The notes beneath the pieces were generated by a model. The model searched no databases and was not told the DNA's origin. It was given only the letters and a program-made list of their open reading frames with translations. Source: an uncultured delta proteobacterium (GTDB lineage Bacteria > Desulfobacterota > Desulfovibrionia > Desulfovibrionales > Desulfovibrionaceae). Taken from it: a DNA stretch of 64,000 bases. Where the stretch lies: NCBI GenBank assembly GCA_900079685.1, contig LT599018.1, positions 2,017,528 through 2,081,527 of the forward strand, read 5' to 3'. Of the stretch, positions 1-64,000 are shown piece after piece. The number at the start of each line of letters is the position of its first letter. The first letter of the stretch is position 1. Made by a program: the position numbers and the translations under genes.

Positions 1-351
1 AAAGTCGCAGACCGTGGTGCCGGAGCCGCTGAAAGCGAACTGCATCTGGCCGTAGCGGTAGATATCCTGGCCGCTTTCAAGGTATTGATAGGGACGCGCG
101 TCTTCGAACACGCCGACTTCAATGCGGCCGGCGGGGTCCAGGGTCAGGTCGGTGATGACCGAAAGCGAGCCGCCTCCGGACGGATTTTCATCAAGGTATT
201 GTTCCGGGACTTCATAATCGTAGCCCCAGTAAATGGTGCCGAGGCTCCCCAGACGGTCGATGCCGTCGATGAGCGCGCCCGGATCGTCGGCGTATTCGCC
301 GGAACCGCTGCCGGGAGCCCCCGCACCCGCGCCGGGACCAGCCGCCGTCAT
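1..351 (-). CDS. Hypothetical protein, 5' part (runs off left edge)
   Basis: An open frame of 117 codons starts at ATG 349-351 and reads to the window edge without a stop. An in-frame TGA at 355-357 fixes the start region. The first ~18 residues are low-complexity Gly/Ala/Pro/Ser (MTAAGPGAGAGAPGSGSG). They are followed by a normal-looking segment with motifs such as LGTIYWGYDYEVPEQYLDE and LSVITDLTLDPAGRIEVGVFED. I do not recognise a family. There is no clear Shine-Dalgarno sequence and no signal peptide. Only ~20 bases separate the start from an IS30 transposase remnant on the other strand, so the natural 5' end may have been replaced by the insertion and this ATG may not be the original start. 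Confidence 0.55.
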   Translation of the reverse strand, partial: MTAAGPGAGAGAPGSGSGEYADDPGALIDGIDRLGSLGTIYWGYDYEVPEQYLDENPSGGGSLSVITDLTLDPAGRIEVGVFEDARPYQYLESGQDIYRYGQMQFAFSGSGTTVCDF

Positions 352-371
352 CGGTCACGCAAGATGAGATC

Positions 372-485
372 ATAGCGGCAATGTGCCGCTTGAACTGGCG
401 GCCTAGAAAATGCCTTGGGTTTAAGACACCCTATGAAGTTTTTTTAGAAGACGCCAATACCCAAGGACTGGGTGTTGCACTTTGA
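372..485 (+). pseudogene. IS30-family transposase, C-terminal remnant
   Basis: Reading codons from 372 to the TGA at 483-485 gives a peptide containing LNWRPRKCLGFKTPYEVF and ending in GLGVAL. The LN-RPRK-LGF-TP-EVF block is the typical C-terminus of IS30-family transposases. Upstream sequence in this frame is lost, so only ~38 codons of an ~320-codon gene remain. The stop codon sits in GCACTTTGAACTTGAAACC (478-496), which resembles the end repeat of such elements; that point is inference. The remnant marks an old insertion and deletion event. The ~170 bases from 500 to 670 are AT-rich and I see nothing else in them. Confidence 0.75.
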
Positions 486-670
486 ACTTGAAACCGCGTT
501 TTCCTATATAGGATGGGCGGATTTATGGCAAGAAAATATTTTTTTTCTTCAACTAAAGCTGCCAGTTCGCATTCCGGGAAAAGACGGCCCGAAAACTTAA
601 CGGCCAGCTTCCCTTAAAAAATACCGGATGGAAAACCCGCTGAAAAATTGCACGGGGCCAAAAAACCGCT

Positions 671-1105
671 TCAGTACCCCGATTGCTCCAAAATTTCGAC
701 CGCCGTGACGACCAGATCATGGCACCGCGTCGTGAACAACTTGTTGTCCATGGCAAACTGCCTGCCCTCGGGTGTGGTTATGTCGCATTGCAAGAGATCG
801 CGGCAGGCTATGGCGCCGTGGAGCTCCGTAAAACGCGTCATAAAATCCTGAACCCTTTCCCCGGCAAGCCGCCGGGAAGCCCTGTCCGCCGCGTCCACAT
901 GCCCGTATTTCAGCCCGATGACCATAATCGCGCCGGTGACAGCGCCGCAGACATCCGCGCGTTTCATCCCCCCGGCGAACCCGGTGGCGATACGCAGCGC
1001 CGTGGTTTCGTCAAGACCGTACCGCTCGCAGAAAACGGCGAGCACCGCCTGGGAACAGGCGAACCCGCTTGAAAAAATCGCCAGAGCCCTGTTGACCTGT
1101 GACAT
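671..1105 (-). CDS. C_GCAxxG_C_C family (putative redox) protein
   Basis: This 144-residue soluble protein fits the C_GCAxxG_C_C family, whose spaced cysteines suggest a redox or metal role of unknown substrate. Visible motifs are FACSQAVLAVF near the N-terminus, GGMKRADVCGAVTGAIMVIGLKYG in the middle (given here as key residues G-G-M, C-G-A and G-L-K-Y-G), CRDLLQCD, and a last Cys in CHDLVV. The start is ATG 1105, preceded by AAAGAGAGGTCCC, a good ribosome site; longer upstream reading is less likely. The family is common in anaerobes, including sulfate reducers. It sits downstream of the DedA gene but is separated from it by a terminator. Confidence 0.85.
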   Translation of the reverse strand: MSQVNRALAIFSSGFACSQAVLAVFCERYGLDETTALRIATGFAGGMKRADVCGAVTGAIMVIGLKYGHVDAADRASRRLAGERVQDFMTRFTELHGAIACRDLLQCDITTPEGRQFAMDNKLFTTRCHDLVVTAVEILEQSGY

Positions 1106-1162
1106 GGGACCTCTCTTTTTGTACCCGCATGGGATCATTATATAAGGGCGCGCTCCAAAACG

Positions 1163-1194
1163 CAAAAAGAGCCGGCCCGTTGCCGGACCGGCTC
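1163..1194 (-). terminator. Rho-independent terminator of the DedA gene
   Basis: On the minus strand the inverted arms GAGCCGG and CCGGCTC are followed by TTTTTGCG. The structure lies just beyond the stop codon of the DedA gene. Confidence 0.8.
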
Positions 1195-1215
1195 GACGCT
1201 CTCGCTGACGCGCGG

Positions 1216-1905
1216 TCACGCGCCGTTGCCGTTTTTTGCTTCTTTGGCGCTCCGGATCTTCGCGCGGACAAACTCGAACACAATGGGCAGCACGGAAATC
1301 AGGATGATGGCGTAGATCATCAGGCTGAAATTGTTCCGCACGAAATCGTTGTTCGCCAGGAAATACCCCGCCGGGACCAGCAGGCAGACCCAGAGAACCG
1401 CGCCCGTGATGTTGAAAAGGAAAAACCGGCCCGGGTGCATGGTGGCGACCCCCGCCACAAAGGGGGCGAAGGTCCGCACGATGGGCACGAACCGGGCCAT
1501 GATGATGGCCTTGCCGCCGTGGCGCTCGTAAAATTCCTGGGCCTGGCGCAGGTGCTTCTTGTTCAGCAGGCGGTAGTTCTTCTCAAACACGGGCGGCCCG
1601 ATGAATTTGCCCACGTGGTAGTTCACGGCGTCGCCGAGGATCGCCGCGGCGAGCATGGTGCCCATGACGAGAAGAAGGTCCATCCGCCCCGCGCCCGCAA
1701 GCGTGCCGGAGGCGAACAGCAACGAATCCCCCGGCAGGAACGGTGTGACCACAAGGCCGGTTTCGCAGAACACGATAAAAAACAGGATGCAATAAATGAA
1801 CACCCCGTAGGCGTCCACCAGCTCGAACAAATGCTTGTCTATATGCAGGACGAACGAAACAAGCTGGCTGAACATATCAGCGAACATGGTAAAAAATTCG
1901 GCCAT
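1216..1905 (-). CDS. DedA family membrane protein
   Basis: This 229-residue inner-membrane protein belongs to the DedA/SNARE-associated family, which is linked to lipid scrambling (undecaprenyl phosphate or phospholipid recycling) and membrane homeostasis. Diagnostic stretches are FCETGLVVTPFLPGDSLLF, GDAVNYHVGKFIG and ARFVPIVRTFAPFVAGVA. The last holds the conserved R-x3-R-x-F-x-P-x3-G pattern. Hydrophobic helices occur at the N-terminal third, around residues 60-80, and at the C-terminus. I chose ATG 1905 because AAGGA lies 8 bases upstream; a GTG six bases earlier is possible but too close to that site. It is a single gene with its own terminator. Confidence 0.9.
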   Translation of the reverse strand: MAEFFTMFADMFSQLVSFVLHIDKHLFELVDAYGVFIYCILFFIVFCETGLVVTPFLPGDSLLFASGTLAGAGRMDLLLVMGTMLAAAILGDAVNYHVGKFIGPPVFEKNYRLLNKKHLRQAQEFYERHGGKAIIMARFVPIVRTFAPFVAGVATMHPGRFFLFNITGAVLWVCLLVPAGYFLANNDFVRNNFSLMIYAIILISVLPIVFEFVRAKIRSAKEAKNGNGA

Positions 1906-2123
1906 ATCCACAATCCTTCAAGAAAAAATAGGTATAAGCGCCGTTTGGACGGGAAGGCTTACGCGGCCTGAGGCATGGCGTGAACTGTTTCGGCTGCCCG
2001 CAACGGCAGCACAGACTATAGGTTTTCCCGTTCCTGGCAAGTAAAAAAATTCTCCGGAAAATCAGGCGGAAAAAACGAAACGCCCCACTCTCCCGGTCTG
2101 CCCCCGCGAAAATCAAAACCATG

Positions 2124-2152
2124 CGAAAAGGCCGCCGGAATTCCGGCGGCCC
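2124..2152 (-). terminator. Rho-independent terminator of lysA
   Basis: The perfect palindrome GCCGCCGGAATTCCGGCGGC (2131-2150) is followed on the minus strand by CTTTTCG, about 35 bases beyond the lysA stop. Confidence 0.8.
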
Positions 2153-2183
2153 CGTTATACTTTGGCGGTTCGCGCCGCGCGCG

Positions 2184-3452
2184 TCAGGCTTCCGGGAACA
2201 TCCGCATGACGTCTTCAATGGTTTCGCGGCGGCGGATAAGTTTCGCGGCGCCGTCCTTGGTTATGAGCACCTCGGCCGGGCGGAAACGCTGGGTGTAGGG
2301 GGACGCCATGGAAAACCCGTAGGCGCCCGCGTCAAGCATGGCGATGGTGTCGCCCGTCTCGATGACCGGGAGCAACCGGTCTTTCGCCAGGATGTCGCCG
2401 CTTTCGCAGATGTTGCCCACAATGGTCTGTTCCTGCGCGTCTTTTTCCGGCCCCGCGCCTTCGCGGTAGATTTCAACGTCGTGGAAGGAGTCGTACATCA
2501 TGGGGCGGGCCAGCACGTTAAAGCCTATGTCCGTGCCCACAAAATGGATATCCCCGTTGCGCTTGGTGGCGTGGACCGTGCCGAGCACCAGGCTGCATTC
2601 GGCGGAAGCGTACCGGCCCGGCTCGATGACGAACCTGCCGTTGTAGTTGTTTTCCTTGCTCCAGTTCTTGAGCAGGGCGTCGAACTTCTTGCCGAGGTCC
2701 GCCATGTCGAGGCGGGCCTGGCCTTCATATTTATGATACGGAATGCCGAACCCGCCGCCGAAGTCGATAACTTCCAGGCCGGGGAAAATTTTCGCGGTTT
2801 CCAGCAGCCATTCCACGGCTTCGAGGTACTTGTCCCCTTCCATGAACAGGGAGCCGATGTGCTGGTTGATGCCCGCAAGGGTGAGCTTGTGCTTGGCGAG
2901 AAGCGCCCGGAGCTGGTCGAACTCGTCGCCGCGCACGCCGAACTTGGTCTTGGCCCCGGCGGTGATGACTTTCTGGTGATGCCCCGCGCCGATGCCGGGG
3001 TTCAGGCGGACCATGATCTTGCGGCCCGGGAAGTTTTGGCCGAACACGTCCACCTGGTCCAGGGAGTCGAGGCTGACGAGCAGATCGTGATCCACCGCGT
3101 TCTTCATTTCCTCGACGGAAACGTTGTTGCAGACGTAGACCAGATCTTCGCGCGTGAACCCGGCGGCCAATTGCATGGCCAGCTCGCCGGGAGACATGGC
3201 GTCCGCGCACATGCCCGTTTCCCGGATGATGCGCAGGAGCGACAGGTTGGCGTTGGCCTTGCCGGAATAGCAGACGCGGAACCCCGGATGGGACGAAAGG
3301 GCCAAAAGCTCGCGGCAGCGCTCCCGCAGGATCGCTTCGTTATAGACGTACAGCGGGGAGCCGAATTCCTTTACCAGATCGTACGGCGTGCGGCCGCCGA
3401 AAAAATTGACCGAATCCGTGTACCGGGTTCGAATGCTGTGTATCATGCTCAT
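2184..3452 (-). CDS. lysA: Diaminopimelate decarboxylase
   Basis: The enzyme converts meso-diaminopimelate to L-lysine, the last step of lysine synthesis, using pyridoxal phosphate. At 422 residues it has the normal length. The PLP-binding lysine is in YSGKANANLS (about K65), followed by the barrel motifs GGGFGIPYHKYEG and EPGRYASAECSLV and the C-terminal ICESGDILAKDR and GAYGFSMASPY typical of fold-type III decarboxylases. The start is taken as ATG 3452; ATG 3446 is equally possible, and neither has a strong ribosome site. The gene lies downstream of the sugar-type permease gene but is cut off from it by a 147-bp inverted repeat, so it probably has its own promoter. Confidence 0.93.
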   Translation of the reverse strand: MSMIHSIRTRYTDSVNFFGGRTPYDLVKEFGSPLYVYNEAILRERCRELLALSSHPGFRVCYSGKANANLSLLRIIRETGMCADAMSPGELAMQLAAGFTREDLVYVCNNVSVEEMKNAVDHDLLVSLDSLDQVDVFGQNFPGRKIMVRLNPGIGAGHHQKVITAGAKTKFGVRGDEFDQLRALLAKHKLTLAGINQHIGSLFMEGDKYLEAVEWLLETAKIFPGLEVIDFGGGFGIPYHKYEGQARLDMADLGKKFDALLKNWSKENNYNGRFVIEPGRYASAECSLVLGTVHATKRNGDIHFVGTDIGFNVLARPMMYDSFHDVEIYREGAGPEKDAQEQTIVGNICESGDILAKDRLLPVIETGDTIAMLDAGAYGFSMASPYTQRFRPAEVLITKDGAAKLIRRRETIEDVMRMFPEA

Positions 3453-3573
3453 CTCTGCTGGTTGGCGTTGGCGTTCCTCTTTCCGAAACACGGAGCCCGG
3501 AACGCGGGGGAAACCGCATGAATGTAGTTGCGGGAGCCGCGCTTGTCAACGCGGCCCGGAAGAATCAATTTAG

Positions 3574-3720
3574 AGCTTGCCCGTAAATAAGTGGAGCGTG
3601 AGCCGAGGACGAGGAAAAGCCCTTTTTTGCGGAGGGAGTGTACTCTTACGGTACTCGACCGGAGCAAAAAAGGGCTTTGACGAAGTAATCGGCCACGAAA
3701 CGCTTATTTACGGGCAAGCT
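3574..3720. repeat. 147-bp long inverted repeat (MITE/REP-like), overlapping a stop codon
   Basis: The outer 18 bases AGCTTGCCCGTAAATAAG (3574-3591) are repeated exactly as the inverted complement at 3703-3720. Inner arms AAAGCCCTTTTTTGC and GCAAAAAAGGGCTTT also pair. The whole segment could fold into a long interrupted hairpin. No open frame of use lies inside. Its last two bases are part of the TAG stop codon (3719-3721) of the ABC permease gene. It could work as a bidirectional terminator, or be a small non-autonomous mobile element; the sequence does not decide. Confidence 0.8.
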
Positions 3721-4555
3721 ACTTGATGCCCGCCCGCATGAACGACTGCACGAACTGCCGCTGGAAGAGCAGGAAGGCGACCAGGAGCGGCCCGGAGGTC
3801 ATGAGCGTGGCGGCTGTAATGATGGTCCAGTCCACGCCCTGCTCGGTGGCGGAAAAGACTTGCAGCCCCACGGTCAAAGGCCGGGAATTGACGGAGTTGG
3901 TCACGATCAGCGGCCAGAGGAAGTTGTTCCAGTGGTAGCTGATGGAAACCAGGGCATAGGCCGCGTAGGTAGGCTTGGCGAGCGGCACGTAGACGTGCCA
4001 GAGCACCTGGAGCGTGTTGGCCCCTTCCACCGCCGCCGCCTCCTCAAGCTCCTTGGGGACGCTCTTGAACGTCTGGCGCAGGAGAAAGATGCCGAAGGCC
4101 GAGGCCATGTACGGCAAACTGATGGCAAGGGTGGAATCCAGCACGCCGATCCTGCTCATGGTGCTGTAGTTCTCCACCACCAGCACGTCGGGCATGATCA
4201 TGAGCTGCATGAGGATCAACCCGAAGGCCACGGTCTTGCCCTTGAAGTCATACCGCGCGAAGGAATAGGCCGCCAGGGTGCATAAGATGAGCTGCATGGC
4301 GGTCGTGAGGGTCACCAGCATGATGGTGTTCACGAAATAGCGGGCAAAGGGCGCGGCGTTCCAAGCGTTGACGAAGTTGTCCAGGGTCAGGGGCGCGGTC
4401 AGCGTGAAGCGGGTTGCGAACTCGGAGGGGTGAAAGGCCGTCCACACGGCGTAAAACAGCGGCAGGCCCCAGAGAATGGCCAGCATCCAGGCGGCTGTCG
4501 TATCGAGGACGCGGGAAAACCCCCGGCTGTCGTAGATGTTGGTCTGTTCCTTCAT
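3719..4555 (-). CDS. ugpE: ABC transporter permease, UgpE/MalG type
   Basis: This 278-residue inner-membrane subunit of a CUT1-type importer has about six hydrophobic helices and the cytoplasmic EAA loop (EEAAAVEGANTLQVLWHVYVP; key residues E-A-A-x3-G) that docks on the ATPase. The start ATG overlaps the stop of the upstream permease gene by four bases (ATGA), so the two are translationally coupled. The stop codon lies inside a long inverted repeat. The Ugp (glycerol-3-phosphate) reading rests on the gene set and on the divergent phosphodiesterase; a maltose-like sugar substrate cannot be excluded. Confidence 0.85.
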   Translation of the reverse strand: MKEQTNIYDSRGFSRVLDTTAAWMLAILWGLPLFYAVWTAFHPSEFATRFTLTAPLTLDNFVNAWNAAPFARYFVNTIMLVTLTTAMQLILCTLAAYSFARYDFKGKTVAFGLILMQLMIMPDVLVVENYSTMSRIGVLDSTLAISLPYMASAFGIFLLRQTFKSVPKELEEAAAVEGANTLQVLWHVYVPLAKPTYAAYALVSISYHWNNFLWPLIVTNSVNSRPLTVGLQVFSATEQGVDWTIITAATLMTSGPLLVAFLLFQRQFVQSFMRAGIK

Positions 4556-5436
4556 CTGTAGTGCACCCTTTTTTCGATAAAGCCGAACTGCAAGATGGCC
4601 GCGAGCCCCAGGAAGCACAGGAGGACCATGGTCAGGGTGGCGCCGTAGCCGGTATCCCAGAACTTGAAGCTGGTTTCATAGATGTAATAGAGCAGGAGCG
4701 AGGTGGCGTTGTTCGGCCCGCCCTGGGTGAGCACGAAAAGGTGGTCCACCATGCGGAAGGCGTTAATGGTGGAATTCACCAGCACGAAGAGCGTCGTCGG
4801 CATGAGCAGCGGGATGACCACCCGGCGGTAGTAATACGCGCGGGACGCGCCCTCCAGCGTCGCGGCTTCACCGAGGGATGGCGGTATCTGCTGCAGCGCC
4901 GCGAGATAGAAAATCATGAAGAAGCCCGCGTCCTTCCAGACGGCCACGGTAATCACGCAGAAGAGCGCCGTGCTTTCGCTCCCCAGCCAGTTCACGCCGG
5001 TTTTCGCGCCGAGAAAGGTCCTGATCTGCTCCAGCAGGCCATAGTCCGGGGTGTAGAAAAAGAGCCAGATATTGGCCACCGCGATCATGGGCAAAACCGT
5101 GGGCACGAAGTAGCAGAGCCGCAAAAACGCCTGCCCCTTAAGCCGGGCGTTGACCAGAAAAGCCATGAGCATGGCCAGGGATATGGCGCAGGGAATGGTG
5201 CAGAAGGCGAAAATCAGGTTGTTGCGCAGCGCTTTATGAAAGACTTCGTCCTCCAGCAGATACGCATAGTGCTCCAGTCCCACGAACTCGGCGGAAGCGC
5301 CGCCGCGTCCGTCGATAAAAAAGCTGTGGATAAAGGTCGTGACCGCCGGAACATGGGTGAAGGCCACGATCAGGGCAAAGCCTGGCAGCAGCAGGAGCCA
5401 TGCGTTGATCTGCCGCATTGTCGCCGGTTTGAGCAT
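4552..5436 (-). CDS. ugpA: ABC transporter permease, UgpA/MalF type
   Basis: This is the 294-residue partner permease of the same importer. It has an N-terminal helix (INAWLLLLPGFALIVAF), six predicted helices and the EAA motif GEAATLEGASRAYYYRRVVIP. It lacks the long extra N-terminal part of MalF and so matches the shorter UgpA form. A ribosome site GGAAAGAACGC precedes ATG 5436. It follows the binding-protein gene after an 81-base gap that holds a strong GC hairpin, and overlaps the next permease gene by four bases. Confidence 0.85.
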   Translation of the reverse strand: MLKPATMRQINAWLLLLPGFALIVAFTHVPAVTTFIHSFFIDGRGGASAEFVGLEHYAYLLEDEVFHKALRNNLIFAFCTIPCAISLAMLMAFLVNARLKGQAFLRLCYFVPTVLPMIAVANIWLFFYTPDYGLLEQIRTFLGAKTGVNWLGSESTALFCVITVAVWKDAGFFMIFYLAALQQIPPSLGEAATLEGASRAYYYRRVVIPLLMPTTLFVLVNSTINAFRMVDHLFVLTQGGPNNATSLLLYYIYETSFKFWDTGYGATLTMVLLCFLGLAAILQFGFIEKRVHYR

Positions 5437-5460
5437 GCGTTCTTTCCTTGACCGTCATTT

Positions 5461-5489
5461 CCGGCGCGGGGGTTGCGCCCCCGCGCCGG
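5461..5489 (-). other. Intercistronic GC stem-loop between binding protein and permeases
   Basis: The inverted arms CCGGCGCGGGGG and CCCCCGCGCCGG enclose a 5-base loop. No T-run follows on either strand, so this is unlikely to be a simple terminator. Such hairpins after binding-protein genes (malE is the known example) protect the upstream mRNA and lower downstream expression. That role here is inference. Confidence 0.6.
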
Positions 5490-5517
5490 GGTTGATCCTC
5501 ATTAAGCAGCGCTTTCC

Positions 5518-6801
5518 TTACTTATTATAGCGGCGCAGGATGCGGGTGGCTTCGCGCTGCGCGTCCTGCAGGGCCGGGCCGGGCTGCTTGGTGCCGTTGA
5601 CCGCGGCCTGGACCGCGTCGTCAAGGGCTTTGGTCACGCGCTGGTTCTCGTGGGTGGAGAGTTCCGGCACGGCGTGGGCCAGCTGGTCGCGGGCCACGGC
5701 GGCATAGGGGAAGCCTTCCACGTATTTTTTCATGCGCTCGGTCTGCCAGGCGTCGGGACGCACGGCCACGTAGCCGGTATCAATGCCCCACTGGGCGGCG
5801 CGCTCGGGCATGGTCATCCACTGGGCGAACTTCACGGCGGCTTTACGTTCCGCGTCGGTGGAGTTCTTGAAGATGTAGAAGTTGCCGCCGCCGGTGGGCG
5901 AACCCAGGCGGGCTTTGGCCGGGAGCATGCCCACGCCGAAATCGAATTTCGCGTTGGTGCGCACGTTGGTCAGGTTGCCGGTGGTCGTCCACATGATGGC
6001 GGTTTTGCGCTCGAAAAAGTCGCGCGGGGTCGTGGACCAGTCAATGGTGCCCTTGGGGGAAACTTCATGCTTGTAGGCGAGGTCCACCAGGAACTGCAAC
6101 GCTTCGATGTTCTTGGGGTTGTCATAGTAGACTTCGTTCCCGGCTTCGTTCATGAGTTCCACGCCGTTCTGGATGGCCAGGGCCTGGAGCATCCAGTACG
6201 CGTAGCCGGTGCTGGGGATGGCCACGCCCCACTGGCTCACCTTGCCGGAGGCGTCCTTTTTGGTCAGCTTTTTGCCCATGTCCACCAGATCCTGCCAGGT
6301 GGCGGGGCCTTTGTCCGGATCAAGCCCGGCTTCCTTGAACATTTCCTTGTTCCAGTACAGCACGATGGTGGAGCGCTGGAAGGGGATGCCCCAAGTTTTG
6401 CCGCCGGTCTGGCTGTTGCGCAGGAAACCGGGGAAATAATCCTTGGTGAAGCCCATGTTCTCTTTGCCCACGATGTCGTCGTACGCCACGATGGCGTCTT
6501 CGTCGATCAGGGTGAACATGTCGGTGGAGAGCAGCACCGCGATATGCGGCGGCTCGCCCCCGCGCAGGGCGGTCAGCGCTTTGGTGATGGTGTCGCGGTA
6601 GTTGCCGGAATAGACGGGGGTGACTTTGATGTCCGGATTTTCCTGCATGAATTCCTGGACCATGCTTTCCACGATTTTGGTGATGGGGCCGCCCACGGAA
6701 ACCGGGAAGTAGTAGGTCAGGTTCGTCTGGGCCGCCAGGGCCGTTCCCGTTGAAAAGACAAGGCAGAGAACGGCCAGGCAAAGGATACGCATACGTTTCA
6801 T
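5518..6801 (-). CDS. ugpB: ABC transporter solute-binding protein, UgpB type
   Basis: This 427-residue periplasmic binding protein of the importer carries a Sec signal peptide (MKRMRILCLAVLCLVFSTGTALA, cleavage after ALA). The mature part opens with TNLTYYFPVSVGGPITKIVE and contains VYSGNYRDTITKALTALRGG and AVLLSTDMFTLIDEDAI, a pattern seen in UgpB-like glycerol-3-phosphate binding proteins of the family-1 type. ATG 6801 follows GAGGAGAATTCC, a strong ribosome site, as expected for the most abundant component. The gene lies 92 bases downstream of the ATPase gene. Confidence 0.85.
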   Translation of the reverse strand: MKRMRILCLAVLCLVFSTGTALAAQTNLTYYFPVSVGGPITKIVESMVQEFMQENPDIKVTPVYSGNYRDTITKALTALRGGEPPHIAVLLSTDMFTLIDEDAIVAYDDIVGKENMGFTKDYFPGFLRNSQTGGKTWGIPFQRSTIVLYWNKEMFKEAGLDPDKGPATWQDLVDMGKKLTKKDASGKVSQWGVAIPSTGYAYWMLQALAIQNGVELMNEAGNEVYYDNPKNIEALQFLVDLAYKHEVSPKGTIDWSTTPRDFFERKTAIMWTTTGNLTNVRTNAKFDFGVGMLPAKARLGSPTGGGNFYIFKNSTDAERKAAVKFAQWMTMPERAAQWGIDTGYVAVRPDAWQTERMKKYVEGFPYAAVARDQLAHAVPELSTHENQRVTKALDDAVQAAVNGTKQPGPALQDAQREATRILRRYNK

Positions 6802-6893
6802 GGAATTCTCCTCAAAAAATGTTTGGGTGCGAATCCGGAACTATCAGGCAATTGTGACAACCGTGTGACGGCCGCACGTCAAAAAACCTCCAA

Positions 6894-7964
6894 TCAGCTT
6901 GGGTCAACGCGCCGGCCGGACGCCGCGTCGAAAAAGTGCAGTTTGTCTTCCGGGAAATGCAGGGTCAAGACGTCACCCGGTTTAACGGCGGGCTGTCCCG
7001 CCATCTGCACGGCCACCTGCTGGTCGCCGACCTTGCAGGCCACCACGGAATCCGCCCCGAGGTACTCCATGCTGACGACCGTGGCCTTCCATGCGCCATC
7101 GGATGGTGTGATGCCGGAGGGCCGTATGGTTATGTCTTCCGGCCGGATGCCGAGGGTGAAATCCGCCGAGCTCACGCGGGGAACGCAACAATCCTCGCTT
7201 CCGCGCACGATCACCTTCCCGTCCCGCGCGGCCACGGCCATGAGGTTCATGGGCGGCGTGCCGATAAAACCGGCCGCGAAGGTCGTGGCCGGGCGGGAAT
7301 ACAGGCGCGCGGGCGCGTCGTTCTGCACGATGTGCCCGCCCTGCATGAGGATGATGGTATCCGCCATGCTCATGGCTTCGGTCTGGTCGTGGGTGACGTA
7401 GACCATGGTCATGCCGAGCCGCTGCTGCAAGGCGCGGATTTCCCGGCGCATTTCGAGCCGGAGCTTGGCGTCGAGGTTGGAGAGGGGTTCGTCCATGAGG
7501 CAGACGGCGGCCTCCGCCACCAGCGCCCGGCCAAGAGCCACGCGCTGCTGCTGCCCGCCGGAAAGCGCGGACGGCTTGCGCTCCAGAAGCCCGGTAAGAC
7601 CGAGGATGTCCACGGCCTTTTCCAGGCGGCGCTTTTGCTCATCCGGCGAGACCTTCCGCACCTTGAGGCCGAACAGGATGTTTTCCCTGACCGTCATATG
7701 AGGGAACAGCGCGTAGGATTGAAAAACCATGGCCAACCGCCGTTTGGCGGGGTGGGTATAGGTTACGTCCGTATCGTCAATAAAAATGCGGCCGCCCGTC
7801 ACCTGTTCAAGGCCCGCGATCAGCCGCAGTGTTGTGGATTTGCCGCAGCCCGAAGGACCGAGCAGAACCAGGAGGGTCCCCTCTTCCACGTCAAAGGAAA
7901 CATTTTCCACGGCGCGGGTGGCATCCCATTGTTTGCAAACGTTCTCAAGACGGATGGCGGCCAA
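6894..7964 (-). CDS. ugpC: ABC transporter ATP-binding protein, UgpC/MalK type (TTG start)
   Basis: This is the ATPase of the importer. Walker A is GPSGCGKST (about residues 36-44), the Q-loop lies in VFQSYALFPHMTV, the signature is LSGGQQQRVALGRAL, Walker B is CLMDEPLSNLD, and the switch His is in YVTHDQTEAM. A C-terminal TOBE region (LGIRPEDITI onward) is the regulatory domain of this subfamily. I place the start at TTG 7964: AAAAGGAG lies 6 bases upstream and the product is then 356 residues, the usual UgpC length; ATG codons farther upstream add residues with no family match. It is the first gene of the four-gene minus-strand operon. Confidence 0.88.
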   Translation of the reverse strand: MAAIRLENVCKQWDATRAVENVSFDVEEGTLLVLLGPSGCGKSTTLRLIAGLEQVTGGRIFIDDTDVTYTHPAKRRLAMVFQSYALFPHMTVRENILFGLKVRKVSPDEQKRRLEKAVDILGLTGLLERKPSALSGGQQQRVALGRALVAEAAVCLMDEPLSNLDAKLRLEMRREIRALQQRLGMTMVYVTHDQTEAMSMADTIILMQGGHIVQNDAPARLYSRPATTFAAGFIGTPPMNLMAVAARDGKVIVRGSEDCCVPRVSSADFTLGIRPEDITIRPSGITPSDGAWKATVVSMEYLGADSVVACKVGDQQVAVQMAGQPAVKPGDVLTLHFPEDKLHFFDAASGRRVDPS

Positions 7965-8028
7965 AACAGACTCCTTTTCACGAAAAGATCCGGGAACGGA
8001 TAATGGGCATAACGCCGGGCAGCGTATA

Positions 8029-8057
8029 ACCATATAGATTGTTACGGTTCAGATCAA
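8029..8057 (-). promoter_or_regulatory. Candidate promoter of the ugp-type operon
   Basis: On the minus strand TTGATC (8057-8052) and TATGGT (8034-8029) are separated by 17 bases, about 65 bases before the TTG start of the ATPase gene. Confidence 0.4.
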
Positions 8058-8084
8058 GGACGCAGTTGCACGGGGAGTGCGTCC
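8058..8084. promoter_or_regulatory. Candidate operator: inverted repeat in the divergent region
   Basis: GGACGCA and TGCGTCC are inverted with a 13-base spacer and abut the -35 box of the candidate ugp-type promoter. It is the best operator candidate in the ~325-base region between the divergent ATPase and phosphodiesterase genes, which otherwise holds only the two promoters. Confidence 0.35.
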
Positions 8085-8227
8085 CAATGTGCTTCCCATT
8101 GCGCCGGTGTATGTATAACGCCGCTCCGCGCGTCCCTGCGTATCCTTGTCTAAAACCACACTGAGCCCTACCGGCGGGCGGTTACCGTTGTATGGCGGTT
8201 CTGTGACGATTGGGCGGCAACCGCATC

Positions 8228-8256
8228 TTGACGGGCCGGATGGCGCACTCTACATA
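8228..8256 (+). promoter_or_regulatory. Candidate sigma-70 promoter of the phosphodiesterase gene
   Basis: TTGACG (8228-8233) and TACATA (8251-8256) are separated by exactly 17 bases, about 35 bases before the start codon. A ribosome site GAGGAGAACGC follows just before ATG 8291. Confidence 0.6.
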
Positions 8257-8290
8257 GGTGTGACCGGTATCCCGCCGAAGAGGAGAACGC

Positions 8291-9109
8291 ATGCTTGTCA
8301 TCCAGATTTCCGACCTGCACGTCGCCGCGAACAGGGGCCTGGCCTTCAACGTGGCTGACGGCGCCGCCCTGCTGGAAAAAACCGTGGACCACCTTACAGC
8401 CCTGCCGCAAAAACCGGACTGCGTCGTGGTTTCCGGCGATATCGCCGTGAACGGCACGCCCGGAGGGTACGCGATCGTGGCGGAACAGTTCGCGCGGTTC
8501 GACGTGCCGGTGTTCGTGCTGCCCGGCAACCACGACAACCGGGAAAACCTGCTCGCCGCGCTCGGGCGCTATTGCCCCGCGGACCCCAAGATGGCCCCGT
8601 ACCTCTGTTACACGCGGGAGGAATTTCCGGTGCGCCTGGTGTTCGCGGACGGCACCCGGCCCGGCTCGCATTCCGGGCACCTGGACGAACAGGTCGCGGA
8701 ATGGCTGCAAACCGTCTTCTGCGAGAAGACCGATACCCCGACGCTGCTCTTCACCCACCACCCGCCGTTTCTCTCCGCGCTCGGCGTAATGGACGAGCCG
8801 TATGAAAACGCGGGCGCATTCGGGGCGATCCTGGACGAGAACCCCCAGGTCCGGCTGTGCTGCGGCCACCTGCACCGGTCCATGGCCACCCTGTGGCACG
8901 GGGTCATGGCCATGACCGCGCCGCCGCTCGCCCTGCATATCGTGGCGGATTTCTCCCCGCAGGGCGGGGACGCCTTTACGGACGGCACCCCGGCCTACCT
9001 CGCGCACCATCTGTATGAAGGCCGGGTGAACACCCACGTTTGCCAGGTTCCGGGAACATTCGCCTACAAAGGCCCCTACTCGTTTGCCAAGCCGCCAAAA
9101 CTCTCCTGA
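8291..9109 (+). CDS. GpdQ-like metallophosphodiesterase
   Basis: This 272-residue cytoplasmic calcineurin-like phosphoesterase carries all metal ligands: D8 and H10 (ISDLH), D50 (VVSGD), N80-H81 (LPGNHDN), a His in LLFTHHPPF and two in CGHLHRS. The overall order (SGDIAVNGTPGGYAIVAEQF, FVLPGNHDN, TLLFTHHPPFLSA) resembles GpdQ of Enterobacter, a glycerophosphodiester phosphodiesterase, as well as CpdA (cAMP). Its position, divergent from a Ugp-type importer, favours glycerophosphodiester or related organophosphate hydrolysis after uptake; this is inference from context. It has no signal peptide. The start is supported by GAGGAG. Confidence 0.85.
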   Translation: MLVIQISDLHVAANRGLAFNVADGAALLEKTVDHLTALPQKPDCVVVSGDIAVNGTPGGYAIVAEQFARFDVPVFVLPGNHDNRENLLAALGRYCPADPKMAPYLCYTREEFPVRLVFADGTRPGSHSGHLDEQVAEWLQTVFCEKTDTPTLLFTHHPPFLSALGVMDEPYENAGAFGAILDENPQVRLCCGHLHRSMATLWHGVMAMTAPPLALHIVADFSPQGGDAFTDGTPAYLAHHLYEGRVNTHVCQVPGTFAYKGPYSFAKPPKLS

Positions 9110-9119
9110 CGGCGGCCGC

Positions 9120-9385
9120 GCATACAGGAAAAATAAAAAAATCACACTCATGTGCTGCGAGCCTCAGATTGATGACAAACCCCGTAGCATAAAGACATCT
9201 GGATTCCCGCCTTCGCGGGAATGACGGGTGCTTGCGCTTTCGCGGAAATGACGGATTGACTTACGTGACTTGTGGCACAAGCATTTTTTTACCCGAGCGT
9301 CATCCCCGCGCAGGCGGGGATCCAGTGCTTTTGGACTCTGTCAGCAGTCTGAGGCCCGCCGTGCGCGGGCCTGATTTTTTGCGGC
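9120..9385. repeat. Inverted-repeat element, copy 1 (with REP-like inserts)
   Basis: The left core CCTCAGATTGATGACAAA (9162-9179) is matched by an inverted right core CTGTCAGCAGTCTGAGG (9338-9354). Inside are two oppositely oriented copies of a widespread repeat, TGGATTCCCGCCTTCGCGGG (near 9201) and its complement-like CGTCATCCCCGCGCAGGCGG (near 9298). The right end carries a terminator. The same core recurs at 25589-25726, so this is a dispersed family. No gene lies in the ~370-base gap 9110-9478 apart from this element and the promoter behind it. Confidence 0.65.
9352..9381 (+). terminator. Terminator-like hairpin at the right end of repeat copy 1
   Basis: AGGCCCGC and GCGGGCCT are inverted and followed by GATTTTTTGC. 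It probably ends transcription coming from the phosphodiesterase gene. Confidence 0.7.
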
Positions 9386-9405
9386 AACGCCCGGCCAAAA
9401 AATAC

Positions 9406-9434
9406 TTGACATAATAAAACTAAAAAAATAGTTA
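9406..9434 (+). promoter_or_regulatory. Promoter and likely autoregulatory operator of the ArsR gene
   Basis: TTGACA (9406-9411) is followed after 17 bases by TAGTTA (9429-9434). The spacer and -10 box carry an exact inverted repeat, AACTA-N6-TAGTT (9418-9433), in an AT-rich stretch. ArsR-type repressors commonly bind such sites over their own promoters, so this is a good candidate for autoregulation. Confidence 0.55.
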
Positions 9435-9478
9435 TGTAGTCACGATAACGACGCCACTCCAACCCCTCGAGGTACCCG

Positions 9479-9811
9479 ATGAAGCGCGAATATATTGCCG
9501 AATTACCGGAAGGCATGCTCCCCACGGCAGCGATCTTTTCCGCGTTGGGCGATCCCGTCCGGCAGCGGATCCTGATGTTGTTCGAGCCGGGCGAAGCCCT
9601 TTCCATTAAAGATATCGCCGAGCTTTTCGCGCTGAGCCGCACGGCCGTCGTGCATCATCTGATCGTTCTGGAACGGGCGGGCATTCTCGCCCAGCGCCGC
9701 GCCGGCAAGGCGACCCTGTATTCCCTGCGGCCGGAGGTCGTGCTGGAAGCGGTCACCGCCGTGCGCGACTATATCCTTGAGGAATTTCCCGGAGCCGCCG
9801 GAGGCAAGTAA
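9479..9811 (+). CDS. ArsR-family HTH transcriptional regulator
   Basis: This 110-residue winged-helix protein begins its DNA-binding domain with FSALGDPVRQRILMLFEPGE and has the recognition helix in LSRTAVVHHLIVLERAGILAQRRAG followed by the wing LYSLRPE. The metal-binding CxC of ArsR/SmtB sensors is absent, so the signal is probably not a metal. The stop codon overlaps the start of the large lipid-related fusion gene by one base, so the two form an operon, and the regulator probably controls that gene. The ribosome site is GAGG in front of ATG 9479. Confidence 0.88.
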   Translation: MKREYIAELPEGMLPTAAIFSALGDPVRQRILMLFEPGEALSIKDIAELFALSRTAVVHHLIVLERAGILAQRRAGKATLYSLRPEVVLEAVTAVRDYILEEFPGAAGGK

Positions 9812-12800
9812 TGGCTGACACGACCACAACCCCCGCCGCCCCCGCCCCCGCCAACGGGCAGACCGGGACCATCATCGGCCTGGGCAGCTGCTACGCCCTG
9901 GGCACGTTCACGGACAATTTCTATAAGCAGGCCGCCATCCTCATGGCCGCCTCCGGGGCGGCGGCGGGTGCCGGAACGGCCGACATGCTGGGGTTTGCCG
10001 TTTCCATGAACAGCGTGCAGGGCATTGCGACCGTGCTGTTCTCTCTGCCGTTCATCCTGTTTTCCGCCTGGGGCGGCGCCGTGGCCGACAGGGTGGCCAA
10101 AAAGAACATCGCCGTTGCCGCCAAAAGCCTGGAATTTCTTGCGCTGTTCATGGGCGGCTACATGCTCATAACCCAGAACTGGGCGGGCATTTTAGCGGTC
10201 ATCTTCCTCATGGGCACGCAATCCACGTTTTTCAGCCCGGCCATTAACGGCTCCATCCCGGAAAACTTCACGCCGGAGCGGGTGCCCCGGGCCAACGCCC
10301 TTATCAAGCTGGCCTCCACCGCCGCCATTCTCGCCGGGTTCGCCATGGCCGGGTTTGTGCTGGATATCCCGGAAAACGCCTTCGGCGGCCTGTTCGGCCT
10401 TTCCGGCGAAGCGTACGGGCGGGGCGCGGCAGCGGTCTTTATCGTCGTTGTGGCCCTGCTAGGGCTCGTCACGGCGCTCACCTTACGGCGCAGGCCCCCC
10501 GCGGGCGGGGAAAATGTCCCGTTCCCCTGGGCCGGGCCGGTGCAGTCCATTGTGCATACGCGGGAATGCCGCAAGGACAAAGACCTGGTGCTCGCCCTGG
10601 TCGCGGACGCGTGGTTTTACGGCATCGCGGCCATCGCGGTCATCAGCATCGCCAATCTCGCGGCGGAGCTCGGCTACAGCAAGAGCGTGTCGGGCGTCAT
10701 GATGGCCCTGCTCATGATCGGCGTGGCGGCCGGGGCCGTTGCGGGCGGGCGCTTCAGCGTGGAAAGCTGGCGGCGGCTGGTGCTGCCCGTGGGCAGCGCC
10801 ATGGCGGCCTCCCTTTTTCTGGTCGCCGTAACGCCCCACATACCGGCATACCCTTCTCTGGATATGCCGCACGGCTCGCTGGACCCGCAATTTCTCTGGT
10901 TCGGCATAACGCTCTTCCTGAGCGGATTTTTCGGCGGCATGTACATTATCCCGCTGGAAAGCTTCATCCAGGTGCGCCCGGCGGCCCATGAAAAAGGCAA
11001 GGTCATCGCCGTTTCCAACTTCATGAGCTTCGTGGCCATGGCGATTTTCGGCCTCGCGTTCAGGGCCATCAGCCTGCTGCCCCCGGCCCTGACCTTCGCG
11101 GCGTACGGCATTGCCACCTTCCTCTTTCTCTGGCTCGGGGTCAAAACGCGGCTCGTCAACCTTCCCGGAATGAGCATGGCGGACGCGGCAACGAACCCGC
11201 TCGGCCTGCTCCTCCGCCTCGCTCTCTCCCTGCGCTACCGCGTCACGGCCACGGGGCTGGAAAGCATTGCTCCGCCCGTTCCCGTCAACAACGGCACCAG
11301 GACGCCGGGCATCCTGATCCTGCCCAACCACCCGGCCATGGTTGACCCGATCATCGTGTATTCCCGCCTGGCGGGCCTCGCGCCCCGGCCGCTCTCCGAC
11401 GAAGCGCAGATGCGGGGTTTCGTGCAGCGCATCGTGGCCCGCATCCTCCATGTGGTCACCATCCCGGATCTTGAAAAGAACGGGGGCCGGGGCGACGCGG
11501 CCTCCGCCCGGCAGAGCCTGGGCAATATCAGCCAGGCCCTGCGCCAGGGGGACAACGTACTGCTCTACCCTTCCGGACGCGTGTACCGTTCCGCGAGGGA
11601 AGTCCTCGGCAACAAGAGCGCGGTTTCCCGCCTGCTGGCGGAGGTGCCCGGCGCGCGCGTCCTGCTGGTCCGCACCACCGGCCTCTGGGGCAGCAGTTTC
11701 AGCTACGCTTCCGGCAAGACGCCGCAGATCATGCGCCAGCTCTTCCAGGGCGCCCTGACCCTGCTGGGCAACCTGCTCTTTTTCGCGCCGCGCCGCGCCG
11801 TGAGCGTGGAATTCGTGGAACCGGCGGACCTCCCGCGCGACGGCGACAAGCTCCGCCTCAACGCGTACCTTGAGAATTTTTATAACAAGGCGGAAACGCA
11901 GCCGATCTTAGTGCCGCGCTTTTTCTGGCAGCCGCGCGGCACAGCCAAACAAGCGGAACGGGGCAGCCAAAATGCCCGTAAGGCCGAAACGACGCGCCAC
12001 GGCGCGGTGCCAACGGACTCCGCCACAGTTTTCGCAACAGTTCCGGCCACCATTCCGGAAGACATCCGCGACGCGGTATACGCCGTGCTGCGCGACAAGG
12101 GGGGACTGGCGGAAGACCATCCTCTTGATCCCGATCAGAGCCTGACCGAGGACCTGCATTTTGACAGCCTTTCCCTGATGGAAGCGGCCCTTGAGCTGGA
12201 AGCGGCCTTCGGCCACCCCGTGGCCAGCCCGGAAGACATCACAACCGTGGGAGACTGCCTGCGGCTGGCCGCCGGGCTCCTCCAGGCGGAAGACGAGGTG
12301 CCGCCCGCCGACGTCCCGGCGGCCTGGCTCGCCCCGCTCGCGGACGGGGCCGCCCCCCGCCGCGTCGCGCCCGGCGCCCGGAACATGGTGGATACCTTCC
12401 TCGCGCTCGCCCGCGAAAATCCGGACGCGCCTCTGGCCGCCGAACGGTCCGGGATCCGCACCCGCAAGGCCCTGCTCACGGGCATGCTGGCCCTGTCCAA
12501 GCGGTTCGCCGCGTTGCCGGGCAAGCGGCTGGGCATCATGCTGCCCAGCGTGCCGGCGGCCCTGGCCATCTGGCTGGCGGCCATGCACGCGGGCAAAGAA
12601 CCCGTGTTCATCAACTGGACCGTGGGCCGCCGCAACCTTGAGCATTGCCTCGCCCTTGCCGGGGTCGGCTGTGTGGTCAGCGCCTCGGCCCTCATGGACC
12701 AGGTCAGCCGTACGGGAACGCCCCTGGAAGAGCTGCCCGTGACCTGGCTGGCGGCGGAAAAAATCGCGGCAAGCCTGTCCGTGCTTGAAAAACTGCGCGC

Positions 12801-13968
12801 GGCGCTCGGCGCGGCCCTGCACTGCTCCGCGCTGCCTTTTACGGTGCGCGGGACGCGCGTCCCTGAAATCGCGGCCGTGCTGTTCACCTCCGGCTCGGAA
12901 ACCCGGCCCAAGGGCGTGCCGCTTTCCCACACCAACATCATGTGCAACGCCGCCGACGTGCTGGCCGTTCTGCGCCTTACCAAAGACGACAAACTTCTGG
13001 CCATGCTGCCGCCGTTCCATTCTTTCGGCCTGCTGGTGGGGCTTGCCCTGCCCGCCGCCACCGGCATTCCCGCCGCATACCACCCCAACCCCACGGAAAG
13101 CGCGCACCTGAACGCCATGGTCAGGGATTTCAAGGCCACCGTGTTCGGCGCGACGCCGACCTTCCTGGACGGCATGCTGACGAAAGCCAAAGGCAAAAAC
13201 GATCTCGCCTCCCTCCGCTACGCCTTCGCCGGGGCGGAAAAATGCCCGGACCACGTGTACAAAAGCTTCGCCGCCGTGTGCCCGGCCGGAGCGTTATGCG
13301 AAGGGTACGGCATCACGGAATGCTCGCCGGTCGTGGCCGTGAACAGGCCGGAGGACCCGGTCGCCGGCAGCATCGGGCCGGTTCTGCCCTCGGTTCAGGC
13401 GGTCCTGGTGCGGGAAGACGACGACGCGGACGGCCATCCCGTCATTACCGGCCGCGCCGCGCCGGGAGAAACGGGCATGCTCCTGGTGCGCGGCCCGAGC
13501 GTCTTTTCCGGGTACCTCAGCCCGGAGAACGGGGCTCCCGTGCCCAGTCCCTTTGTCCGGTTTGACGACAAAGACTGGTACCGGACCGGGGATCTGGTCA
13601 TGATGGACGAAACCGGCAGGCTGTTCTTCAAGGGGCGGCGCAAGCGGTTCGTCAAACTCGGCGGCGAGATGGTTTCCCTCCCGCAGATGGAGGAGGTCCT
13701 GCAAGAGGCCTTTGCCGCGCTGGCCCAGGGGCTCGACGAAGGCAAGCCGTTCATCGCGGTGGCGGACAGCCGTACCGGCAAAGACACCGATCAGGCGGAA
13801 CTCGTTGCGTTCACCACGCTTGCGCTGAGCGTGCAGGAAATCAACCAGGCTCTGCGCCACGGCGGGCTGTCGCCCCTGCATGCCGTCCGCACGGTGACGC
13901 GGCTCGAGGCGATTCCACTGCTCGGCAGCGGAAAAACGGATTACCGCGCGTTGCAGGGGCAGGCGTAA
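9811..13968 (+). CDS. Four-domain fusion: MFS transporter, acyltransferase, acyl carrier domain, acyl-AMP ligase
   Basis: This 1385-residue inner-membrane protein has four parts. Residues ~20-455 form a multi-helix MFS domain like LplT, the lysophospholipid flippase (GTFTDNFYKQAA, FMGTQSTFFSPAINGSIPE-like loop). Residues ~480-690 are a PlsC-type acyltransferase with N506-H507-x4-D512 (NHPAMVD) and LLYPSGR. After a variable linker, residues ~750-825 look like an acyl carrier domain with LHFDSLSLMEAALELE, the attachment Ser being S786. Residues ~850-1385 are an adenylate-forming acyl ligase with TSGSETRPKG (1026-1035), GYGITECSPVV and WYRTGDLV. In E. coli, LplT and Aas do lysophospholipid uptake and reacylation; here both are fused and the carrier domain is extra. 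Reading: lipid salvage or remodelling. Confidence 0.9.
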   Translation: MADTTTTPAAPAPANGQTGTIIGLGSCYALGTFTDNFYKQAAILMAASGAAAGAGTADMLGFAVSMNSVQGIATVLFSLPFILFSAWGGAVADRVAKKNIAVAAKSLEFLALFMGGYMLITQNWAGILAVIFLMGTQSTFFSPAINGSIPENFTPERVPRANALIKLASTAAILAGFAMAGFVLDIPENAFGGLFGLSGEAYGRGAAAVFIVVVALLGLVTALTLRRRPPAGGENVPFPWAGPVQSIVHTRECRKDKDLVLALVADAWFYGIAAIAVISIANLAAELGYSKSVSGVMMALLMIGVAAGAVAGGRFSVESWRRLVLPVGSAMAASLFLVAVTPHIPAYPSLDMPHGSLDPQFLWFGITLFLSGFFGGMYIIPLESFIQVRPAAHEKGKVIAVSNFMSFVAMAIFGLAFRAISLLPPALTFAAYGIATFLFLWLGVKTRLVNLPGMSMADAATNPLGLLLRLALSLRYRVTATGLESIAPPVPVNNGTRTPGILILPNHPAMVDPIIVYSRLAGLAPRPLSDEAQMRGFVQRIVARILHVVTIPDLEKNGGRGDAASARQSLGNISQALRQGDNVLLYPSGRVYRSAREVLGNKSAVSRLLAEVPGARVLLVRTTGLWGSSFSYASGKTPQIMRQLFQGALTLLGNLLFFAPRRAVSVEFVEPADLPRDGDKLRLNAYLENFYNKAETQPILVPRFFWQPRGTAKQAERGSQNARKAETTRHGAVPTDSATVFATVPATIPEDIRDAVYAVLRDKGGLAEDHPLDPDQSLTEDLHFDSLSLMEAALELEAAFGHPVASPEDITTVGDCLRLAAGLLQAEDEVPPADVPAAWLAPLADGAAPRRVAPGARNMVDTFLALARENPDAPLAAERSGIRTRKALLTGMLALSKRFAALPGKRLGIMLPSVPAALAIWLAAMHAGKEPVFINWTVGRRNLEHCLALAGVGCVVSASALMDQVSRTGTPLEELPVTWLAAEKIAASLSVLEKLRAALGAALHCSALPFTVRGTRVPEIAAVLFTSGSETRPKGVPLSHTNIMCNAADVLAVLRLTKDDKLLAMLPPFHSFGLLVGLALPAATGIPAAYHPNPTESAHLNAMVRDFKATVFGATPTFLDGMLTKAKGKNDLASLRYAFAGAEKCPDHVYKSFAAVCPAGALCEGYGITECSPVVAVNRPEDPVAGSIGPVLPSVQAVLVREDDDADGHPVITGRAAPGETGMLLVRGPSVFSGYLSPENGAPVPSPFVRFDDKDWYRTGDLVMMDETGRLFFKGRRKRFVKLGGEMVSLPQMEEVLQEAFAALAQGLDEGKPFIAVADSRTGKDTDQAELVAFTTLALSVQEINQALRHGGLSPLHAVRTVTRLEAIPLLGSGKTDYRALQGQA

Positions 13969-14171
13969 CCGTGTGGCGGCTCATTTTGCGGGCCTGGCGC
14001 AGTATCACGCCCAAACTGAGCCCATACGCAAAACACGTTCCACTATACACCAGCCCGTATCTCGCATATGCTTGCATGATACGGAACAATAACGGCGCGG
14101 TGCCGGAAACCGCTTCACCCCCAGGAAGCCGCAACGGAAAGGCCTTGCCACAATAAACAAAGGGAGTTCCC

Positions 14172-14600
14172 ATGCCCGCAAAAAACGGCGATACGATTTT
14201 GGTTCATTATACCGGCACCCTTTCAGACGGCACCATGTTCGACTCTTCCCGTGACGGCGATCCGCTGGAATCCGTCCTCGGCCAGAACATGCTCATTCCG
14301 GGGTTTGAGAACGCCATCCTCGGCATGAAGGAAGGCGACACGAAAACCGTGACCATCCCGCCGGACCAGGCTTACGGCGACCGCGCGGAAGAGCTTATCC
14401 TCTCCCTGCCCGCATCCGAGGTGCCCGGCCACATGAAGCCCGAGGTGGGCATGCTGGTTCAGCTCGCCATGGACAACGGCGAGGAGTTTGAAGCCGTCAT
14501 CACGGAGATCGGCGAGGAAGAGATAACGCTCGACGCCAACCACCCCCTGGCCGGGGAGGCGCTGACCTTCGAACTGGAGCTGGTCGGCATCAAAAAATAA
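14172..14600 (+). CDS. FKBP-type peptidyl-prolyl isomerase, SlyD-like
   Basis: This 142-residue cytoplasmic prolyl isomerase and chaperone has the SlyD arrangement. An FKBP half (MPAKNGDTILVHYTGTLSDG, FDSSRDGDPLE, LIPGFENAILGMKEGDTKTV) is interrupted by an insert-in-flap domain (about residues 65-120, with ILSLPASEVPGHMKPEVGM and EVI-type strands) and closes with NHPLAGEALTFELELVGI, the hallmark NHPLAG motif. The metal-rich His/Cys tail of E. coli SlyD is missing. AAAGGGAGTTCCC precedes ATG 14172. It faces dnaK tail to tail, and the two share a hairpin. The 200 bases upstream of it hold nothing I can name. Confidence 0.92.
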   Translation: MPAKNGDTILVHYTGTLSDGTMFDSSRDGDPLESVLGQNMLIPGFENAILGMKEGDTKTVTIPPDQAYGDRAEELILSLPASEVPGHMKPEVGMLVQLAMDNGEEFEAVITEIGEEEITLDANHPLAGEALTFELELVGIKK

Positions 14601-14615
14601 TTTTGGAAGAAAGCC

Positions 14616-14658
14616 CCCAAAAAGCGAGCGCCCGCCGGGTTTCCCCGACGGGCGCTCA
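14616..14658 (-). terminator. Terminator of dnaK (shared hairpin with the SlyD-like gene)
   Basis: GAGCGCCCG and CGGGCGCTC (14626-14657) pair. On the minus strand the stem is followed by GCTTTTTGGGG. On the plus strand no T-run follows, so it works best for dnaK. Confidence 0.7.
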
Positions 14659-14679
14659 TTACAGAGGGAAAAACAACCC

Positions 14680-16584
14680 TTATTTCACTTCGGTGTAATC
14701 CGCGTCCACCACGTCGTCGTCGGACGACTTGGCGGAAGACGCGCCGCCGGTCCCGGCAGCGTCATCGCCGCCGCCCTGCTGCGCTTTCTGCGAGTAGAGC
14801 TGTTCCGCAAGCGCGTGCGACGCCTTGGAAAGCTCGTCCATGGCCTTCTTGATGGTGTCGATGTTATCCGACTCCATGGCCGTTTTCAGCGCGTTGCTCT
14901 TGGCTTCGATGTCGGACCTGAGGGACGGGTCAACCTTGTCGCCGAGGTCGGCCAGGGACTTCTGCGTGGAGTAGACCAGCGCGTCGGCATGGTTGCGCGT
15001 TTCGATCAGTTCCTGTTTCTTCTTGTCGTCCTCGGCGTGGGCTTCGGCGTCTTTCACCAGCCGCTGGATTTCGTCTTCGGAGAGGCCCGAGGACGCAGTG
15101 ATGCGGATGGTCTGTTCCTTGCCGGTGCCCAGGTCCTTGGCGGACACGTTCACAATGCCGTTGGCGTCGATATCGAAGGCCACCTCGATCTGCGGCACGC
15201 CGCGCGGCGCCGCCGGGATACCCGTGAGCTCGAACCGGCCCAGCGTCATGTTGTCGTTGGCCATGGGGCGTTCGCCCTGCAGCACGTGGATGGAGACGGA
15301 GGGCTGGTTGTCCGCCGCGGTGGAGAATACCTGGCTCTTGCGGGTCGGGATCGTGGTGTTGCGGTCGATGAGCTTGGTCATCACGCCGCCGAGGGTTTCA
15401 ATGCCCAGCGACAGCGGGGTCACGTCGAGGAGCAGCACGTCTTTCACGTCGCCGGCCAGGATGCCGCCCTGAATGGCCGCGCCCATGGCCACCACTTCGT
15501 CCGGGTTCACGCCGCGGTGCGGTTCCTTGCCGAAGAATTCCTGCACCTTTTTCAGGACCAGGGGCATGCGGGTCATGCCGCCGACCAGCACCACCTCGTC
15601 AATTTCGGAGGCTTTCATGCCCGCGTCCGCCAGGGCCTTTTTGCAAGGATCGATGGTGCGATCGACCAGATCCTGGACCAGGCTTTCCAGCTTGGCGCGG
15701 GTGAGTTTGAGCATCATGTGCTTGGGCCCGGACTGGTCGGCCGTGATAAAGGGCAAATTGACGTCCGCCTCCATGGAGGTGGACAGGTCCTTCTTGGCCT
15801 TTTCCGCGGCTTCTTTCAGGCGCTGCAGGGCCATGTTGTCTTTCGTCAGGTCAATGCCGTTTTCCTTGCGGAATTCGTCCACCAGCCAGTTGATGACGCG
15901 CTGGTCGAAATCTTCGCCGCCGAGGAAGGTATCGCCGTTGGTGGCGCGCACTTCAACCACGTTGTCGCCCACTTCGAGGACGGAAATATCGAAGGTGCCG
16001 CCGCCGAGGTCGAACACCGCGATCTTCTCGTTGGCTTTTCTGTCAAACCCGTAGGCAAGGGATGCCGCCGTGGGTTCGTTGATGATGCGTTTGACGTCAA
16101 GACCGGCGATGCGGCCCGCGTCCTTGGTGGCCTGGCGCTGCGAGTCGTTGAAGTAGGCCGGAACGGTGATGACCGCTTCGGTGACGGTTTCGCCGAGGTA
16201 GGCTTCCGCGTCGGCCTTCAGTTTGCCGAGAATCATGGCGGAAATTTCAGGCGCGGTGTAGGTCTGGCCTTCGATGGAGACGGCGGCCTCGCCGTTTTTG
16301 CCCGCGACTATCTTATAGGGGCTGTGTTCCATCCAGCGTTTCACTTCAGGCGCGTCGGCGCGGCGTCCCATCAACCGCTTGATGGCGAAAATCGTCCGCT
16401 CCGGATTGGTCACGGCCTGGCGTTTGGCGATATCGCCAACAAGGCGTTCCTTGCCCGTGAACGCGACGATGGACGGGGTGGTCCGTCCGCCTTCAGGGTT
16501 GGTGACGCACTTGGGTTCTTTGCCTTCCATGACGAAAACGCAGGAGTTTGTTGTCCCAAGGTCTATGCCGATAATCTTGCCCAT
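14680..16584 (-). CDS. dnaK: Chaperone DnaK (Hsp70)
   Basis: This 634-residue ATP-dependent chaperone is full length. The ATPase domain starts [16 protein letters not shown] and includes [33 protein letters not shown] and [11 protein letters not shown]. The substrate-binding domain follows [20 protein letters not shown], and the C-terminal lid ends in a Gly/Ala/Ser linker and acidic [13 protein letters not shown], the conserved tail. The ribosome site AGAGAGGGACACTC precedes ATG 16584. No grpE or dnaJ lies beside it here. Upstream I found neither a CIRCE element nor a convincing heat-shock promoter; GTCACC-N15-GGTGAC at 16654-16680 is the only inverted repeat. Confidence 0.97.
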
Positions 16585-16924
16585 TGAGTGTCCCTCTCTT
16601 CATAAAAAATCGCCCGGCTTCCCCGCGTCAAGCCGATGCTGTACCGAATTGGAGTCACCAAAAATAGCGGAGCCGGTGACATATTGTTTTGATCGACTAC
16701 AAGATAATGCGGTTTTCGATACCGTCCAGAGGGGCGGCGCTATTTTTTTATGACTGATTTTCTCCAACCCGTGTTTTCGCAACTCGTATCCGGTAAATAA
16801 AAGTTTACTAATGGAACAGTTTTACATAGTACTTCTCTTGATGGTGGACACCCCATACCGGCCGGAAAAAACCGCTCCGCTCTCCGGCGGCGGGAACGGA
16901 CGGGATGGGACGAGGGAATTTTCC

Positions 16925-19189
16925 GTGAAACAACCGCTCAGCCTCAGGGTCAAGCTGCCCCTTTTCATACTGACAGCCGTTCTGGTGACCTTTTCGGTTT
17001 CCACGGCCTTTGTGCTGCACACGTCCCGGTCCGTCATTTCCTATGTCAAATCCAGCCGGATCGAAGACGCGGCCCATGCGGTGGGGCACGGCATATCCCT
17101 GCAAATCCAGCGGGCCGGGCGCGACATGGTCATGACCGCTTCGCTCCCGAACGTTCTTGAAGCCATAGAGCTGCCGCCAAACCCGCCGAAAGGCTCCGGG
17201 GACGACGCGGCCAGGATTGCCGTTTCCGCCCTGCTCGGCAGGGTGAAGCTCGCCTACGGGTACTACGACACCTTTTTCCTGGTGAACGATAAAGGCCAGC
17301 CCCTGGCCGGCGTTTACGACCTCTCGCACGACCTGACCAGCGGCAGGGGCGCCGAGCGGCTGCAAGCCTTTCTCACCAAAAACACGTTCGCGGTCGCGCC
17401 GCCCGTGCGCAGTAAGACTACCGGGGAAACGATCCTGCCGGCGGGGTTGAAACTTGTTTACAACGGCAGATCCGGCGCGCTCGTGGGGGCGCTCCAGCTC
17501 GCCAAAATGACGCGCGAGTCGCTCCGGGAGGCCACCCGCCCCGGCATTCTGCCCCTTGTCGTCGCGCAGGACGGCGACAACCTGACCGTCATCGGCAACA
17601 GTTCCAGAGACGAACTCCACCTGACCGCCGGTCCCTGGTTCCGGGAAATCCAGACGCGCGTCGCGGGCAGCATCACCATTCCCCTGAACGGGGAGAAGAA
17701 AACCATGGGGTTTTACCACATTCCCCAGACGGATCTGTACGCCATCGTCATCGCGGACGAGAGCTACATGCTCTCGTATGAAGCGGATATCCGGGGCGCG
17801 ACGATCGCGGCCAACATCTTGGCGGCCCTTCTGGCCGTCGGCTGCGTCTGTTTCTTCGTGTTCCCGGTCACCAGGGATATCCTGCGGCTGAGCCTTTTCG
17901 CAAAGGGCGTGACAGAGGGCAGGCAGGGCATCGCAACCGGCGTCGCCCGCAACGACGAACTCGGCAACCTTTCCGACAGCCTGGACCAGATGGTCGGCAC
18001 CCTTACCGAGATGGTCGTGCGGTCGGAAACGGCCACAAAGGCGAAGAGCGAATTTTTGGCCCGCATGAGCCATGAAATCCGCACGCCCATGAACGGCATT
18101 ATCGGCATGACCTACCTCGCCATGCGCGCCAACCCGGACGCGCGGCAGATGGACTACCTGCGCCGCATCGACAACGCGGCCAAAACCCTGCTCGGCGTCA
18201 TCAACGACATCCTCGATTTTTCGAAAATGGAAGCCGAGAAAATGGAAATCAACAATTCCAGCTTCCGGCTTTCCAGAATTCTCTGGTCCATCTACGACAT
18301 GCTCGCGCTCAAATGCGAGGAAAAGGGCATCACGCTCGATTTTGCCATGGCCGACGACGTGCCGGACATTATTGAAAGCGACCCCCTGCGCCTGGCCCAG
18401 ATATGCATCAATCTCTGCTCCAACGCCGTCAAGTTCACGGAGTCCGGCGGCGTCACCTTAAGCGTCTCACTCAAATCCCGCGAGGGGGATGACCTTTTGC
18501 TGCTGTTCGCCGTCAAGGATACCGGCATCGGCATACCGGCAAAAGAGCAAGAGCGGATATTCGACTCCTTCTCCCAGGCGGACGGCTCCACAACCCGCAA
18601 ATACGGCGGCACCGGGCTCGGCCTCGCCATCAGCAAAAGCCTCGCGCGCATGATGGGCGGCGACGTCGGGGTGGAAAGCGAACCGGGGAAGGGCAGCACC
18701 TTCTTTTTCACCATCCGGGCGAAAGTCGGCTCCGAAGCGGACCTTGCGGATGAGGAGAACGCCCCCGCGCTCCGCGAGCAGACGCCGCTGCCGGAGCTCA
18801 CGGTGCTCCTCGCGGAGGACAACGAAATCAACCAGGAAATCGCCCTGGAAATATTGCGGGACATGGGCGTTGCCGTCACCCTGGCCGTCAACGGCGCCGA
18901 TGCCGTGGAAAAATGGGAGGCCGGGCCGTACGACCTCATCCTCATGGACATCCAGATGCCCGTCATGGACGGGCTGACGGCCGCGAGCCGGATACGGTCG
19001 AGCGGCGCGCCCCGCTCGAAAACAGTGCCCATCATCGCCATGACGGCCAACGCCATGAGCGGGGACCGCGAAAAAAGCCTCGAGGCCGGTATGGACGACC
19101 ACATAACCAAGCCTCTCGACATAAGCGAGCTGCGCAGCGCGCTGGCTCTGTGGGGAACCGTCGCCAAAGCGGAAACCGCCGCATCCTGA
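16925..19189 (+). CDS. Hybrid sensor histidine kinase/response regulator
   Basis: This 754-residue membrane sensor has helix 1 ([19 protein letters not shown]), a ~275-residue periplasmic region, helix 2 ([18 protein letters not shown]), a HAMP-like linker, and the kinase core. The phospho-accepting H383 is in [13 protein letters not shown], the N box is NLCSNAVKF, and the ATP-lid motifs are DTGIGIP and [10 protein letters not shown] fused receiver follows with EDNEINQEI, phosphorylated D675 ([12 protein letters not shown]) and KPLD. I start at GTG 16925, which has GAGGG upstream; ATG 16811 is in frame but has no ribosome site. There is no separate output domain. The next gene encodes a sugar-binding lipoprotein without transporter, probably the ligand receptor for this kinase. 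Confidence 0.9.
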
Positions 19190-19214
19190 ACGGATTCGGG
19201 AAAGGAAGAAACCG

Positions 19215-20258
19215 ATGCGTACCGTGAAAAATCACGCCAGGGTCATTGCCGTGTTCGCCGCCATGGCGCTTTTCGCCTCATGTCTCTGGGGGTGTGAAAC
19301 TCAGCAGCCGGAAAAATCCGCGAGAACCAAACCCCTCATCGGCATTCTGGTCTACAGGCAGGACGATACGTACATAGGCCTCGTGACCAAAGCCATCCGG
19401 GAGGCGCTGGCAAACGATGCCGAGGTGGAAATTCTGTACGCCGAGGACGACCAGTTGGTCCAGAACGAGCAGATCGTCGCCCTAATCAAGAAAAACGTCA
19501 GCGGCTTCGCCCTGAACATCGCCGACCCCCAGGCGGCCGCGACGGCGGTGGACACCATCAAGAAAGCCGGGGTTCCGGTCGTCTTTTTCAACCGCGAGCC
19601 CGACCTCTCCAGCATCAAAAGCTACGGCAAAGCCCGCTTCGTGGGCACGAACACCTTTGACGCCGGCATCATGCAGGGGGACATCGTCAAGGAACTGTGG
19701 GACAGGCACCCCGAATACGACAAGAACAGAGACGGCAAATGCCAGTACATTATGATCCAGGCCAACCTGGACAACCCCGAGGCCGTGGCGCGCACGGAAT
19801 ACAGCGTCAAACAGGCCAGGGCAAACGGCATCGCCATGCAGCAGCTCGGGGAAACGCTCCTCTGCAACTGGGACGAAAAACTGGCCTATGAAACCATGCG
19901 CCTGGTGTTCCCCATGTACGAAAATCGCGTGGAGTTGATACTTGCCAACAACGACACCATGGCCCTCGGCGCGGTAAAGGCCCTGAACGAGCACGGCTAC
20001 AACCGGGAAGGGGGCGGCCCGGCGCAGTTCATCCCGGTCGTGGGGGTGGATGCCGTGCCGCAGGCCGTCGCCGCCATCAAGAAGGGGGTCATGAGCGCGA
20101 CCGTGGTGCAGGACAGTACAGCCATGGGCAAAACCGTCGCCGCCATGATCCGTAACGCGGTCAACGGCAAAAATTTTCTGGAAGGCGTCCCGTACCCCTG
20201 GGACGAGAGCGGCATCGCCGTCCGCATCCCGTATTCCCGGTACTCCAACGGGCAATAG
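19215..20258 (+). CDS. MglB-like galactose/sugar-binding lipoprotein without transporter
   Basis: This 347-residue periplasmic binding protein of type I (RbsB/MglB fold) has a signal peptide ending at a probable lipobox (FASCLWGC, Cys at about 27). The mature part contains GILVYRQDDTYIGLVTKAI, DPQAAATAVDTIKKAGVPVVFFNREP, VGTNTFDAGIMQG, ELILANNDTMALGAVKAL and VVGVDAVPQAV, closely following MglB. No permease or ATPase gene is adjacent. The gene lies 25 bases after the hybrid kinase and has its own AAGGAAG ribosome site. A role as ligand-binding partner of the kinase, as in chemotaxis-style and LuxP/LuxQ-style sensing, is inferred from context. Confidence 0.87.
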   Translation: MRTVKNHARVIAVFAAMALFASCLWGCETQQPEKSARTKPLIGILVYRQDDTYIGLVTKAIREALANDAEVEILYAEDDQLVQNEQIVALIKKNVSGFALNIADPQAAATAVDTIKKAGVPVVFFNREPDLSSIKSYGKARFVGTNTFDAGIMQGDIVKELWDRHPEYDKNRDGKCQYIMIQANLDNPEAVARTEYSVKQARANGIAMQQLGETLLCNWDEKLAYETMRLVFPMYENRVELILANNDTMALGAVKALNEHGYNREGGGPAQFIPVVGVDAVPQAVAAIKKGVMSATVVQDSTAMGKTVAAMIRNAVNGKNFLEGVPYPWDESGIAVRIPYSRYSNGQ

Positions 20259-20271
20259 ACGCAGGGAAGCC

Positions 20272-20754
20272 ATGGCGCGCATCGTCATAGAACCGGCCTA
20301 CCGGAACCTTGAAGACATCCGGCAACTGTTCGCGGAATACGCGGCCTCGCTCGCCATTGACCTGGGGTTCCAGCGTTTTGACGACGAATTGCGGCAACTC
20401 CCCGGCAAATACGCGCCGCCGCGCGGCAGGCTGTTCATCGCGACGGTTGACGGAAAAAGCGCCGGATGCGTGGCCTTGCGCCCGTTTGACGACGACCGCT
20501 GCGAAATGAAACGGCTCTACGTCCGCGACGCGTTCCGGGGCCTCGGCATCGGGAGGCTTCTGGCGCAAAGGATCGTAGACGAGGCCGCTGCCATGGGGTA
20601 CGGCTCCATGCTGCTCGACACCCTTCTCCGCATGCCGGAAGCCCTGACGCTCTATGAGAAAATGGGCTTCACGAAAAGAGGGCCGTATTGCCACAACCCG
20701 GAACCGGACGCGGTGTACATGGAAAAAAGACTCAGGCCAGCAGACGCACCGTGA
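20272..20754 (+). CDS. GNAT-family N-acetyltransferase
   Basis: This 160-residue acetyl-CoA-dependent acetyltransferase has the core motif A (MKRLYVRDAFRGLGIGRLLAQRIVDEA; key Q/R-x-x-G-x-G/A given by R-G-L-G-I-G) and motif B (LYEKMGFTKRGPY). The segment FAEYAASLAIDLGFQRFDDELRQLPGKYAPPRGRLF is seen in a subgroup of uncharacterised GNAT proteins. The substrate is unknown. The gene starts 13 bases after the binding-protein gene and its 3' end overlaps the convergent methyltransferase gene by 23 bases. Confidence 0.88.
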   Translation: MARIVIEPAYRNLEDIRQLFAEYAASLAIDLGFQRFDDELRQLPGKYAPPRGRLFIATVDGKSAGCVALRPFDDDRCEMKRLYVRDAFRGLGIGRLLAQRIVDEAAAMGYGSMLLDTLLRMPEALTLYEKMGFTKRGPYCHNPEPDAVYMEKRLRPADAP

Positions 20755-22381
20755 GGCTCTGCGAATTGAACGCGTCCGCGCTCTGCAAGACTCTGGTTGC
20801 CTGAGCCTGGAACTCCTGTTCCCGGCGGATGCATTCCTCCAGCATCTCCGGCTCGAGGGGGATGCCCAACCGCCCCATGACGGAAGCCACCAGGACAAGC
20901 GTGCGGGTCGGCGTGCGGTCCGCGGGCGGGGCCACATTCGCGAACCAGGCGAGAGACTGGAACAGCCCGCGAAAGACGACGTACTGCAAGGGGACGGTCT
21001 GCCCGTCCCGTGTTTCCCATTCCAGGTCAAAAAAGATGTATTCACCTTGCGGCGCAACCGCGCAGTTGAGCGGCGTCGCGTCCAGGTATTTGCCGGGCAG
21101 CTGGCCGCCCATGGCCTTACCCCGCAAATAATCCACCCAGCCCTTGGCCCAGAGAGCAAGCGCCTGCACGTTCCAGCCCGGCGTGTTGATAAGCGGCACA
21201 AGGCTGTCGTGATACAGCGGGTACGGCAGATACGGCTCGTCCTCAAGGACGTTGGCCACCGGACCGTATTCCCTGCCGGGCAGGCCTGGTTCCAGATACT
21301 GCCGCCGCACCCGCACGGCGCCGTTTTCCCGGATAAACAGCGTCTCCTTGACGTATTCCGGCGCGCGCTGCGTTCCGTAATGGGCGACGCACAGCGCCGG
21401 ATCGCAGGCGCGCGCGCCGGGCTCCGGGGAGGCCGCGAAAAACAGGGAGTTACACAAGTCCAGCGCCAGGCCGTTGCGCACGATGGCGCTCGTCGCCGCT
21501 TCCAGAGAAAAACAATGCTCCGAAGCCGGCTGGCAATCCGCCCGGTAGCTGTTCAGGATAAAGGGCGTTATGTCCGGCGCGGCCGTTTCCCCATCAAAAC
21601 AGGCGGGACAGAGAACGGTTATGGGGAGCTTATAATCCGGCAGGGGAACGAACTGCTCGATGAAGGCGAACCCGGCGTCCTTCAGCAGGCCGAGCAGTTC
21701 CTTCCTGCCGAAGGTGACCGGGCTTTTGCCCGTGTACAGATCGTGCACGCCGAAAAAGGGCAGGCCGATATGGTCCTCGGCGGAACCGGCGAAGTATTTC
21801 AGCCCGAGCTGATTTTCTATGGCAAGCAGAAGATGTCCGCCCGGCTTGAGAAAGGATTTCGCCACGGCAAGCAGGGCCGCCTCCGGTTTTTCCGTTTCCG
21901 GCCCGAAGGCGCGGGCGTATTCCAGAACGCCGATGAGCGTGACCACGTCGAATGTTTCGTCGAGTTCCAGATCCTGAATGGTATCGTTGATGACGGTCAC
22001 GGAGGCGAGGTCGCGGCAGCGCGAGGCGGCGATGCCGGCGCGTTTCGGGCTCCCTTCCAAGGCTGTGACCCTGGCGGCGGTTTCGCCGAGGTAACGCGTC
22101 AGCGCGCCGCATCCGGCGCCCAGCTCCAGCACGCTTTTCCCCCGCAGCAGGTTCCCGAACGGGCGCAGGAGGAAGCTGCGGTTGTACCCCAGATGGTAAT
22201 GGGTGGGCCAATCCTTGATCGCGGCCGCCAGGGCGGGCGATAAGGTGCCGCAATCCGGGGTATTGGCGACGACCTCGGCGAGATAATCCTCTATCGGACC
22301 GTCGGAGTAGGTGAATGGCTGCGCGTTGCGCGGGGCGAGAAGGTTGCCGGCGATCTGCCGGTACCTGGATGGGGAAGGCAT
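20732..22381 (-). CDS. Class I SAM-dependent methyltransferase with large C-terminal extension
   Basis: The N-terminal half of this 549-residue protein is a Rossmann methyltransferase: motif I VLELGAGCGALTRYLGE (about residues 80-96), acidic loop ALEGSPKR, and FDVVTLIGVLEYA with FLKPGGHLLLAIENQLGLKYFAG. This last pattern occurs in methyltransferases of glycan and surface-polysaccharide clusters. The C-terminal ~300 residues contain LPPYPLYHDSL-like and GKYLDATPLNC, EYIFFDLEWE stretches that I cannot assign, although EYIFFDLEW recalls a kinase-like fold. The ribosome site GAGGAG precedes ATG 22381. The gene stands alone, convergent with the acetyltransferase gene. The acceptor is unknown. Confidence 0.75.
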   Translation of the reverse strand: MPSPSRYRQIAGNLLAPRNAQPFTYSDGPIEDYLAEVVANTPDCGTLSPALAAAIKDWPTHYHLGYNRSFLLRPFGNLLRGKSVLELGAGCGALTRYLGETAARVTALEGSPKRAGIAASRCRDLASVTVINDTIQDLELDETFDVVTLIGVLEYARAFGPETEKPEAALLAVAKSFLKPGGHLLLAIENQLGLKYFAGSAEDHIGLPFFGVHDLYTGKSPVTFGRKELLGLLKDAGFAFIEQFVPLPDYKLPITVLCPACFDGETAAPDITPFILNSYRADCQPASEHCFSLEAATSAIVRNGLALDLCNSLFFAASPEPGARACDPALCVAHYGTQRAPEYVKETLFIRENGAVRVRRQYLEPGLPGREYGPVANVLEDEPYLPYPLYHDSLVPLINTPGWNVQALALWAKGWVDYLRGKAMGGQLPGKYLDATPLNCAVAPQGEYIFFDLEWETRDGQTVPLQYVVFRGLFQSLAWFANVAPPADRTPTRTLVLVASVMGRLGIPLEPEMLEECIRREQEFQAQATRVLQSADAFNSQSLTVRLLA

Positions 22382-22525
22382 GGCGACTCCTCACGGCGGC
22401 ACGGTTGCGAAACAGAACAGGGAATGTGCGAACCTAGCGTTTTTTGCCGCGAGGAGCAAGATACCGGGAATCCGGCCTGTTTCCCCCGCGTTGCAATCCC
22501 GCCCCCGGCGGCATATCATAGCACC

Positions 22526-23836
22526 ATGCAGCGCTGGATCATGCATATCGACATGGACGCCTTCTACGCTTCCGTGGAGCAACGAGACAACCCCTCTTTA
22601 AAGGGGCTGCCCGTCATCATCGGCGGCGGGCTGCGCGGCGTTGTGAGCGCGGCGTCCTACGAAGCGCGCAAATACGGGGTCCGCAGCGCCATGCCCATGT
22701 TCCGGGCGCGCGCGCTCTGCCCGAACGGCGTGTTCCTGCGCGGCCGCATGGCCCGCTATGCGGAAGTCTCCCGCACGATCATGGCCGTGTTGCAAAATTT
22801 CTCCCCGGTGGTGGAAAAAGCCTCGGTGGACGAGGCCTTCCTCGACGCCACCGGGCTGCACCGCGTTTTCGGGCCGGTGGAAAACATGGCCCGGGAGTTG
22901 AAAAAGGCGGTCTTCGAGGCCACGGGCCTGACCTGTTCCGTGGGGCTCGCGCCCGTGAAGTTTCTGGCGAAAATCGCTTCGGACATGAACAAACCAGACG
23001 GGTTGACCATCGTGTACCCCGAGGACGTGCCCGGCCTTTTGGCGAAACTTTCCGTCGGGGACATTCCGGGGGTGGGCAAAAAGACCATGCCCTCGCTGGA
23101 GCGGCTCGGGGTGCGGTTCGCGGCCGATGTCGCCCGCTACCCGCGCGATTTCTGGGTCCGCCGCTTCGGCAAAATGGGCGGCGTGCTCTTTGACCGGGCC
23201 GGGGGCAAGGATGAGCGCGAGGTCATCCCCTTTGAGCCGCCCAAATCCGAAAGCGCGGAAAATACCTTTGAGGAAGACACCAAAGACCGGGAATTCCTCG
23301 TCACCTGGCTTTTGCGCCAGGCCGACCGGGTGGGACGGTCCTTGCGCAAGCAGGGCCTTGCCGGGCGCACCGTGACGTTGAAAGTCAAATACGCGGACTT
23401 CACCACCCTGACCCGCGCCAAAACCCTGCCCCACCGCACCAACGTGACGCGGGTCATCTTTGACACGGCGGTCGCGCTGCTGGAAGAATTAAACCCCGCG
23501 CAAAAGCTCCGCCTTATCGGGGTGGGAGTTTCCCACTTCGACGAAGAGGAAGCCGCCGCGAAACCAAAGGCCCTGCAACTCTCCCTTCTCGATGACGCGG
23601 GCGGGCCGAACCCCGCCGGAGAAAACCGCCGCGAACCGACCGTGGACATCAAACGGGAAAGCGCCCTGGACGCGGCTCTCGACGCGGTTCGCGACAAGTT
23701 CGGCTCGAACATGGTCATGCGCGGCCGCCTTCTGGAACGGGAGGAACGCTCTTCCGGCCCGGCGGCAGGCGCCGCGGCATCCGGGAAGCTGCCCAAAAGC
23801 CCGCCCCGCCGGGAGGATAAAGAAAATATGTCCTGA
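22526..23836 (+). CDS. dinB: DNA polymerase IV (Y family)
   Basis: This 436-residue translesion polymerase opens with MQRWIMHIDMDAFYASVEQRD, the first catalytic Asp region. It has the second acidic pair in KASVDEAFLDATG, the helix-hairpin-helix thumb GDIPGVGKKTMPSLERLG, and a little-finger domain with LRKQGLAGRTVTLKVKYADF. The C-terminal ~60 residues are extended, charged and Pro-rich, with no clear beta-clamp motif that I can be sure of. The start at ATG 22526 gives the usual beginning before the first Asp; the ribosome site is weak. No SOS (LexA) box was recognised upstream. Confidence 0.93.
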   Translation: MQRWIMHIDMDAFYASVEQRDNPSLKGLPVIIGGGLRGVVSAASYEARKYGVRSAMPMFRARALCPNGVFLRGRMARYAEVSRTIMAVLQNFSPVVEKASVDEAFLDATGLHRVFGPVENMARELKKAVFEATGLTCSVGLAPVKFLAKIASDMNKPDGLTIVYPEDVPGLLAKLSVGDIPGVGKKTMPSLERLGVRFAADVARYPRDFWVRRFGKMGGVLFDRAGGKDEREVIPFEPPKSESAENTFEEDTKDREFLVTWLLRQADRVGRSLRKQGLAGRTVTLKVKYADFTTLTRAKTLPHRTNVTRVIFDTAVALLEELNPAQKLRLIGVGVSHFDEEEAAAKPKALQLSLLDDAGGPNPAGENRREPTVDIKRESALDAALDAVRDKFGSNMVMRGRLLEREERSSGPAAGAAASGKLPKSPPRREDKENMS

Positions 23837-23909
23837 CGGCTTGATTTGCCTTCCCGTCCACTATAGACTCGCGTTTACGCCAAGTATCCGGCCCATGTCG
23901 AAGGTGTGT

Positions 23910-25537
<1,628 letters not shown>

Positions 25538-25563
25538 GGACAGTTTCCGAGGCCTGCCGTATC

Positions 25564-25750
25564 CGCAAAAAAGCAGGGCGCCGGGCGCCCTGAGGCCGTT
25601 GACAAAGTCTTCTTTGGCAACGGCCCGCCGCGTAGGCGTAGGCGGGATTCATTCCCGCCGTTAAACGCTGGAGCGAGCGTGCCTTTACAAACCCCGGCTT
25701 TGCGGGGTTTGTCATCAGCCTGAGGGCGCCGGGCGCCCTGCTTTTTTGCC
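25564..25750. repeat. Inverted-repeat element, copy 2 (~187 bp)
   Basis: The ends are imperfect inverted copies of ~43 bases: GCAAAAAAGCAGGGCGCC on the left (from 25565) and GGCGCCCTGCTTTTTTGC on the right (ending 25749), followed inward by CCTGAGGCCGTTGACAAAG (25589-25607) and TTTGTCATCAGCCTGAGGG (25708-25726). Inside are two small hairpins, one made of GGCGGGA and TCCCGCC, the other of AAACCCCG and CGGGGTTT. The inner core matches the element at 9162-9354. It sits between flavodoxin and the convergent muramidase, ending two bases from the muramidase stop, and both ends can act as terminators. Confidence 0.75.
25721..25749 (+). terminator. Terminator at the right end of repeat copy 2
   Basis: AGGGCGCC and GGCGCCCT pair and are followed by GCTTTTTTGC on the plus strand. 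The mirrored left end at 25566-25592 serves the minus strand. Confidence 0.7.
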
Positions 25751-25751
25751 G

Positions 25752-26486
25752 CTATTGCGCGCGTTGGCGGCCCTGCCGGGCAACGCACCGTTTATAGGCG
25801 GCCTCGAGTTTTTTGTCGTAGCCGTTTTTGGCATAGGACGGGCCGTTGTATTTTCGCGCGAAGGAGCGCCAGTCTTTCTTCCGCAAGGGCTCAACGAGAT
25901 TGTTCGCCTTGAGGTAGGCCACAAACGTCCGCAATTGCCCCTGCGCGGTCCGCTGCGCCTCCACAAAGGCCGCGATGTCGCCATACCCGCACCGTTTGTA
26001 GTTGGATCCGAGTATCTGGAACGCGCCCCAAAGCGTCGCGCCGAGCGCGGCTTCCTTGTGGATGGCCATGGCCTCTTCCAGCCGCGCGTATTCCTTTTCC
26101 CCCCGCGCGTAATGACGGTTTGTCCATTTCTCGTAGACAATGCCGGGGTGTTTGCGGCCGAGCGGGACGGGGTCCATACCCCTTTGCCGCAACGCTTTCC
26201 AGAAAAGCTGGCCCTCGAAAACGATTACGGGTTTCCCCGACGGAAGAAACCCCCGCCCGCCCGATTCCACTTCCAGAACGGCCCGTAAAACGCAGGGGGA
26301 GATATCCAGGGAGGCGGCAAGATCCTCCGCCGCGTCTTGTGGGATTTCCCCGGCCCGTGCCGGAGGAATCGCAAAAACCGCGACGGCGAACACGACGAGC
26401 ATTCCCGCGAGGAGCGTGGCAAAGAATACCGTGGGGGATTCGGCAAGGCCCGTCGGCAGGCCGCGCTTTGCCCCGCGCGGTTTCAT
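25752..26486 (-). CDS. N-acetylmuramidase-domain protein, membrane-anchored or secreted
   Basis: This 244-residue protein has an N-terminal hydrophobic segment (TVFFATLLAGMLVVFAVAVFAIPPARA) that is a signal anchor or a long signal peptide. The rest matches the N-acetylmuramidase family (the DUF3380 type also found in phage endolysins): LEVESGGRGFLPSGKPVIVFEGQLFW holds the probable catalytic Glu, and GATLWGAFQILGSNYKRCGY and YNGPSYAKNGYDKKLEAAYKR are family hallmarks. Its start overlaps the stop of the ABC exporter gene by four bases (ATGA), so the two are co-translated. It may remodel peptidoglycan, or be an effector of the exporter; the latter is only inference. Confidence 0.85.
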   Translation of the reverse strand: MKPRGAKRGLPTGLAESPTVFFATLLAGMLVVFAVAVFAIPPARAGEIPQDAAEDLAASLDISPCVLRAVLEVESGGRGFLPSGKPVIVFEGQLFWKALRQRGMDPVPLGRKHPGIVYEKWTNRHYARGEKEYARLEEAMAIHKEAALGATLWGAFQILGSNYKRCGYGDIAAFVEAQRTAQGQLRTFVAYLKANNLVEPLRKKDWRSFARKYNGPSYAKNGYDKKLEAAYKRCVARQGRQRAQ

Positions 26487-28321
26487 TCCAGCCCGCCCAA
26501 AAAGCCGCCGCTCTGGTGCGTCCAGAGCCGCGCGTAAATGCCGTCCGCCGCCAGCAGTCCCGCGTGGTCGCCCTGCTCCGCTATCCGCCCGTTTTCCATG
26601 ACGATGAGCCTGTCCATGGCCGCGATGGTGGACAGGCGATGCGCGATGGCGATGACGGTTTTGCCCTCCATGAGGCGGTAGAGGTTCTCCTGGATGGCGG
26701 TTTCCACTTCGGAATCCAGGGCGCTGGTCGCCTCGTCCAGAATAAGGACGGGCGCGTTCTTCAGCATGACCCGCGCAATGGCGATGCGCTGGCGCTGCCC
26801 GCCGGAGAGCTTTACCCCGCGTTCCCCGACGTGGGCGTCAAAGCCCTTGCGGCCGCGCGAATCCATGAGGCCCGTGATGAACCCGTAGGCTTCCGCCCGC
26901 CTGGCGGCGGCGATCACGTCTTCCTCGGAAGCGCCGGGACGGCCGTAGGTGATGTTGTCCCGCACGGACCGGTGCAGCAGGGAGGTATCCTGCATGACCA
27001 TGCCGATCTGGGCGCGCAGGCTGTCCTGGGTAACGCCGGAAATATCCTGGCCGTCGATCAGGATATGCCCTTCCTGGATATCGTGAAACCGCAGCAAAAG
27101 CCCGATGAGCGTCGACTTGCCCGCGCCGGAGCGGCCCACAAGGCCTATCTTTTCCCCGGGCCGGATCGTCAGGTTGAAGTCCTCGATGACCGGCTCCGCC
27201 TGTTCCGCGCCCTCGTAGCTGAAAGAGATGTTCGCGAACCGGACCTCCCCCCTGGTGACGGCGAGCGGCACCGCGCCGGGTTTGTCCGTGACCTTCCTGG
27301 CCGTGGCGAGGGTTTTCATGCCGTCGTGGATGGTGCCCACGTGCTCGAAAAGCTGGGTGCTCTCCCACATGATCCAGTGGGACATGCCGTTGAGGCGGAG
27401 CGCCATGGCCCCGACCGCCGCCAGCGCGCCCGCGTCCGCTGCTCCCTGCATCCAGAGCCGGATGGCCACGCCCCCCATGCCCAGGATGAGCAGCATGCTG
27501 AGCAGGTGGTTGATGATTTCAAACTGGCTGATCTTGCGGAACAGCCCCTGCACGGCCGCCAGAAACTCGCCCATGGCGCTTTTGGCGTAGGCCGCCTCCC
27601 GCCCGGCGTGGGAGAAAAGCTTGACCGTGGCGATATTCGTGTACGCGTCCGTCACGCGGCCGACCATCGTGGAGCGCGCGTCCGCCATGGTCTGCGAATT
27701 CCTGGCGAGCCGCGGCACGATCCAGCGCAGCACCGCGAGGTAGGCGGCGAACCACAGCCCGAAGGGCAGGAGGAGCCAGCCGTCGAAATACCCGACGGAA
27801 AAGGCCATGGTCACGAAATAGATGATGACGAAGACCAGGATGTCCACGACGATCATGTACACGTCCCGCATGGCCTGAGCCGTCTGCATGACCTTGGTGA
27901 CGATCCTGCCGGAGAACTCGTCCTGGAAGAAGCTGATGCTCTGCCCGAGCATGAGCCGGTGGAACTGCCAGCGCAGCCGCATGGGAAAATTGCCCGCGAA
28001 GGCCTGGAACTTTATCATGGTCTGGAGCGCCACCGGAATCAGGCTCGCGATGATGACGGCGGCCAGCAGAATCAGGGTCCATCCCTCCTCGCGCCAGAGT
28101 TTTTCCGGCGAGGCGGCGGCAATCCAACCGACGACCTTGCCCAGCGCGACGAACAAAAGCGCCTCGAACATGCCCACCAGGGCGGAAAGCAGCCCTATGA
28201 CGAGAATGTACCCGCGCACCCCTTTGGACAGCCCCCAGACGAACGGAAAAAACGAGCAGGGCGGAACGGCAAGCTCCTGCTCGGGAAAAGGGTCTATTTT
28301 CGTTTCAAACCAGCGGAACAC
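26483..28321 (-). CDS. ABC transporter, fused permease and ATPase (MsbA/lipid-exporter type)
   Basis: This 612-residue half-transporter has a six-helix ABC-transporter type-1 membrane domain in the first ~330 residues (LSKGVRGYILVIGLLSALVG onward). The C-terminal nucleotide-binding domain has Walker A GLVGRSGAGKST, signature LSGGQRQRIAIARVML, Walker B VLILDEATSALD and H-loop AIAHRLSTI. The N-terminal VFRWFETKIDPFPE is typical of a group of heterodimer-like or lipid/drug exporters. I choose GTG 28321, which has GGAGAATTGCC upstream, rather than the in-frame ATG 23 codons earlier. The substrate is unknown. The gene is translationally coupled to the muramidase gene. Confidence 0.88.
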   Translation of the reverse strand: MFRWFETKIDPFPEQELAVPPCSFFPFVWGLSKGVRGYILVIGLLSALVGMFEALLFVALGKVVGWIAAASPEKLWREEGWTLILLAAVIIASLIPVALQTMIKFQAFAGNFPMRLRWQFHRLMLGQSISFFQDEFSGRIVTKVMQTAQAMRDVYMIVVDILVFVIIYFVTMAFSVGYFDGWLLLPFGLWFAAYLAVLRWIVPRLARNSQTMADARSTMVGRVTDAYTNIATVKLFSHAGREAAYAKSAMGEFLAAVQGLFRKISQFEIINHLLSMLLILGMGGVAIRLWMQGAADAGALAAVGAMALRLNGMSHWIMWESTQLFEHVGTIHDGMKTLATARKVTDKPGAVPLAVTRGEVRFANISFSYEGAEQAEPVIEDFNLTIRPGEKIGLVGRSGAGKSTLIGLLLRFHDIQEGHILIDGQDISGVTQDSLRAQIGMVMQDTSLLHRSVRDNITYGRPGASEEDVIAAARRAEAYGFITGLMDSRGRKGFDAHVGERGVKLSGGQRQRIAIARVMLKNAPVLILDEATSALDSEVETAIQENLYRLMEGKTVIAIAHRLSTIAAMDRLIVMENGRIAEQGDHAGLLAADGIYARLWTHQSGGFLGGLE

Positions 28322-28436
28322 GGCAATTCTCCATAAAAGCGCGAACGGGGCGGCATCATGACAATGCCGCAAATGCCAAAAGGAGTCCATCCCGCGCCGG
28401 GTGTTATACGCGCGCCGCGGGCGGCGGCTCCTTTTA

Positions 28437-28465
28437 TTGACGCCCCTTATCCGGAATTCTATACT
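28437..28465 (+). promoter_or_regulatory. Promoter of the flavodoxin/ferredoxin-like gene
   Basis: TTGACG (28437-28442) and TATACT (28460-28465) are spaced by exactly 17 bases, 34 bases before the ATG. Confidence 0.7.
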
Positions 28466-28498
28466 GCCGGATCAATACGCACACCAAGGAGCCTCCCC

Positions 28499-29299
28499 AT
28501 GCGCATCAGCCGGGTACACACCATCGCTTTCAGCCCCTGCCGGACAACCCTTGCCACACTCAGGGCCATCGCCGCCGGGTTCGGCGGTTCCGCCACCGAG
28601 CACGACCTGACCCTGCCCGGCGCGCGGGCGGGCCTTCGCCAATTCGGCCCGGAGGATCTTGTCTGCATCGGCTTCCCCGTTTACGGGGGCCGATTGCCGC
28701 ATAACGCGGCGCAGGTCTTCGCCGGGCTGCAAGGCGAAGGCACCCCGGCCTTGCTCGTTGCCGTGTACGGCAACCGCGACTTTGAAGACGCCCTGCTGGA
28801 AATGCAGCGCGAAGCGGCGGAAAGAGGGTTTGTCGCCATCGCGGCCGCTGCCCCCGTGGCGGAACACTGCATTGCCACGGAAGTGGCCGCCGGCCGCCCG
28901 GACGCGCGGGATGCCGCCGTCCTGGCCCGGTTCGGCGAGAAGATCGCCGCATACGCCGCGTCCCTCCCCTCCCCGGCTGCCGCGGCCTTCACCGCGCCGG
29001 GGGAATTTCCGTACAGGAAGGACATCATCCGGGCCAAGGCGGCCCCCAAAGCGGCGGAAGGCTGCATCCGCTGCGGGGCCTGCGTGAAGGTCTGTCCCAC
29101 CGGGGCCATTGCCCCCGATGCGCCGGAAAGCGCGGACGATTCCGCCTGCATCATCTGCATGGCCTGTATCAAGGCCTGCCCGGAAGGGGTGCGCAAACCC
29201 ACGCACGCGACCTATGAAAAATCCCGCGAATGGCTGCGCGCGACCTGCATGGAACGAAAGGAACCCCGCTTCTTTCCGGAGGATCTGCGGCCAAACTAA
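28499..29299 (+). CDS. EFR1-type protein: flavodoxin-like domain plus two 4Fe-4S clusters
   Basis: This 266-residue cytoplasmic electron carrier combines an N-terminal flavodoxin-like part (FSPCRTTLATLRAIAAGFG, VCIGFPVYGGRLPHNA) with a C-terminal bacterial ferredoxin part. The latter has two cluster motifs, CIRCGACVKVCP (residues 189-200) and CIICMACIKACP (217-228). This domain order is known as the EFR1 family and is common in anaerobes. A role in low-potential electron transfer is expected; partners are unknown. ATG 28499 is supported by AAGGAG seven bases upstream and by a strong promoter. Confidence 0.9.
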   Translation: MRISRVHTIAFSPCRTTLATLRAIAAGFGGSATEHDLTLPGARAGLRQFGPEDLVCIGFPVYGGRLPHNAAQVFAGLQGEGTPALLVAVYGNRDFEDALLEMQREAAERGFVAIAAAAPVAEHCIATEVAAGRPDARDAAVLARFGEKIAAYAASLPSPAAAAFTAPGEFPYRKDIIRAKAAPKAAEGCIRCGACVKVCPTGAIAPDAPESADDSACIICMACIKACPEGVRKPTHATYEKSREWLRATCMERKEPRFFPEDLRPN

Positions 29300-29330
29300 T
29301 CCCCGAGGATGCTTTTTTCACATGCGCGGA

Positions 29331-29339
29331 TGGTATAAT
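29331..29339 (+). promoter_or_regulatory. Extended -10 promoter of the macroglobulin gene
   Basis: TGGTATAAT is a perfect extended -10 box (TG-N-TATAAT), 100 bases before the macroglobulin start. No good -35 box is seen, as usual for this class. Confidence 0.5.
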
Positions 29340-29439
29340 CACTTTTTCAGTGCCAGACTCGCCGCGCGCGTGTACTATGCCTCCCATGTCCGGGGCCGCC
29401 CGGTTGTTCCGGCGAAACAGAACACATCACGAGGACGAT

Positions 29440-32400
29440 ATGAGCCGTTGCTTCACCCGCATGACGCGGATTTTTTGCAGCTGTCTGCTCGCATGCATCT
29501 GCGCGCTCCCGTGCCCCGGCGCGGAAGCGGCCCCGGCCCTGACGGTCATAAGCGCCGCGCCCAAGGGCGAGGTCCGGGACCTGACCCAGATAACCGTGCG
29601 ATTCAGCGAAGCCATGCGCCCGCTGGGCGTCATGGACGAGCCGGCTAAAACGGCGCCCCTCGCGCTCACCGCCAAGACCGGGAACGTCCCCAAAGGCACG
29701 TTCCGCTGGCTGGACCCCGCGACCCTCGCCTATATATTCGACGGCCCGGTGGACCGCCCGGTCGCGATCCGGGCCGTGGTTCCGGGCGGCGCCACGGCCC
29801 TTTCCGGAAAAACCCTGGCCAAGGACGCGGCCTGGGACGTCAGCACCCCGCCGCTCGTCCTCCGGCTCGGCAATTCGCCGGACGAAGACCTGCCCAGGAC
29901 CAAAGCGGTCATGTATCTTCTGGCGAACTACCCTCTGAACGCCAAACTGCTCAAGGAAAAATCCCGCCTGACCGCCGGCGGCAAACCGCTGGAATTCACG
30001 CTGAAAAGCCCGGAGGTCTACGACCATCACGGCGGCAGGCCGAGCGTTTGGCGCTACGGATTTGCCGTCAAGGCCCCCCTTCCCCGGAACAGCCTCGTCA
30101 CGCTGGATATCGGCGCGGGCGTCACGGCCAAGGGCGGGGGCGACCCGGCGGGCAAGAGCTCCTTCACCCTGCGCGGCTTCGGGGACTTGCGCCTCACGTC
30201 CTGGGCCATTGACGGCAAGGGGTCACGGGGAGCAACGGGGGGAACGGCGAAAAATCCCCGCCCCGAGAACAGGCTGTACCTCTATTTCAACAACCCCGTC
30301 CGGTACAACGACCTGCTTGGTCACGTGACGGTCTCGCCCAAGGCCCCGGTGCCGGGCGAGAGGGAATGGGACAGAACCGCCGCCGGCTCAAGCTTTTCGC
30401 TCCCCTTCCTGTGGGAACCCCGGACCGCGTATACCGTAACCATCAAGCCGGGCTTGCAGGACCGCTTCGGCACCACCCTGGCGAAGGCGGAAACCATAAC
30501 CTTCACCACGGGCGATTACCGCCCCTTCCTGGAAATGCCCCGCGGCCCGGTGGTCATGGAGTCCTCGCTTGCCGGCATCTTCCCGCTGGTCATGCGCAAC
30601 GCGGCGACCGTGACAGCCTCTCTGCGCTACCTGCCCTGGGGCAAGGACGCCTTTGCCCTCCTGCGCGGCCGCCCGCTGGCGGATGATGGGGCTTTCACCA
30701 GATTTAATGGCGCCAGGGAGACCGCCGCGATCCTGGAAACCACGGATTCCCCCAACAAAACCCTGCGCAAGGTTCTGGATATCCCCGCCGCCCTGGGGCT
30801 TCCGGACAAAGCGCGCGGCCTTATACTCGCGCGGCTTGTTTCGCCGGAACAGGGGCCGGGCCAGGACGGCCTCGACGAAGACCTGGCGCGGCTCTATACG
30901 AACCGGCCCCTCGAGGCGGCAATACAGGTCACCGACCTCGGCATGGCCGCCCGGCTGGGCGACAGGAAAGGGCTTGTCTGGGTGACTGCCATCGGCTCGG
31001 GCAAACCGCTGCCCGGCGTCGCGCTCCGCTTGCTGGACAAGGACGGAGCCTCCCTCTGGAGCGGCAAAACGGACGAGAACGGCCTGGCCGTCACGCCGGG
31101 CCTGGCGAGCCTTTCGGCCATGCCCCGGTTCTGCCTGGCCGAATCCGGGCCCGGTTCCAATAATGACGCCGCCGTCCTGGATTTGGGGATGAGCGGCATC
31201 CCCGAGGATAAAAGCGCTTACGAAGAGCATAAGCAGCAGGCCATGCCCTGGCAGATCCACGCCGTGAGCCAGCTCTCGCTGTACCGGCCCGGCCAGACGG
31301 TCAACGCGACGCTCTACGCGCGGCAATACACGGATGCTTTCGGCGGCAAGGACCGGGACTTCCCCTCCTGGCTCCCGGTGGCGGGTGAAACGCTTTCCGT
31401 CTCGGTCCAGGACCGGAACGGCAAGGCCGTGCATTCCTTTGAGGCCAAAACCAGCGAATACGGCTCCGTCCCCTTTTCCTTCACCCTGTCCCCGCAGGCG
31501 GAGCAGGGCTGGTACACCGTGCGGGCCGCCACCAAACGGTTCCACTACGAAACGGGCGTCACGCCCTTCCGGGTGGCCTCGTTCAGGCCGCCGGAGTTCA
31601 AGGTGGACCTGACCCCGCCCCCGGCCCAGCCCATCCCGGCGGAGCGGAACAAACGCCTCCCCGTGACGGTCGCCGCCGGGTATTTTTCCGGCGCGCTGCT
31701 GCCGGGCGGCACGGTGGACATGACCGTCGAATACTCGGACGCGTACTTCACCCCGCCGTTGCTCTCGGGCTATACGACCGGGCCGGACGCCTACCCGTTC
31801 GGGCGGTACTCCCGCTCCTGGCGGCCGGAAACGGCCACCGTCTCCGGCAAGCTTGACGGCAAGGGCCTTGTGACCCTGGACTTGCCCTCCATGGACAAAA
31901 GCCTGCGTCCCAAAAGCCTGTTCATGACCGCCACGGTTACGGACGCGTCAAAACTGACCAGCCAGGGCACCGGGGCCACGCTCTTGCACCCCGCCGCCGT
32001 GTACGTGGGCCTGCGCGCCCCCTTTATCGCGGCAAAGAACAAGGAAGCCGCCTTCTTCCTCAAGGCCGCCACCTGGGACAACCGCCCTGTGACCGGCAAA
32101 AGCGTTTCCCTCAAGGCCGAGCGCGTCACCTGGGTAAACGGCGATGAAAAAGCCGAAACCGTCTGGGAAAAAACCGTCTCCCTCGCGGACAAAACCGGCG
32201 ACCGCGTCACCGCGGTTTTTGGCCGGAGCGGCCAGTACCGGGTCACGGCCTCCATCAGGGACGAGGAAAACCGCGAGAACGTCGCCGTCACCCGCGTCTA
32301 CGTGCCCGGCCCGGACATGGGCTGGGCCGTCGCCCGCCACGGCGGGCGGCACGACGGCGGCTACCTCGACTTCCTGGGCAAGGAAGCCGCGTACAAGCCG

Positions 32401-34821
32401 GGCGATACGGCCAGCTTCGTCATCAAGAATCCCCCCGGCAAAAACCCCGTTGACGCGTCCGTCGCGCTCATCGCCATCGAGCGGGACGGGGTGCGGCGCA
32501 CCATGATCCAGGCCGTTTCCGGCGAGAATCCGGTCATCGACATCCCGCTGGAAAAGGCGGACGCGCCGTACGTGTTCGCATCCATCATCCTGGTCAAGGG
32601 CCGCACGGCCCCGCCGCCCGCCGCCCCTGACGGTAAGCAACAGGGCGAGCCCGTCTTTGACGAAGGCGCGCCCAGCCTGCACCAGGGCTCGCTCCTGCTC
32701 AGGGTCAACGGAGCGGGGCCGGGGCTTGCCGTCTCCGTCACCACGGACGAGGCCGAATACCGGCCCGGCGGCACGGTCAGCGCCACGGCCACAGTAAAGG
32801 ATCGCGGCAAACCGCAAAAGGCCCAGGTGACCTTCCTGGCCGTGGACGAGCGCGTGCTGCGGGCCGGCGGAGAATTCACCACCTACGACCCCGTGCAGTC
32901 ATTCCAGCCCCTTTACCCCAACGCGGTATACGGCGCGGACCTCTGGCGCTATCTCCTCAAACACCATCAACTGGCGACCGGGCCGGACGAAAGGCTCCGG
33001 GCCATGAAAGCGGAGGCTCCGTCTCCGGCCCAGGCCATGGCCGAGATGAGAGCGGATGCCGGAAACGGCCAAACCCCGGATGTCGCCATCCGCCGCGACT
33101 TCACGCCCCTGGCCTTCTGGCTGGCAGAAGGAGAGACCGACAACAACGGGGTTCTTTCCGCAACCTTCACCCTGCCGGACACCCTGACCAGCTACCGCGT
33201 GGTGGCTGTCGCCTCCGACCGGGAAGACGGGTTCGCGAACGCGGCGCGTTCCGTCTGGGCCTCCAAGCCGTTGCAGTTGCTCCCCGCCCTGCCGAAGTTC
33301 GTGACCGAGGGGGATACGCTCCTCGCGGGCTTCCTGGTGCAAAACACCGGCGCGAAACGCGGCACGGCCTCCGTGACGCTGACGGCGAGCGGCGCCGTGT
33401 TCGCGACGCCCCAGGGCATGACCCCGGAGGAACAGACCCGGAGCATCACCCTGGAGGCCGGGCGGAGCGGTCTGGTGACCTTCCCCCTGCGCATGGCCAT
33501 GCTTGCCGCTCCCACGGGCGAAATCCGCCTGCGGGCAACGGGGCGCATGGGCAAGGAAACCGACGGGGCCGAATACGTTCTGCCGGTCAGGCCGTTGCGG
33601 CCCGTAACCACGGTCGCCGCCGCCGGGCTTCTTGGCGAGGGGGAACGCTACACCCTGCCCGTCAAGGCTCCGGCCAACCTTGATATGCGCAGCCGCCTGG
33701 ACGTGACGTTCGCCCCGTCCCCGGCGGCGGGCATACCGCTCGCCGCCAGACAGCTCGTGGAATATCCCTGGAACTGCCTGGAGCAGCGCCTCAGCCGCGC
33801 CTGGGCCAGGATGATCCGCCTCGAGCACGGCAGCCTCATCGGCCTTGCGGCGGATGCTTCCGACCGTGAGGCCGTCCGCGCGGAGTTCGGGGCCGTTCCC
33901 GGCTACCAGCGGGAAGACGGCTCCTTCGGCCTGTGGTCGGGCGGGAGCGGGCCGGACGAGGGCGGCGTCAACCTCTTCATCACCGCCTACGCCCTGCTGG
34001 TGAACCACGAAGGGAAGGGCACGGGCATAACCCTGCCCGAGGACGTCACGGCCAAGGCCCTAGCCTACCTTGAAAAAACGCTCGGGGATCTTCCCGCGCC
34101 GCGGAAAAAAACGGCTGAAAGAACAAGCGGAAAACAGGCCGGAGACTGGCGGCCCGCGCCGGAAACCTACGCCCTTGCCCTGCGCGTCCTGGCTTTTGAC
34201 AAACCGGAAGCCGCCGCTTCGCTCTTCGGCCCGGTGCTGGCCTTCTGCGAGGCGGAGGAAACCAACCCGCTCGGCTGGGGCGCGCTGCTCCTCGCCATGG
34301 ACAAAAACACGCCGGACAGGGACAATGTGACCAAACGCATTCTCGGCAACCTGGAAAAGACCGTTGCGGTCACGCCGACGCACATGCATTTCGGCTCGGC
34401 GTACGACAACGGCTACTGGCGTACCCTCGGATCCACCTTGCGGGATAACGCCATGATCCTGGCGGCCATGCCCGCCGGACACCCGGACTACCCCCGCCTG
34501 GAAGCCCTGGCCGCCTGGGTGGGCCAGCGGGTCGGGGATGCGAAAACGCTCTCCACCCAGGAAGCCGCCTTCGGCCTGTGGGGGCTTACGGAGTATCTCC
34601 GGAGCCTCGGCGGCAACCGCGAAACGCACATCCGCGCCCTGTGGAACGGCAGGGACGAGGCATCCACCGCCTTCTCCAAACTGATGCAACCGCCGGTCAC
34701 GTGGTCGCTGCCCGCCGCCGCGCTGAACGGCGGGGCCGCGTCAAACCTGAACCTCGCCGCGCTCAAGGCAGGCCCTACTGGACGGCGCGGCTTGCCTACG
34801 CCTCCCCGGACCTGCCCGTGA
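29440..34821 (+). CDS. Alpha-2-macroglobulin family protein, truncated by a frameshift
   Basis: This large secreted or periplasmic protein traps proteases, protecting the envelope; the bacterial families are YfhM/ECAM and MagD. A signal sequence (MTRIFCSCLLACICALPCPGAEA) precedes a row of MG-type beta domains. The thioester motif C-L-E-Q is present (Cys about 1446, in YPWNCLEQRLSRAW), followed by the alpha-helical thioester domain (VNLFITAYALLVNHEGKG and following). ATG 29440 has GAGGAC upstream. The frame runs 1793 codons, but its last ~15 residues are out of register: the true C-terminus continues in another frame from 34776. The usual neighbour pbpC is not here. Confidence 0.88.
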   Translation: MSRCFTRMTRIFCSCLLACICALPCPGAEAAPALTVISAAPKGEVRDLTQITVRFSEAMRPLGVMDEPAKTAPLALTAKTGNVPKGTFRWLDPATLAYIFDGPVDRPVAIRAVVPGGATALSGKTLAKDAAWDVSTPPLVLRLGNSPDEDLPRTKAVMYLLANYPLNAKLLKEKSRLTAGGKPLEFTLKSPEVYDHHGGRPSVWRYGFAVKAPLPRNSLVTLDIGAGVTAKGGGDPAGKSSFTLRGFGDLRLTSWAIDGKGSRGATGGTAKNPRPENRLYLYFNNPVRYNDLLGHVTVSPKAPVPGEREWDRTAAGSSFSLPFLWEPRTAYTVTIKPGLQDRFGTTLAKAETITFTTGDYRPFLEMPRGPVVMESSLAGIFPLVMRNAATVTASLRYLPWGKDAFALLRGRPLADDGAFTRFNGARETAAILETTDSPNKTLRKVLDIPAALGLPDKARGLILARLVSPEQGPGQDGLDEDLARLYTNRPLEAAIQVTDLGMAARLGDRKGLVWVTAIGSGKPLPGVALRLLDKDGASLWSGKTDENGLAVTPGLASLSAMPRFCLAESGPGSNNDAAVLDLGMSGIPEDKSAYEEHKQQAMPWQIHAVSQLSLYRPGQTVNATLYARQYTDAFGGKDRDFPSWLPVAGETLSVSVQDRNGKAVHSFEAKTSEYGSVPFSFTLSPQAEQGWYTVRAATKRFHYETGVTPFRVASFRPPEFKVDLTPPPAQPIPAERNKRLPVTVAAGYFSGALLPGGTVDMTVEYSDAYFTPPLLSGYTTGPDAYPFGRYSRSWRPETATVSGKLDGKGLVTLDLPSMDKSLRPKSLFMTATVTDASKLTSQGTGATLLHPAAVYVGLRAPFIAAKNKEAAFFLKAATWDNRPVTGKSVSLKAERVTWVNGDEKAETVWEKTVSLADKTGDRVTAVFGRSGQYRVTASIRDEENRENVAVTRVYVPGPDMGWAVARHGGRHDGGYLDFLGKEAAYKPGDTASFVIKNPPGKNPVDASVALIAIERDGVRRTMIQAVSGENPVIDIPLEKADAPYVFASIILVKGRTAPPPAAPDGKQQGEPVFDEGAPSLHQGSLLLRVNGAGPGLAVSVTTDEAEYRPGGTVSATATVKDRGKPQKAQVTFLAVDERVLRAGGEFTTYDPVQSFQPLYPNAVYGADLWRYLLKHHQLATGPDERLRAMKAEAPSPAQAMAEMRADAGNGQTPDVAIRRDFTPLAFWLAEGETDNNGVLSATFTLPDTLTSYRVVAVASDREDGFANAARSVWASKPLQLLPALPKFVTEGDTLLAGFLVQNTGAKRGTASVTLTASGAVFATPQGMTPEEQTRSITLEAGRSGLVTFPLRMAMLAAPTGEIRLRATGRMGKETDGAEYVLPVRPLRPVTTVAAAGLLGEGERYTLPVKAPANLDMRSRLDVTFAPSPAAGIPLAARQLVEYPWNCLEQRLSRAWARMIRLEHGSLIGLAADASDREAVRAEFGAVPGYQREDGSFGLWSGGSGPDEGGVNLFITAYALLVNHEGKGTGITLPEDVTAKALAYLEKTLGDLPAPRKKTAERTSGKQAGDWRPAPETYALALRVLAFDKPEAAASLFGPVLAFCEAEETNPLGWGALLLAMDKNTPDRDNVTKRILGNLEKTVAVTPTHMHFGSAYDNGYWRTLGSTLRDNAMILAAMPAGHPDYPRLEALAAWVGQRVGDAKTLSTQEAAFGLWGLTEYLRSLGGNRETHIRALWNGRDEASTAFSKLMQPPVTWSLPAAALNGGAASNLNLAALKAGPTGRRGLPTPPRTCP

Positions 34822-35246
34822 AGGTGGAAAACGCCGGGTTCACCATCCGGCGGAAAGTGAACGCCAAAGGCCCCTGGAAGGTGGGGGATACCGTCGAGGT
34901 AACCGTCACGGTGACCGTTCCGGCAACGCGTCGGCACGTGGCGCTTTTTGATCCCTTCCCGGCGGGATTCGAGCCGCTCCACACCTCGCGGGTGGACCTG
35001 GCGGACAGGGAAAGATGGACCAACGAAGGTTTCCGGTACGGCCCCTGGCAATGGCAGGACGCCATGGACGACGGCATGCTGCTCTACGCCCCGGTCATCC
35101 ATCCGGGGACGTACGAGTACAAGTATTCCCTGCGGGCGGCGGCAGCCGGAACCTTTGCCCAGCGGCCCTCGAGCGTGGAAGAGATGTATACGCCGGAGGT
35201 CTTCGGCAGAACCGACGCCGGGACCGTGGTCGTCAACGCGGAATAA
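34776..35246 (+). pseudogene. Alpha-2-macroglobulin, detached C-terminal domain (frameshifted)
   Basis: From 34776 the shifted frame reads YWTARLAYASPDLPV and continues for 156 codons with VGDTVEVTVTVTVPATRRHVALFDPFPAGFEP and HPGTYEYKYSLRAAAAGTF to a TAA at 35244-35246. This is the receptor-binding-like last domain of bacterial macroglobulins, which is needed for a complete protein. It has no own start or ribosome site. A single missing base in GGCCCTACTGG (34771-34781) joins it to the upstream frame; no slippery sequence is visible. It is either a real inactivating mutation or a sequencing error. Confidence 0.85.
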
Positions 35247-35257
35247 CAAGACGCACA

Positions 35258-35293
35258 AACGCGCAAGCCCGCCGGAAGGCGGGCTTGCGCGTT
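35258..35293. terminator. Shared hairpin between convergent macroglobulin and lipoprotein genes
   Basis: The 16-base arms AACGCGCAAGCCCGCC and GGCGGGCTTGCGCGTT are perfectly inverted around GGAA. T-runs on both sides are poor. Confidence 0.6.
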
Positions 35294-35310
35294 GCCGTAA
35301 AACAGGACGG

Positions 35311-35661
35311 TTATTTGCAGCGCCCGCTCGAACTCCAGCCCTCGACAATGTCATCCCTGCCGACAACGGCGCGGACCTCGCATTCGGAATACCGGATTCC
35401 GGTCCAGATGCTGATGCCCCTCTCGGACTTGTGCCATTCGTAGATCGTCTTCCCGTCGGGCGTGGTTATCATGCCGTCGTAAACGCCGAACCGAGCGAAC
35501 AGTTTGGAAGACGGCCCCCCGACATAGCCGTTCATCTCTTCCGCGAAACGGGAGGCGGGCGCGGCCTGGGAAGGATCCCGCTTCCGCGAGCAGCCGGTGG
35601 AAACCGCCAGCAGAGAAGCGCTCAAGAGAATAAAAAGAAAAAAAATGACACATTTCCGCAT
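35311..35661 (-). CDS. Small lipoprotein A (NGYxGGP family)
   Basis: This 116-residue protein has a lipoprotein signal (FFLFILLSASLLAVSTGC, lipidated Cys 24). The mature part contains EEMNGYVGGPSSKLFARFG, DGKTIYEW, YSECEVRAVV, GDDIVEGW-like and a terminal SSSGRC. It shares the pattern NGY-GGP-S, G-x-IY-x-W, CE-x2-AV, IV-x2-W and a Cys near the end with the lipoprotein at 37137. The order G-x-P/D-G-x-IY-x-W recalls BamE/SmpA-like lipoproteins, but only weakly. AAAGGAG precedes the ATG. It lies 18 bases downstream of the protease gene, in one operon. Function unknown. Confidence 0.8.
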   Translation of the reverse strand: MRKCVIFFLFILLSASLLAVSTGCSRKRDPSQAAPASRFAEEMNGYVGGPSSKLFARFGVYDGMITTPDGKTIYEWHKSERGISIWTGIRYSECEVRAVVGRDDIVEGWSSSGRCK

Positions 35662-35679
35662 GGTTCTTCTCCTTTACCG

Positions 35680-36927
35680 CTACCAAAGCCAGCCGCGCCG
35701 GTAGCGCTCCATTGCCTTACCGCCCGACTGTTTCGTTTGACCCCACACGATGACCACGGACTGCTCGCACCGGCTGACAAGCTCGGCCATATTTCCCGCC
35801 CTGCTTCCGCTGCGGTTTGCCGCCACATATTGTTTGGGTAAACTGGCGAGCAACAGTTTCAGATAATCCGCCTTAACCGAATAGTTAACGTTGGTGACGA
35901 CGATCCCTCTAGTCGCCGCCGTATGCATGCCGTTAAGATATGAGGTGTTTATACCGATCACCTCTCCGTCTGCATTTAACAGCGGCCCGCCGGAATTGCC
36001 GGGAAAAATTGCCGCGTCCATCTGGAAAAGCCGAGGGTCTCCCTCGAAGCCCGACAAAGAATTAATTTTACCGAACGTGGCTTTCTGCTCTTTGCCCTGG
36101 TCGCCCATCATAGGGTAGCCGAGCGCGAGAACATCTTGCCCCTTACGGACCCTCTTGCTGTCACCGATGGGCAGCGCCCTGGACCGGGCACTGACCTTCA
36201 CAATGGCAAGGTCATTTTCTTTATCCACAACAATAACTTCAGCGTCATATGTCTTCCGGGCAAAGGTATCCTCAACCCCCAAGCGGACAGTTCCCTCGAC
36301 AACGTGGTAATTTGTCACCAGCAGACCGTCGTCAGATATGAAAAACCCGGTCCCGTTGCCGTTCCAGCGCGGCGTCTCTTTTTTATCGGGCGCGGGCTTG
36401 GGTTTGTCTCCCGGCGGCGGCGTTTCGGGTTTGCCGTCCTTGTCGGGTTCGGCCTTTTCCGGTTCTTTTTCCGCATCATCCGCTTTGAAGTGGTTTTTGA
36501 GGGCCGCCGTGGACTGCGCCGCCGAGTCAAACCCGTAGGAAAACACCAGGCCGCGCCCGTCGGAAAATTCACCTTTGGCCACACCGGTCGCGGCGGAAAG
36601 GGCCATCCAGCGCAGGTCCACCTTCCTGCCGTCGCCGCAGGTCAGCGACCCGGTGCCGGTCAACGGGTCTTTGCCGGGTTCCGCCGGGGACAGCGTGCCC
36701 TTGCAGTAAACGGTGTTGTGGAATGTGCGCACGGTGATTTCCGCGCCTTTGGCCGAGGGGATGTCCGAAACCGCGCCAATATAGTCCATCGCGCGCATGG
36801 GGTCCGGGTCAAGCCCGTACACGCTGTACTTGTCGTCGTGGAGAATCTGCTTGCGGGCGCAGCCGGGAAGGCAGGACAGCAACACCATTGCGAACACAGC
36901 GAGAATGCGGAGCCGGTATCTGTGCAT
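35680..36927 (-). CDS. Lipoprotein with trypsin-like (S1C/DegP-type) serine protease domain
   Basis: This 415-residue lipoprotein has the lipobox LPGC with Cys 23. Residues ~30-150 form an unassigned domain. A Lys/Pro/Glu-rich linker (about 151-187) leads to the protease domain with the full triad: H208 (VTNYHVVEG), D239 (KENDLAIVKV) and S312 (FPGNSGGPLL). There is no PDZ domain, unlike DegP or DegS. The substrate is unknown, but the protein should act in the periplasm from a membrane anchor. The start has GAGAGGGATCG. The following gene, a small lipoprotein, is probably in the same operon and could be partner or regulator. Confidence 0.88.
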   Translation of the reverse strand: MHRYRLRILAVFAMVLLSCLPGCARKQILHDDKYSVYGLDPDPMRAMDYIGAVSDIPSAKGAEITVRTFHNTVYCKGTLSPAEPGKDPLTGTGSLTCGDGRKVDLRWMALSAATGVAKGEFSDGRGLVFSYGFDSAAQSTAALKNHFKADDAEKEPEKAEPDKDGKPETPPPGDKPKPAPDKKETPRWNGNGTGFFISDDGLLVTNYHVVEGTVRLGVEDTFARKTYDAEVIVVDKENDLAIVKVSARSRALPIGDSKRVRKGQDVLALGYPMMGDQGKEQKATFGKINSLSGFEGDPRLFQMDAAIFPGNSGGPLLNADGEVIGINTSYLNGMHTAATRGIVVTNVNYSVKADYLKLLLASLPKQYVAANRSGSRAGNMAELVSRCEQSVVIVWGQTKQSGGKAMERYRRGWLW

Positions 36928-36959
36928 CGATCCCTCTCAAGGCTTTGGCGCAGTGTGGC

Positions 36960-36988
36960 ATATTGCAAACATTATGTAAATATTTGAA
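36960..36988 (-). promoter_or_regulatory. Candidate promoter of the protease gene
   Basis: On the minus strand TTCAAA (36988-36983) and CAATAT (36965-36960) are spaced by 17 bases within a strikingly AT-rich stretch. Confidence 0.4.
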
Positions 36989-37027
36989 TTATATAATAAA
37001 TATTAAGCATCTTATACCGTGCGCGGC

Positions 37028-37084
37028 AAAAAGCCGCCGGAGCGTTTACCCGGCCAAAAGGCAGGCAAACGCTCCGGCGGTTTT
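37028..37084 (-). terminator. Terminator of lipoprotein B gene
   Basis: GCCGCCGGAGCGTTT and AAACGCTCCGGCGGT form a near-perfect 15-base stem; on the minus strand CTTTTTGCC follows. Confidence 0.75.
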
Positions 37085-37136
37085 ACCGGGAGTGCGGGAG
37101 AAGGCTGTCCGGCGGCGGTCAGGCCCGGCTGCTATC

Positions 37137-37508
37137 CTACGGCTGCCACCACTGGAGGCCGAAGCAGCCGGAAGAAACGCTGTTCAGCGGGCATTCGTTG
37201 CCCCACCAGCTCCAGTGCCGCACAATGCCCTCGCCGTCGGATACGGCCGTGGTCTCGCAATACCGGCTCCAATCCCGGTCACCCCAGCCCGATTCCACAC
37301 GGCAGGCCCGCCAGGAGTAAATCCAGCCGCCGTCGCTCCTCTGGCGGGAGACCGACGGCGCGCCCAAATCCTGCACCATGGCGCTGATCGGCCCGCCGAG
37401 ATAACCGTTGAGCTTCTCGGCTTCCCGCGAGTAGCTTGCCTGGATGCAGCCGCCAAGGGCCGTGGCGCACAGAAAAGCCGCCAAAAAAATAAAGAATATT
37501 TTACGCAT
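37137..37508 (-). CDS. Small lipoprotein B (NGYxGGP family)
   Basis: This 123-residue lipoprotein (signal MRKIFFIFLAAFLCATALGGC, Cys 21) is a paralogue of the one at 35311. It shares EKLNGYLGGPISAMVQDLG, DGGWIYSWRAC, YCETTAV, GIVRHW and a C-terminal Cys-rich end (NECP, SGCF). The pattern G-x-P...DGG-x-IYSW is also seen in BamE-like lipoproteins; the resemblance is weak. ATG 37508 has AGGAG upstream and overlaps the 3' end of the mscS gene by eight bases, so the two are coupled. A longer in-frame reading upstream is ruled out by the poor composition of that stretch. Function unknown. Confidence 0.8.
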   Translation of the reverse strand: MRKIFFIFLAAFLCATALGGCIQASYSREAEKLNGYLGGPISAMVQDLGAPSVSRQRSDGGWIYSWRACRVESGWGDRDWSRYCETTAVSDGEGIVRHWSWWGNECPLNSVSSGCFGLQWWQP

Positions 37509-38676
37509 GGGTTGACTCCTGTTGCAACGATGCGGGGTTTGCGAGGTACATGGTGGTGGTGGGGTAGGCGAAGGTGATGTTCTCCTTCGCAAACCGGTCC
37601 ATCACCCCGAGCATGAGCTCCTGCTGGAGTGCCTGGGCCTCGACGAAATCCCTGCCCGGCACCGTGAAATAGACCTCGAAATTAAGACTTGAATCCCCGA
37701 AGGCGGTAAAGAACACCCTGTCGATGTTCACCTTGCTGATGGCGGATGCGGCCTCGCGCACCATGTCCGGAACCGCCCGCACCTTTTCGATGGGCGTTTC
37801 GTAAGCGATGCCGAAGGTGAAATTGCGCTGGCGCCGGTACATGAGACGGTAATTGGCGATATTCTGCTTGGTGATATCCCCGTTGGGGCAGACAAGCACC
37901 TCGCCGCCAAGGGTACGTAAGCGCGTGGTTTTCAGCCCGATGCTCTCCACAGTGCCGGAAACGGGCCCCGCGCTCACGTAATCCCCGATGGAAAAGGGCC
38001 GGTCCAGCAGAATCACAAGATAGCCGAAGAAGTCCGCCAGAATGGTCTGCCCCGCGAGGCCGACGGCAACGCCCACGATGCCGAGGCCCGCCAGCAGGCT
38101 GGATATCTGGAAGCCCATGTTGTCCAGGATGATGGTAATGCCGATGGTCCAGAAGAGCACCCGGATGATGGGGGAAAGCGTGCGCCCTACCACCGTGTCT
38201 ATGGATTCCTCGTGCCGCCGCAAGTATGCGTCCGTGACGAAACTCGCCAGGGAGGAGAAAAACCGCACCGCCCGGGTGATGAACAGGACGAACAGCAGAA
38301 AGGTCAGCACCTTGTAGAGCGACGGCGAAAAATTCAGGGTATCCAGGGCGAAATAGATCGGGAAAATGTAGAGCAGCGGAACGAGCGTGCCGCCCACCTG
38401 CTGGGCCATTTCATTGTCCACCCGGTGCCTGTCCACGGAGGCCAGCCATCGGGTGGCGAGTTTCGCGATAAGCCCCTTGACCAGCCAGATAAGAGCAATG
38501 CCGCCCGCTGCTATGGCAAAGGCAATGAGATAATGCGCGAACGTGTTGCGGGCCAGTTCGTCGCCGATAAACCGCGCCGTGCTCTCAAGCTTGCCGACAA
38601 CGTCGACGTTCTCAAGGCTTTCCATCATGGTGTCCAGCGGCGTGTCCACCGCCGGTTGTGCCGGTGTCGCTGCCAT
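37501..38676 (-). CDS. Small-conductance mechanosensitive channel, MscS family
   Basis: This 391-residue inner-membrane channel releases solutes on osmotic down-shock. It has about four N-terminal helices and the pore-lining helix region FQISSLLAGLGIVGVAVGLAGQTILADFFGYLVILLDRPFSIGDYV (key residues G-L-A-G-Q-x4-D), followed by the beta domain GTVESIGLKTTRLRTLGGEVLVCPNGDI and the C-terminal alpha/beta domain. This is the MscS consensus. ATG 38676 has AAGGAG upstream. The gene overlaps the start of small lipoprotein B by eight bases, an unusual pairing that may mean a joint envelope-stress role. Confidence 0.92.
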   Translation of the reverse strand: MAATPAQPAVDTPLDTMMESLENVDVVGKLESTARFIGDELARNTFAHYLIAFAIAAGGIALIWLVKGLIAKLATRWLASVDRHRVDNEMAQQVGGTLVPLLYIFPIYFALDTLNFSPSLYKVLTFLLFVLFITRAVRFFSSLASFVTDAYLRRHEESIDTVVGRTLSPIIRVLFWTIGITIILDNMGFQISSLLAGLGIVGVAVGLAGQTILADFFGYLVILLDRPFSIGDYVSAGPVSGTVESIGLKTTRLRTLGGEVLVCPNGDITKQNIANYRLMYRRQRNFTFGIAYETPIEKVRAVPDMVREAASAISKVNIDRVFFTAFGDSSLNFEVYFTVPGRDFVEAQALQQELMLGVMDRFAKENITFAYPTTTMYLANPASLQQESTHA

Positions 38677-38806
38677 GGTCGCTCCTTGTGCTGCTCTCGG
38701 ACAGACAGAGCCTTTATCATACAGCAATTTCCGCCTTCCGGCCATCCCGTTATTGTGATTGTATAGGAAGGATGTCCCCTGCCGCCGGCAACCGGAACGG
38801 ACCGCG

Positions 38807-39577
38807 TCACACCGCCCCGGCCCCCTCCGCGAGCCAGGGGCAAAAGGCGATCGCCTCCCCGGTATACGGCCCGCCTTTCCCGGCCCGGAGAACCAGGGGC
38901 GGCAGGACCGTAACGCCGCCCGATCCCGGGTGCGCGTGTACGGCGCGGATACAGCAGCGAGCGCCGTCAGGCGTGCCGGTCCGCACGGGGAGCAGCGCCA
39001 CGGGCGCGAACCCGTGCTCTTCCAGTGCGTGCAGGAGCCGCTCCCGGTTGTCCCACGGGTAGATCAGGGCGAAGCTTCCGTCAGGCGCCAGGGCATGCTT
39101 GGCGGCGGCGAGAAAGGCGGGCATGGTGGCCTCGTCCGCGAAAAGCGCCTTTCTCCGGGAGGCGTCACGGGGGAGGCGGCCGGACCCGGACGCGCGAAAG
39201 GGCATGTTCGCCAGCACCGGCGAATACCCGCCTTTCGCAAGCCGTTCGCGATCCGCCGTAGCGGCAAGGTCCATCACGGCCGCGGTAAAGACGCGTTCCA
39301 ATCCCAGCCTCACGGCGTTTTCCCGCGCGGCCGCGACCAGATCCGGCTGCGCGTCCACGCCCGCGCCTTGCAGGCGGGAATCCCCCAAAAGGCAGGCCAG
39401 CGCGACAACCCCGCAGCCGCAGCCGAGATCCAGCACGGTCCCCCCTGTTTCCGGCAGGCAGTGCCGCAGGGCGAACGACGCCAGCAACAGGGCGTCCGCC
39501 GAAAAACGGAAAGAACCCGGCGGCTGCGCGAGGCCGCGCGGGAAATACGCGCGGGCGCTGTAAACGGCGTCTGTCAT
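38807..39577 (-). CDS. TrmN6-like tRNA/rRNA methyltransferase
   Basis: This 256-residue Rossmann methyltransferase has SAM motif I TVLDLGCGCGVVALACL and the typical opening RFSADALLLASFAL, which matches TrmN6 (tRNA1(Val) adenine-37 N6 methyltransferase). The catalytic N-P-P-Y/F motif is changed here to NMPF (VLANMPFRASGSGR). The preceding ANMPF and following RKALFADEATM match this family otherwise. ATG 39577 is chosen as the start of the conserved region; ATG 39610 is possible. It is divergent from the DEAD-box helicase gene. The substrate is inferred from family only. Confidence 0.8.
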   Translation of the reverse strand: MTDAVYSARAYFPRGLAQPPGSFRFSADALLLASFALRHCLPETGGTVLDLGCGCGVVALACLLGDSRLQGAGVDAQPDLVAAARENAVRLGLERVFTAAVMDLAATADRERLAKGGYSPVLANMPFRASGSGRLPRDASRRKALFADEATMPAFLAAAKHALAPDGSFALIYPWDNRERLLHALEEHGFAPVALLPVRTGTPDGARCCIRAVHAHPGSGGVTVLPPLVLRAGKGGPYTGEAIAFCPWLAEGAGAV

Positions 39578-39825
39578 GGAGTATGCTTCCTCCCGGCTGG
39601 CATGGCGCAACGATACGGCAAGGCGGGCGCGGTGGCAATGCAGCGGACTATTTTGGCGGATATCCGCGTCAAGGCCGTTTTGCCGTGCTGCCGGAAGCCG
39701 TTATTGAGAAGGCGCGCCGATTCCTCCGATTTCTCTTGCGGCTTCCTGGGATTTTTTGCTATTTAGCCTGCGCGGGTATGCTCACGGCATGCCCGCGAAA
39801 CATAAAGGACACCTATTTTATATCC

Positions 39826-41397
39826 ATGAACGACAACGACTTGACGCCGGAAACCGCCCCCGCGGCCAACCACCCCTCCCCCCCCGCTCCCCTGACCATG
39901 GAAACGCTGCCGCCTGCTCTTCGCGACGCCGTGACCCGCGCGGGCTGGGACGGCCTGATGGAAGTGCAGGCCAAGGCCCTGCCCTACCTCCTGGCCGGAC
40001 GGGACATTATGGTCCAGTCCCGCACGGGCAGCGGCAAAACCGGCGCGTTTCTGCTCCCGGCCCTTGAGCGGCTGGACCGTTCCCAGGCAAGCTGCCAGTG
40101 CCTTGTGCTGGTGCCAACCCGCGAGCTCGCGCTCCAGGTGGCGCACGAAGCCGAGGTTCTGTTCGGCGAAACAGGCATGCGGAGCGTTGCCGTTTACGGC
40201 GGGGTCGGCTACGGCCGCCAGATGGAAGGCCTCAAAAAAGGCGCGCACCTTGTGGTGGGCACTCCCGGCCGCGTGCTGGACCACCTCCTGCGCCGCACCC
40301 TGAACCTCGACGCGCTCCGCATGCTGGTCTTTGACGAAGCGGACCGCATGCTCTCCATCGGGTTCTATCCGGATATGAAGGCCGTGCAGCGCTACCTGCC
40401 CAAAAAGCGCATCCCCACCCATTTCTTCTCCGCCACCTACCCGCCCCATGTTCTGCGGGTCGCGGGCGAGTTCATGGAAACCGAAGAACTCTTAAGCCTC
40501 AGCCGCAAAGAAGTGCACATCGCGTCCATCGAGCACGCCTTTTACGCCGTCAAACCCATGGAAAAAGACCGCGTGCTCGTGCGCGTGCTGGAGTTGGAAA
40601 ACCCGGCGGCGGCCATCATTTTTTGCAACACCAAGGCCAACGTCCATTACGTGACCGCCCTGCTCCAGGGTTTCGGCTACAACGCGGACGAGCTTTCCGC
40701 CGACCTGAACCAAACCAAGCGCGAGGACGTGCTCACACGCCTGCGCAAAGGCGAAGTGCGCTTTCTCGTGGCAACGGACGTGGCGGCGCGCGGCATCGAC
40801 ATCCCGGATCTCTCCCACGTCATCCTCTACGAGCCGCCGGAAGACCACGAATCCTACATCCACCGCGCGGGCAGAACCGCCCGGGCCGGAGCGGACGGCA
40901 CGGTCATCTCCCTTGTGGACATCATGCAGAAAATGGAGCTCGCGCGCATCGCCAAGCAGTATTCCATCACGCTGACGGAGCGGACCACGCCGAGCGAGGC
41001 GGACCTTGCCGCGATCGTCGGCGACAGGCTGACAGCCCTGCTGGAAGCGAAATTCCGCGCCGGCACAAGCCTTGAGCGCGAACGCGTGGAGCGCTTCCTC
41101 CCCCTGGCCCGCAGTCTGGCCGAGGATGCGGAAACCCTGCCCCTTCTGGCCATGCTCCTGGACGATATTTACCAGGCCAACCGCCATCCCGTGCTGCCCG
41201 GCTCCCCTCTGGACAAAGCCGCCAAACGGCAGGCGGAGCGCCGCGCCCCGGCCAGGGAGGCGTCCTCTGAAAAGGGCGAAAAAGGCGGCAATGGCGACGA
41301 TGGCGGCGAAAGCGGGAACAGGCGCAAACGCCGCCGTCCCAGACGGAAAGGCGGCGCATCCGATGCTCCGGGCGGCGGCGGGGGCGGCGATGCATGA
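39826..41397 (+). CDS. DEAD-box RNA helicase
   Basis: This 523-residue ATP-dependent RNA helicase shows the Q motif region EVQAKALPYLLAG, motif I SRTGSGKT (65-72), PTRELALQ, TPGR, VFDEADRML, the SAT motif FFSATYP, ATDVAARGIDIPD and HRAGRTARAG. The C-terminal ~60 residues are basic and Gly-rich (KRRRPRRKGG), a non-specific RNA-binding tail. It belongs to the RhlE/CsdA-like group, possibly for ribosome assembly or RNA decay. The start is uncertain because AAAGGA is 22 bases upstream; ATG 39778 and ATG 39898 are alternatives. Its end overlaps the next gene by eight bases. Confidence 0.92.
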   Translation: MNDNDLTPETAPAANHPSPPAPLTMETLPPALRDAVTRAGWDGLMEVQAKALPYLLAGRDIMVQSRTGSGKTGAFLLPALERLDRSQASCQCLVLVPTRELALQVAHEAEVLFGETGMRSVAVYGGVGYGRQMEGLKKGAHLVVGTPGRVLDHLLRRTLNLDALRMLVFDEADRMLSIGFYPDMKAVQRYLPKKRIPTHFFSATYPPHVLRVAGEFMETEELLSLSRKEVHIASIEHAFYAVKPMEKDRVLVRVLELENPAAAIIFCNTKANVHYVTALLQGFGYNADELSADLNQTKREDVLTRLRKGEVRFLVATDVAARGIDIPDLSHVILYEPPEDHESYIHRAGRTARAGADGTVISLVDIMQKMELARIAKQYSITLTERTTPSEADLAAIVGDRLTALLEAKFRAGTSLERERVERFLPLARSLAEDAETLPLLAMLLDDIYQANRHPVLPGSPLDKAAKRQAERRAPAREASSEKGEKGGNGDDGGESGNRRKRRRPRRKGGASDAPGGGGGGDA

Positions 41398-41896
41398 CGT
41401 TTTGCCGGCTTCTTCCGGACCGTTGACGTCCCCCGGCCCGCTTCCCATTCCCTACACGGCGGAAGAAGTCGGCAGGACCTTCGCGGCTCTTCTGGCTACC
41501 TTTGATTACAGCGCGGAATTGCATGAACTCGGTATCGGGCGCTGGAGCTTCCACAAACGCTCCCATGCCAAAAGACTGCTGACAGCCGTCCATATCGCCC
41601 TCTGGCACATCGCGCTTGAACGCTCCTTCCCCCATGACGCCGAAGCCTTTTTCGCGCATTTCGTCGCGACCTATCCGCCTCTTGCCGGGGATAAACGCTC
41701 CGCCAAGAAACTGCGCGACCTCGTGGCGCAATTCGATGCGCTTGTCGCCGAAAAAAAGGATACGGATTTCACCAACATCGCGGACACCCTCATCACAAGC
41801 CTGGGCATCCTGGAAAGCGACAAGCGCAGGCAACAGCTCAAGCTGTCCCTGCACATCCGCTCCGTGTATGAATTCATCTTTGAAAAACTGATCTAG
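41390..41896 (+). CDS. Hypothetical protein coupled to the helicase gene
   Basis: This 168-residue, mostly helical, soluble protein has no family I recognise. Visible parts are YTAEEVGRTFAALLATFDYSAELHELGIGRWSFHKR, a middle Ala/Leu-rich helix, and IRSVYEFIFEKLI at the end. Its ATG overlaps the helicase stop (ATGCATGA), so it is translationally coupled and probably works with the helicase or the RNA it binds. No signal peptide or membrane segment is present. ATG 41363 is a possible alternative start. Confidence 0.7.
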   Translation: MHDVLPASSGPLTSPGPLPIPYTAEEVGRTFAALLATFDYSAELHELGIGRWSFHKRSHAKRLLTAVHIALWHIALERSFPHDAEAFFAHFVATYPPLAGDKRSAKKLRDLVAQFDALVAEKKDTDFTNIADTLITSLGILESDKRRQQLKLSLHIRSVYEFIFEKLI

Positions 41897-41925
41897 AACA
41901 CGCCTTCAGTCTCACCGCGCGCCGT

Positions 41926-42582
41926 TTACGGTTTCAGCGCGGCCACGTCCTGCTGTCTGCCGATAACCAGGAGTTTGTCGCCCTTGGCAAACTGTTTCCT
42001 GGGGTTCGGCACGAACCGGTACTCCGTCTCGCCCCGGCCCTGGACGGCCGCGATCAAAACCCCGTAGGTATCGCGCACGTTCAGGTCCACAAGGGTCTTG
42101 CCCTCCCAGGCTTCCACCACCAGTTCCTGAACCAGCACGCCGCTTCCTATGGGTAGAAAATCAAGTATACCGGGACTGTGGAGACGGTAAGCCGTCAGAA
42201 TAGCCACATCGACTTCCGGGTGGACCACCTTTTTCACCCCCAGCCGTTGCAGCACTTTCACGTGCGCCGGGCTCACGGCCTTGACGATGATGTCCCTGAT
42301 GCCGAGTTCCTGCACGTTCAGGGTGACCAGTATCGACGTTTCCATGGAATCGCCCACCGCCACCGCGACCACGTCCAGGTCCTGAAACCGCAACTGGGTC
42401 AGGGCCGTCTTGTCCGCGGCATTGGCTTCGTAAACCTGCGACAGCGTTTCCCGCGCGGCCCGGACCCGTTCCGGGTCCTGGTCAACGCCGATGACTTTGT
42501 GCCCCAGTTCCGCCAGCGTGCTGCCGAATTGCAGGCCGAATTTTCCCAGGCCGACGACGCCCACTTCCAGTTTTGCGCGCAT
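41926..42582 (-). CDS. ktrA: Potassium uptake regulatory subunit KtrA (TrkA-N/RCK)
   Basis: This 218-residue cytoplasmic ring-forming subunit gates the KtrB channel in response to nucleotides. It has the Rossmann RCK-N domain with VGLGKFGLQFGSTLAELGHKVIGVDQD (GxGxxG and acidic D at the strand end) and a C-terminal TrkA-C domain. The sequence KAVSPAHVKVLQRLGVKKVVHPE is characteristic. AGAGAGG precedes ATG 42582. It follows the ktrB gene by 30 bases in the same direction, so the two are one operon. Confidence 0.93.
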   Translation of the reverse strand: MRAKLEVGVVGLGKFGLQFGSTLAELGHKVIGVDQDPERVRAARETLSQVYEANAADKTALTQLRFQDLDVVAVAVGDSMETSILVTLNVQELGIRDIIVKAVSPAHVKVLQRLGVKKVVHPEVDVAILTAYRLHSPGILDFLPIGSGVLVQELVVEAWEGKTLVDLNVRDTYGVLIAAVQGRGETEYRFVPNPRKQFAKGDKLLVIGRQQDVAALKP

Positions 42583-42612
42583 GAAAACCTCTCTTTATTG
42601 CTCCACGCCCGC

Positions 42613-44025
42613 CTACCCGACGGGCATGGATTCCTCGGGAAACCGGTACGCCGGCGCGATTTGGAACTGCTGGATCGTTGTGACCAGCCAGACGGGTCCC
42701 AGCTTGCCCACCAGCATGACGCCGCACAGAATGAGCTTGCCCTCGGCGGAAAGAAGCGGTGTCACATTGACGGAAAGCCCCACCGTGGCAAAGGCGGACA
42801 CGACCTCGAAAAAAATGTCCATAAACCGGAAGGGGGCTGTCCCGTGGGGAGCGGCGCCGTTCTCGGTCACCATCAGGGCGAAGGTCGCGGCAATGACCGT
42901 CAGCACGGCCCAGCCGAACAGGATCATGGCCTTGTTGCCTATCCGGGGCGGCACGGCGCGCCCGGCAACCACGATTTGCGTATGGCCGCGCAGCTGTTCC
43001 ACGAGATAGCCCCAGAGAATCCGGAAAGTGGTCGTTTTAATGCCGCCCGCCGCCGAACCGGGGGACCCGCCGATAAACATCAGGATGACGGTGGCGAGCA
43101 GCGCCGCGTCGGTCAAAAGCGCCATGTCCACCGTGGCGAACCCCGCCGTCCTGCTCGTGACGGACTGGAACAGGGCAATGAGAACGCGCTCGGAAAGAGG
43201 TACCCCCTGCCAGGCCGCGTTGCAAAGTTCCAGCAAAAAAATGCCCCCCGTTCCGGCAACAATCAAAAAAAACGTGGTCGAGAGCGCAATCCTGCTGAAA
43301 TACTGCAACCGGATACGCTCCGCGCACGCCCTGTCCGGCGCCTCCAGCGGGAGGGGGCAGCGCCGGCGCCGTCTGAAGCGGGCAACCTTGGCTCTGATGA
43401 CGCTGAAAATGTCTTCTATGACGTAGTAGCCGATCCCGCCCGCGACGATCAGGCTCATGATGGCAAACCCCACGCCCCAATGGTTGCGCCATTGGGCCAG
43501 ACTGTCCTGCCAGGGAGCGAACCCCGCATTGCAAAATGCCGAAACGGACAGGAATACCGCGTTGAACACACCGAACCTTTCCGGCTCAAAGAAATACAGA
43601 ACAACGGCGCCCGCCGTTTCGAACAGGAGCACGATCACCACCATGCGCTGCAGGAACCGGCCCAGATCAAAGGAGGGGTCGTAGAACAGCCCCTGTTCCA
43701 CGGCCAGCCTGTCCCTGAGCTGGATGCGCTTGCCGAGCATGTAAAAAACCAGCGTGGTATAGGTGACGATGCCGAGCCCGCCGAGCTGGATCAACGCCAG
43801 CACAACGGATTGGCCCGTCCTGTTGAACACCGTGAACACGTCCACGCTGGCGAGGCCGGTGACGCATACGGCCGAGGTGGCGATGAACAGGGCGTCCACG
43901 AAGGGCACCGGGGCTCCCGCCGCGCAGATATCCAGGCTGAGCAGCAGGGACCCGAGCGCGATGGTCGCGATAAACGCGGCCACAGGCAGAACAAAGGGGG
44001 TTATGTAGTGTCGGTTGCCGGGCAT
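42613..44025 (-). CDS. ktrB: Potassium uptake channel subunit KtrB
   Basis: This 470-residue membrane protein of the Trk/Ktr/HKT superfamily contains the four selectivity-filter loops, one per repeat: SAVCVTGLAS, SAFCNAGFA, SVTSRTAGFAT and SAFATVGLS. These form the K+ pathway. Several more hydrophobic helices fit the M1-P-M2 repeats. ATG 44025 is placed at the first conserved helix (HYITPFVLPVAAFIATIALG); its ribosome site is weak, so expression may be low. With ktrA it makes a complete K+ uptake system, likely Na+-coupled as known for the family. Confidence 0.92.
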   Translation of the reverse strand: MPGNRHYITPFVLPVAAFIATIALGSLLLSLDICAAGAPVPFVDALFIATSAVCVTGLASVDVFTVFNRTGQSVVLALIQLGGLGIVTYTTLVFYMLGKRIQLRDRLAVEQGLFYDPSFDLGRFLQRMVVIVLLFETAGAVVLYFFEPERFGVFNAVFLSVSAFCNAGFAPWQDSLAQWRNHWGVGFAIMSLIVAGGIGYYVIEDIFSVIRAKVARFRRRRRCPLPLEAPDRACAERIRLQYFSRIALSTTFFLIVAGTGGIFLLELCNAAWQGVPLSERVLIALFQSVTSRTAGFATVDMALLTDAALLATVILMFIGGSPGSAAGGIKTTTFRILWGYLVEQLRGHTQIVVAGRAVPPRIGNKAMILFGWAVLTVIAATFALMVTENGAAPHGTAPFRFMDIFFEVVSAFATVGLSVNVTPLLSAEGKLILCGVMLVGKLGPVWLVTTIQQFQIAPAYRFPEESMPVG

Positions 44026-44071
44026 GGGCAGGACTATACGCCGTGAGCGGCTGTCTTCCAATACATATCTG

Positions 44072-44103
44072 CAAAAAGGCGGCGCATCTCTGCGCCGCCT
44101 TTT
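44072..44103 (-). terminator. Terminator of the second pal-like gene
   Basis: AAAAAGGCGGCGCA and TGCGCCGCCTTTT pair with a 4-base loop, with TTTTTGC after the stem on the minus strand. Confidence 0.75.
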
Positions 44104-44126
44104 CCCGATCCGCCGTATTTCCCCGG

Positions 44127-44708
44127 TCAGTAGCAGGTCGTCAGCACGCAAAACGCAACGCGGCGGTTCTGGGCGTAGGCCGATTCCGTCCGCCCCGCCA
44201 CGGCCGGGGTCTTTTTGCCGTAATTGACCATCTTGAGTTGGTAGGCCGGAACGCCCGCCCTGAGAAGATACCCGTACGCGGCGCGGGCGCGGCGCTCTCC
44301 GAGGCCGTAATTGTACTCGTTGCTCCCGCGCTCGTCGCAATGGCCCTGCAATCCGATCTGGATGGAAGGGTTCTGCTTGAGCAGCCCCGCCACATGGTCA
44401 AGGGCCGCGCGCGCATCGGGCCTGATTTCGGCGCGGTTGAAATCAAAAAAGACCTTCGCGGCGGCAATTTCCGCGGCGGCGCGGTTCACGGCGTCGGATT
44501 GATTTTGCTGCCACGTCGGCGCGGGGGAACCGGACGCGCCCTGCCGCGCCGGCACGGAGGACCCGGAATACCCGGAGTTGGAACCGATACCTCCGGACCC
44601 GCCCGAGGGCACGTCGAAAGGCCCGGTCCGCGGCTTGGCGGAGCAGCCCGCGAGGCCGAGCATAAGGGCAAGGCAGCCCGTAACGATCACTGTGCTGTAT
44701 CTGTTCAT
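44127..44708 (-). CDS. Pal-like OmpA-domain lipoprotein (second copy)
   Basis: This 193-residue lipoprotein (LMLGLAGC, Cys 22) has a Gly/Ser-rich linker (about residues 30-65) and a C-terminal OmpA/Pal peptidoglycan-binding domain. Signature positions are VFFDFNRAEIRPDARAALDHVA, IQIGLQGHCDERGSNEYNYGLGERRARAA and a final NRRVAFCVL with Cys. It resembles the neighbouring Pal but is longer and more divergent. Both lie downstream of tolB with the same orientation but are separated by strong hairpins. It may form a second outer-membrane-to-peptidoglycan link. Confidence 0.88.
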   Translation of the reverse strand: MNRYSTVIVTGCLALMLGLAGCSAKPRTGPFDVPSGGSGGIGSNSGYSGSSVPARQGASGSPAPTWQQNQSDAVNRAAAEIAAAKVFFDFNRAEIRPDARAALDHVAGLLKQNPSIQIGLQGHCDERGSNEYNYGLGERRARAAYGYLLRAGVPAYQLKMVNYGKKTPAVAGRTESAYAQNRRVAFCVLTTCY

Positions 44709-44777
44709 ACAAAACTCCCGTTACCGGTCATATCGGCAGGTCCGCAAATTTCCTTATCCGGAAACCGGGAAAAAAAC

Positions 44778-44802
44778 AAAAGGCCTTCTATAACGGCCTT
44801 TT
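44778..44802 (-). terminator. Terminator-like hairpin between the two pal genes (1)
   Basis: AAAAGGCC and GGCCTTTT are inverted with a 9-base loop. On the minus strand the T-rich sequence TTTTGTTTTTTT follows. Together with the next palindrome it forms a double hairpin in front of the second pal-like gene. Confidence 0.6.
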
Positions 44803-44837
44803 ATAAGGCGTATCCCCGCCGTAGGGGCGTTGAACGG

Positions 44838-44880
44838 GACACAGCAAAAAGGCCGTCATGGACGGCCTTTTTGCTGTGTC
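44838..44880. terminator. Perfect 20-bp palindrome ending the first pal gene
   Basis: GACACAGCAAAAAGGCCGTC and its exact complement GACGGCCTTTTTGCTGTGTC flank ATG. The long perfect stem with an A-run and T-run inside acts well on both strands. The stem is unusually long for a plain terminator. Confidence 0.7.
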
Positions 44881-44893
44881 TCTGTAACCCGTA

Positions 44894-45406
44894 TCACTTC
44901 CCGCGCGGGTTGAGCACGATGAACTCGTCGCGGCGGTTCTGGGCCCAGGCGGATTCGCTGTTGCCCTGCACGGCCGGACGGAGCTTGCCGTAGCTGATCA
45001 TTTCCATCTGGGTCGGGTTCACGCCGCTGTACACCAGGAATTCATGGGCGGCGCGGGCGCGGCGTTCGCCGAGAGCGAGGTTGTACTCCTCGGTGCCGCG
45101 TTCGTCGCAGTGACCCTGGATGCTGACCTTGATCTGGGGGAACTGCTTGAGCAGTTCGGCCTTGCGGGCGAGGACGCGCCGGGATTCGGCCTTGATTTCG
45201 AACTTGTCGTATTCGAAATAAATCTTGGCATTGGTCAGTTCATCGGCGGCGCGCAGAGCTTCGCCGGTGAGGGTGGGCAGGGTGGAATCGGTCAGGCCTT
45301 CGCCGCCGCCGTCAACCGGGCCGATTTGCTTGCCGGGGCAACCGGCGCTAAGCAAAAGCATGCAGGCAATGGCCGCGAGCATCCCGAGGCGCGTAAACTT
45401 TTTCAT
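44894..45406 (-). CDS. pal: Peptidoglycan-associated lipoprotein Pal
   Basis: This 170-residue outer-membrane lipoprotein (MLLLSAGC, Cys 23) binds peptidoglycan and works with TolB to hold the envelope together and aid division. The OmpA-like domain has IYFEYDKFEIKAESRRVLARKAELL, VSIQGHCDERGTEEYNLALGERRARAAHEFL and NRRDEFIVL with the standard diaminopimelate-binding D and R residues. The -10/-35 box is visible upstream. It follows tolB after ~160 bases with its own promoter. TolQ, TolR and TolA are not in this window. Confidence 0.94.
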   Translation of the reverse strand: MKKFTRLGMLAAIACMLLLSAGCPGKQIGPVDGGGEGLTDSTLPTLTGEALRAADELTNAKIYFEYDKFEIKAESRRVLARKAELLKQFPQIKVSIQGHCDERGTEEYNLALGERRARAAHEFLVYSGVNPTQMEMISYGKLRPAVQGNSESAWAQNRRDEFIVLNPRGK

Positions 45407-45460
45407 ACAGGTATCTCCTCAACAGCTTCACAATTTTGTAATGGGGTCCGAACTCAGGGC

Positions 45461-45490
45461 ATCATTGAACCCGCCTGTTTATTTTGTCAA
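45461..45490 (-). promoter_or_regulatory. Candidate promoter of pal
   Basis: On the minus strand TTGACA (45490-45485) and AATGAT (45466-45461) are separated by 18 bases, 55 bases before the pal ATG. Confidence 0.45.
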
Positions 45491-45567
45491 GCGACTTTAG
45501 AGCCCAAACGATTTTTTTCTTCACTCGGCGCGGATTCTCCGCCGGACGTCCCCCGCTCTTTTGCCGT

Positions 45568-46863
45568 CTACTTGGGAACAGGCCCCCACGCCGGAAAGGC
45601 CGCGTCGCCGTCGCCCGTGGGAACAAGCCTGGCGTCGCCGCCGTTGCGGGTGGTCAGGTACAGCCGTTTTACGCCGCTCCGGGTGGAGGCGAACGCGATA
45701 AAGTAGTTGTCCGGGGCAAAGGCGGGCTGCTCGTCGCTGCCGGGCCCGAAGGAGATCTGGCTTTCCGTCTGTTTCACAAGGTCATGGACAAAAATACGGT
45801 GCCTGCCGTCAACCATGCGGGAAAACACCACCAGCGTGCCGTCCGGACTGATGGAAGGCTCGGTGTTGTATTTCCCTTCGTACGTGATGCGCCTGACAGC
45901 CCCTGTGCGCAGGTCTTTCAGAAAAATGTGCGGGTTGCCCATGCGGCTGGACACGAACGCCATCTTGGTGCCGGAGGCGTCCACGGAAGGGGAGACGTCG
46001 ATGCTGGCGCTGTTCTCGATGGTGCTCTCGCGGCGGAACTGGTGGTCCAGCAGAAAAATTCCGGGGTTCTTGCCCGTGGACAGGCTCACCGCGACCTTGT
46101 TGTTCGGCATGAAGCAGGGGCCGATGACCGTGTTCCCCGGGAAGCGGATGCGCTGCACCTGGCCGGTCTGGCTGTCCCACACGCCCAGGCCGTGGGTGCG
46201 CACGTCCACATGGCTGAAAATGACGAACCGGCCGTCCCGCGACCAGGACGGGGAAAGCGCGTCGCCGGGCATGTTGGTGAGGCGGCGCAGGTTGCGGCCT
46301 GTTGGGCGCACGCTCCAGATATCCTTCTTGGTCTTGCCCGCGGTCTTGGCAAAGGCGAGCGTGGAGCGGAAAAATTCACCGCTGCCGGTGAGCGCCTTCA
46401 TGAAATCCGCGCAAAAGGCGTCCGCCGCGTCCCCGGCCGTGTTCGCGGTCACATTGGCGTAGCTGTTGCCGAACACGAACTTGCCCGTGGTCACGTCAAA
46501 GGACCGCAGTTCAACGACGTTTCCCTTCCAGGCCGTGGTGATGAGCATGTGCGCGCCCGCGAGTTGAAAGCGCCGAAGGTCCAGTTCGGGGCCGGAGGCC
46601 ACGTTCTGGGCCGCCCCGCCGGGAACCGCGCGCTGGTCCACCAGGGTCGCGAACGGCAGAAAACTCAAGTTTTCCTGCAAAAACTGGTCGACCTGGGCCG
46701 GGGCCGTGCCGCTGCCGATGGGCGGGGCAACGGCGATGCGCACCCGCAGTTGCGGGTTGGTCACCCAGTCCGTGGACGTCGGCGTTGCGGCGGACGCGGA
46801 AAAAACACACGCAAAACTCAGGCAAAAAATGAAAAAACACATTCCGGCGATGCGGCGAACCAT
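45568..46863 (-). CDS. tolB: Tol-Pal system protein TolB
   Basis: This 431-residue periplasmic protein has a Sec signal peptide (FFIFCLSFACVFSASA), a two-layer N-terminal domain (VRIAVAPPIG, ELDLRRFQLAGAHML) and a six-bladed beta-propeller. The propeller repeats are clear: LSPSWSRDGRFVIFSHV, PCFMPNNKVAVSL, VSPSVDASGTKMAFVSSRMGNPHIFLKDL, EPSISPDGTLVVFSRM and QPAFAPDNYFIAFASTRSG. GGAGAGAAAT precedes ATG 46863. The first gene of the tolB-pal-pal-like row, it is preceded by a stretch with several stem-loops. Confidence 0.94.
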   Translation of the reverse strand: MVRRIAGMCFFIFCLSFACVFSASAATPTSTDWVTNPQLRVRIAVAPPIGSGTAPAQVDQFLQENLSFLPFATLVDQRAVPGGAAQNVASGPELDLRRFQLAGAHMLITTAWKGNVVELRSFDVTTGKFVFGNSYANVTANTAGDAADAFCADFMKALTGSGEFFRSTLAFAKTAGKTKKDIWSVRPTGRNLRRLTNMPGDALSPSWSRDGRFVIFSHVDVRTHGLGVWDSQTGQVQRIRFPGNTVIGPCFMPNNKVAVSLSTGKNPGIFLLDHQFRRESTIENSASIDVSPSVDASGTKMAFVSSRMGNPHIFLKDLRTGAVRRITYEGKYNTEPSISPDGTLVVFSRMVDGRHRIFVHDLVKQTESQISFGPGSDEQPAFAPDNYFIAFASTRSGVKRLYLTTRNGGDARLVPTGDGDAAFPAWGPVPK

Positions 46864-46920
46864 ATTTCTCTCCGTAAAGGGGGTATTCCAAGGATTATTG
46901 GCGGAACCTACACGCACGGC

Positions 46921-47012
46921 CGCCTTTCGTCAAAGGCGAGTTCGCGGACGGCGGCTGCCGTCCGCGCGGCTTCCCGAACGGCGGCGCGGTTTCCGGAAAA
47001 ACTCCCGGAAAC
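46921..47012. other. Cluster of three stem-loops upstream of tolB
   Basis: CGCCTTT/AAAGGCG (46921-46938), GCGGACG/CGTCCGC (46944-46965) and GTTTCCGG/CCGGAAAC (46989-47012) follow one another in the 220-base gap between the cupin and tolB genes. None has a proper T-run for the minus strand. They may be part of the tolB leader or old repeats. Confidence 0.45.
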
Positions 47013-47083
47013 CTCGCCGTTATTTTTGTTCTCACGCGTCAGGCCCCTTCCGGGAACCATTGCCGGGACCGTTGCCGGGCCGG

Positions 47084-47434
47084 TCATAAAACGATCGTTT
47101 CCTCGTGGGTGTACGCCGGGCAACAGACGCACAAAAGCCGGAGCGTTGTCGTCGCGGTCAGAAAATGCGTGGAGCCCTTGGGCATGAGGTGATACGCGCC
47201 CGGCGAGAACGGGCGGGTTTGGCCGTTGACGTGCAGCACGCCCGCGCCCTCAAGGCAGTAGTAAATCTCGTCAAACGTGGTGTGAAAATGCGCCTCGGTT
47301 CTGCCCCCGGCCTCCACCACGGCTTCCGCCAGGCTCATGCCGAGCCCCGGAGAGAGCAACGGATGCACCAGCTCGCGGATACGGCTGCCGTCCTTGGTCA
47401 CATAGGGTTCCGGCGCGGGAAACTGCCCGATCAT
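47084..47434 (-). CDS. Cupin-domain protein
   Basis: This 116-residue single-domain beta-barrel has the cupin-1 motif in AEAVVEAGGRTEAHFHTTFDEIYYCLEGAGVLHVNGQTRP (metal ligands H and H in HFH, E in DEIYY) and the cupin-2 motif in FSPGAYHLMPKGSTHFLTAT (G and H). Such small cupins bind metal and are mostly isomerases or sugar/nucleotide-sugar binders; the substrate cannot be told. It lies 28 bases after the PilZ gene on the same strand. Confidence 0.85.
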   Translation of the reverse strand: MIGQFPAPEPYVTKDGSRIRELVHPLLSPGLGMSLAEAVVEAGGRTEAHFHTTFDEIYYCLEGAGVLHVNGQTRPFSPGAYHLMPKGSTHFLTATTTLRLLCVCCPAYTHEETIVL

Positions 47435-47461
47435 ACGCGCTTCCTCCGCACGGGCGCGGCG

Positions 47462-47902
47462 CTATGCCTGGGCAAACGCGCGCTCGATGAGTTTTTCCAG
47501 GGCGGTAAGCTGGTCGTTGTGCACGTTGACGAACTGAAAACCCATGAGAAACTGCCCGGACAGCGGCTTGATCCAGGCGACCCGCGCCAGGGCGATGAAA
47601 TACTGTTCGGCGTCGTTCTCGTACACTTTGAAAAAACCGGGGGAAAACTTGTTCAGCAGCGGGATGAGAATCTTCAACTGGCAGGTTTCGCCCAGTTCAA
47701 AGGGCGCGTTCCCGGCCTCCACGCAGACGCCGCCCGTGCTTATGTCGCAGCAGCGGGTTTTCACCCCTTCCTTGGGCATGGGGAAATCGAGTTTTATCAC
47801 TTCAACGGGATAGGTTTTCGGCAGGCGCTGGAACGTGCGCTTTTCCGCATCCTCGTCAGTGGGCATGGCCGGAGCGGCAAGGTTTTTCTCAGAGTTCGAC
47901 AT
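47462..47902 (-). CDS. PilZ-domain (c-di-GMP-binding-type) protein
   Basis: This 146-residue protein has the PilZ signature in [21 protein letters not shown] (R-x3-R region) and [10 protein letters not shown] (D/N-x-S-x2-G), which bind cyclic-di-GMP in the family, and a further [24 protein letters not shown] block. It therefore may link the second messenger to motility or envelope functions. The first Arg of the RxxxR motif is not perfectly placed, so binding is not certain. AAGGAGGATGC precedes ATG 47902. The next gene downstream is a cupin gene. Confidence 0.8.
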
Positions 47903-48153
47903 GCATCCTCCTTGATTACGGCCTTCCCGGAAGAAAGCCTGAGAGACGTCCCTGTGTACCATACAACATGCGAAAGGGGCAAACACGGGCGCTTCCCGGA
48001 TTACACCAAACAATGCCGCCGCGCCGCCCCTTGCGCTGCGTCTCCCTTTCTGGCACACAAGGACTCGCGGCGCGCTTAAAACCGCGCCCATACACGACCA
48101 ACCCGGGATTTTCCGGCCCATGCCGGTGCGTATCCCTATTTTCGGAGGTTCCC

Positions 48154-48639
48154 ATGTCGCTTTGTCCCTGTGGTTCCGGCAAAGAGCTTGCCGCCTGCTG
48201 CGAACCGGTCATCAAAGGCGCCCCCGCCGCCACGCCCGAAGCGCTCATGCGCGCGCGGTACACGGCCCACGCCGTCGGCGAGTTCGATTTTCTGGAAACG
48301 AGCGTCCACCCGTCCACCCGCGAAAAGGTCGACAGGGAAAAAATGCGCCAGTGGTCCGAGGCCGTCAAATGGGACGGCATGGACGTGCACGAAATCACGG
48401 GCGGCGGCGACGGCGACGATGAAGGCACGGTCTCCTTCTCCGCCAAATACAGCGTCAACGGCGTGGAACAGGAACTGCGCGAAGACGCGAGTTTTGTCCG
48501 CGAGGACGGCGTCTGGTACTACCTTGACGGCGACGTGCACGGCCACACCCCGTACCGCCGGGAAGCGCCCAAAGTCGGGCGCAACGATCCCTGCCCCTGC
48601 GGGAGCGGCAAAAAATACAAGAAGTGCTGCGGGCAATAA
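48154..48639 (+). CDS. YchJ-like SEC-C motif protein (UPF0225)
   Basis: This 161-residue zinc-binding protein has an N-terminal Cys block [13 protein letters not shown] and a C-terminal SEC-C motif [13 protein letters not shown]. Between them is an NTF2-like part ([30 protein letters not shown]). This order is that of the YchJ family. The function is not known; SEC-C parts bind zinc and often nucleic acid or SecB. GGAGGTTCCC precedes the start. The stop is one base from the aroE start, so the two form an operon. Confidence 0.88.
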
Positions 48640-48640
48640 C

Positions 48641-49513
48641 ATGCCCAATTCGTGTCCGGCCTCGCTGGAGCAGATCTACGGCGTTCTGGGCCACCCCGTC
48701 GCGCAGAGCATGAGCCCTATGCTCCACACCTGGGCGTTCGCCCAGAAAGGCGTCCGCGGCCTATACACCGCCTGGGATACCCCGCCCGGAGAACTGGCCG
48801 CGTTCATGCGCGCCTTTCGGGAAACGCCGTACGACGGGGCCAGCGTGACCATACCGCACAAGGAGGCCGTCATCCCCTTTCTTGACGGTCTTACCGCCAC
48901 GGCACAAACCATCGGCGCGGTGAACACCCTGTTCTGGGAAAAAGACAGGCTCATGGGCCACAACACGGACATGGAAGGGTTTCTCTCCCCGCTGTCCGGC
49001 CTTGCCGCGCCCGGAACCGCCCTCGTGCTCGGCGCCGGGGGCGCGGCCCGCGCCGTGCTCGCGGCCTTTGCTTCCCTGACCGTGCCGCGCGTTACCATTG
49101 CCGCGCGCGGCCAAGCCAAGGCCGAAAAACTTGCGGCCGATTTCGCCGCGTCCTTTGCCGCCATTACCGTTTGTTCCTGGGAAGACCGCCTTACAACAAC
49201 CCCGGAAGACGGCAGGGATTTCTGGGTCGTCAACACAACGCCGCTCGGCATGCACGGCAAGGCGGAAGGGGAATCCCCCCTGCCGGAAGCCTGGTTCGCC
49301 GCCTTGCCGCCGGAACGGTGCCTGGCCTACGATCTTGTGTACAACCCCCTGGAAACAGCCTTCCTCACCCTGGCAAAAAACGCCGGGTGGCGGCGACGGG
49401 ACGGTCTGGACATGTTCGTCGCCCAGGCCGCCGCCCAGTTCCGCCTCTGGACCGGGCTGGGCATGCCCGAACCCCAGGCCAGGCTGCTGCTGGCGAATTA
49501 TCTCGCGGCGTAA
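48641..49513 (+). CDS. aroE: Shikimate dehydrogenase
   Basis: This 290-residue NADP-dependent enzyme reduces 3-dehydroshikimate to shikimate in chorismate synthesis. It has the substrate-binding GHPVAQSMSPMLH, catalytic K74 (SVTIPHKEAV) and D110 (HNTDMEGF), the nucleotide-binding VLGAGGAARAVLAAF, and NTTPLGM plus YDLVYNPLETAFL. Length is normal. It starts directly after the SEC-C gene and is probably co-translated. Downstream are two GC palindromes. Confidence 0.95.
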   Translation: MPNSCPASLEQIYGVLGHPVAQSMSPMLHTWAFAQKGVRGLYTAWDTPPGELAAFMRAFRETPYDGASVTIPHKEAVIPFLDGLTATAQTIGAVNTLFWEKDRLMGHNTDMEGFLSPLSGLAAPGTALVLGAGGAARAVLAAFASLTVPRVTIAARGQAKAEKLAADFAASFAAITVCSWEDRLTTTPEDGRDFWVVNTTPLGMHGKAEGESPLPEAWFAALPPERCLAYDLVYNPLETAFLTLAKNAGWRRRDGLDMFVAQAAAQFRLWTGLGMPEPQARLLLANYLAA

Positions 49514-49537
49514 AACGTTGAAGGGGCCATGGAAATA

Positions 49538-49579
49538 CCGGGGCCACGCCCCGGACCCCGCCAGGGGGTGACCCCCTGG
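49538..49579. repeat. Two tandem GC palindromes downstream of aroE
   Basis: CCGGGGCCACGCCCCGG (49538-49554) and CCAGGGGGTGACCCCCTGG (49561-49579) follow one another. The second is a repeat type often seen between genes in Desulfovibrio genomes; that comparison is from memory. They lie in the ~225-base gap before the deacetylase gene, where I see no other feature. Confidence 0.55.
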
Positions 49580-49739
49580 ACCCCGATTGTGAGGATGGGG
49601 AAAGCGCGCACGCCTGCCGTTCTGCTCGCTTCTCCGAAGCTCGCGTACTCGGGGTTCGCCCTTCCGAAAACGACTCTCTTTGATCTGAACGGCAGCGTCC
49701 TTATTCATTCGGCTGTATCCGTTTCTCAGGAGGAACCGC

Positions 49740-50549
49740 ATGACCCGTTTCTTCCGCCTTCTTGCTTCCGGCATCGCCGCCTTTGTTTTGGCCGCCTTTC
49801 CGTTTGTTACCGGACCGGCCATTGCCGGGGAGGAACTTTCCGTCGCGGATACCGGCAGGGAACTGGCCGAGAAATATCGCGGCCGCGCGCCCGTGCAGTG
49901 GGGTGAGCATTTTCCGGGCATCATCGACTCCCTGCCCCCGTCCGGGGATGCCCAAAACCCGGCCTCCCGGACCCTGGCCCTGACCTTTGACGCCTGCGAG
50001 GGCGGCACGGACACCCGCATCATCGCCCTCCTGCGCGAGCACAAAATCCCGGCCACGATATTCGCGACCAACATCTGGCTCCGGCGGAACCAGACCGTAG
50101 CCCACGACCTCGCCGCCGACCCCCTTTTTACCCTGGCCTGCCACGGCAAACGGCACAAGCCCGCGTCCGTCAACGGCAGAACAGCGTACGGCATTGCCGG
50201 AACAAAAAGCATTCCCGCCCTGGTTGAGGAAGTGGAGGACAACGCCCGGGCCATCGCCGCCGTTACCGGAAAACGGCCCCGCTGGTACCGGTCCGGCACC
50301 GCCCATTACGATGACGTGGCCGTTGCGGTCATCTTCGACCTCGGTCTCGCCGTCGCCGGATACGCACTCAGCGCGGACCAGGGCGCATCCCTGCCCGCCA
50401 GGGAAGTCGCCCGCAACCTCCTGCGCGCCCCGGACAGGGCCATCGTTCTGATGCACCTGAACCACCCCGAGAGCGGGACTTACCAGGGCCTTGCCACGGC
50501 CCTCCCCACCCTGCTCGAAAAGGGCGTCCGGTTTGTCGGACTCGAATAA
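49740..50549 (+). CDS. Polysaccharide deacetylase family protein, secreted
   Basis: This 269-residue protein carries a signal peptide (LLASGIAAFVLAAFPFVTGPAIAG). The NodB-type fold is present: motif 1 is LTFDACEGG (D84), where the common second Asp of TFDDG is replaced by Ala, and motif 2 is CHGKRHK with H135 and H139. GTAHYDD and LMHLNHPESG give the remaining motifs. Such proteins deacetylate peptidoglycan or exopolysaccharide glucosamine residues. Activity is plausible because the metal ligands D and two H remain. GGAGGAACCGC precedes the start. Confidence 0.85.
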   Translation: MTRFFRLLASGIAAFVLAAFPFVTGPAIAGEELSVADTGRELAEKYRGRAPVQWGEHFPGIIDSLPPSGDAQNPASRTLALTFDACEGGTDTRIIALLREHKIPATIFATNIWLRRNQTVAHDLAADPLFTLACHGKRHKPASVNGRTAYGIAGTKSIPALVEEVEDNARAIAAVTGKRPRWYRSGTAHYDDVAVAVIFDLGLAVAGYALSADQGASLPAREVARNLLRAPDRAIVLMHLNHPESGTYQGLATALPTLLEKGVRFVGLE

Positions 50550-50672
50550 TCCCCACGTTGCAAAAATCTCTTCTCCCCGCCCGCCCTGGCACACGTTTCG
50601 TTTTCCCGCCCCTTCCCCCACTCCGCCTTTCCCTGGCTTTCTTTTTCCAGCGAACCCCGCTATTCTCGCCGC

Positions 50673-51140
50673 ATGAGCACTGAAATAGAACGAAAATTCC
50701 TTCTTTCCAGCGACGCCTGGCGAAACGAAGTCACGGAAACGCTGTCCCTGCGCCAGGGCTATCTCACGACGGACCCGCAGTGCACCGTGCGTGTGCGCGT
50801 TCACGGCGCCGCCGCCTGGTTGACCATCAAGGGGAAGAGGGTCGCCAACGCGGCCCCGGAATTCGAGTACCCCATCCCGGAGCAGGACGCCTCGGCCATG
50901 CTTGATCTGCTGGCCCAAAAACCGCTGATCGAGAAAAAGCGCCACCTGATCCCGCGCGACGGGTTTATCTGGGAAGTGGACGAGTTCCTCGGGGAAAACC
51001 AGGGCCTTATCGTGGCGGAAATCGAACTGGCCGCCGTGGACCAATCCTTCCCGCTGCCGCCCTGGATCGGGCGGGAAGTGACCGGCGACAAAAAATACTA
51101 CAACGCCAGCCTCGTGAACCGGCCGTTTTCCAGCTGGTAA
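50673..51140 (+). CDS. CYTH-domain protein (triphosphate tunnel metalloenzyme type)
   Basis: This 155-residue protein begins MSTEIERKFLL, the EIERKF hallmark of the CYTH superfamily, and has VRVRVHGAAAWLTIKGKR, IEKKRHLIPRDGFIWEVDEF and GLIVAEIEL, all parts of the tunnel-lining charged residues. The family hydrolyses inorganic triphosphate or thiamine triphosphate, and some members form cyclic AMP. The short form as here is usually a tripolyphosphatase. The upstream 120 bases are pyrimidine-rich; no ribosome site is clear. Confidence 0.9.
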   Translation: MSTEIERKFLLSSDAWRNEVTETLSLRQGYLTTDPQCTVRVRVHGAAAWLTIKGKRVANAAPEFEYPIPEQDASAMLDLLAQKPLIEKKRHLIPRDGFIWEVDEFLGENQGLIVAEIELAAVDQSFPLPPWIGREVTGDKKYYNASLVNRPFSSW

Positions 51141-51155
51141 TCCACCGCCGCAGAC

Positions 51156-51184
51156 GCAAAACGGGACGGCTTTCACCGTCCCGT
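51156..51184. terminator. Bidirectional terminator between CYTH and ankyrin genes
   Basis: ACGGGACGG and CCGTCCCGT are inverted. On the minus strand the stem is followed by TTTTGCG, and on the plus strand an AT-rich TTTTTCC comes later. Confidence 0.65.
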
Positions 51185-51209
51185 TCCCATAATTTTTCCT
51201 TCGTTTCGC

Positions 51210-53357
51210 TTATATCGTCGACGGAACGCCGTCCGCGCTCCGGCCGGAACGCGGCGCCGGATTCCCCGGCGCGATTTTCTCCGGCGGCGTATACACCGGC
51301 GCGGCCCGCAGCATCGCCTTCACCCGCTCGGGAACAGCCCCTCCCGGCAGCGACCCGGCATATTCCAGCGGTGTCAGGCCGTCCTTGCCGCGCGCGGCGC
51401 TCCGCGGACCGGACCGCAGGATGAGGGCCGTCATGGCCACGGCGAGATCCTCCCGCACGGTGCCGGAAAGGGCGATAACCTGGCGCAGAGGCTCGGCTTC
51501 GTCTTGCCCTAATCCGTTTGGCCCGGATTCGTTTGGCCCGTCCTCGTTCCCCCAGAGCCGGAGAGCATGCATGCCCCCGGCTTTTTTGATCGCGGGCGGC
51601 ATCATGCCGCCGCCCCACTGCCCGTACTGGTTCTTCTCGGAAACGTAGGCCGCCGCCACAAGGTGCCGCCCCAATTGCCGCCAGACCTCCGGCGGCAACT
51701 GCGCATGCAGGGCGCGCAGGTTGGGCAGTTCCTTGCTTTGTTTGTCCTTATCCTCTTCCTTTTCCTTTTTGCCCGGCGGCGCGGGCGAAAGGTTCAGAGC
51801 GGCAAGGCCCTTTTTTTCCGGCTTGTCGTATTCCAAAAGCGTCCAGACCATCAACAGGGGGTGCCGGGCCTGGGGCACATCGCCGCGCTCCCGGTAGACC
51901 TGCATCGCGTCGGCCATCAGATTGTTGCCGCCGCCGAGGGGGAAGCCGCCCGGCGCGTTCGTCCGGGGCCGGGTTTTCTGCAGCCTGTCCTGCAGCATCT
52001 GCATCATAAGGGCCAGACGAACGGGGCCGGGCACGTCCCAGGCGTCCCATTCCGCGTCAAAGGAAGGCTCCCCGGCGGACCCGGCGAGAAGCCCGGAGAA
52101 ATAGTTGACCGACCACGGATACGCTTCGGGCAAAAGGCTCTTGCACTTGGCCATGGCAGCGCCCGTGCCGCGCTGTAACGTGATGGATTTCCACAAAGGC
52201 TCGCCCTTGGGCCGGTTTTGCTCGCGCATGCGCTCCATGGGGTCTTTCCCGATGGAACGCAAAAGCTCCGCCTCCGCGTTGGGGGGCGGGCCGACCTGAT
52301 CCCCGGCGGCTACATCCGGAGGGGAAAAACCGCTCTCACGCGCCGTGATGTGGGCTTCGGCGAACAGGGAAAAGTACCGCTTGCCCTCGATATCCCCAAC
52401 CTGCTCGGCAATGCTGACGAATTTTGTTCTCACCCCCCCGTCCTGCGTGCGGGAGAAGGGTATGCGCACGGTGTAGCCGAATTTGGCAAATTTTTCCCGC
52501 TCCTCGGGCGTCACGGCGCGCGGCATGCCGCCCCAGGTTTCCAGGAGATAGTCGAGCGGGATACGGCCCGCGTTGTCCCGGAGGCAAGGGTCCGCGCCCA
52601 TCCCGCGAAACGCCAGCACAAGGCCCGCGCTTGCCCCGGACCCGGCGGCAACATGCAGCGCCGTTTTGCCCGACGCGTCGCGCGCGTTGATCCATTGGCG
52701 CGCGTCCTTGCCGCGCAACGCTTGCAATACAGCCGGGTCAGCGCCGCCGGAAGCCATTATGTGCAAGAGCGTCCTGCCTTCCGGGTCGCGGGCGGCCATG
52801 GCCGCGTCATCCGTGCGGCGGCCCGCCTCGAGCAGGGCATCCGGGGACGCGCCGTTCAGGATAAGCGCGCGCAAGAGCGGCGCGCCGTCCGGACCGCGCA
52901 AAAACTCGGGTTGTTTGTCCAGAATCCGCCCCACGGATTCGGCCTTGCCCTCCCGGCAGACGGCCAGAAACTCTTCCCAGGTGTAGGGTTTGTTGAAGCG
53001 GAAGACCCTTGCAAGACCGGGCGCCTTGGCCGAAAGAGGCACGTCTTTGCCCTGTATGGCCGCCACGGCCCAGGCGGCGGCGCCGCGAACCTCGTCTTTG
53101 AAAACCCAGCCGATGAACACGAGGCCGAGAACGCAGAACGCGATGACCCAATGCTTTCCGGGCACGGGCTCTTCCCGCGCCTGCTCCGGTCCGGACGCAT
53201 GGACGCTCTCCCCGTAGCGGTCAACCATTCCGCGTTCCGGGCCGGGATCGCCGTTCCGCCGGTTTCTTTCCCCGTCGCCCGTGGAGCCTGCACCCGGCAA
53301 ACCGGCTTCGGGAAATTTGCCCTTGCCGCCGCGCAGCACTTTCCAGCCGTCGCCCAT
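51210..53357 (-). CDS. Large ankyrin-repeat membrane protein
   Basis: This 715-residue protein has a ~65-residue charged N-terminal part, one transmembrane helix (WVIAFCVLGLVFIGWVF, about residues 70-86), and then an outside part. Ankyrin repeats are seen in DPEGRTLLHIMASGGADPAVLQAL, DASGKTALHVAAGSGASAGLVLAF and DNAGRIPLDYLL; a last ankyrin-like unit is at GKDGLTPLEYAGSLPGG near the C-terminus. The middle contains long non-repetitive regions, one acidic (KKEKEEDKDKQ). I know no family for the whole protein. ATG 53357 is preceded by AAGGGGG. Function unknown; ankyrin repeats suggest protein binding in the periplasm. Confidence 0.75.
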   Translation of the reverse strand: MGDGWKVLRGGKGKFPEAGLPGAGSTGDGERNRRNGDPGPERGMVDRYGESVHASGPEQAREEPVPGKHWVIAFCVLGLVFIGWVFKDEVRGAAAWAVAAIQGKDVPLSAKAPGLARVFRFNKPYTWEEFLAVCREGKAESVGRILDKQPEFLRGPDGAPLLRALILNGASPDALLEAGRRTDDAAMAARDPEGRTLLHIMASGGADPAVLQALRGKDARQWINARDASGKTALHVAAGSGASAGLVLAFRGMGADPCLRDNAGRIPLDYLLETWGGMPRAVTPEEREKFAKFGYTVRIPFSRTQDGGVRTKFVSIAEQVGDIEGKRYFSLFAEAHITARESGFSPPDVAAGDQVGPPPNAEAELLRSIGKDPMERMREQNRPKGEPLWKSITLQRGTGAAMAKCKSLLPEAYPWSVNYFSGLLAGSAGEPSFDAEWDAWDVPGPVRLALMMQMLQDRLQKTRPRTNAPGGFPLGGGNNLMADAMQVYRERGDVPQARHPLLMVWTLLEYDKPEKKGLAALNLSPAPPGKKEKEEDKDKQSKELPNLRALHAQLPPEVWRQLGRHLVAAAYVSEKNQYGQWGGGMMPPAIKKAGGMHALRLWGNEDGPNESGPNGLGQDEAEPLRQVIALSGTVREDLAVAMTALILRSGPRSAARGKDGLTPLEYAGSLPGGAVPERVKAMLRAAPVYTPPEKIAPGNPAPRSGRSADGVPSTI

Positions 53358-53394
53358 GCGAACCCCCTTGAAAGCCGCGCGGCGGACCGGCGGC

Positions 53395-53423
53395 TTGACC
53401 GCCTTTTGCTTACAGGATAGATC
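53395..53423 (+). promoter_or_regulatory. Candidate promoter of the uppS operon
   Basis: TTGACC (53395-53400) and TAGATC (53418-53423) are 17 bases apart. The leader then holds a small UUCG-loop hairpin at 53441-53458. The promoter overlaps the 5' end of the divergent ankyrin gene. Confidence 0.5.
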
Positions 53424-53477
53424 ATCGAATTGCAATATCACCACGCCTTCGGTAGTGGCGAATACACGGGATAACGA

Positions 53478-54194
53478 GTGAACACGACAGCAACCCTTCC
53501 TTTACGCCATATTGCCATCATCATGGACGGCAACGGCCGCTGGGCCAAAAACCGGGGGCTTTCCCGCAGCGACGGGCACAACGCCGGGTCGGAAACGGTG
53601 CGCGCCATTGTGCGCGAATGCCGGTCCATGGGCCTGGAATACCTCACGCTCTATACCTTTTCGCGGGAAAACTGGGGCCGCCCGGCGGATGAGGTTCATT
53701 TTCTTTTCGACCTCCTCGTGCTTTTTCTGCGCAAGGAACTGCCGGAACTGCTCGAGCAGCGCATCCGCCTGCGGATCGCCGGAGAGATGGACCGGCTGCC
53801 CCTGGCCGCACGCAAAGCCCTCTCGCACGCCGTCAATAAAACGGCCTCCTGCGACGCCATGACCCTGACGCTCGCCCTGAACTACTCGGGCCGGGACGAA
53901 ATCGCCATGGCCTGCCGCAAACTGATGCAGAGCGGCATTGCCCCGGAAAAGGTCACGCCCGAGCGCATTGCGGAACACCTGTACACCGCGGGCTACCCGG
54001 ACCCGGATCTGGTCATCCGCACCAGCGGGGAATTGCGCACCAGCAACTTTCTGCCCTTTCAGACGGCGTACAGCGAGTATTATTTCACCCCCACCCTCTG
54101 GCCCGACTTCACCCCTGACGAACTGCGCAAGGCCATTGCCGATTTTTCCGCGCGCGAGCGCCGCTTCGGCAAGGCGGGAGAGGATGCCCTATGA
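53478..54194 (+). CDS. uppS: Undecaprenyl diphosphate synthase (GTG start)
   Basis: This 238-residue cis-prenyltransferase makes undecaprenyl diphosphate, the lipid carrier for peptidoglycan and O-antigen. Motifs are IIMDGNGRWAKNRGL (catalytic D17), ETVRAIVRECRSMGLEYLTLYTFSRENWGRP, NYSGRDEI and DPDLVIRTSGELRTSNFLPFQTAYSEYYFTPTLWPDF. The start is GTG 53478, which gives the right length. It is the first gene of a six-gene envelope operon; the next gene starts within its last four bases. Confidence 0.94.
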   Translation: MNTTATLPLRHIAIIMDGNGRWAKNRGLSRSDGHNAGSETVRAIVRECRSMGLEYLTLYTFSRENWGRPADEVHFLFDLLVLFLRKELPELLEQRIRLRIAGEMDRLPLAARKALSHAVNKTASCDAMTLTLALNYSGRDEIAMACRKLMQSGIAPEKVTPERIAEHLYTAGYPDPDLVIRTSGELRTSNFLPFQTAYSEYYFTPTLWPDFTPDELRKAIADFSARERRFGKAGEDAL

Positions 54195-55054
54195 AAAAAC
54201 CCGCGTTATCCCCCACCCTCATGCGGCAGCTCCCCCGGCTCATCACGGGCGTTCTGCTCGCGGCCGCCCTTGTGGCCTGTCTCGTTCTCGGCGGCGCGTA
54301 TCTCAGGGTGGCGCTGGCTCTTGCAGGCGCGCTGGCCCTGTTTGAGTTTTTCCAGATGTTCTGGCCGGGAAAGACGAAGGTACCGTCCAAAATTTTCGGC
54401 CTGCTCGCGGGCATGCTCATTTTCTGCCCCGTGGGGCAGCCCGGCGCCGTCTCCGTCCTGCTGGTCCTGGTCTTTGCCTGGGCGGCCATAGCCTTTCTCG
54501 TGGACTTCGGCCGGGGGAACGACAATGCGCGCCTCTCGGCCCAGGCGCCGCTGCCGCTGGGCATCGTGTATATCCCGCTCCTTCTGCATCTCGCCCTTTC
54601 CCTGTCCCTCAAAGAGCAGTTCCTCGTGGTGGCCGCCGCCGTCGCCTCGGACACCGCCGCCTACTATATCGGCTGCGCCTTCGGCCGCCACAAGATCTGG
54701 CCGCGCGTCAGCCCCAAGAAAAGCTGGGAAGGCAGCATCGCCGGGTTTATCGCCACCGTCGCGATAACGGCGGCCATCGCGTGCCTCCCCTTTGGGGGCG
54801 GGCCGCTGCACGGCGGCAACATCCTCTGCTGGCTCGTCATCGGCGCCATCCTCAACGTTGCGGGCCAACTCGGCGACTTTTTCGAGTCCGCCCTGAAACG
54901 GACATACGGCGTCAAGGATTCCAGCACGATCCTGCCTGGCCACGGCGGCATCCTTGACCGCATCGACTCCATCCTGTTCTGCCTCGCGGCATACAGCGCC
55001 ATTATGCTGGCCCTGCGCCACGCATCCGGGCTGGGCGGCCTTTTCGCCGCATGA
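54191..55054 (+). CDS. cdsA: Phosphatidate cytidylyltransferase
   Basis: This 287-residue inner-membrane enzyme makes CDP-diacylglycerol, the precursor of all phospholipids. It has about eight hydrophobic helices and the family signature near the C-terminus, GQLGDFFESALKRTYGVKDSSTILPGHGGILDRIDS (key S-x-K-R-x3-K-D...H-G-G-x3-R-x-D-S). It overlaps uppS by four bases (ATGA) and dxr by four bases, so all three are coupled. SVSPKKSWEGSIAGF, an inner signature, is also present. Confidence 0.94.
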   Translation: MKKPALSPTLMRQLPRLITGVLLAAALVACLVLGGAYLRVALALAGALALFEFFQMFWPGKTKVPSKIFGLLAGMLIFCPVGQPGAVSVLLVLVFAWAAIAFLVDFGRGNDNARLSAQAPLPLGIVYIPLLLHLALSLSLKEQFLVVAAAVASDTAAYYIGCAFGRHKIWPRVSPKKSWEGSIAGFIATVAITAAIACLPFGGGPLHGGNILCWLVIGAILNVAGQLGDFFESALKRTYGVKDSSTILPGHGGILDRIDSILFCLAAYSAIMLALRHASGLGGLFAA

Positions 55055-56310
55055 TCGCCTACATCTCGCCCCTGCCGGAAACGGCCCTGCCCTTCCCCCG
55101 CGCCGTCGCGGTCATGGGGTCCACCGGGTCCATCGGCGTGAGCACCCTTGCCGTGATGGCGGTAAATCCCGGTAAATTTACGGCCAAGGCCCTGGCGGCC
55201 GGGCGCAACGCCGCGCTCCTCGCGGAACAGGCAATTACGTGGCGCCCCGCCCACCTGGCCGTGCTGGACGACGCGGCCCGCGATATCCTGGAAGAACGCC
55301 TGGCCCCGTTGCGGGCCAAGGGCTATGCGCCGACAATCCATGTGGGGCCGGAAGGATACGCCGCCATAGCCTCGCTCCCGGAGGCGGATATCGTCGTTTC
55401 CGCCCAGGTGGGGGCCGCCGGCCTTGCCGCGACGTACGCGGCGGTCAGCGCCGGGAAAACCGTGGCGCTCGCCAACAAGGAATCCCTGGTCATGGCCGGG
55501 GACCTCCTGCGCGCGAAAGCGGCCCAAACGGGCGCCGTCATCCTGCCCGTGGATTCCGAGCACAACGCCATTTTCCAGTGCCTTGCCCGCGATCTCACCC
55601 TTGGTGACGCCCGCAACGGAACAGGACGGCGCGGCAAAAGCGTTTCCAGGCTCCTGCTCACGGCATCCGGCGGCCCTTTCCGGGGCAGGGACGCATCCGC
55701 GGTGGAAAACGCCACCCCGGCCATGGCGCTCGCCCACCCCAACTGGTCCATGGGCGCGAAAATCACCATTGATTCCGCGACCATGATGAACAAGGGGCTG
55801 GAGGTTATCGAGGCCTGCCATCTATACGGCGTCGCGCCGGAGGCCATCGAGGTTCTGGTGCACCCGCAGTCCGTGGTGCATTCCCTGGTGGAATTTTCCG
55901 ACGCGAGCCTTCTGGCCCAGGCCGGTCCGCCGGACATGCGCATCGCCATAAGCTACTGCCTCGGCTGGCCGGAGCGGACCGCGAGCGGCGTCCCGGTGCT
56001 GGATCTCACCGCCGTCGCCGCCTTGACCTTTGAAAAGCCGGACCTATCTGTTTTCAGATGCCTTGCGCTGGCGCGCGAGGCGTTGCTAACCGGGGGCGCC
56101 ATGCCTGTTGTCCTGAACGCGGCCAATGAAATAGCGGTTGACGCTTTTCTCTCGGGGCGCATATCATTCGGCGGCATCGCCAGGCTGGTCGAGGCCGTCA
56201 TGAACCGGCACGCCGCGACCGGCCACGGCAATACCGCCCTGACCGCGCTGGAAGAAATCATGGCCTGCGACGGCCACGCGCGTATACTGGCGCAGGAAGC
56301 GCTACCCTGA
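55051..56310 (+). CDS. dxr: 1-deoxy-D-xylulose 5-phosphate reductoisomerase
   Basis: This 419-residue enzyme makes MEP, the second step of non-mevalonate isoprenoid synthesis, which feeds uppS upstream. The N-terminal NADP domain has AVMGSTGSIGVSTLAVMA. The catalytic region shows LANKESLVMAGDLL, PVDSEHNAIFQCL (metal-binding D-S-E), TASGGPFRG, WSMGAKITIDSATMMNKGLEVIEA and HPQSVVHSLVEF. Length is slightly above the usual ~395 because of an N-terminal extension. The arrangement with uppS and cdsA is common in Gram-negative bacteria. Confidence 0.95.
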   Translation: MIAYISPLPETALPFPRAVAVMGSTGSIGVSTLAVMAVNPGKFTAKALAAGRNAALLAEQAITWRPAHLAVLDDAARDILEERLAPLRAKGYAPTIHVGPEGYAAIASLPEADIVVSAQVGAAGLAATYAAVSAGKTVALANKESLVMAGDLLRAKAAQTGAVILPVDSEHNAIFQCLARDLTLGDARNGTGRRGKSVSRLLLTASGGPFRGRDASAVENATPAMALAHPNWSMGAKITIDSATMMNKGLEVIEACHLYGVAPEAIEVLVHPQSVVHSLVEFSDASLLAQAGPPDMRIAISYCLGWPERTASGVPVLDLTAVAALTFEKPDLSVFRCLALAREALLTGGAMPVVLNAANEIAVDAFLSGRISFGGIARLVEAVMNRHAATGHGNTALTALEEIMACDGHARILAQEALP

Positions 56311-56335
56311 AAAACCCCGGCTGGGGATTGAAACT

Positions 56336-57463
56336 ATGGACCTACCTCCCGTTACCGCCGCCATCGGCTTTGTTTCCCTTGACGCGGCGTACAGTTTTCT
56401 GGCCATCATCCTTGTTCTGGGTGGGCTTATCTTTTTCCATGAACTGGGCCATTTTTTGGCGGCCAAAGCCTTCCGGGTGGGGGTCAAAACCTTTTCCCTG
56501 GGGTTCGGCCCGCGCCTTTTCGGCATAAAAAAAGGCGCCACGGACTACCAGGTGGCGGTCTTTCCCCTGGGGGGCTTCGTCTCCATGGTCGGGGAGGCTG
56601 ACCCGGCGGACATCCCCGCGCCGTTTACCGAAAAAGATTCCTTTGCCCTGCGCTCGCCGTGGCAGCGGCTCATCATCATTATCGCGGGGCCGCTGTTCAA
56701 CCTGGTGCTCGCCTGGTTCCTCTACTGGGGAATTTTTTACGCGCACGGCCAGGAATTTCTCATCCCGGAAGTGGGGACCATTTCCCAAAATTCGCCCGCC
56801 ATGCAGGCGGGTTTGCAGCCCAAAGACCGGATTCTCGCTGTCAACGGCCTTGCCATCGACCGCTGGGACCAGCTGGTCGAATCCGTCATGGAAAGCAAGG
56901 GCGCGGCCATGGCGCTCACCGTGCGGCGGGGCGGCGAAACGCTTGTGGTGACGGCCACCCCCTCGCCCTTTGAGCGCAAAACCCTGTTCGGGGAAAACAA
57001 AACCTCCTGGGCCATCGGCCTCGGCCCGTCCTACGCCAAGGGGACCGTGCGGTTCGGTTTCCTGGAGGCCGGGGTCCGGGGCGTGGACCACGCCGTCATG
57101 GTCACGAAACTTATCGGCGAGAGCATCGTGAAGATGTTCGAGCGCGTGGTGCCGCTGGAATCCATGGGCGGGCCCATCCGCATCGCCAAGGAAATCCACC
57201 AGCAGGCCCAGTCCGGCAGCATCACGGGCCTCTTGCTGCTCGCGGCCTTCATCAGCCTGAACCTGGGGCTCCTGAACCTTCTGCCCATCCCGGTTCTGGA
57301 CGGCGGGCATATCGTGTTTCTGTTTTTTGAGATGATCCGCCGCAAGCCCGCCTCGGAACGGTTCCAGGAGTTCACCATCCGCATCGGTGTAGCCCTGCTG
57401 CTCGGCCTGATGGTGTTTGTCACTTACAACGACATCAGCAAATGGATCCAGGGCGAGTTATGA
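56336..57463 (+). CDS. rseP: Site-2 intramembrane protease RseP
   Basis: This 375-residue zinc metalloprotease cleaves membrane regulators, such as anti-sigma factors, and also signal peptides. The active site HELGH (H35, E36, H39) is in a first membrane helix, the second site is NLLPIPVLDGGHIVF with the metal-binding Asp, and a PDZ domain (about residues 115-200; QNSPAMQAGLQPKDRILAVNG) lies between. The short form has one PDZ domain, unlike E. coli with two. It starts 25 bases after dxr and overlaps tsaB by four bases. Confidence 0.94.
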   Translation: MDLPPVTAAIGFVSLDAAYSFLAIILVLGGLIFFHELGHFLAAKAFRVGVKTFSLGFGPRLFGIKKGATDYQVAVFPLGGFVSMVGEADPADIPAPFTEKDSFALRSPWQRLIIIIAGPLFNLVLAWFLYWGIFYAHGQEFLIPEVGTISQNSPAMQAGLQPKDRILAVNGLAIDRWDQLVESVMESKGAAMALTVRRGGETLVVTATPSPFERKTLFGENKTSWAIGLGPSYAKGTVRFGFLEAGVRGVDHAVMVTKLIGESIVKMFERVVPLESMGGPIRIAKEIHQQAQSGSITGLLLLAAFISLNLGLLNLLPIPVLDGGHIVFLFFEMIRRKPASERFQEFTIRIGVALLLGLMVFVTYNDISKWIQGEL

Positions 57464-58305
57464 ACGCGGCGCCCCTCCCCGACAAAAGCCTGACCCTTGT
57501 GATGGACGCGGCCGAGGGCCGGTTGCAGGTCGGCCTGGCCGGGGCGGACGGCCGGTTCCTCTTCGGTTCCGTTGTGGACGCGCCCTCGCGCGGGGTGGAA
57601 ATCCTCACCCACACGCTTGAATCGGTATTTACCCTGCTTGACAGGGATATCGCGGATATCGCGCGCATCGCCGTCGTGCGCGGCCCCGGGAGCTTCACCG
57701 GCCTCCGGCTGACGGCCGCGACCGCCGCCGGGCTCGCCAGGGCCGTTTCCGCCCGGCAGGCCGGGCTTGACTACATGCACTGCATCGCGAGGCAATGCAT
57801 GCCGTTCCTCGGCGCCACCACCCCGGACGCGCAACTCTGGGTGCTGGTGCGCGCGCGGCGGGACCTTGTTTACGCCCAGGCCTTTGTCCAGGAAAAATGG
57901 GACGAGGTTCCCTTCCATGCCCTGACGGATCTGGCCGTCCTGCCCGTATCCTCCGGGGAGGCCGCCGCGCATATCGCGGAAACCGCCACCATGCACAAGG
58001 CCTCGCGTGTGCTGCTCGCCGGAAGCGGGGCCAAAGAGAACAGGGACCTGCTCATCCCCGGGCTTTCCGGGGCCGAGTCGCCGCGCCTGACCTTTCTCGA
58101 CGTCACGGCCCCCTGGCCGGACACCCTTCTTGCCGCCGCCCTCGGCGCCGACTATGGGGACGCGGATATCGAGCCCCTGTACGTCCGCGTTTCCGACGCG
58201 GAGACGAATCTGCCCCACATCGCCCGGCGTCTCGGCCTTGATCCCGATGACGCCGTGCGGCGGTTGCACAAGCTCACCCACTCCCAACCGGATCAGGAAG
58301 CATAG
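57460..58305 (+). CDS. tsaB: tRNA threonylcarbamoyladenosine synthesis protein TsaB
   Basis: This 281-residue ASKHA-fold protein (YeaZ) partners TsaD in making t6A37 of tRNA. The early VMDAAEGRLQVGLAGADGRF, the central RGPGSFTGLRLTAATAAGLA and LGADYGDADIEPLYVRVSDAE near the end fit the family. It starts in the last codons of rseP (ATGA overlap). TsaD and TsaE are not in this window. The C-terminal 30 residues are longer than in E. coli, which is frequent. Confidence 0.9.
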   Translation: MNAAPLPDKSLTLVMDAAEGRLQVGLAGADGRFLFGSVVDAPSRGVEILTHTLESVFTLLDRDIADIARIAVVRGPGSFTGLRLTAATAAGLARAVSARQAGLDYMHCIARQCMPFLGATTPDAQLWVLVRARRDLVYAQAFVQEKWDEVPFHALTDLAVLPVSSGEAAAHIAETATMHKASRVLLAGSGAKENRDLLIPGLSGAESPRLTFLDVTAPWPDTLLAAALGADYGDADIEPLYVRVSDAETNLPHIARRLGLDPDDAVRRLHKLTHSQPDQEA

Positions 58306-58306
58306 C

Positions 58307-58966
58307 ATGGCCTTATCGTGTATTGTGTTCGACTGCGACGGCATCATCCTTGAAAGCGTGGACGCCAAGACCAGCGCGTTCGCCAGGATCTGCAACGAAA
58401 TAGCCCCCGGCCTCACCCAGGATTTCGTCACCTACACCGTGCTGCACGGGGGCGTCAGCCGGTATGAAAAATTCGCCTGGCTGTTCCGCCAGGCGTTTGA
58501 CCGCGACATCCTGCCCGCCGAATCCAAAGAACTCGGGGAAAGATTCACCCGTTACAGCCTTGAAGCGGTGCTCGCCTCCCCCCTGGTTCCGGGTTTTGAG
58601 GACGTTATCGCGCGCTGGCGCGGCCGCGTTCCCCTGTATGTCGCCTCCGGCACGCCGCAGTACGAACTGGACGAGGTGCTGCGCGAACGGGGCCTGGCCC
58701 CCTATTTTACCGGCATTTACGGCACACCGCCCGCCAAGGCCGCGCTGTTGCTGAACGCCATCCGCGACTGCGGGGCCGCGCCCGGGGAAACCGTCATGAT
58801 CGGCGACAGCAAAACCGACGTGGACGCCGCCGTTATCGCGGGAACGCTTTTTTACGGGCGCGGGGACTACTTCAAAGACGGCCCCTGGCCCTGGGGAAGC
58901 GATTTGACAAGGCTTAACGCCTACCTCGAAGAAGTGGCCGGGACAGGGAAAAACACCGCCTCATAG
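58307..58966 (+). CDS. HAD-superfamily phosphatase (Gph/beta-PGM-like)
   Basis: This 219-residue hydrolase has motif I FDCDGIILES (nucleophile D-x-D), motif II in VASGTPQ, and motif III/IV in PPAKAALLLNAIRDCGAAPGETVMIGDSKTDVDAA (K and D-x3-D). A cap domain lies between residues ~20 and 85. It belongs to the Gph or phosphoglucomutase-like subgroup; substrate unknown. It starts one base after the tsaB stop, with AGGAA upstream, as the last gene of the envelope operon. Confidence 0.85.
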   Translation: MALSCIVFDCDGIILESVDAKTSAFARICNEIAPGLTQDFVTYTVLHGGVSRYEKFAWLFRQAFDRDILPAESKELGERFTRYSLEAVLASPLVPGFEDVIARWRGRVPLYVASGTPQYELDEVLRERGLAPYFTGIYGTPPAKAALLLNAIRDCGAAPGETVMIGDSKTDVDAAVIAGTLFYGRGDYFKDGPWPWGSDLTRLNAYLEEVAGTGKNTAS

Positions 58967-58996
58967 CCGTGGAAATCGGATTATCGTGACCTTTGC

Positions 58997-59026
58997 TTGC
59001 CGAAAGGGCTTGTCATTGTGTATATG
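58997..59026 (+). promoter_or_regulatory. Candidate promoter of the DksA-type gene
   Basis: TTGCCG (58997-59002) and TATATG (59021-59026) are 18 bases apart, with GTATAT at 17. The -35 type TTGCC is shared with two other promoters in this window. Confidence 0.5.
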
Positions 59027-59037
59027 AAGAAAATTGA

Positions 59038-59069
59038 CCTCCAGAAGTTCCGCCGGGACTTTCTGGAGG
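59038..59069 (+). promoter_or_regulatory. 5'-leader hairpin of the DksA-type gene
   Basis: CCTCCAGAA and TTCTGGAGG are exact inverted arms of 9 bases around a 14-base centre. By the promoter above it lies directly at the mRNA 5' end. The right arm carries the GGAGG ribosome-site-like string, which is hidden in the stem, though the gene's own site is 20 bases farther on. Confidence 0.5.
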
Positions 59070-59096
59070 CATATTTATGCAAAGCAGGAAACAGGA

Positions 59097-59426
59097 ATGA
59101 CAGACGAAGATAAAAAACGCCTCCAGGCAATCATTATCGCGGAAACGGCCCGGCTGCGCCAGGATGTCGAAGGGCTGAAAGAAGTCACGAAACCCGTTGC
59201 CCCCGAAGACATGGACGACATCACCCGCATGGACGCCATCGTCAACAAAAGCGTGAACGACGCGGCCCTTGCCGCGGCCAAGTCGCGTCTGGCAAAACTC
59301 GAATACGCGGGAAAACGCCTGGATGACCCGGAGTTCGGCTACTGTGCCGAATGCGGCGAAGCCATCCCCTTCCAGCGCCTGCTCGCCATGCCGGAATCGA
59401 CCCTTTGCGTCGACTGCGCTGAATAG
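59097..59426 (+). CDS. DksA/TraR-type zinc-finger protein
   Basis: This 109-residue protein has an N-terminal coiled-coil part (about residues 1-75) and a C4 zinc finger, C83-x2-C86 and C104-x2-C107 (FGYCAECGEAIPFQRLLAMPESTLCVDC). This is the DksA/TraR pattern; such proteins enter the RNA polymerase secondary channel and change promoter response, with or without ppGpp. The acidic DD at the coiled-coil tip is MDDIT (residues 39-43), a match to the functional DxxDxA loop only in part. It has a leader hairpin and a promoter of its own. Confidence 0.88.
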   Translation: MTDEDKKRLQAIIIAETARLRQDVEGLKEVTKPVAPEDMDDITRMDAIVNKSVNDAALAAAKSRLAKLEYAGKRLDDPEFGYCAECGEAIPFQRLLAMPESTLCVDCAE

Positions 59427-59506
59427 AGCGTTTCGCGGCAAGGATTTGCGGGTAAACCCCCGCATTGTTGCAACCGTAATCCGCCCAACCCGAAAAGGGA
59501 GTTCCG

Positions 59507-60577
59507 ATGGACAAGGCCCGTTACGCCAAACGCCGGGAAAAGCTGCGTGTTCTCATGCGCGCCAAAGGGCTTGACGCCCTGCTCCTCACGCTGGACGCCA
59601 ACAGGTTTTACGTCAGCGGGTTCGAGCTGCAAGACCACCAGGTGAACGAAAGCTCCGGCTGCGTCCTGGTCACGGCGAACGGCACCGACTGGCTGTGCAC
59701 CGACCCGCGCTACGACGACGCGGCCAAACGGTTGTGGGACCCCTCGCACATTTTCATATACGGCGGCGACGCGGCCAAAAGCGTCAACGCCCTTGTCCGG
59801 GACAAGGTTTCCGGCGTCGTGGGTTTTGAAGAAAGCGCCATGACCGTGCAGTTTTACAAAAGCTTTTCCGAAGGGCTGACGCTCCAGCCCGCCGACGGCC
59901 TTGTGGAACAACTGCGCATGATTAAGGAGCCGGAAGAAATCGCCCGCATGCAGGCTTCCGCCGCGCTGAACCACAAGTTGATGGAATGGCTGCCCGGCAC
60001 CCTGTGCGTCGGCAAGACCGAGGAAGAGATAGCCTGGTCCGTGGAGCAGTATTTCCGGCAGAACGGCGCCGAATCCCTGGCGTTTCCCTGCATCACCGCC
60101 GTGGGGGCCAATGCGGCGCTCCCCCATGCCGTACCGGGCAAAACGGCCGTCACGGAAAACAGCTGCGTCCTCGTGGACGTGGGCTGCCGCCTGGACGACT
60201 ACTGCTCGGACCAGACCCGCACCTTCTGGGTGGGGGACAAGCCTACCGGCGTTTTCATGGAAACCATCACCCTGGTGCGCACCGCCCAGGAGAGGGCCAT
60301 CGAGGCCATCCGGCCCGGCGTCGCGGCCTCGGCGGTGTATGCCGTTGCCAGGGAGTTCCTGGAAGCCGCCGGGGTTGCCCGGAATTTCACCCACGGCCTG
60401 GGCCACGGCGTGGGCTTGCAGACCCATGAAGGGCCTTCGCTGAACCCGCGCAATGAGACGATTTTGCAGCCCGGCATGGTCGTGACCGTGGAGCCGGGGT
60501 TGTATTACCCCGAGTGGGGCGGCGTGCGCTGGGAATACATGGTGCTTGTGACGGAAGAAGGCCGCAGAATTTTGTAG
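59507..60577 (+). CDS. M24-family aminopeptidase (Xaa-Pro dipeptidase type)
   Basis: This 356-residue cytosolic metallopeptidase removes N-terminal residues next to proline. A creatinase-type N domain (LLLTLDANRFYVSGFELQDHQVNESSGCVLV) precedes the pita-bread domain. The five metal ligands are visible: two Asp in VDVGCRLDDYCSDQTRTFWVG, His in THGLGHGVGLQTHEGP, Glu in VVTVEPGLYYP and Glu in WGGVRWEYMVLV. Length and order match the PepQ-like group. An 80-base gap and a fresh ribosome site AAAGGGAGTTCCG separate it from the DksA-type gene. Confidence 0.93.
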   Translation: MDKARYAKRREKLRVLMRAKGLDALLLTLDANRFYVSGFELQDHQVNESSGCVLVTANGTDWLCTDPRYDDAAKRLWDPSHIFIYGGDAAKSVNALVRDKVSGVVGFEESAMTVQFYKSFSEGLTLQPADGLVEQLRMIKEPEEIARMQASAALNHKLMEWLPGTLCVGKTEEEIAWSVEQYFRQNGAESLAFPCITAVGANAALPHAVPGKTAVTENSCVLVDVGCRLDDYCSDQTRTFWVGDKPTGVFMETITLVRTAQERAIEAIRPGVAASAVYAVAREFLEAAGVARNFTHGLGHGVGLQTHEGPSLNPRNETILQPGMVVTVEPGLYYPEWGGVRWEYMVLVTEEGRRIL

Positions 60578-60598
60578 GGATGTGTCTGAAGCAGACGA

Positions 60599-60630
60599 AA
60601 GCGCCGGCCCGAAGGCCGGCGCTTTTTTGC
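60599..60630 (+). terminator. Terminator of the aminopeptidase gene
   Basis: AAGCGCCGGCC and GGCCGGCGCTT pair and are followed by a T-run. It is one of the cleanest terminators in the window. Confidence 0.9.
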
Positions 60631-60722
60631 TACTCCCGCGCCACCCAAAAAATGGTTGTCTTCCTTTTGGGTTCTGGTAGATTGGCCCGGACTTCGAGAA
60701 ATTTTTCACGATCAGCCGGATC

Positions 60723-60751
60723 TTGCCCGATCCCCTTAAAGCCACTATAGA
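60723..60751 (+). promoter_or_regulatory. Promoter of the CoA-transferase gene
   Basis: TTGCCC (60723-60728) and TATAGA (60746-60751) are exactly 17 bases apart, 35 bases before the start codon. Confidence 0.65.
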
Positions 60752-60786
60752 AAAAAACTACCATCTCATCGCGCAGGAGAATTCTC

Positions 60787-62286
60787 ATGAGTAACGACAG
60801 AATCCGTATGCAATCCCTGCAAAGCAAAGTCTGCTCCGCGGACGAAGCGGCCATGCTGATAAAGGACGGCATGTACATCGGCATTTCCGGCTTCACCAAG
60901 TTCGGCGATGCCCGCGCCGTGCCCAAGGCGCTCGCGCGCCGCGCGAAAAACGGCGACAAATTCTGTATCACGCTGATGACCGGCGCCTCCCTCGGCTCGG
61001 ATATCGACGAGGACCTCGGCGATCTCGGCATCACCGTGCGCCGCCTGCCCTACCAGGGCTCCCCGCAGCTGCGCAAGCACATCAACTGCGGCGACGTCAT
61101 GTATACGGACCAGCACCTGTCCCATACCGGGGAATATATCCGCTGCGGCCATATCCACAGGCCGGACATCGCCATCATCGACGCCACGTACATCGATGAA
61201 AAAGGCGGCATCGTGTGCACCACCTCGGTCGGCAACAACTCGGCCTTCGCGCTTTCCGCGGACAAGATCATCGTGGAAATCAACGAAACCCACCCGGTGG
61301 AAATGTACGGCCTGCACGATATCTACGTGCCCGAAGCCCGCCCCGGCAGAAAGCCCATCCCCCTGGTGAAGCCCGGCGACAAGATAGGCACCCCGGCCAT
61401 TCAGGTGGACCCCTCCAAAATCGCGGCCATCGTCGTGCACCAGATGGGCGACACCCCCGTGAAACTGACGGACGCGGACGACGAAACCAACGCCATTGCC
61501 GGGCATTTGATCGAATTTTTCAAGCATGAGGTCAAAAAGGGCCGCATGACCAACAGTCTTCTGCCGCTCCAGTCGGGCGTTGGGGCCGTTGCCAACGCGG
61601 TATTGAAAGGGTTTGAATCCAGCCCGTTCAGCGGGCTCTCCATGTTCACGGAAGTGGCCCAGGACACGGTTATCGACCTCATGCTCGACGCGGGCAAGAT
61701 GGACGTGGTTTCCACCTCCGCCCTGTCGTTAAGCCAGCCCTACCTGGACCGTGTGCACAGGGAAGTGAACAAACTGCAAGGCAAACTCGTGCTGCGGCCG
61801 CAGGAAATATCCAACCATCCGGAATGCATCCGGCGGCTCGGCGTCATCGCCACCAACACGGCCCTTGAGTTCGACATCTACGGCAACGTCAACTCCACCC
61901 ATGTGCTGGGCACCAAAATGATGAACGGCATCGGCGGTTCCGGCGACTTCGCCCGCAACGCCGCGTACACCGTGTTCGTGACCAAGTCCTACGCCAAGGG
62001 CGGGGCGCTTTCCTCCGTGGTGCCCATGGTCACCCACCACGACCACACCGAACACGACGTGGACATCCTGATTACCGAGCTCGGCCTTGCCGACCTGCGC
62101 GGCCTTGCCCCGCGCGAACGGGCCAAAGTCATCATTGAAAACACCGTCCACCCCAACTTCAAGGAAATCCTCTCCGATTACGCCAAGGAAGCCGCGGCCA
62201 AGGGCGGGCATACCCCGCACATCCTTTCCAAAGCCTTCTCCCTGCACGAGCGGTTTGAGGCAACCGGCAGCATGCTGCCGAAGTAA
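60787..62286 (+). CDS. Acetyl-CoA hydrolase/CoA-transferase (succinyl-CoA:acetate type)
   Basis: This 499-residue enzyme belongs to the class I CoA-transferase group of succinyl-CoA:acetate CoA-transferases and acetyl-CoA hydrolases. The catalytic Glu is likely in SMFTEVAQDTVIDLML. Further matches are GISGFTKFGDARAVPKAL, MTGASLGSDIDEDL, GIVCTTSVGNNSAFAL, the CoA-loop NGIGGSGDFARNAAYTVFVTKS and HDVDILITELGLADLRGLAPRERAK. It would move CoA between acetate and succinate or another acid in fermentative or sulfate-reducing metabolism. It has a strong promoter, and AGGAG lies before ATG 60787. Confidence 0.9.
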   Translation: MSNDRIRMQSLQSKVCSADEAAMLIKDGMYIGISGFTKFGDARAVPKALARRAKNGDKFCITLMTGASLGSDIDEDLGDLGITVRRLPYQGSPQLRKHINCGDVMYTDQHLSHTGEYIRCGHIHRPDIAIIDATYIDEKGGIVCTTSVGNNSAFALSADKIIVEINETHPVEMYGLHDIYVPEARPGRKPIPLVKPGDKIGTPAIQVDPSKIAAIVVHQMGDTPVKLTDADDETNAIAGHLIEFFKHEVKKGRMTNSLLPLQSGVGAVANAVLKGFESSPFSGLSMFTEVAQDTVIDLMLDAGKMDVVSTSALSLSQPYLDRVHREVNKLQGKLVLRPQEISNHPECIRRLGVIATNTALEFDIYGNVNSTHVLGTKMMNGIGGSGDFARNAAYTVFVTKSYAKGGALSSVVPMVTHHDHTEHDVDILITELGLADLRGLAPRERAKVIIENTVHPNFKEILSDYAKEAAAKGGHTPHILSKAFSLHERFEATGSMLPK

Positions 62287-62365
62287 CGCGCATATCGCGG
62301 CTCCGCGCCGCCCCCCCCGGAGCGCCCGCGTTCCGGGGAGGGGATTTCACCGTCCGGCGGCGATG

Positions 62366-62410
62366 TGATACAGAAGATATCTTTTTTGATACAGCACGGT
62401 GAAACACCGT
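62366..62410 (+). promoter_or_regulatory. Candidate regulatory region: TGATACAG pair and a palindrome
   Basis: TGATACAG occurs at 62366-62373 and again at 62387-62394, exactly 21 bases apart (two helical turns). The perfect palindrome ACGGTGAAACACCGT follows at 62396-62410, then an A-run. The set is in the 240-base gap before the alpha/beta hydrolase gene. It could be a binding site array for a regulator. Confidence 0.4.
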
Positions 62411-62529
62411 AAAAAAAATCATCTGTAACATCATATAGATAAATGAGTATACCCACGGGAACATTTTTTGCTTCAGAGCACCTGGGCCTTGTTCAAGCCC
62501 GCCTCGTCACTTTTACCAAGGATGTGCCT

Positions 62530-63588
62530 ATGCGTTTATTCTCGCAACTGTTCTTCTCCCTTGTATTGGCATCCGGTCTGTTGATCTCGGCCGGCGCGGC
62601 GCATGCCGCCATGTCCGTCAAGTCCGTGGGCGGGTTCCATGTCGGCGGCAAGGAAGTGGTGCTCAAAGGTCTGCCGGTTGAGGAACGCGTTTTCAGCAAA
62701 GGCGCGCCGCCGATGAAAATGGACCCCAACGGGCAGTTTGAAGCGGGCCAGATGTACGTGCAGTATGTGACCCTGGAAAACCCCAAGGCCAAATACCCCC
62801 TGCTGCTGTGGCACGGCGGCGGCCTGACCGGCGTCACGTACGAGGACACGCCTGACGGCCGTCCCGGCTGGCAGAGCTTTTTCCTCAAGGCCGGGCACGA
62901 TGTGTACACCAGCGACGCCGTGGAACGCGGGCGCGCCTCCTGGGCCAAGTACCCCGAAATTTGGCCCACCCCGCCGGTCTTCCGTCCCCTGTCCGAAGTA
63001 TGGGTCAATTTCCGCTTCGGCCCCAAATACGATGAAAACCCCGCCGGCCGCGTGGCTTACCCCGGCCAGCAGTTCCCGGTGGAAAACCTGAACCAGTTCG
63101 CCAAGCAGTTCGTGCCGCGCTGGACGGATTCCGACCCGCGCATCCAGGCCGCTTACGACAGCCTGATCAGCGAAAAATTCCCCTCCGGCTGCGTGGTCCT
63201 GGCCCACAGCCAGGGCGGGGCGTTCGCCATCAACGCGGCGCTCCACAACCCCGACAAAGTCCGCGCGGTCATCCTGATCGAACCCAGCGGCGCGCCGGAC
63301 CCGGACAAAACCGACCTTACCCCGCTGAAAAACATCCCCTTCCTGATGATCTGGGGCGACTACATCAAGGGCAACGACAATATCGCGGGCTGGAACAAGA
63401 ACGCGGTCAACACCCTGTACCCCAAGTTCAAAAAAGCCCTGGAGGCCGCCGGCGGCTCCTTCACCTGGATCGACCTGCCGGACAAGGGCATCAAGGGCAA
63501 CTCGCACATGCTGATGATGGATAAAAACTCCGATGCCGCGGCCCAGGTCATCCAGGACTGGATCGCGGAAAAGGGCCTGATGCGCTGA
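62530..63588 (+). CDS. Secreted alpha/beta-hydrolase (esterase-type)
   Basis: This 352-residue protein has a clear signal peptide (MRLFSQLFFSLVLASGLLISAGAAHA). The alpha/beta-hydrolase fold shows the oxyanion region LLLWHGGGLTGVTY, the nucleophile elbow AHSQGG (Ser), an acidic residue around FLMIWGDYIKGND, and the His near GNSHMLMMDKNSD. The arrangement VTLENPKAKYPLLLWHGGG is typical of a group of secreted esterases with unknown substrate. ATG 62530 has AAGGA upstream and starts at the signal peptide; the reading farther upstream is not coding. A GC hairpin follows the gene. Confidence 0.85.
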   Translation: MRLFSQLFFSLVLASGLLISAGAAHAAMSVKSVGGFHVGGKEVVLKGLPVEERVFSKGAPPMKMDPNGQFEAGQMYVQYVTLENPKAKYPLLLWHGGGLTGVTYEDTPDGRPGWQSFFLKAGHDVYTSDAVERGRASWAKYPEIWPTPPVFRPLSEVWVNFRFGPKYDENPAGRVAYPGQQFPVENLNQFAKQFVPRWTDSDPRIQAAYDSLISEKFPSGCVVLAHSQGGAFAINAALHNPDKVRAVILIEPSGAPDPDKTDLTPLKNIPFLMIWGDYIKGNDNIAGWNKNAVNTLYPKFKKALEAAGGSFTWIDLPDKGIKGNSHMLMMDKNSDAAAQVIQDWIAEKGLMR

Positions 63589-63617
63589 TACAACCGTGTC
63601 AGGACAGATCCCCTAAG

Positions 63618-63650
63618 GCGCCCCGTCCGCGATTCTCGCGGGCGGGGCGC
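63618..63650 (+). terminator. GC hairpin after the alpha/beta-hydrolase gene
   Basis: GCGCCCCGTCCGC and GCGGGCGGGGCGC form a 13-base stem with a 7-base loop and one G-T pair. No T-run follows, so termination may be weak. Confidence 0.5.
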
Positions 63651-63678
63651 TCCGCATCCCTATAATCGCAGGTTTTCC

Positions 63679-63707
63679 TTGCCCCCTGCCTTTTCTCGCC
63701 GTATTAT
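63679..63707 (+). promoter_or_regulatory. Promoter of hldD
   Basis: TTGCCC (63679-63684) and TATTAT (63702-63707) are exactly 17 bases apart, about 64 bases before the start. Confidence 0.6.
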
Positions 63708-63770
63708 GACGGATGTATTCTTGCCTTTTTCGGGCAGGTAACCTGGTGGCATTATTGGAGTTTACACAAC

Positions 63771-64000
63771 ATGTATATTGTTACGGGCGGCGCCGGCATG
63801 ATCGGCAGCGCCATGATCTGGAAATTGAACGCCCTGGGGATCACCGACATTCTTGTCGTGGATCATCTGGGCACGTCCGAGAAGTGGAAAAACCTGGTCA
63901 ACCGCGCGTTTACGGAATACATGCCGCGCGAAATCTTCCTTGAAAAAATAACCAGAGATGCTCTCGGCTACGCCATAGAGGGCATTTTTCATATGGGCGC
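63771..64000 (+). CDS. hldD: ADP-L-glycero-D-manno-heptose 6-epimerase, 5' part
   Basis: The first 76 codons before the window edge read MYIVTGGAGMIGSAMIWKLN, then DILVVDHLGTSEKWKNLVNRAF and YAIEGIFHMG. The NADP-binding TGGAG-x-IGS fold and the DHLG and EKWKNLV strings are typical of HldD (RfaD), which makes ADP-L-glycero-D-manno-heptose for LPS core. Extended SDR enzymes such as UDP-glucose epimerases share the fold but not the KWKNLV string. GGAG lies 11 bases upstream. The presence of HldD supports a Gram-negative outer membrane with heptose-containing LPS. Confidence 0.85.
   Translation, partial: MYIVTGGAGMIGSAMIWKLNALGITDILVVDHLGTSEKWKNLVNRAFTEYMPREIFLEKITRDALGYAIEGIFHMG

Follow-up and report, generated by a model that had tools for sequence, protein, structure and literature searches.

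One open reading frame of the window (the whole stretch of DNA analysed, 64,000 nucleotides), at 9811-13968 on the + strand with an ATG start, encodes a protein of 1385 aa that we regard, with moderate confidence, as a lipid salvage machine of the LplT-Aas type with a captive acyl carrier. Along the chain, an LplT-like MFS domain (residues 12-439; 9844-11127) is followed by a PlsC-type acyltransferase (residues 466-690; 11206-11880), an acyl carrier (ACP) domain (residues 745-820; 12043-12270) and an AMP-forming acyl ligase of the Aas/FadD type (residues 860-1384; 12388-13962), all on the + strand. The corresponding Pfam matches on the whole protein are MFS_1 (3e-21), Acyltransferase (8e-6), PP-binding (7e-4) and AMP-binding (PF00501, 5e-56); together with the ORF call, they bear out the initial annotation, which had read four domain types in a single 1385-codon frame. 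The motifs listed there were recovered at the same positions: NHPAMVD from residue 506, LHFDSLSL from 782, which gives Ser786, and TSGSETRPKG from 1026.

The chemistry that we infer from this architecture would proceed as follows. The MFS part would deliver a lyso-lipid, either lysophospholipid or something similar, to the inner leaflet. Using ATP, the ligase would activate a free fatty acid and load it, presumably within its own chain, onto the phosphopantetheine arm of Ser786; the loaded arm would then swing over to the acyltransferase, where the HX4D dyad would acylate the lipid. With the ACP built in, the acyl group could stay on the enzyme throughout. E. coli Aas uses a free ACP, and the available text of PMC11271967 describes it as holding acyl-ACP tightly, the acyl group reportedly being cut off from other pathways. 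The family appears to have turned the tightly held ACP of Aas into a covalent carrier, so that acyl channelling between ligase and acyltransferase becomes testable by one serine change. The protein can be viewed as a one-polypeptide counterpart of the LplT-Aas transporter-enzyme complex, studied as two proteins in the accessible part of PMC11416262.

The carrier is borderline on the single protein and firm across the family. On the whole protein, PP-binding reaches 20.2 bits, just below the Pfam cut-off of 20.8, and the 84-aa carrier segment alone scores 25.5 bits against PF00550, over that cut-off; a 125-aa stretch around the carrier matches an ACP model at 3.7e-7 (29.9 bits, curated cut-off 71). 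Among the family carrier segments, PF00550 is found in 47 of 48 (E 0.01), and Asp785-Ser786 is invariant in all 49 relatives, which span seven families of the window's phylum. The codon of Ser786, the predicted phosphopantetheine site, lies at 12166-12168 (+). A profile search with the carrier against the PDB returns ACPs (best 4.8e-14), the best match being 2ehs, the ACP of Aquifex aeolicus. The AF2 model of residues 454-1385 (3 rows) has a mean pLDDT of 38 and is usable for the carrier block only; the model of the carrier itself (3 rows, pLDDT 76) places Ser786 as the first residue of the second helix, and the top-ranked Foldseek matches to it are ACP chains (best E 4.8e-4). The carrier match anticipated near residues 750-825 was found, and the proposal of a carrier between acyltransferase and ligase, absent from E. 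coli Aas, is supported as a real domain. A chance carrier was rejected despite the sub-cut-off Pfam score because conservation, profile and fold evidence agree. An assembly artefact was rejected because the same domain order recurs across many genomes, including single-contig ones (G086 and G090). The domain resembles known ACPs (PF00550 / PRK00982) in its helical fold and DSL motif, and differs from them in forming one section of a membrane enzyme instead of occurring free or within a synthase.

For the MFS and ligase parts, the best named models are those of the LplT-Aas fusions, PRK08633 and PRK06814 (NCBIfam; acyl-[ACP]--phospholipid O-acyltransferase). The N-terminal part of PRK08633 matches the MFS domain with 181 bits (LplT model, 80.5 bits), and its C-terminal part matches the ligase. 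The window protein has the MFS - acyltransferase - AMP ligase order of these fusions in one chain; the full-chain scores lie below the equivalog cut-offs (569.8 of 1221 bits for PRK08633, 441.3 of 1349 bits for PRK06814), which counts against the captive-carrier salvage reading. In the ligase tree, the ligases with a carrier group together in a single clade (100/98) next to the classic Aas-type ligases; L046 stands in this tree twice, and its duplicate row, mislabelled as outgroup, falls next to its twin and explains the second "change". The six classic fusions (L051-L054, L056 and L059) and the Azospirillum one are without a carrier. E. coli LplT and Aas likewise pair an LplT-like flippase with an acyltransferase-ligase, but as two proteins and without a fused carrier. 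The initial annotation saw a whole salvage cycle joined in one chain: its domains are real, but the fusion had already been named (PRK08633, PRK06814), and lysophospholipid as the substrate is only plausible. What is new lies in the carrier, the divergent acyltransferase and the ArsR operon, not in the joining of transporter, acyltransferase and ligase into a single chain. Single-chain LplT-Aas fusions are mentioned as uncharacterised in the available portion of PMC11416262, which also describes how LplT expression was disrupted when Aas was joined artificially to the end of the E. coli transporter, a further point against the captive-carrier salvage reading.

The acyltransferase departs from these precedents in motif III. 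PF01553 is found in all 46 family segments (E 0.01; window segment 30 bits, cut-off 23), and the His and Asp of the HX4D dyad, which in the window protein belong to motif I (N506-H-P-A-M-V-D512; 11326-11346, +), are invariant in the family acyltransferase segments. In contrast, the Glu of motif III is missing in 55 of 55 family sequences and replaced by Ala, Ser, Gly or Thr. In the window protein this position reads Y586-P-S-G589 (11566-11577, +), with Ser in place of the usual Glu of PEG, whereas the Glu is kept by all six classic fusions, by E. coli Aas (FPEG) and by the Azospirillum fusion. According to the available text of PMC4280512, motif III is involved in acceptor binding, and changing its Glu abolishes the activity of human AGPAT1 and strongly reduces that of mouse GPAT1; the family is a natural acyltransferase without the glutamate that matters in its relatives. 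With the acyltransferase profile, the solved PlsC structure 5kym is reached only at E 0.04. Both this weak match and the loss of the Glu count against the captive-carrier salvage reading. Three loci (L124, L139 and L148) stand outside the acyltransferase alignment and tree, their acyltransferase match being cut, split or missing, and alignment A3 excludes L148.

Because this family is without the motif III Glu that Aas and the classic fusions retain, a lysophospholipid acceptor is unproven, and the loss allows room for another acceptor. The same captive-arm chemistry might therefore serve a neutral or small acceptor, such as an acylglycerol, an alcohol or an amino-lipid precursor, with the MFS part importing the acceptor or exporting the product. 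A parallel is offered by TMEM68, which belongs to PF01553, shows poor conservation of motifs II and III and acts as an MGAT/DGAT in the accessible parts of PMC5417663 and PMC9916437; it shares HX4D and a non-standard motif III with the window protein, but is eukaryotic and likened by description, as an analogy only. Furthermore, the MFS domain has a match to an H+ antiporter model, though a weaker one than to the LplT-type models. Against such an acceptor, the LplT-Aas fusions are nearest for both MFS and ligase, GLWGS is common to the acyltransferase and five of the six classic fusions, and the flanks, compared only with nine window genes, show no known biosynthetic cluster. We consider this alternative possible but rather doubtful, and lysophospholipid is the likeliest substrate.

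Within the window's phylum, which was the scope of the survey, proteins with a carrier between acyltransferase and ligase form a separate clade in 48 genomes. The carrier adjoins a ligase domain in all 49 cases. Nine relatives without a carrier are scattered inside the carrier clade in the acyltransferase tree (5 changes), and in none of the nine is a ligase attached; neither a carrier without ligase nor a ligase without carrier was found within the clade. The two are gained and lost together, as one would expect of a carrier that works for this ligase, and their joint absence points to a captive acyl arm in which Ser786 would feed the acyltransferase in cis. This co-occurrence and the invariant Asp-Ser pair across seven families argue against an ordinary Aas fusion whose carrier is inert or has an accessory, structural role, the ligase using free AcpP or CoA. 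That reading is improbable, although the genome does contain free-standing carrier frames, and neither the classic fusions nor E. coli Aas has such an insert. Very improbable is fatty-acid scavenging, in which ligase and carrier would capture fatty acids from outside the cell and hand them on to AcpP or another acyltransferase, with lyso-lipid transport secondary: the ligase does match the stand-alone acyl-ACP ligase model PRK06334 (3.6e-98), but every carrier protein uncut by a contig end has an acyltransferase domain, and forms that have lost ligase and carrier still keep MFS and acyltransferase.

Beyond the phylum, 1639 records of a plasmid collection gave a match; among the 40 matches listed, none covers 80% of the query, and the best record (H1, Azospirillum), examined for domains, has no carrier. 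In the literature searched, with most subscription journals outside its scope, no paper on the same four-domain order appeared among the matches listed.

As for the genomic setting of the captive-carrier salvage reading, Lnt, a source of lysophospholipid, is present in this genome, and no match to the phospholipase PldA was found there. The free-standing PF00550 frames indicate that the fused carrier is no replacement for a missing pool. A conserved glycerophosphodiester/lysophospholipid island with upstream Ugp-like genes is unsupported, as only the phosphodiesterase recurs (L102 and L104). Flanks of up to about 4 kb in relatives, compared with nine window genes, contain no Ugp set, and the UgpC matches in them are distant ATPases of 24-33% identity. 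The missing PldA match, the little support from neighbouring genes and the loci without an ArsR-type gene all count against the captive-carrier salvage reading.

The operon is headed by a gene for an ArsR-type winged-helix regulator of 110 aa (9479-9811, +; HTH_20 3e-10, HTH_5 4e-8), which scores 63 bits against NF033788 (ArsR/SmtB family, cut-off 55) and 53.6 bits against NF033789 (SdpR subfamily), below the cut-off of 100. Its ORF ends in TAATG and overlaps the ATG of the large gene by one base, as initially noted. An ArsR-type gene lies upstream in 30 of 49 loci, mostly under the conserved palindrome, and none was found in the long upstream stretches of at least 9 carrier loci. Like ArsR/SdpR-type regulators, it combines a winged helix, an operon-heading gene and a palindrome over the promoter; it differs in being without a cysteine thiol site, in its 24-bp AACTA-based palindrome, in its lipid-enzyme partner and in falling below the SdpR cut-off. 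Metal sensing through cysteine is not supported: the window regulator contains no cysteine, nor do 24 of the 33 family regulators.

The AACTA-N6-TAGTT palindrome (9418-9433), placed over the promoter by the initial annotation, lies six bases past TTGACA, a -35-like element (9406-9411, +), and proved to be part of a conserved, operator-like palindrome of 24 bp (AACTAAAAAAATAGTTATGTAGTC; family consensus AACTAnnnAACTAGTTnnnTAGTT; 9418-9441, +) over the presumed -10. A similar TTGAC-operator layout occurs in many relatives. At least 18 positions of a 25-base consensus, derived from the very regions on which it was scored, are matched upstream of 31 of 33 family ArsR genes; 50 shuffles per locus gave maxima of 12-18 and never reached the real score in those 31. 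The regulator is probably an autorepressor acting on this palindrome. The claim of a dedicated lipid-stress switch holds for the regulator gene and its conserved, operator-like palindrome, while "lipid-stress" was a guess. A small exported protein may be a second target of the regulator in this genus. On a more far-reaching and rather doubtful reading, the protein would belong to a family of single-chain transport and acylation machines, unmatched in the literature searched, that has its own covalent acyl arm, acylates a non-standard (non-lysophosphatidate) lipid acceptor and is switched by a dedicated ArsR-type repressor; in this genus, the repressor would also govern the small exported protein with its shared FPP..TRLN tail. 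The system might then answer envelope damage instead of recycling lysophospholipid as a housekeeping function. The palindrome offers a direct handle on the signal that switches the system in these bacteria. When 19 whole genomes were searched with the 24-mer (at most 2 mismatches), 16 had sites, and the backwards control gave 0 matches. This genome has two sites besides that of the window. A 17-base pattern with 2 mismatches gave 10 matches in this genome against 12 in the control, that is, not above control; its sole exact match in this genome is the window site.

The gene is a single open frame of 1385 codons (window 9811-13968, + strand), whose product gives the Pfam domain order MFS_1, Acyltransferase, PP-binding and AMP-binding in a whole-protein scan. 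The acyltransferase, carrier and ligase motifs of the initial annotation were found on the translated protein at the residues it had given. The PP-binding match reaches 20.2 bits on the whole protein, slightly below the Pfam cut-off; the carrier segment alone scores 25.5 bits against PF00550. This domain is matched by 47 of the 48 family carrier segments scanned alone (the cut L148 being excluded), and the Asp-Ser pair is invariant in all 49 carrier proteins. Furthermore, the family profile retrieves ACP structures (best 4.8e-14). When the segment is modelled with AF2 (3 rows, pLDDT 76), Ser786 is predicted to start the second helix, and the model matches ACPs in the PDB with a best E of 4.8e-4.

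Relatives were sought among 59 relatives, 288 genomes of the same family, 395 genomes across the phylum (Desulfobacterota in GTDB) and one named collection, whose 5 loci have Desulfovibrio, Desulfovibrionaceae or Deltaproteobacteria in their titles. At E 1e-60, the nine-row query alignment matched 48/288 family genomes and 16/395 phylum-wide genomes, seven of the latter 16 being also among the family genomes. Five duplicate loci (L044, L050, L099, L100 and L140) were removed, and the ORFs of the fetched loci were scored with home-made domain HMMs. The carrier is present in at least 49 proteins from at least 48 genomes, namely at least 39 of the 288 family genomes and at least nine genomes from six other families; these are lower bounds, because scoring was limited to a few top candidates in each genome and a strict threshold was applied.

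The ligase tree puts the carrier-bearing ligases in a single clade (100/98), next to E. coli Aas and the classic LplT-Aas fusions; in the acyltransferase tree the classic type is likewise a single clade (99/99). In the latter tree, nine relatives without a carrier (six of them MFS-acyltransferase, three a lone acyltransferase) are dispersed among the carrier proteins, with 5 changes. In none of the nine does the chain include a ligase, and the fetched stretches, of which that of L142 stops at the contig edge, contain no ligase of the family type. This pattern is read as repeated joint loss of carrier and ligase, the number of losses being approximate because some forks are weakly supported. 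Carrier and ligase behave as a single unit, the strongest support from sequence for the view that the carrier serves this ligase.

Regarding the remaining anatomy, the MFS lies in the same chain in 34 of the 49 carrier proteins, including L049, where only its end is seen at a contig edge. A separate MFS gene lies directly upstream or overlaps in five (L045, L116, L133, L134 and L137), and no MFS is seen in ten loci, seven of them cut by contig ends. dnaK lies near the family gene in the window (14680-16584) and near the gene or a partial form in L039, L042 (MFS alone), L049 and L142 (MFS-acyltransferase).

The family acyltransferases mostly carry NHPALxDP as motif I and YP[SA]G or similar as motif III. 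The motif III Glu is missing in all 46 alignable carrier proteins (3 of the 49 could not be aligned) and in 9/9 carrier-less relatives. E. coli Aas keeps it, as do 6/6 classic fusions of the same phylum, the Azospirillum fusion and one other acyltransferase of this genome, the single one of two that was readable by motif search. According to PMC4280512, human AGPAT1 loses activity when this Glu is changed, and motif III is involved in acceptor binding. TMEM68, whose motif III is likewise non-standard, acylates mono- and diacylglycerol according to PMC5417663 and PMC9916437. Therefore, the acceptor of the family enzymes should not be assumed.

By analogy with LplT-Aas, the MFS would present a lyso-lipid, the ligase would form acyl-AMP and then load the phosphopantetheine arm, and the acyl group would pass from the arm to the acyltransferase. 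Lnt, which yields lysophospholipid, is present in this genome; PldA gave no match there. The genome also contains free-standing carrier frames, and its region G000:C1:1420009-1428784 groups two carrier-domain frames with an acyltransferase inside 9 kb, possibly a fatty-acid-type cluster. LplT-Aas single-chain fusions are already named in NCBIfam, and PMC11416262 mentions them as uncharacterised. The same paper reports that joining Aas artificially to the end of LplT disrupted LplT expression; the single-chain arrangement is therefore not trivially workable. The carrier-bearing form and its operon were absent from the literature matches listed, a search that left most subscription literature outside its scope.

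An ArsR-type gene lies upstream in 30 of the 49 carrier loci. In the window it occupies 9479-9811 and overlaps the start of 9811-13968 by one base; TTGACA (9406-9411) and the palindrome (9418-9433) precede it. In the genus-mate G001, a contig break splits the operon in two and leaves the ArsR gene apart on a second contig. Several loci lacking an ArsR match are also cut; L039, L047, L107, L114, L116, L131, L134, L136 and L137 gave no match despite long upstream stretches. Upstream regions were compared for 33 ArsR genes (the 30 carrier loci, L041, L141 and L142), and 31 of them show a recognisable copy of the 24-bp palindrome AACTAnnnAACTAGTTnnnTAGTT; the two that do not are the cut L101 and L040. 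The latter has another perfect palindrome (12-4-12, L040:5340-5367) ahead of its ArsR gene, unlike the family operator, which may have been replaced there. With at most 2 mismatches, sites occur in 16 of 19 genomes (none in G174, G308 and G325) and control matches in 0/19. Comparison of coordinates places a site at the operon in all 16, and G102 and G147 have a second within the same promoter. The position of the palindrome suggests autorepression by the ArsR-type regulator, which in the window contains no cysteine.

Among the 19 genomes, sites elsewhere occur only in this genome (two more) and in G001 (one more). The copy at G000:C2:556083-556106 (L161) precedes a 465-aa ORF that is repeat-rich and lipoprotein-like by eye. 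Those at G000:C1:256867-256890 (L162) and, in the genus-mate, L049:2705-2728 precede similar small exported-looking proteins, which by eye share a tail like FPPxxTRLNxL. This small protein is a possible second target of the regulator.

A parallel case of an adjoining regulator is found in Azospirillum, where a TetR-type gene (L150:856-1437) lies immediately upstream of the carrier-less fusion. Upstream of the family gene in the window, a UgpBAEC-like ABC uptake set (3719-8033, - strand) falls short of the curated cut-offs; no Ugp genes were seen next to the family gene in the other loci examined. Also upstream is a calcineurin-type phosphodiesterase (8291-9109, + strand) that may resemble GpdQ and recurs in L102 and L104.
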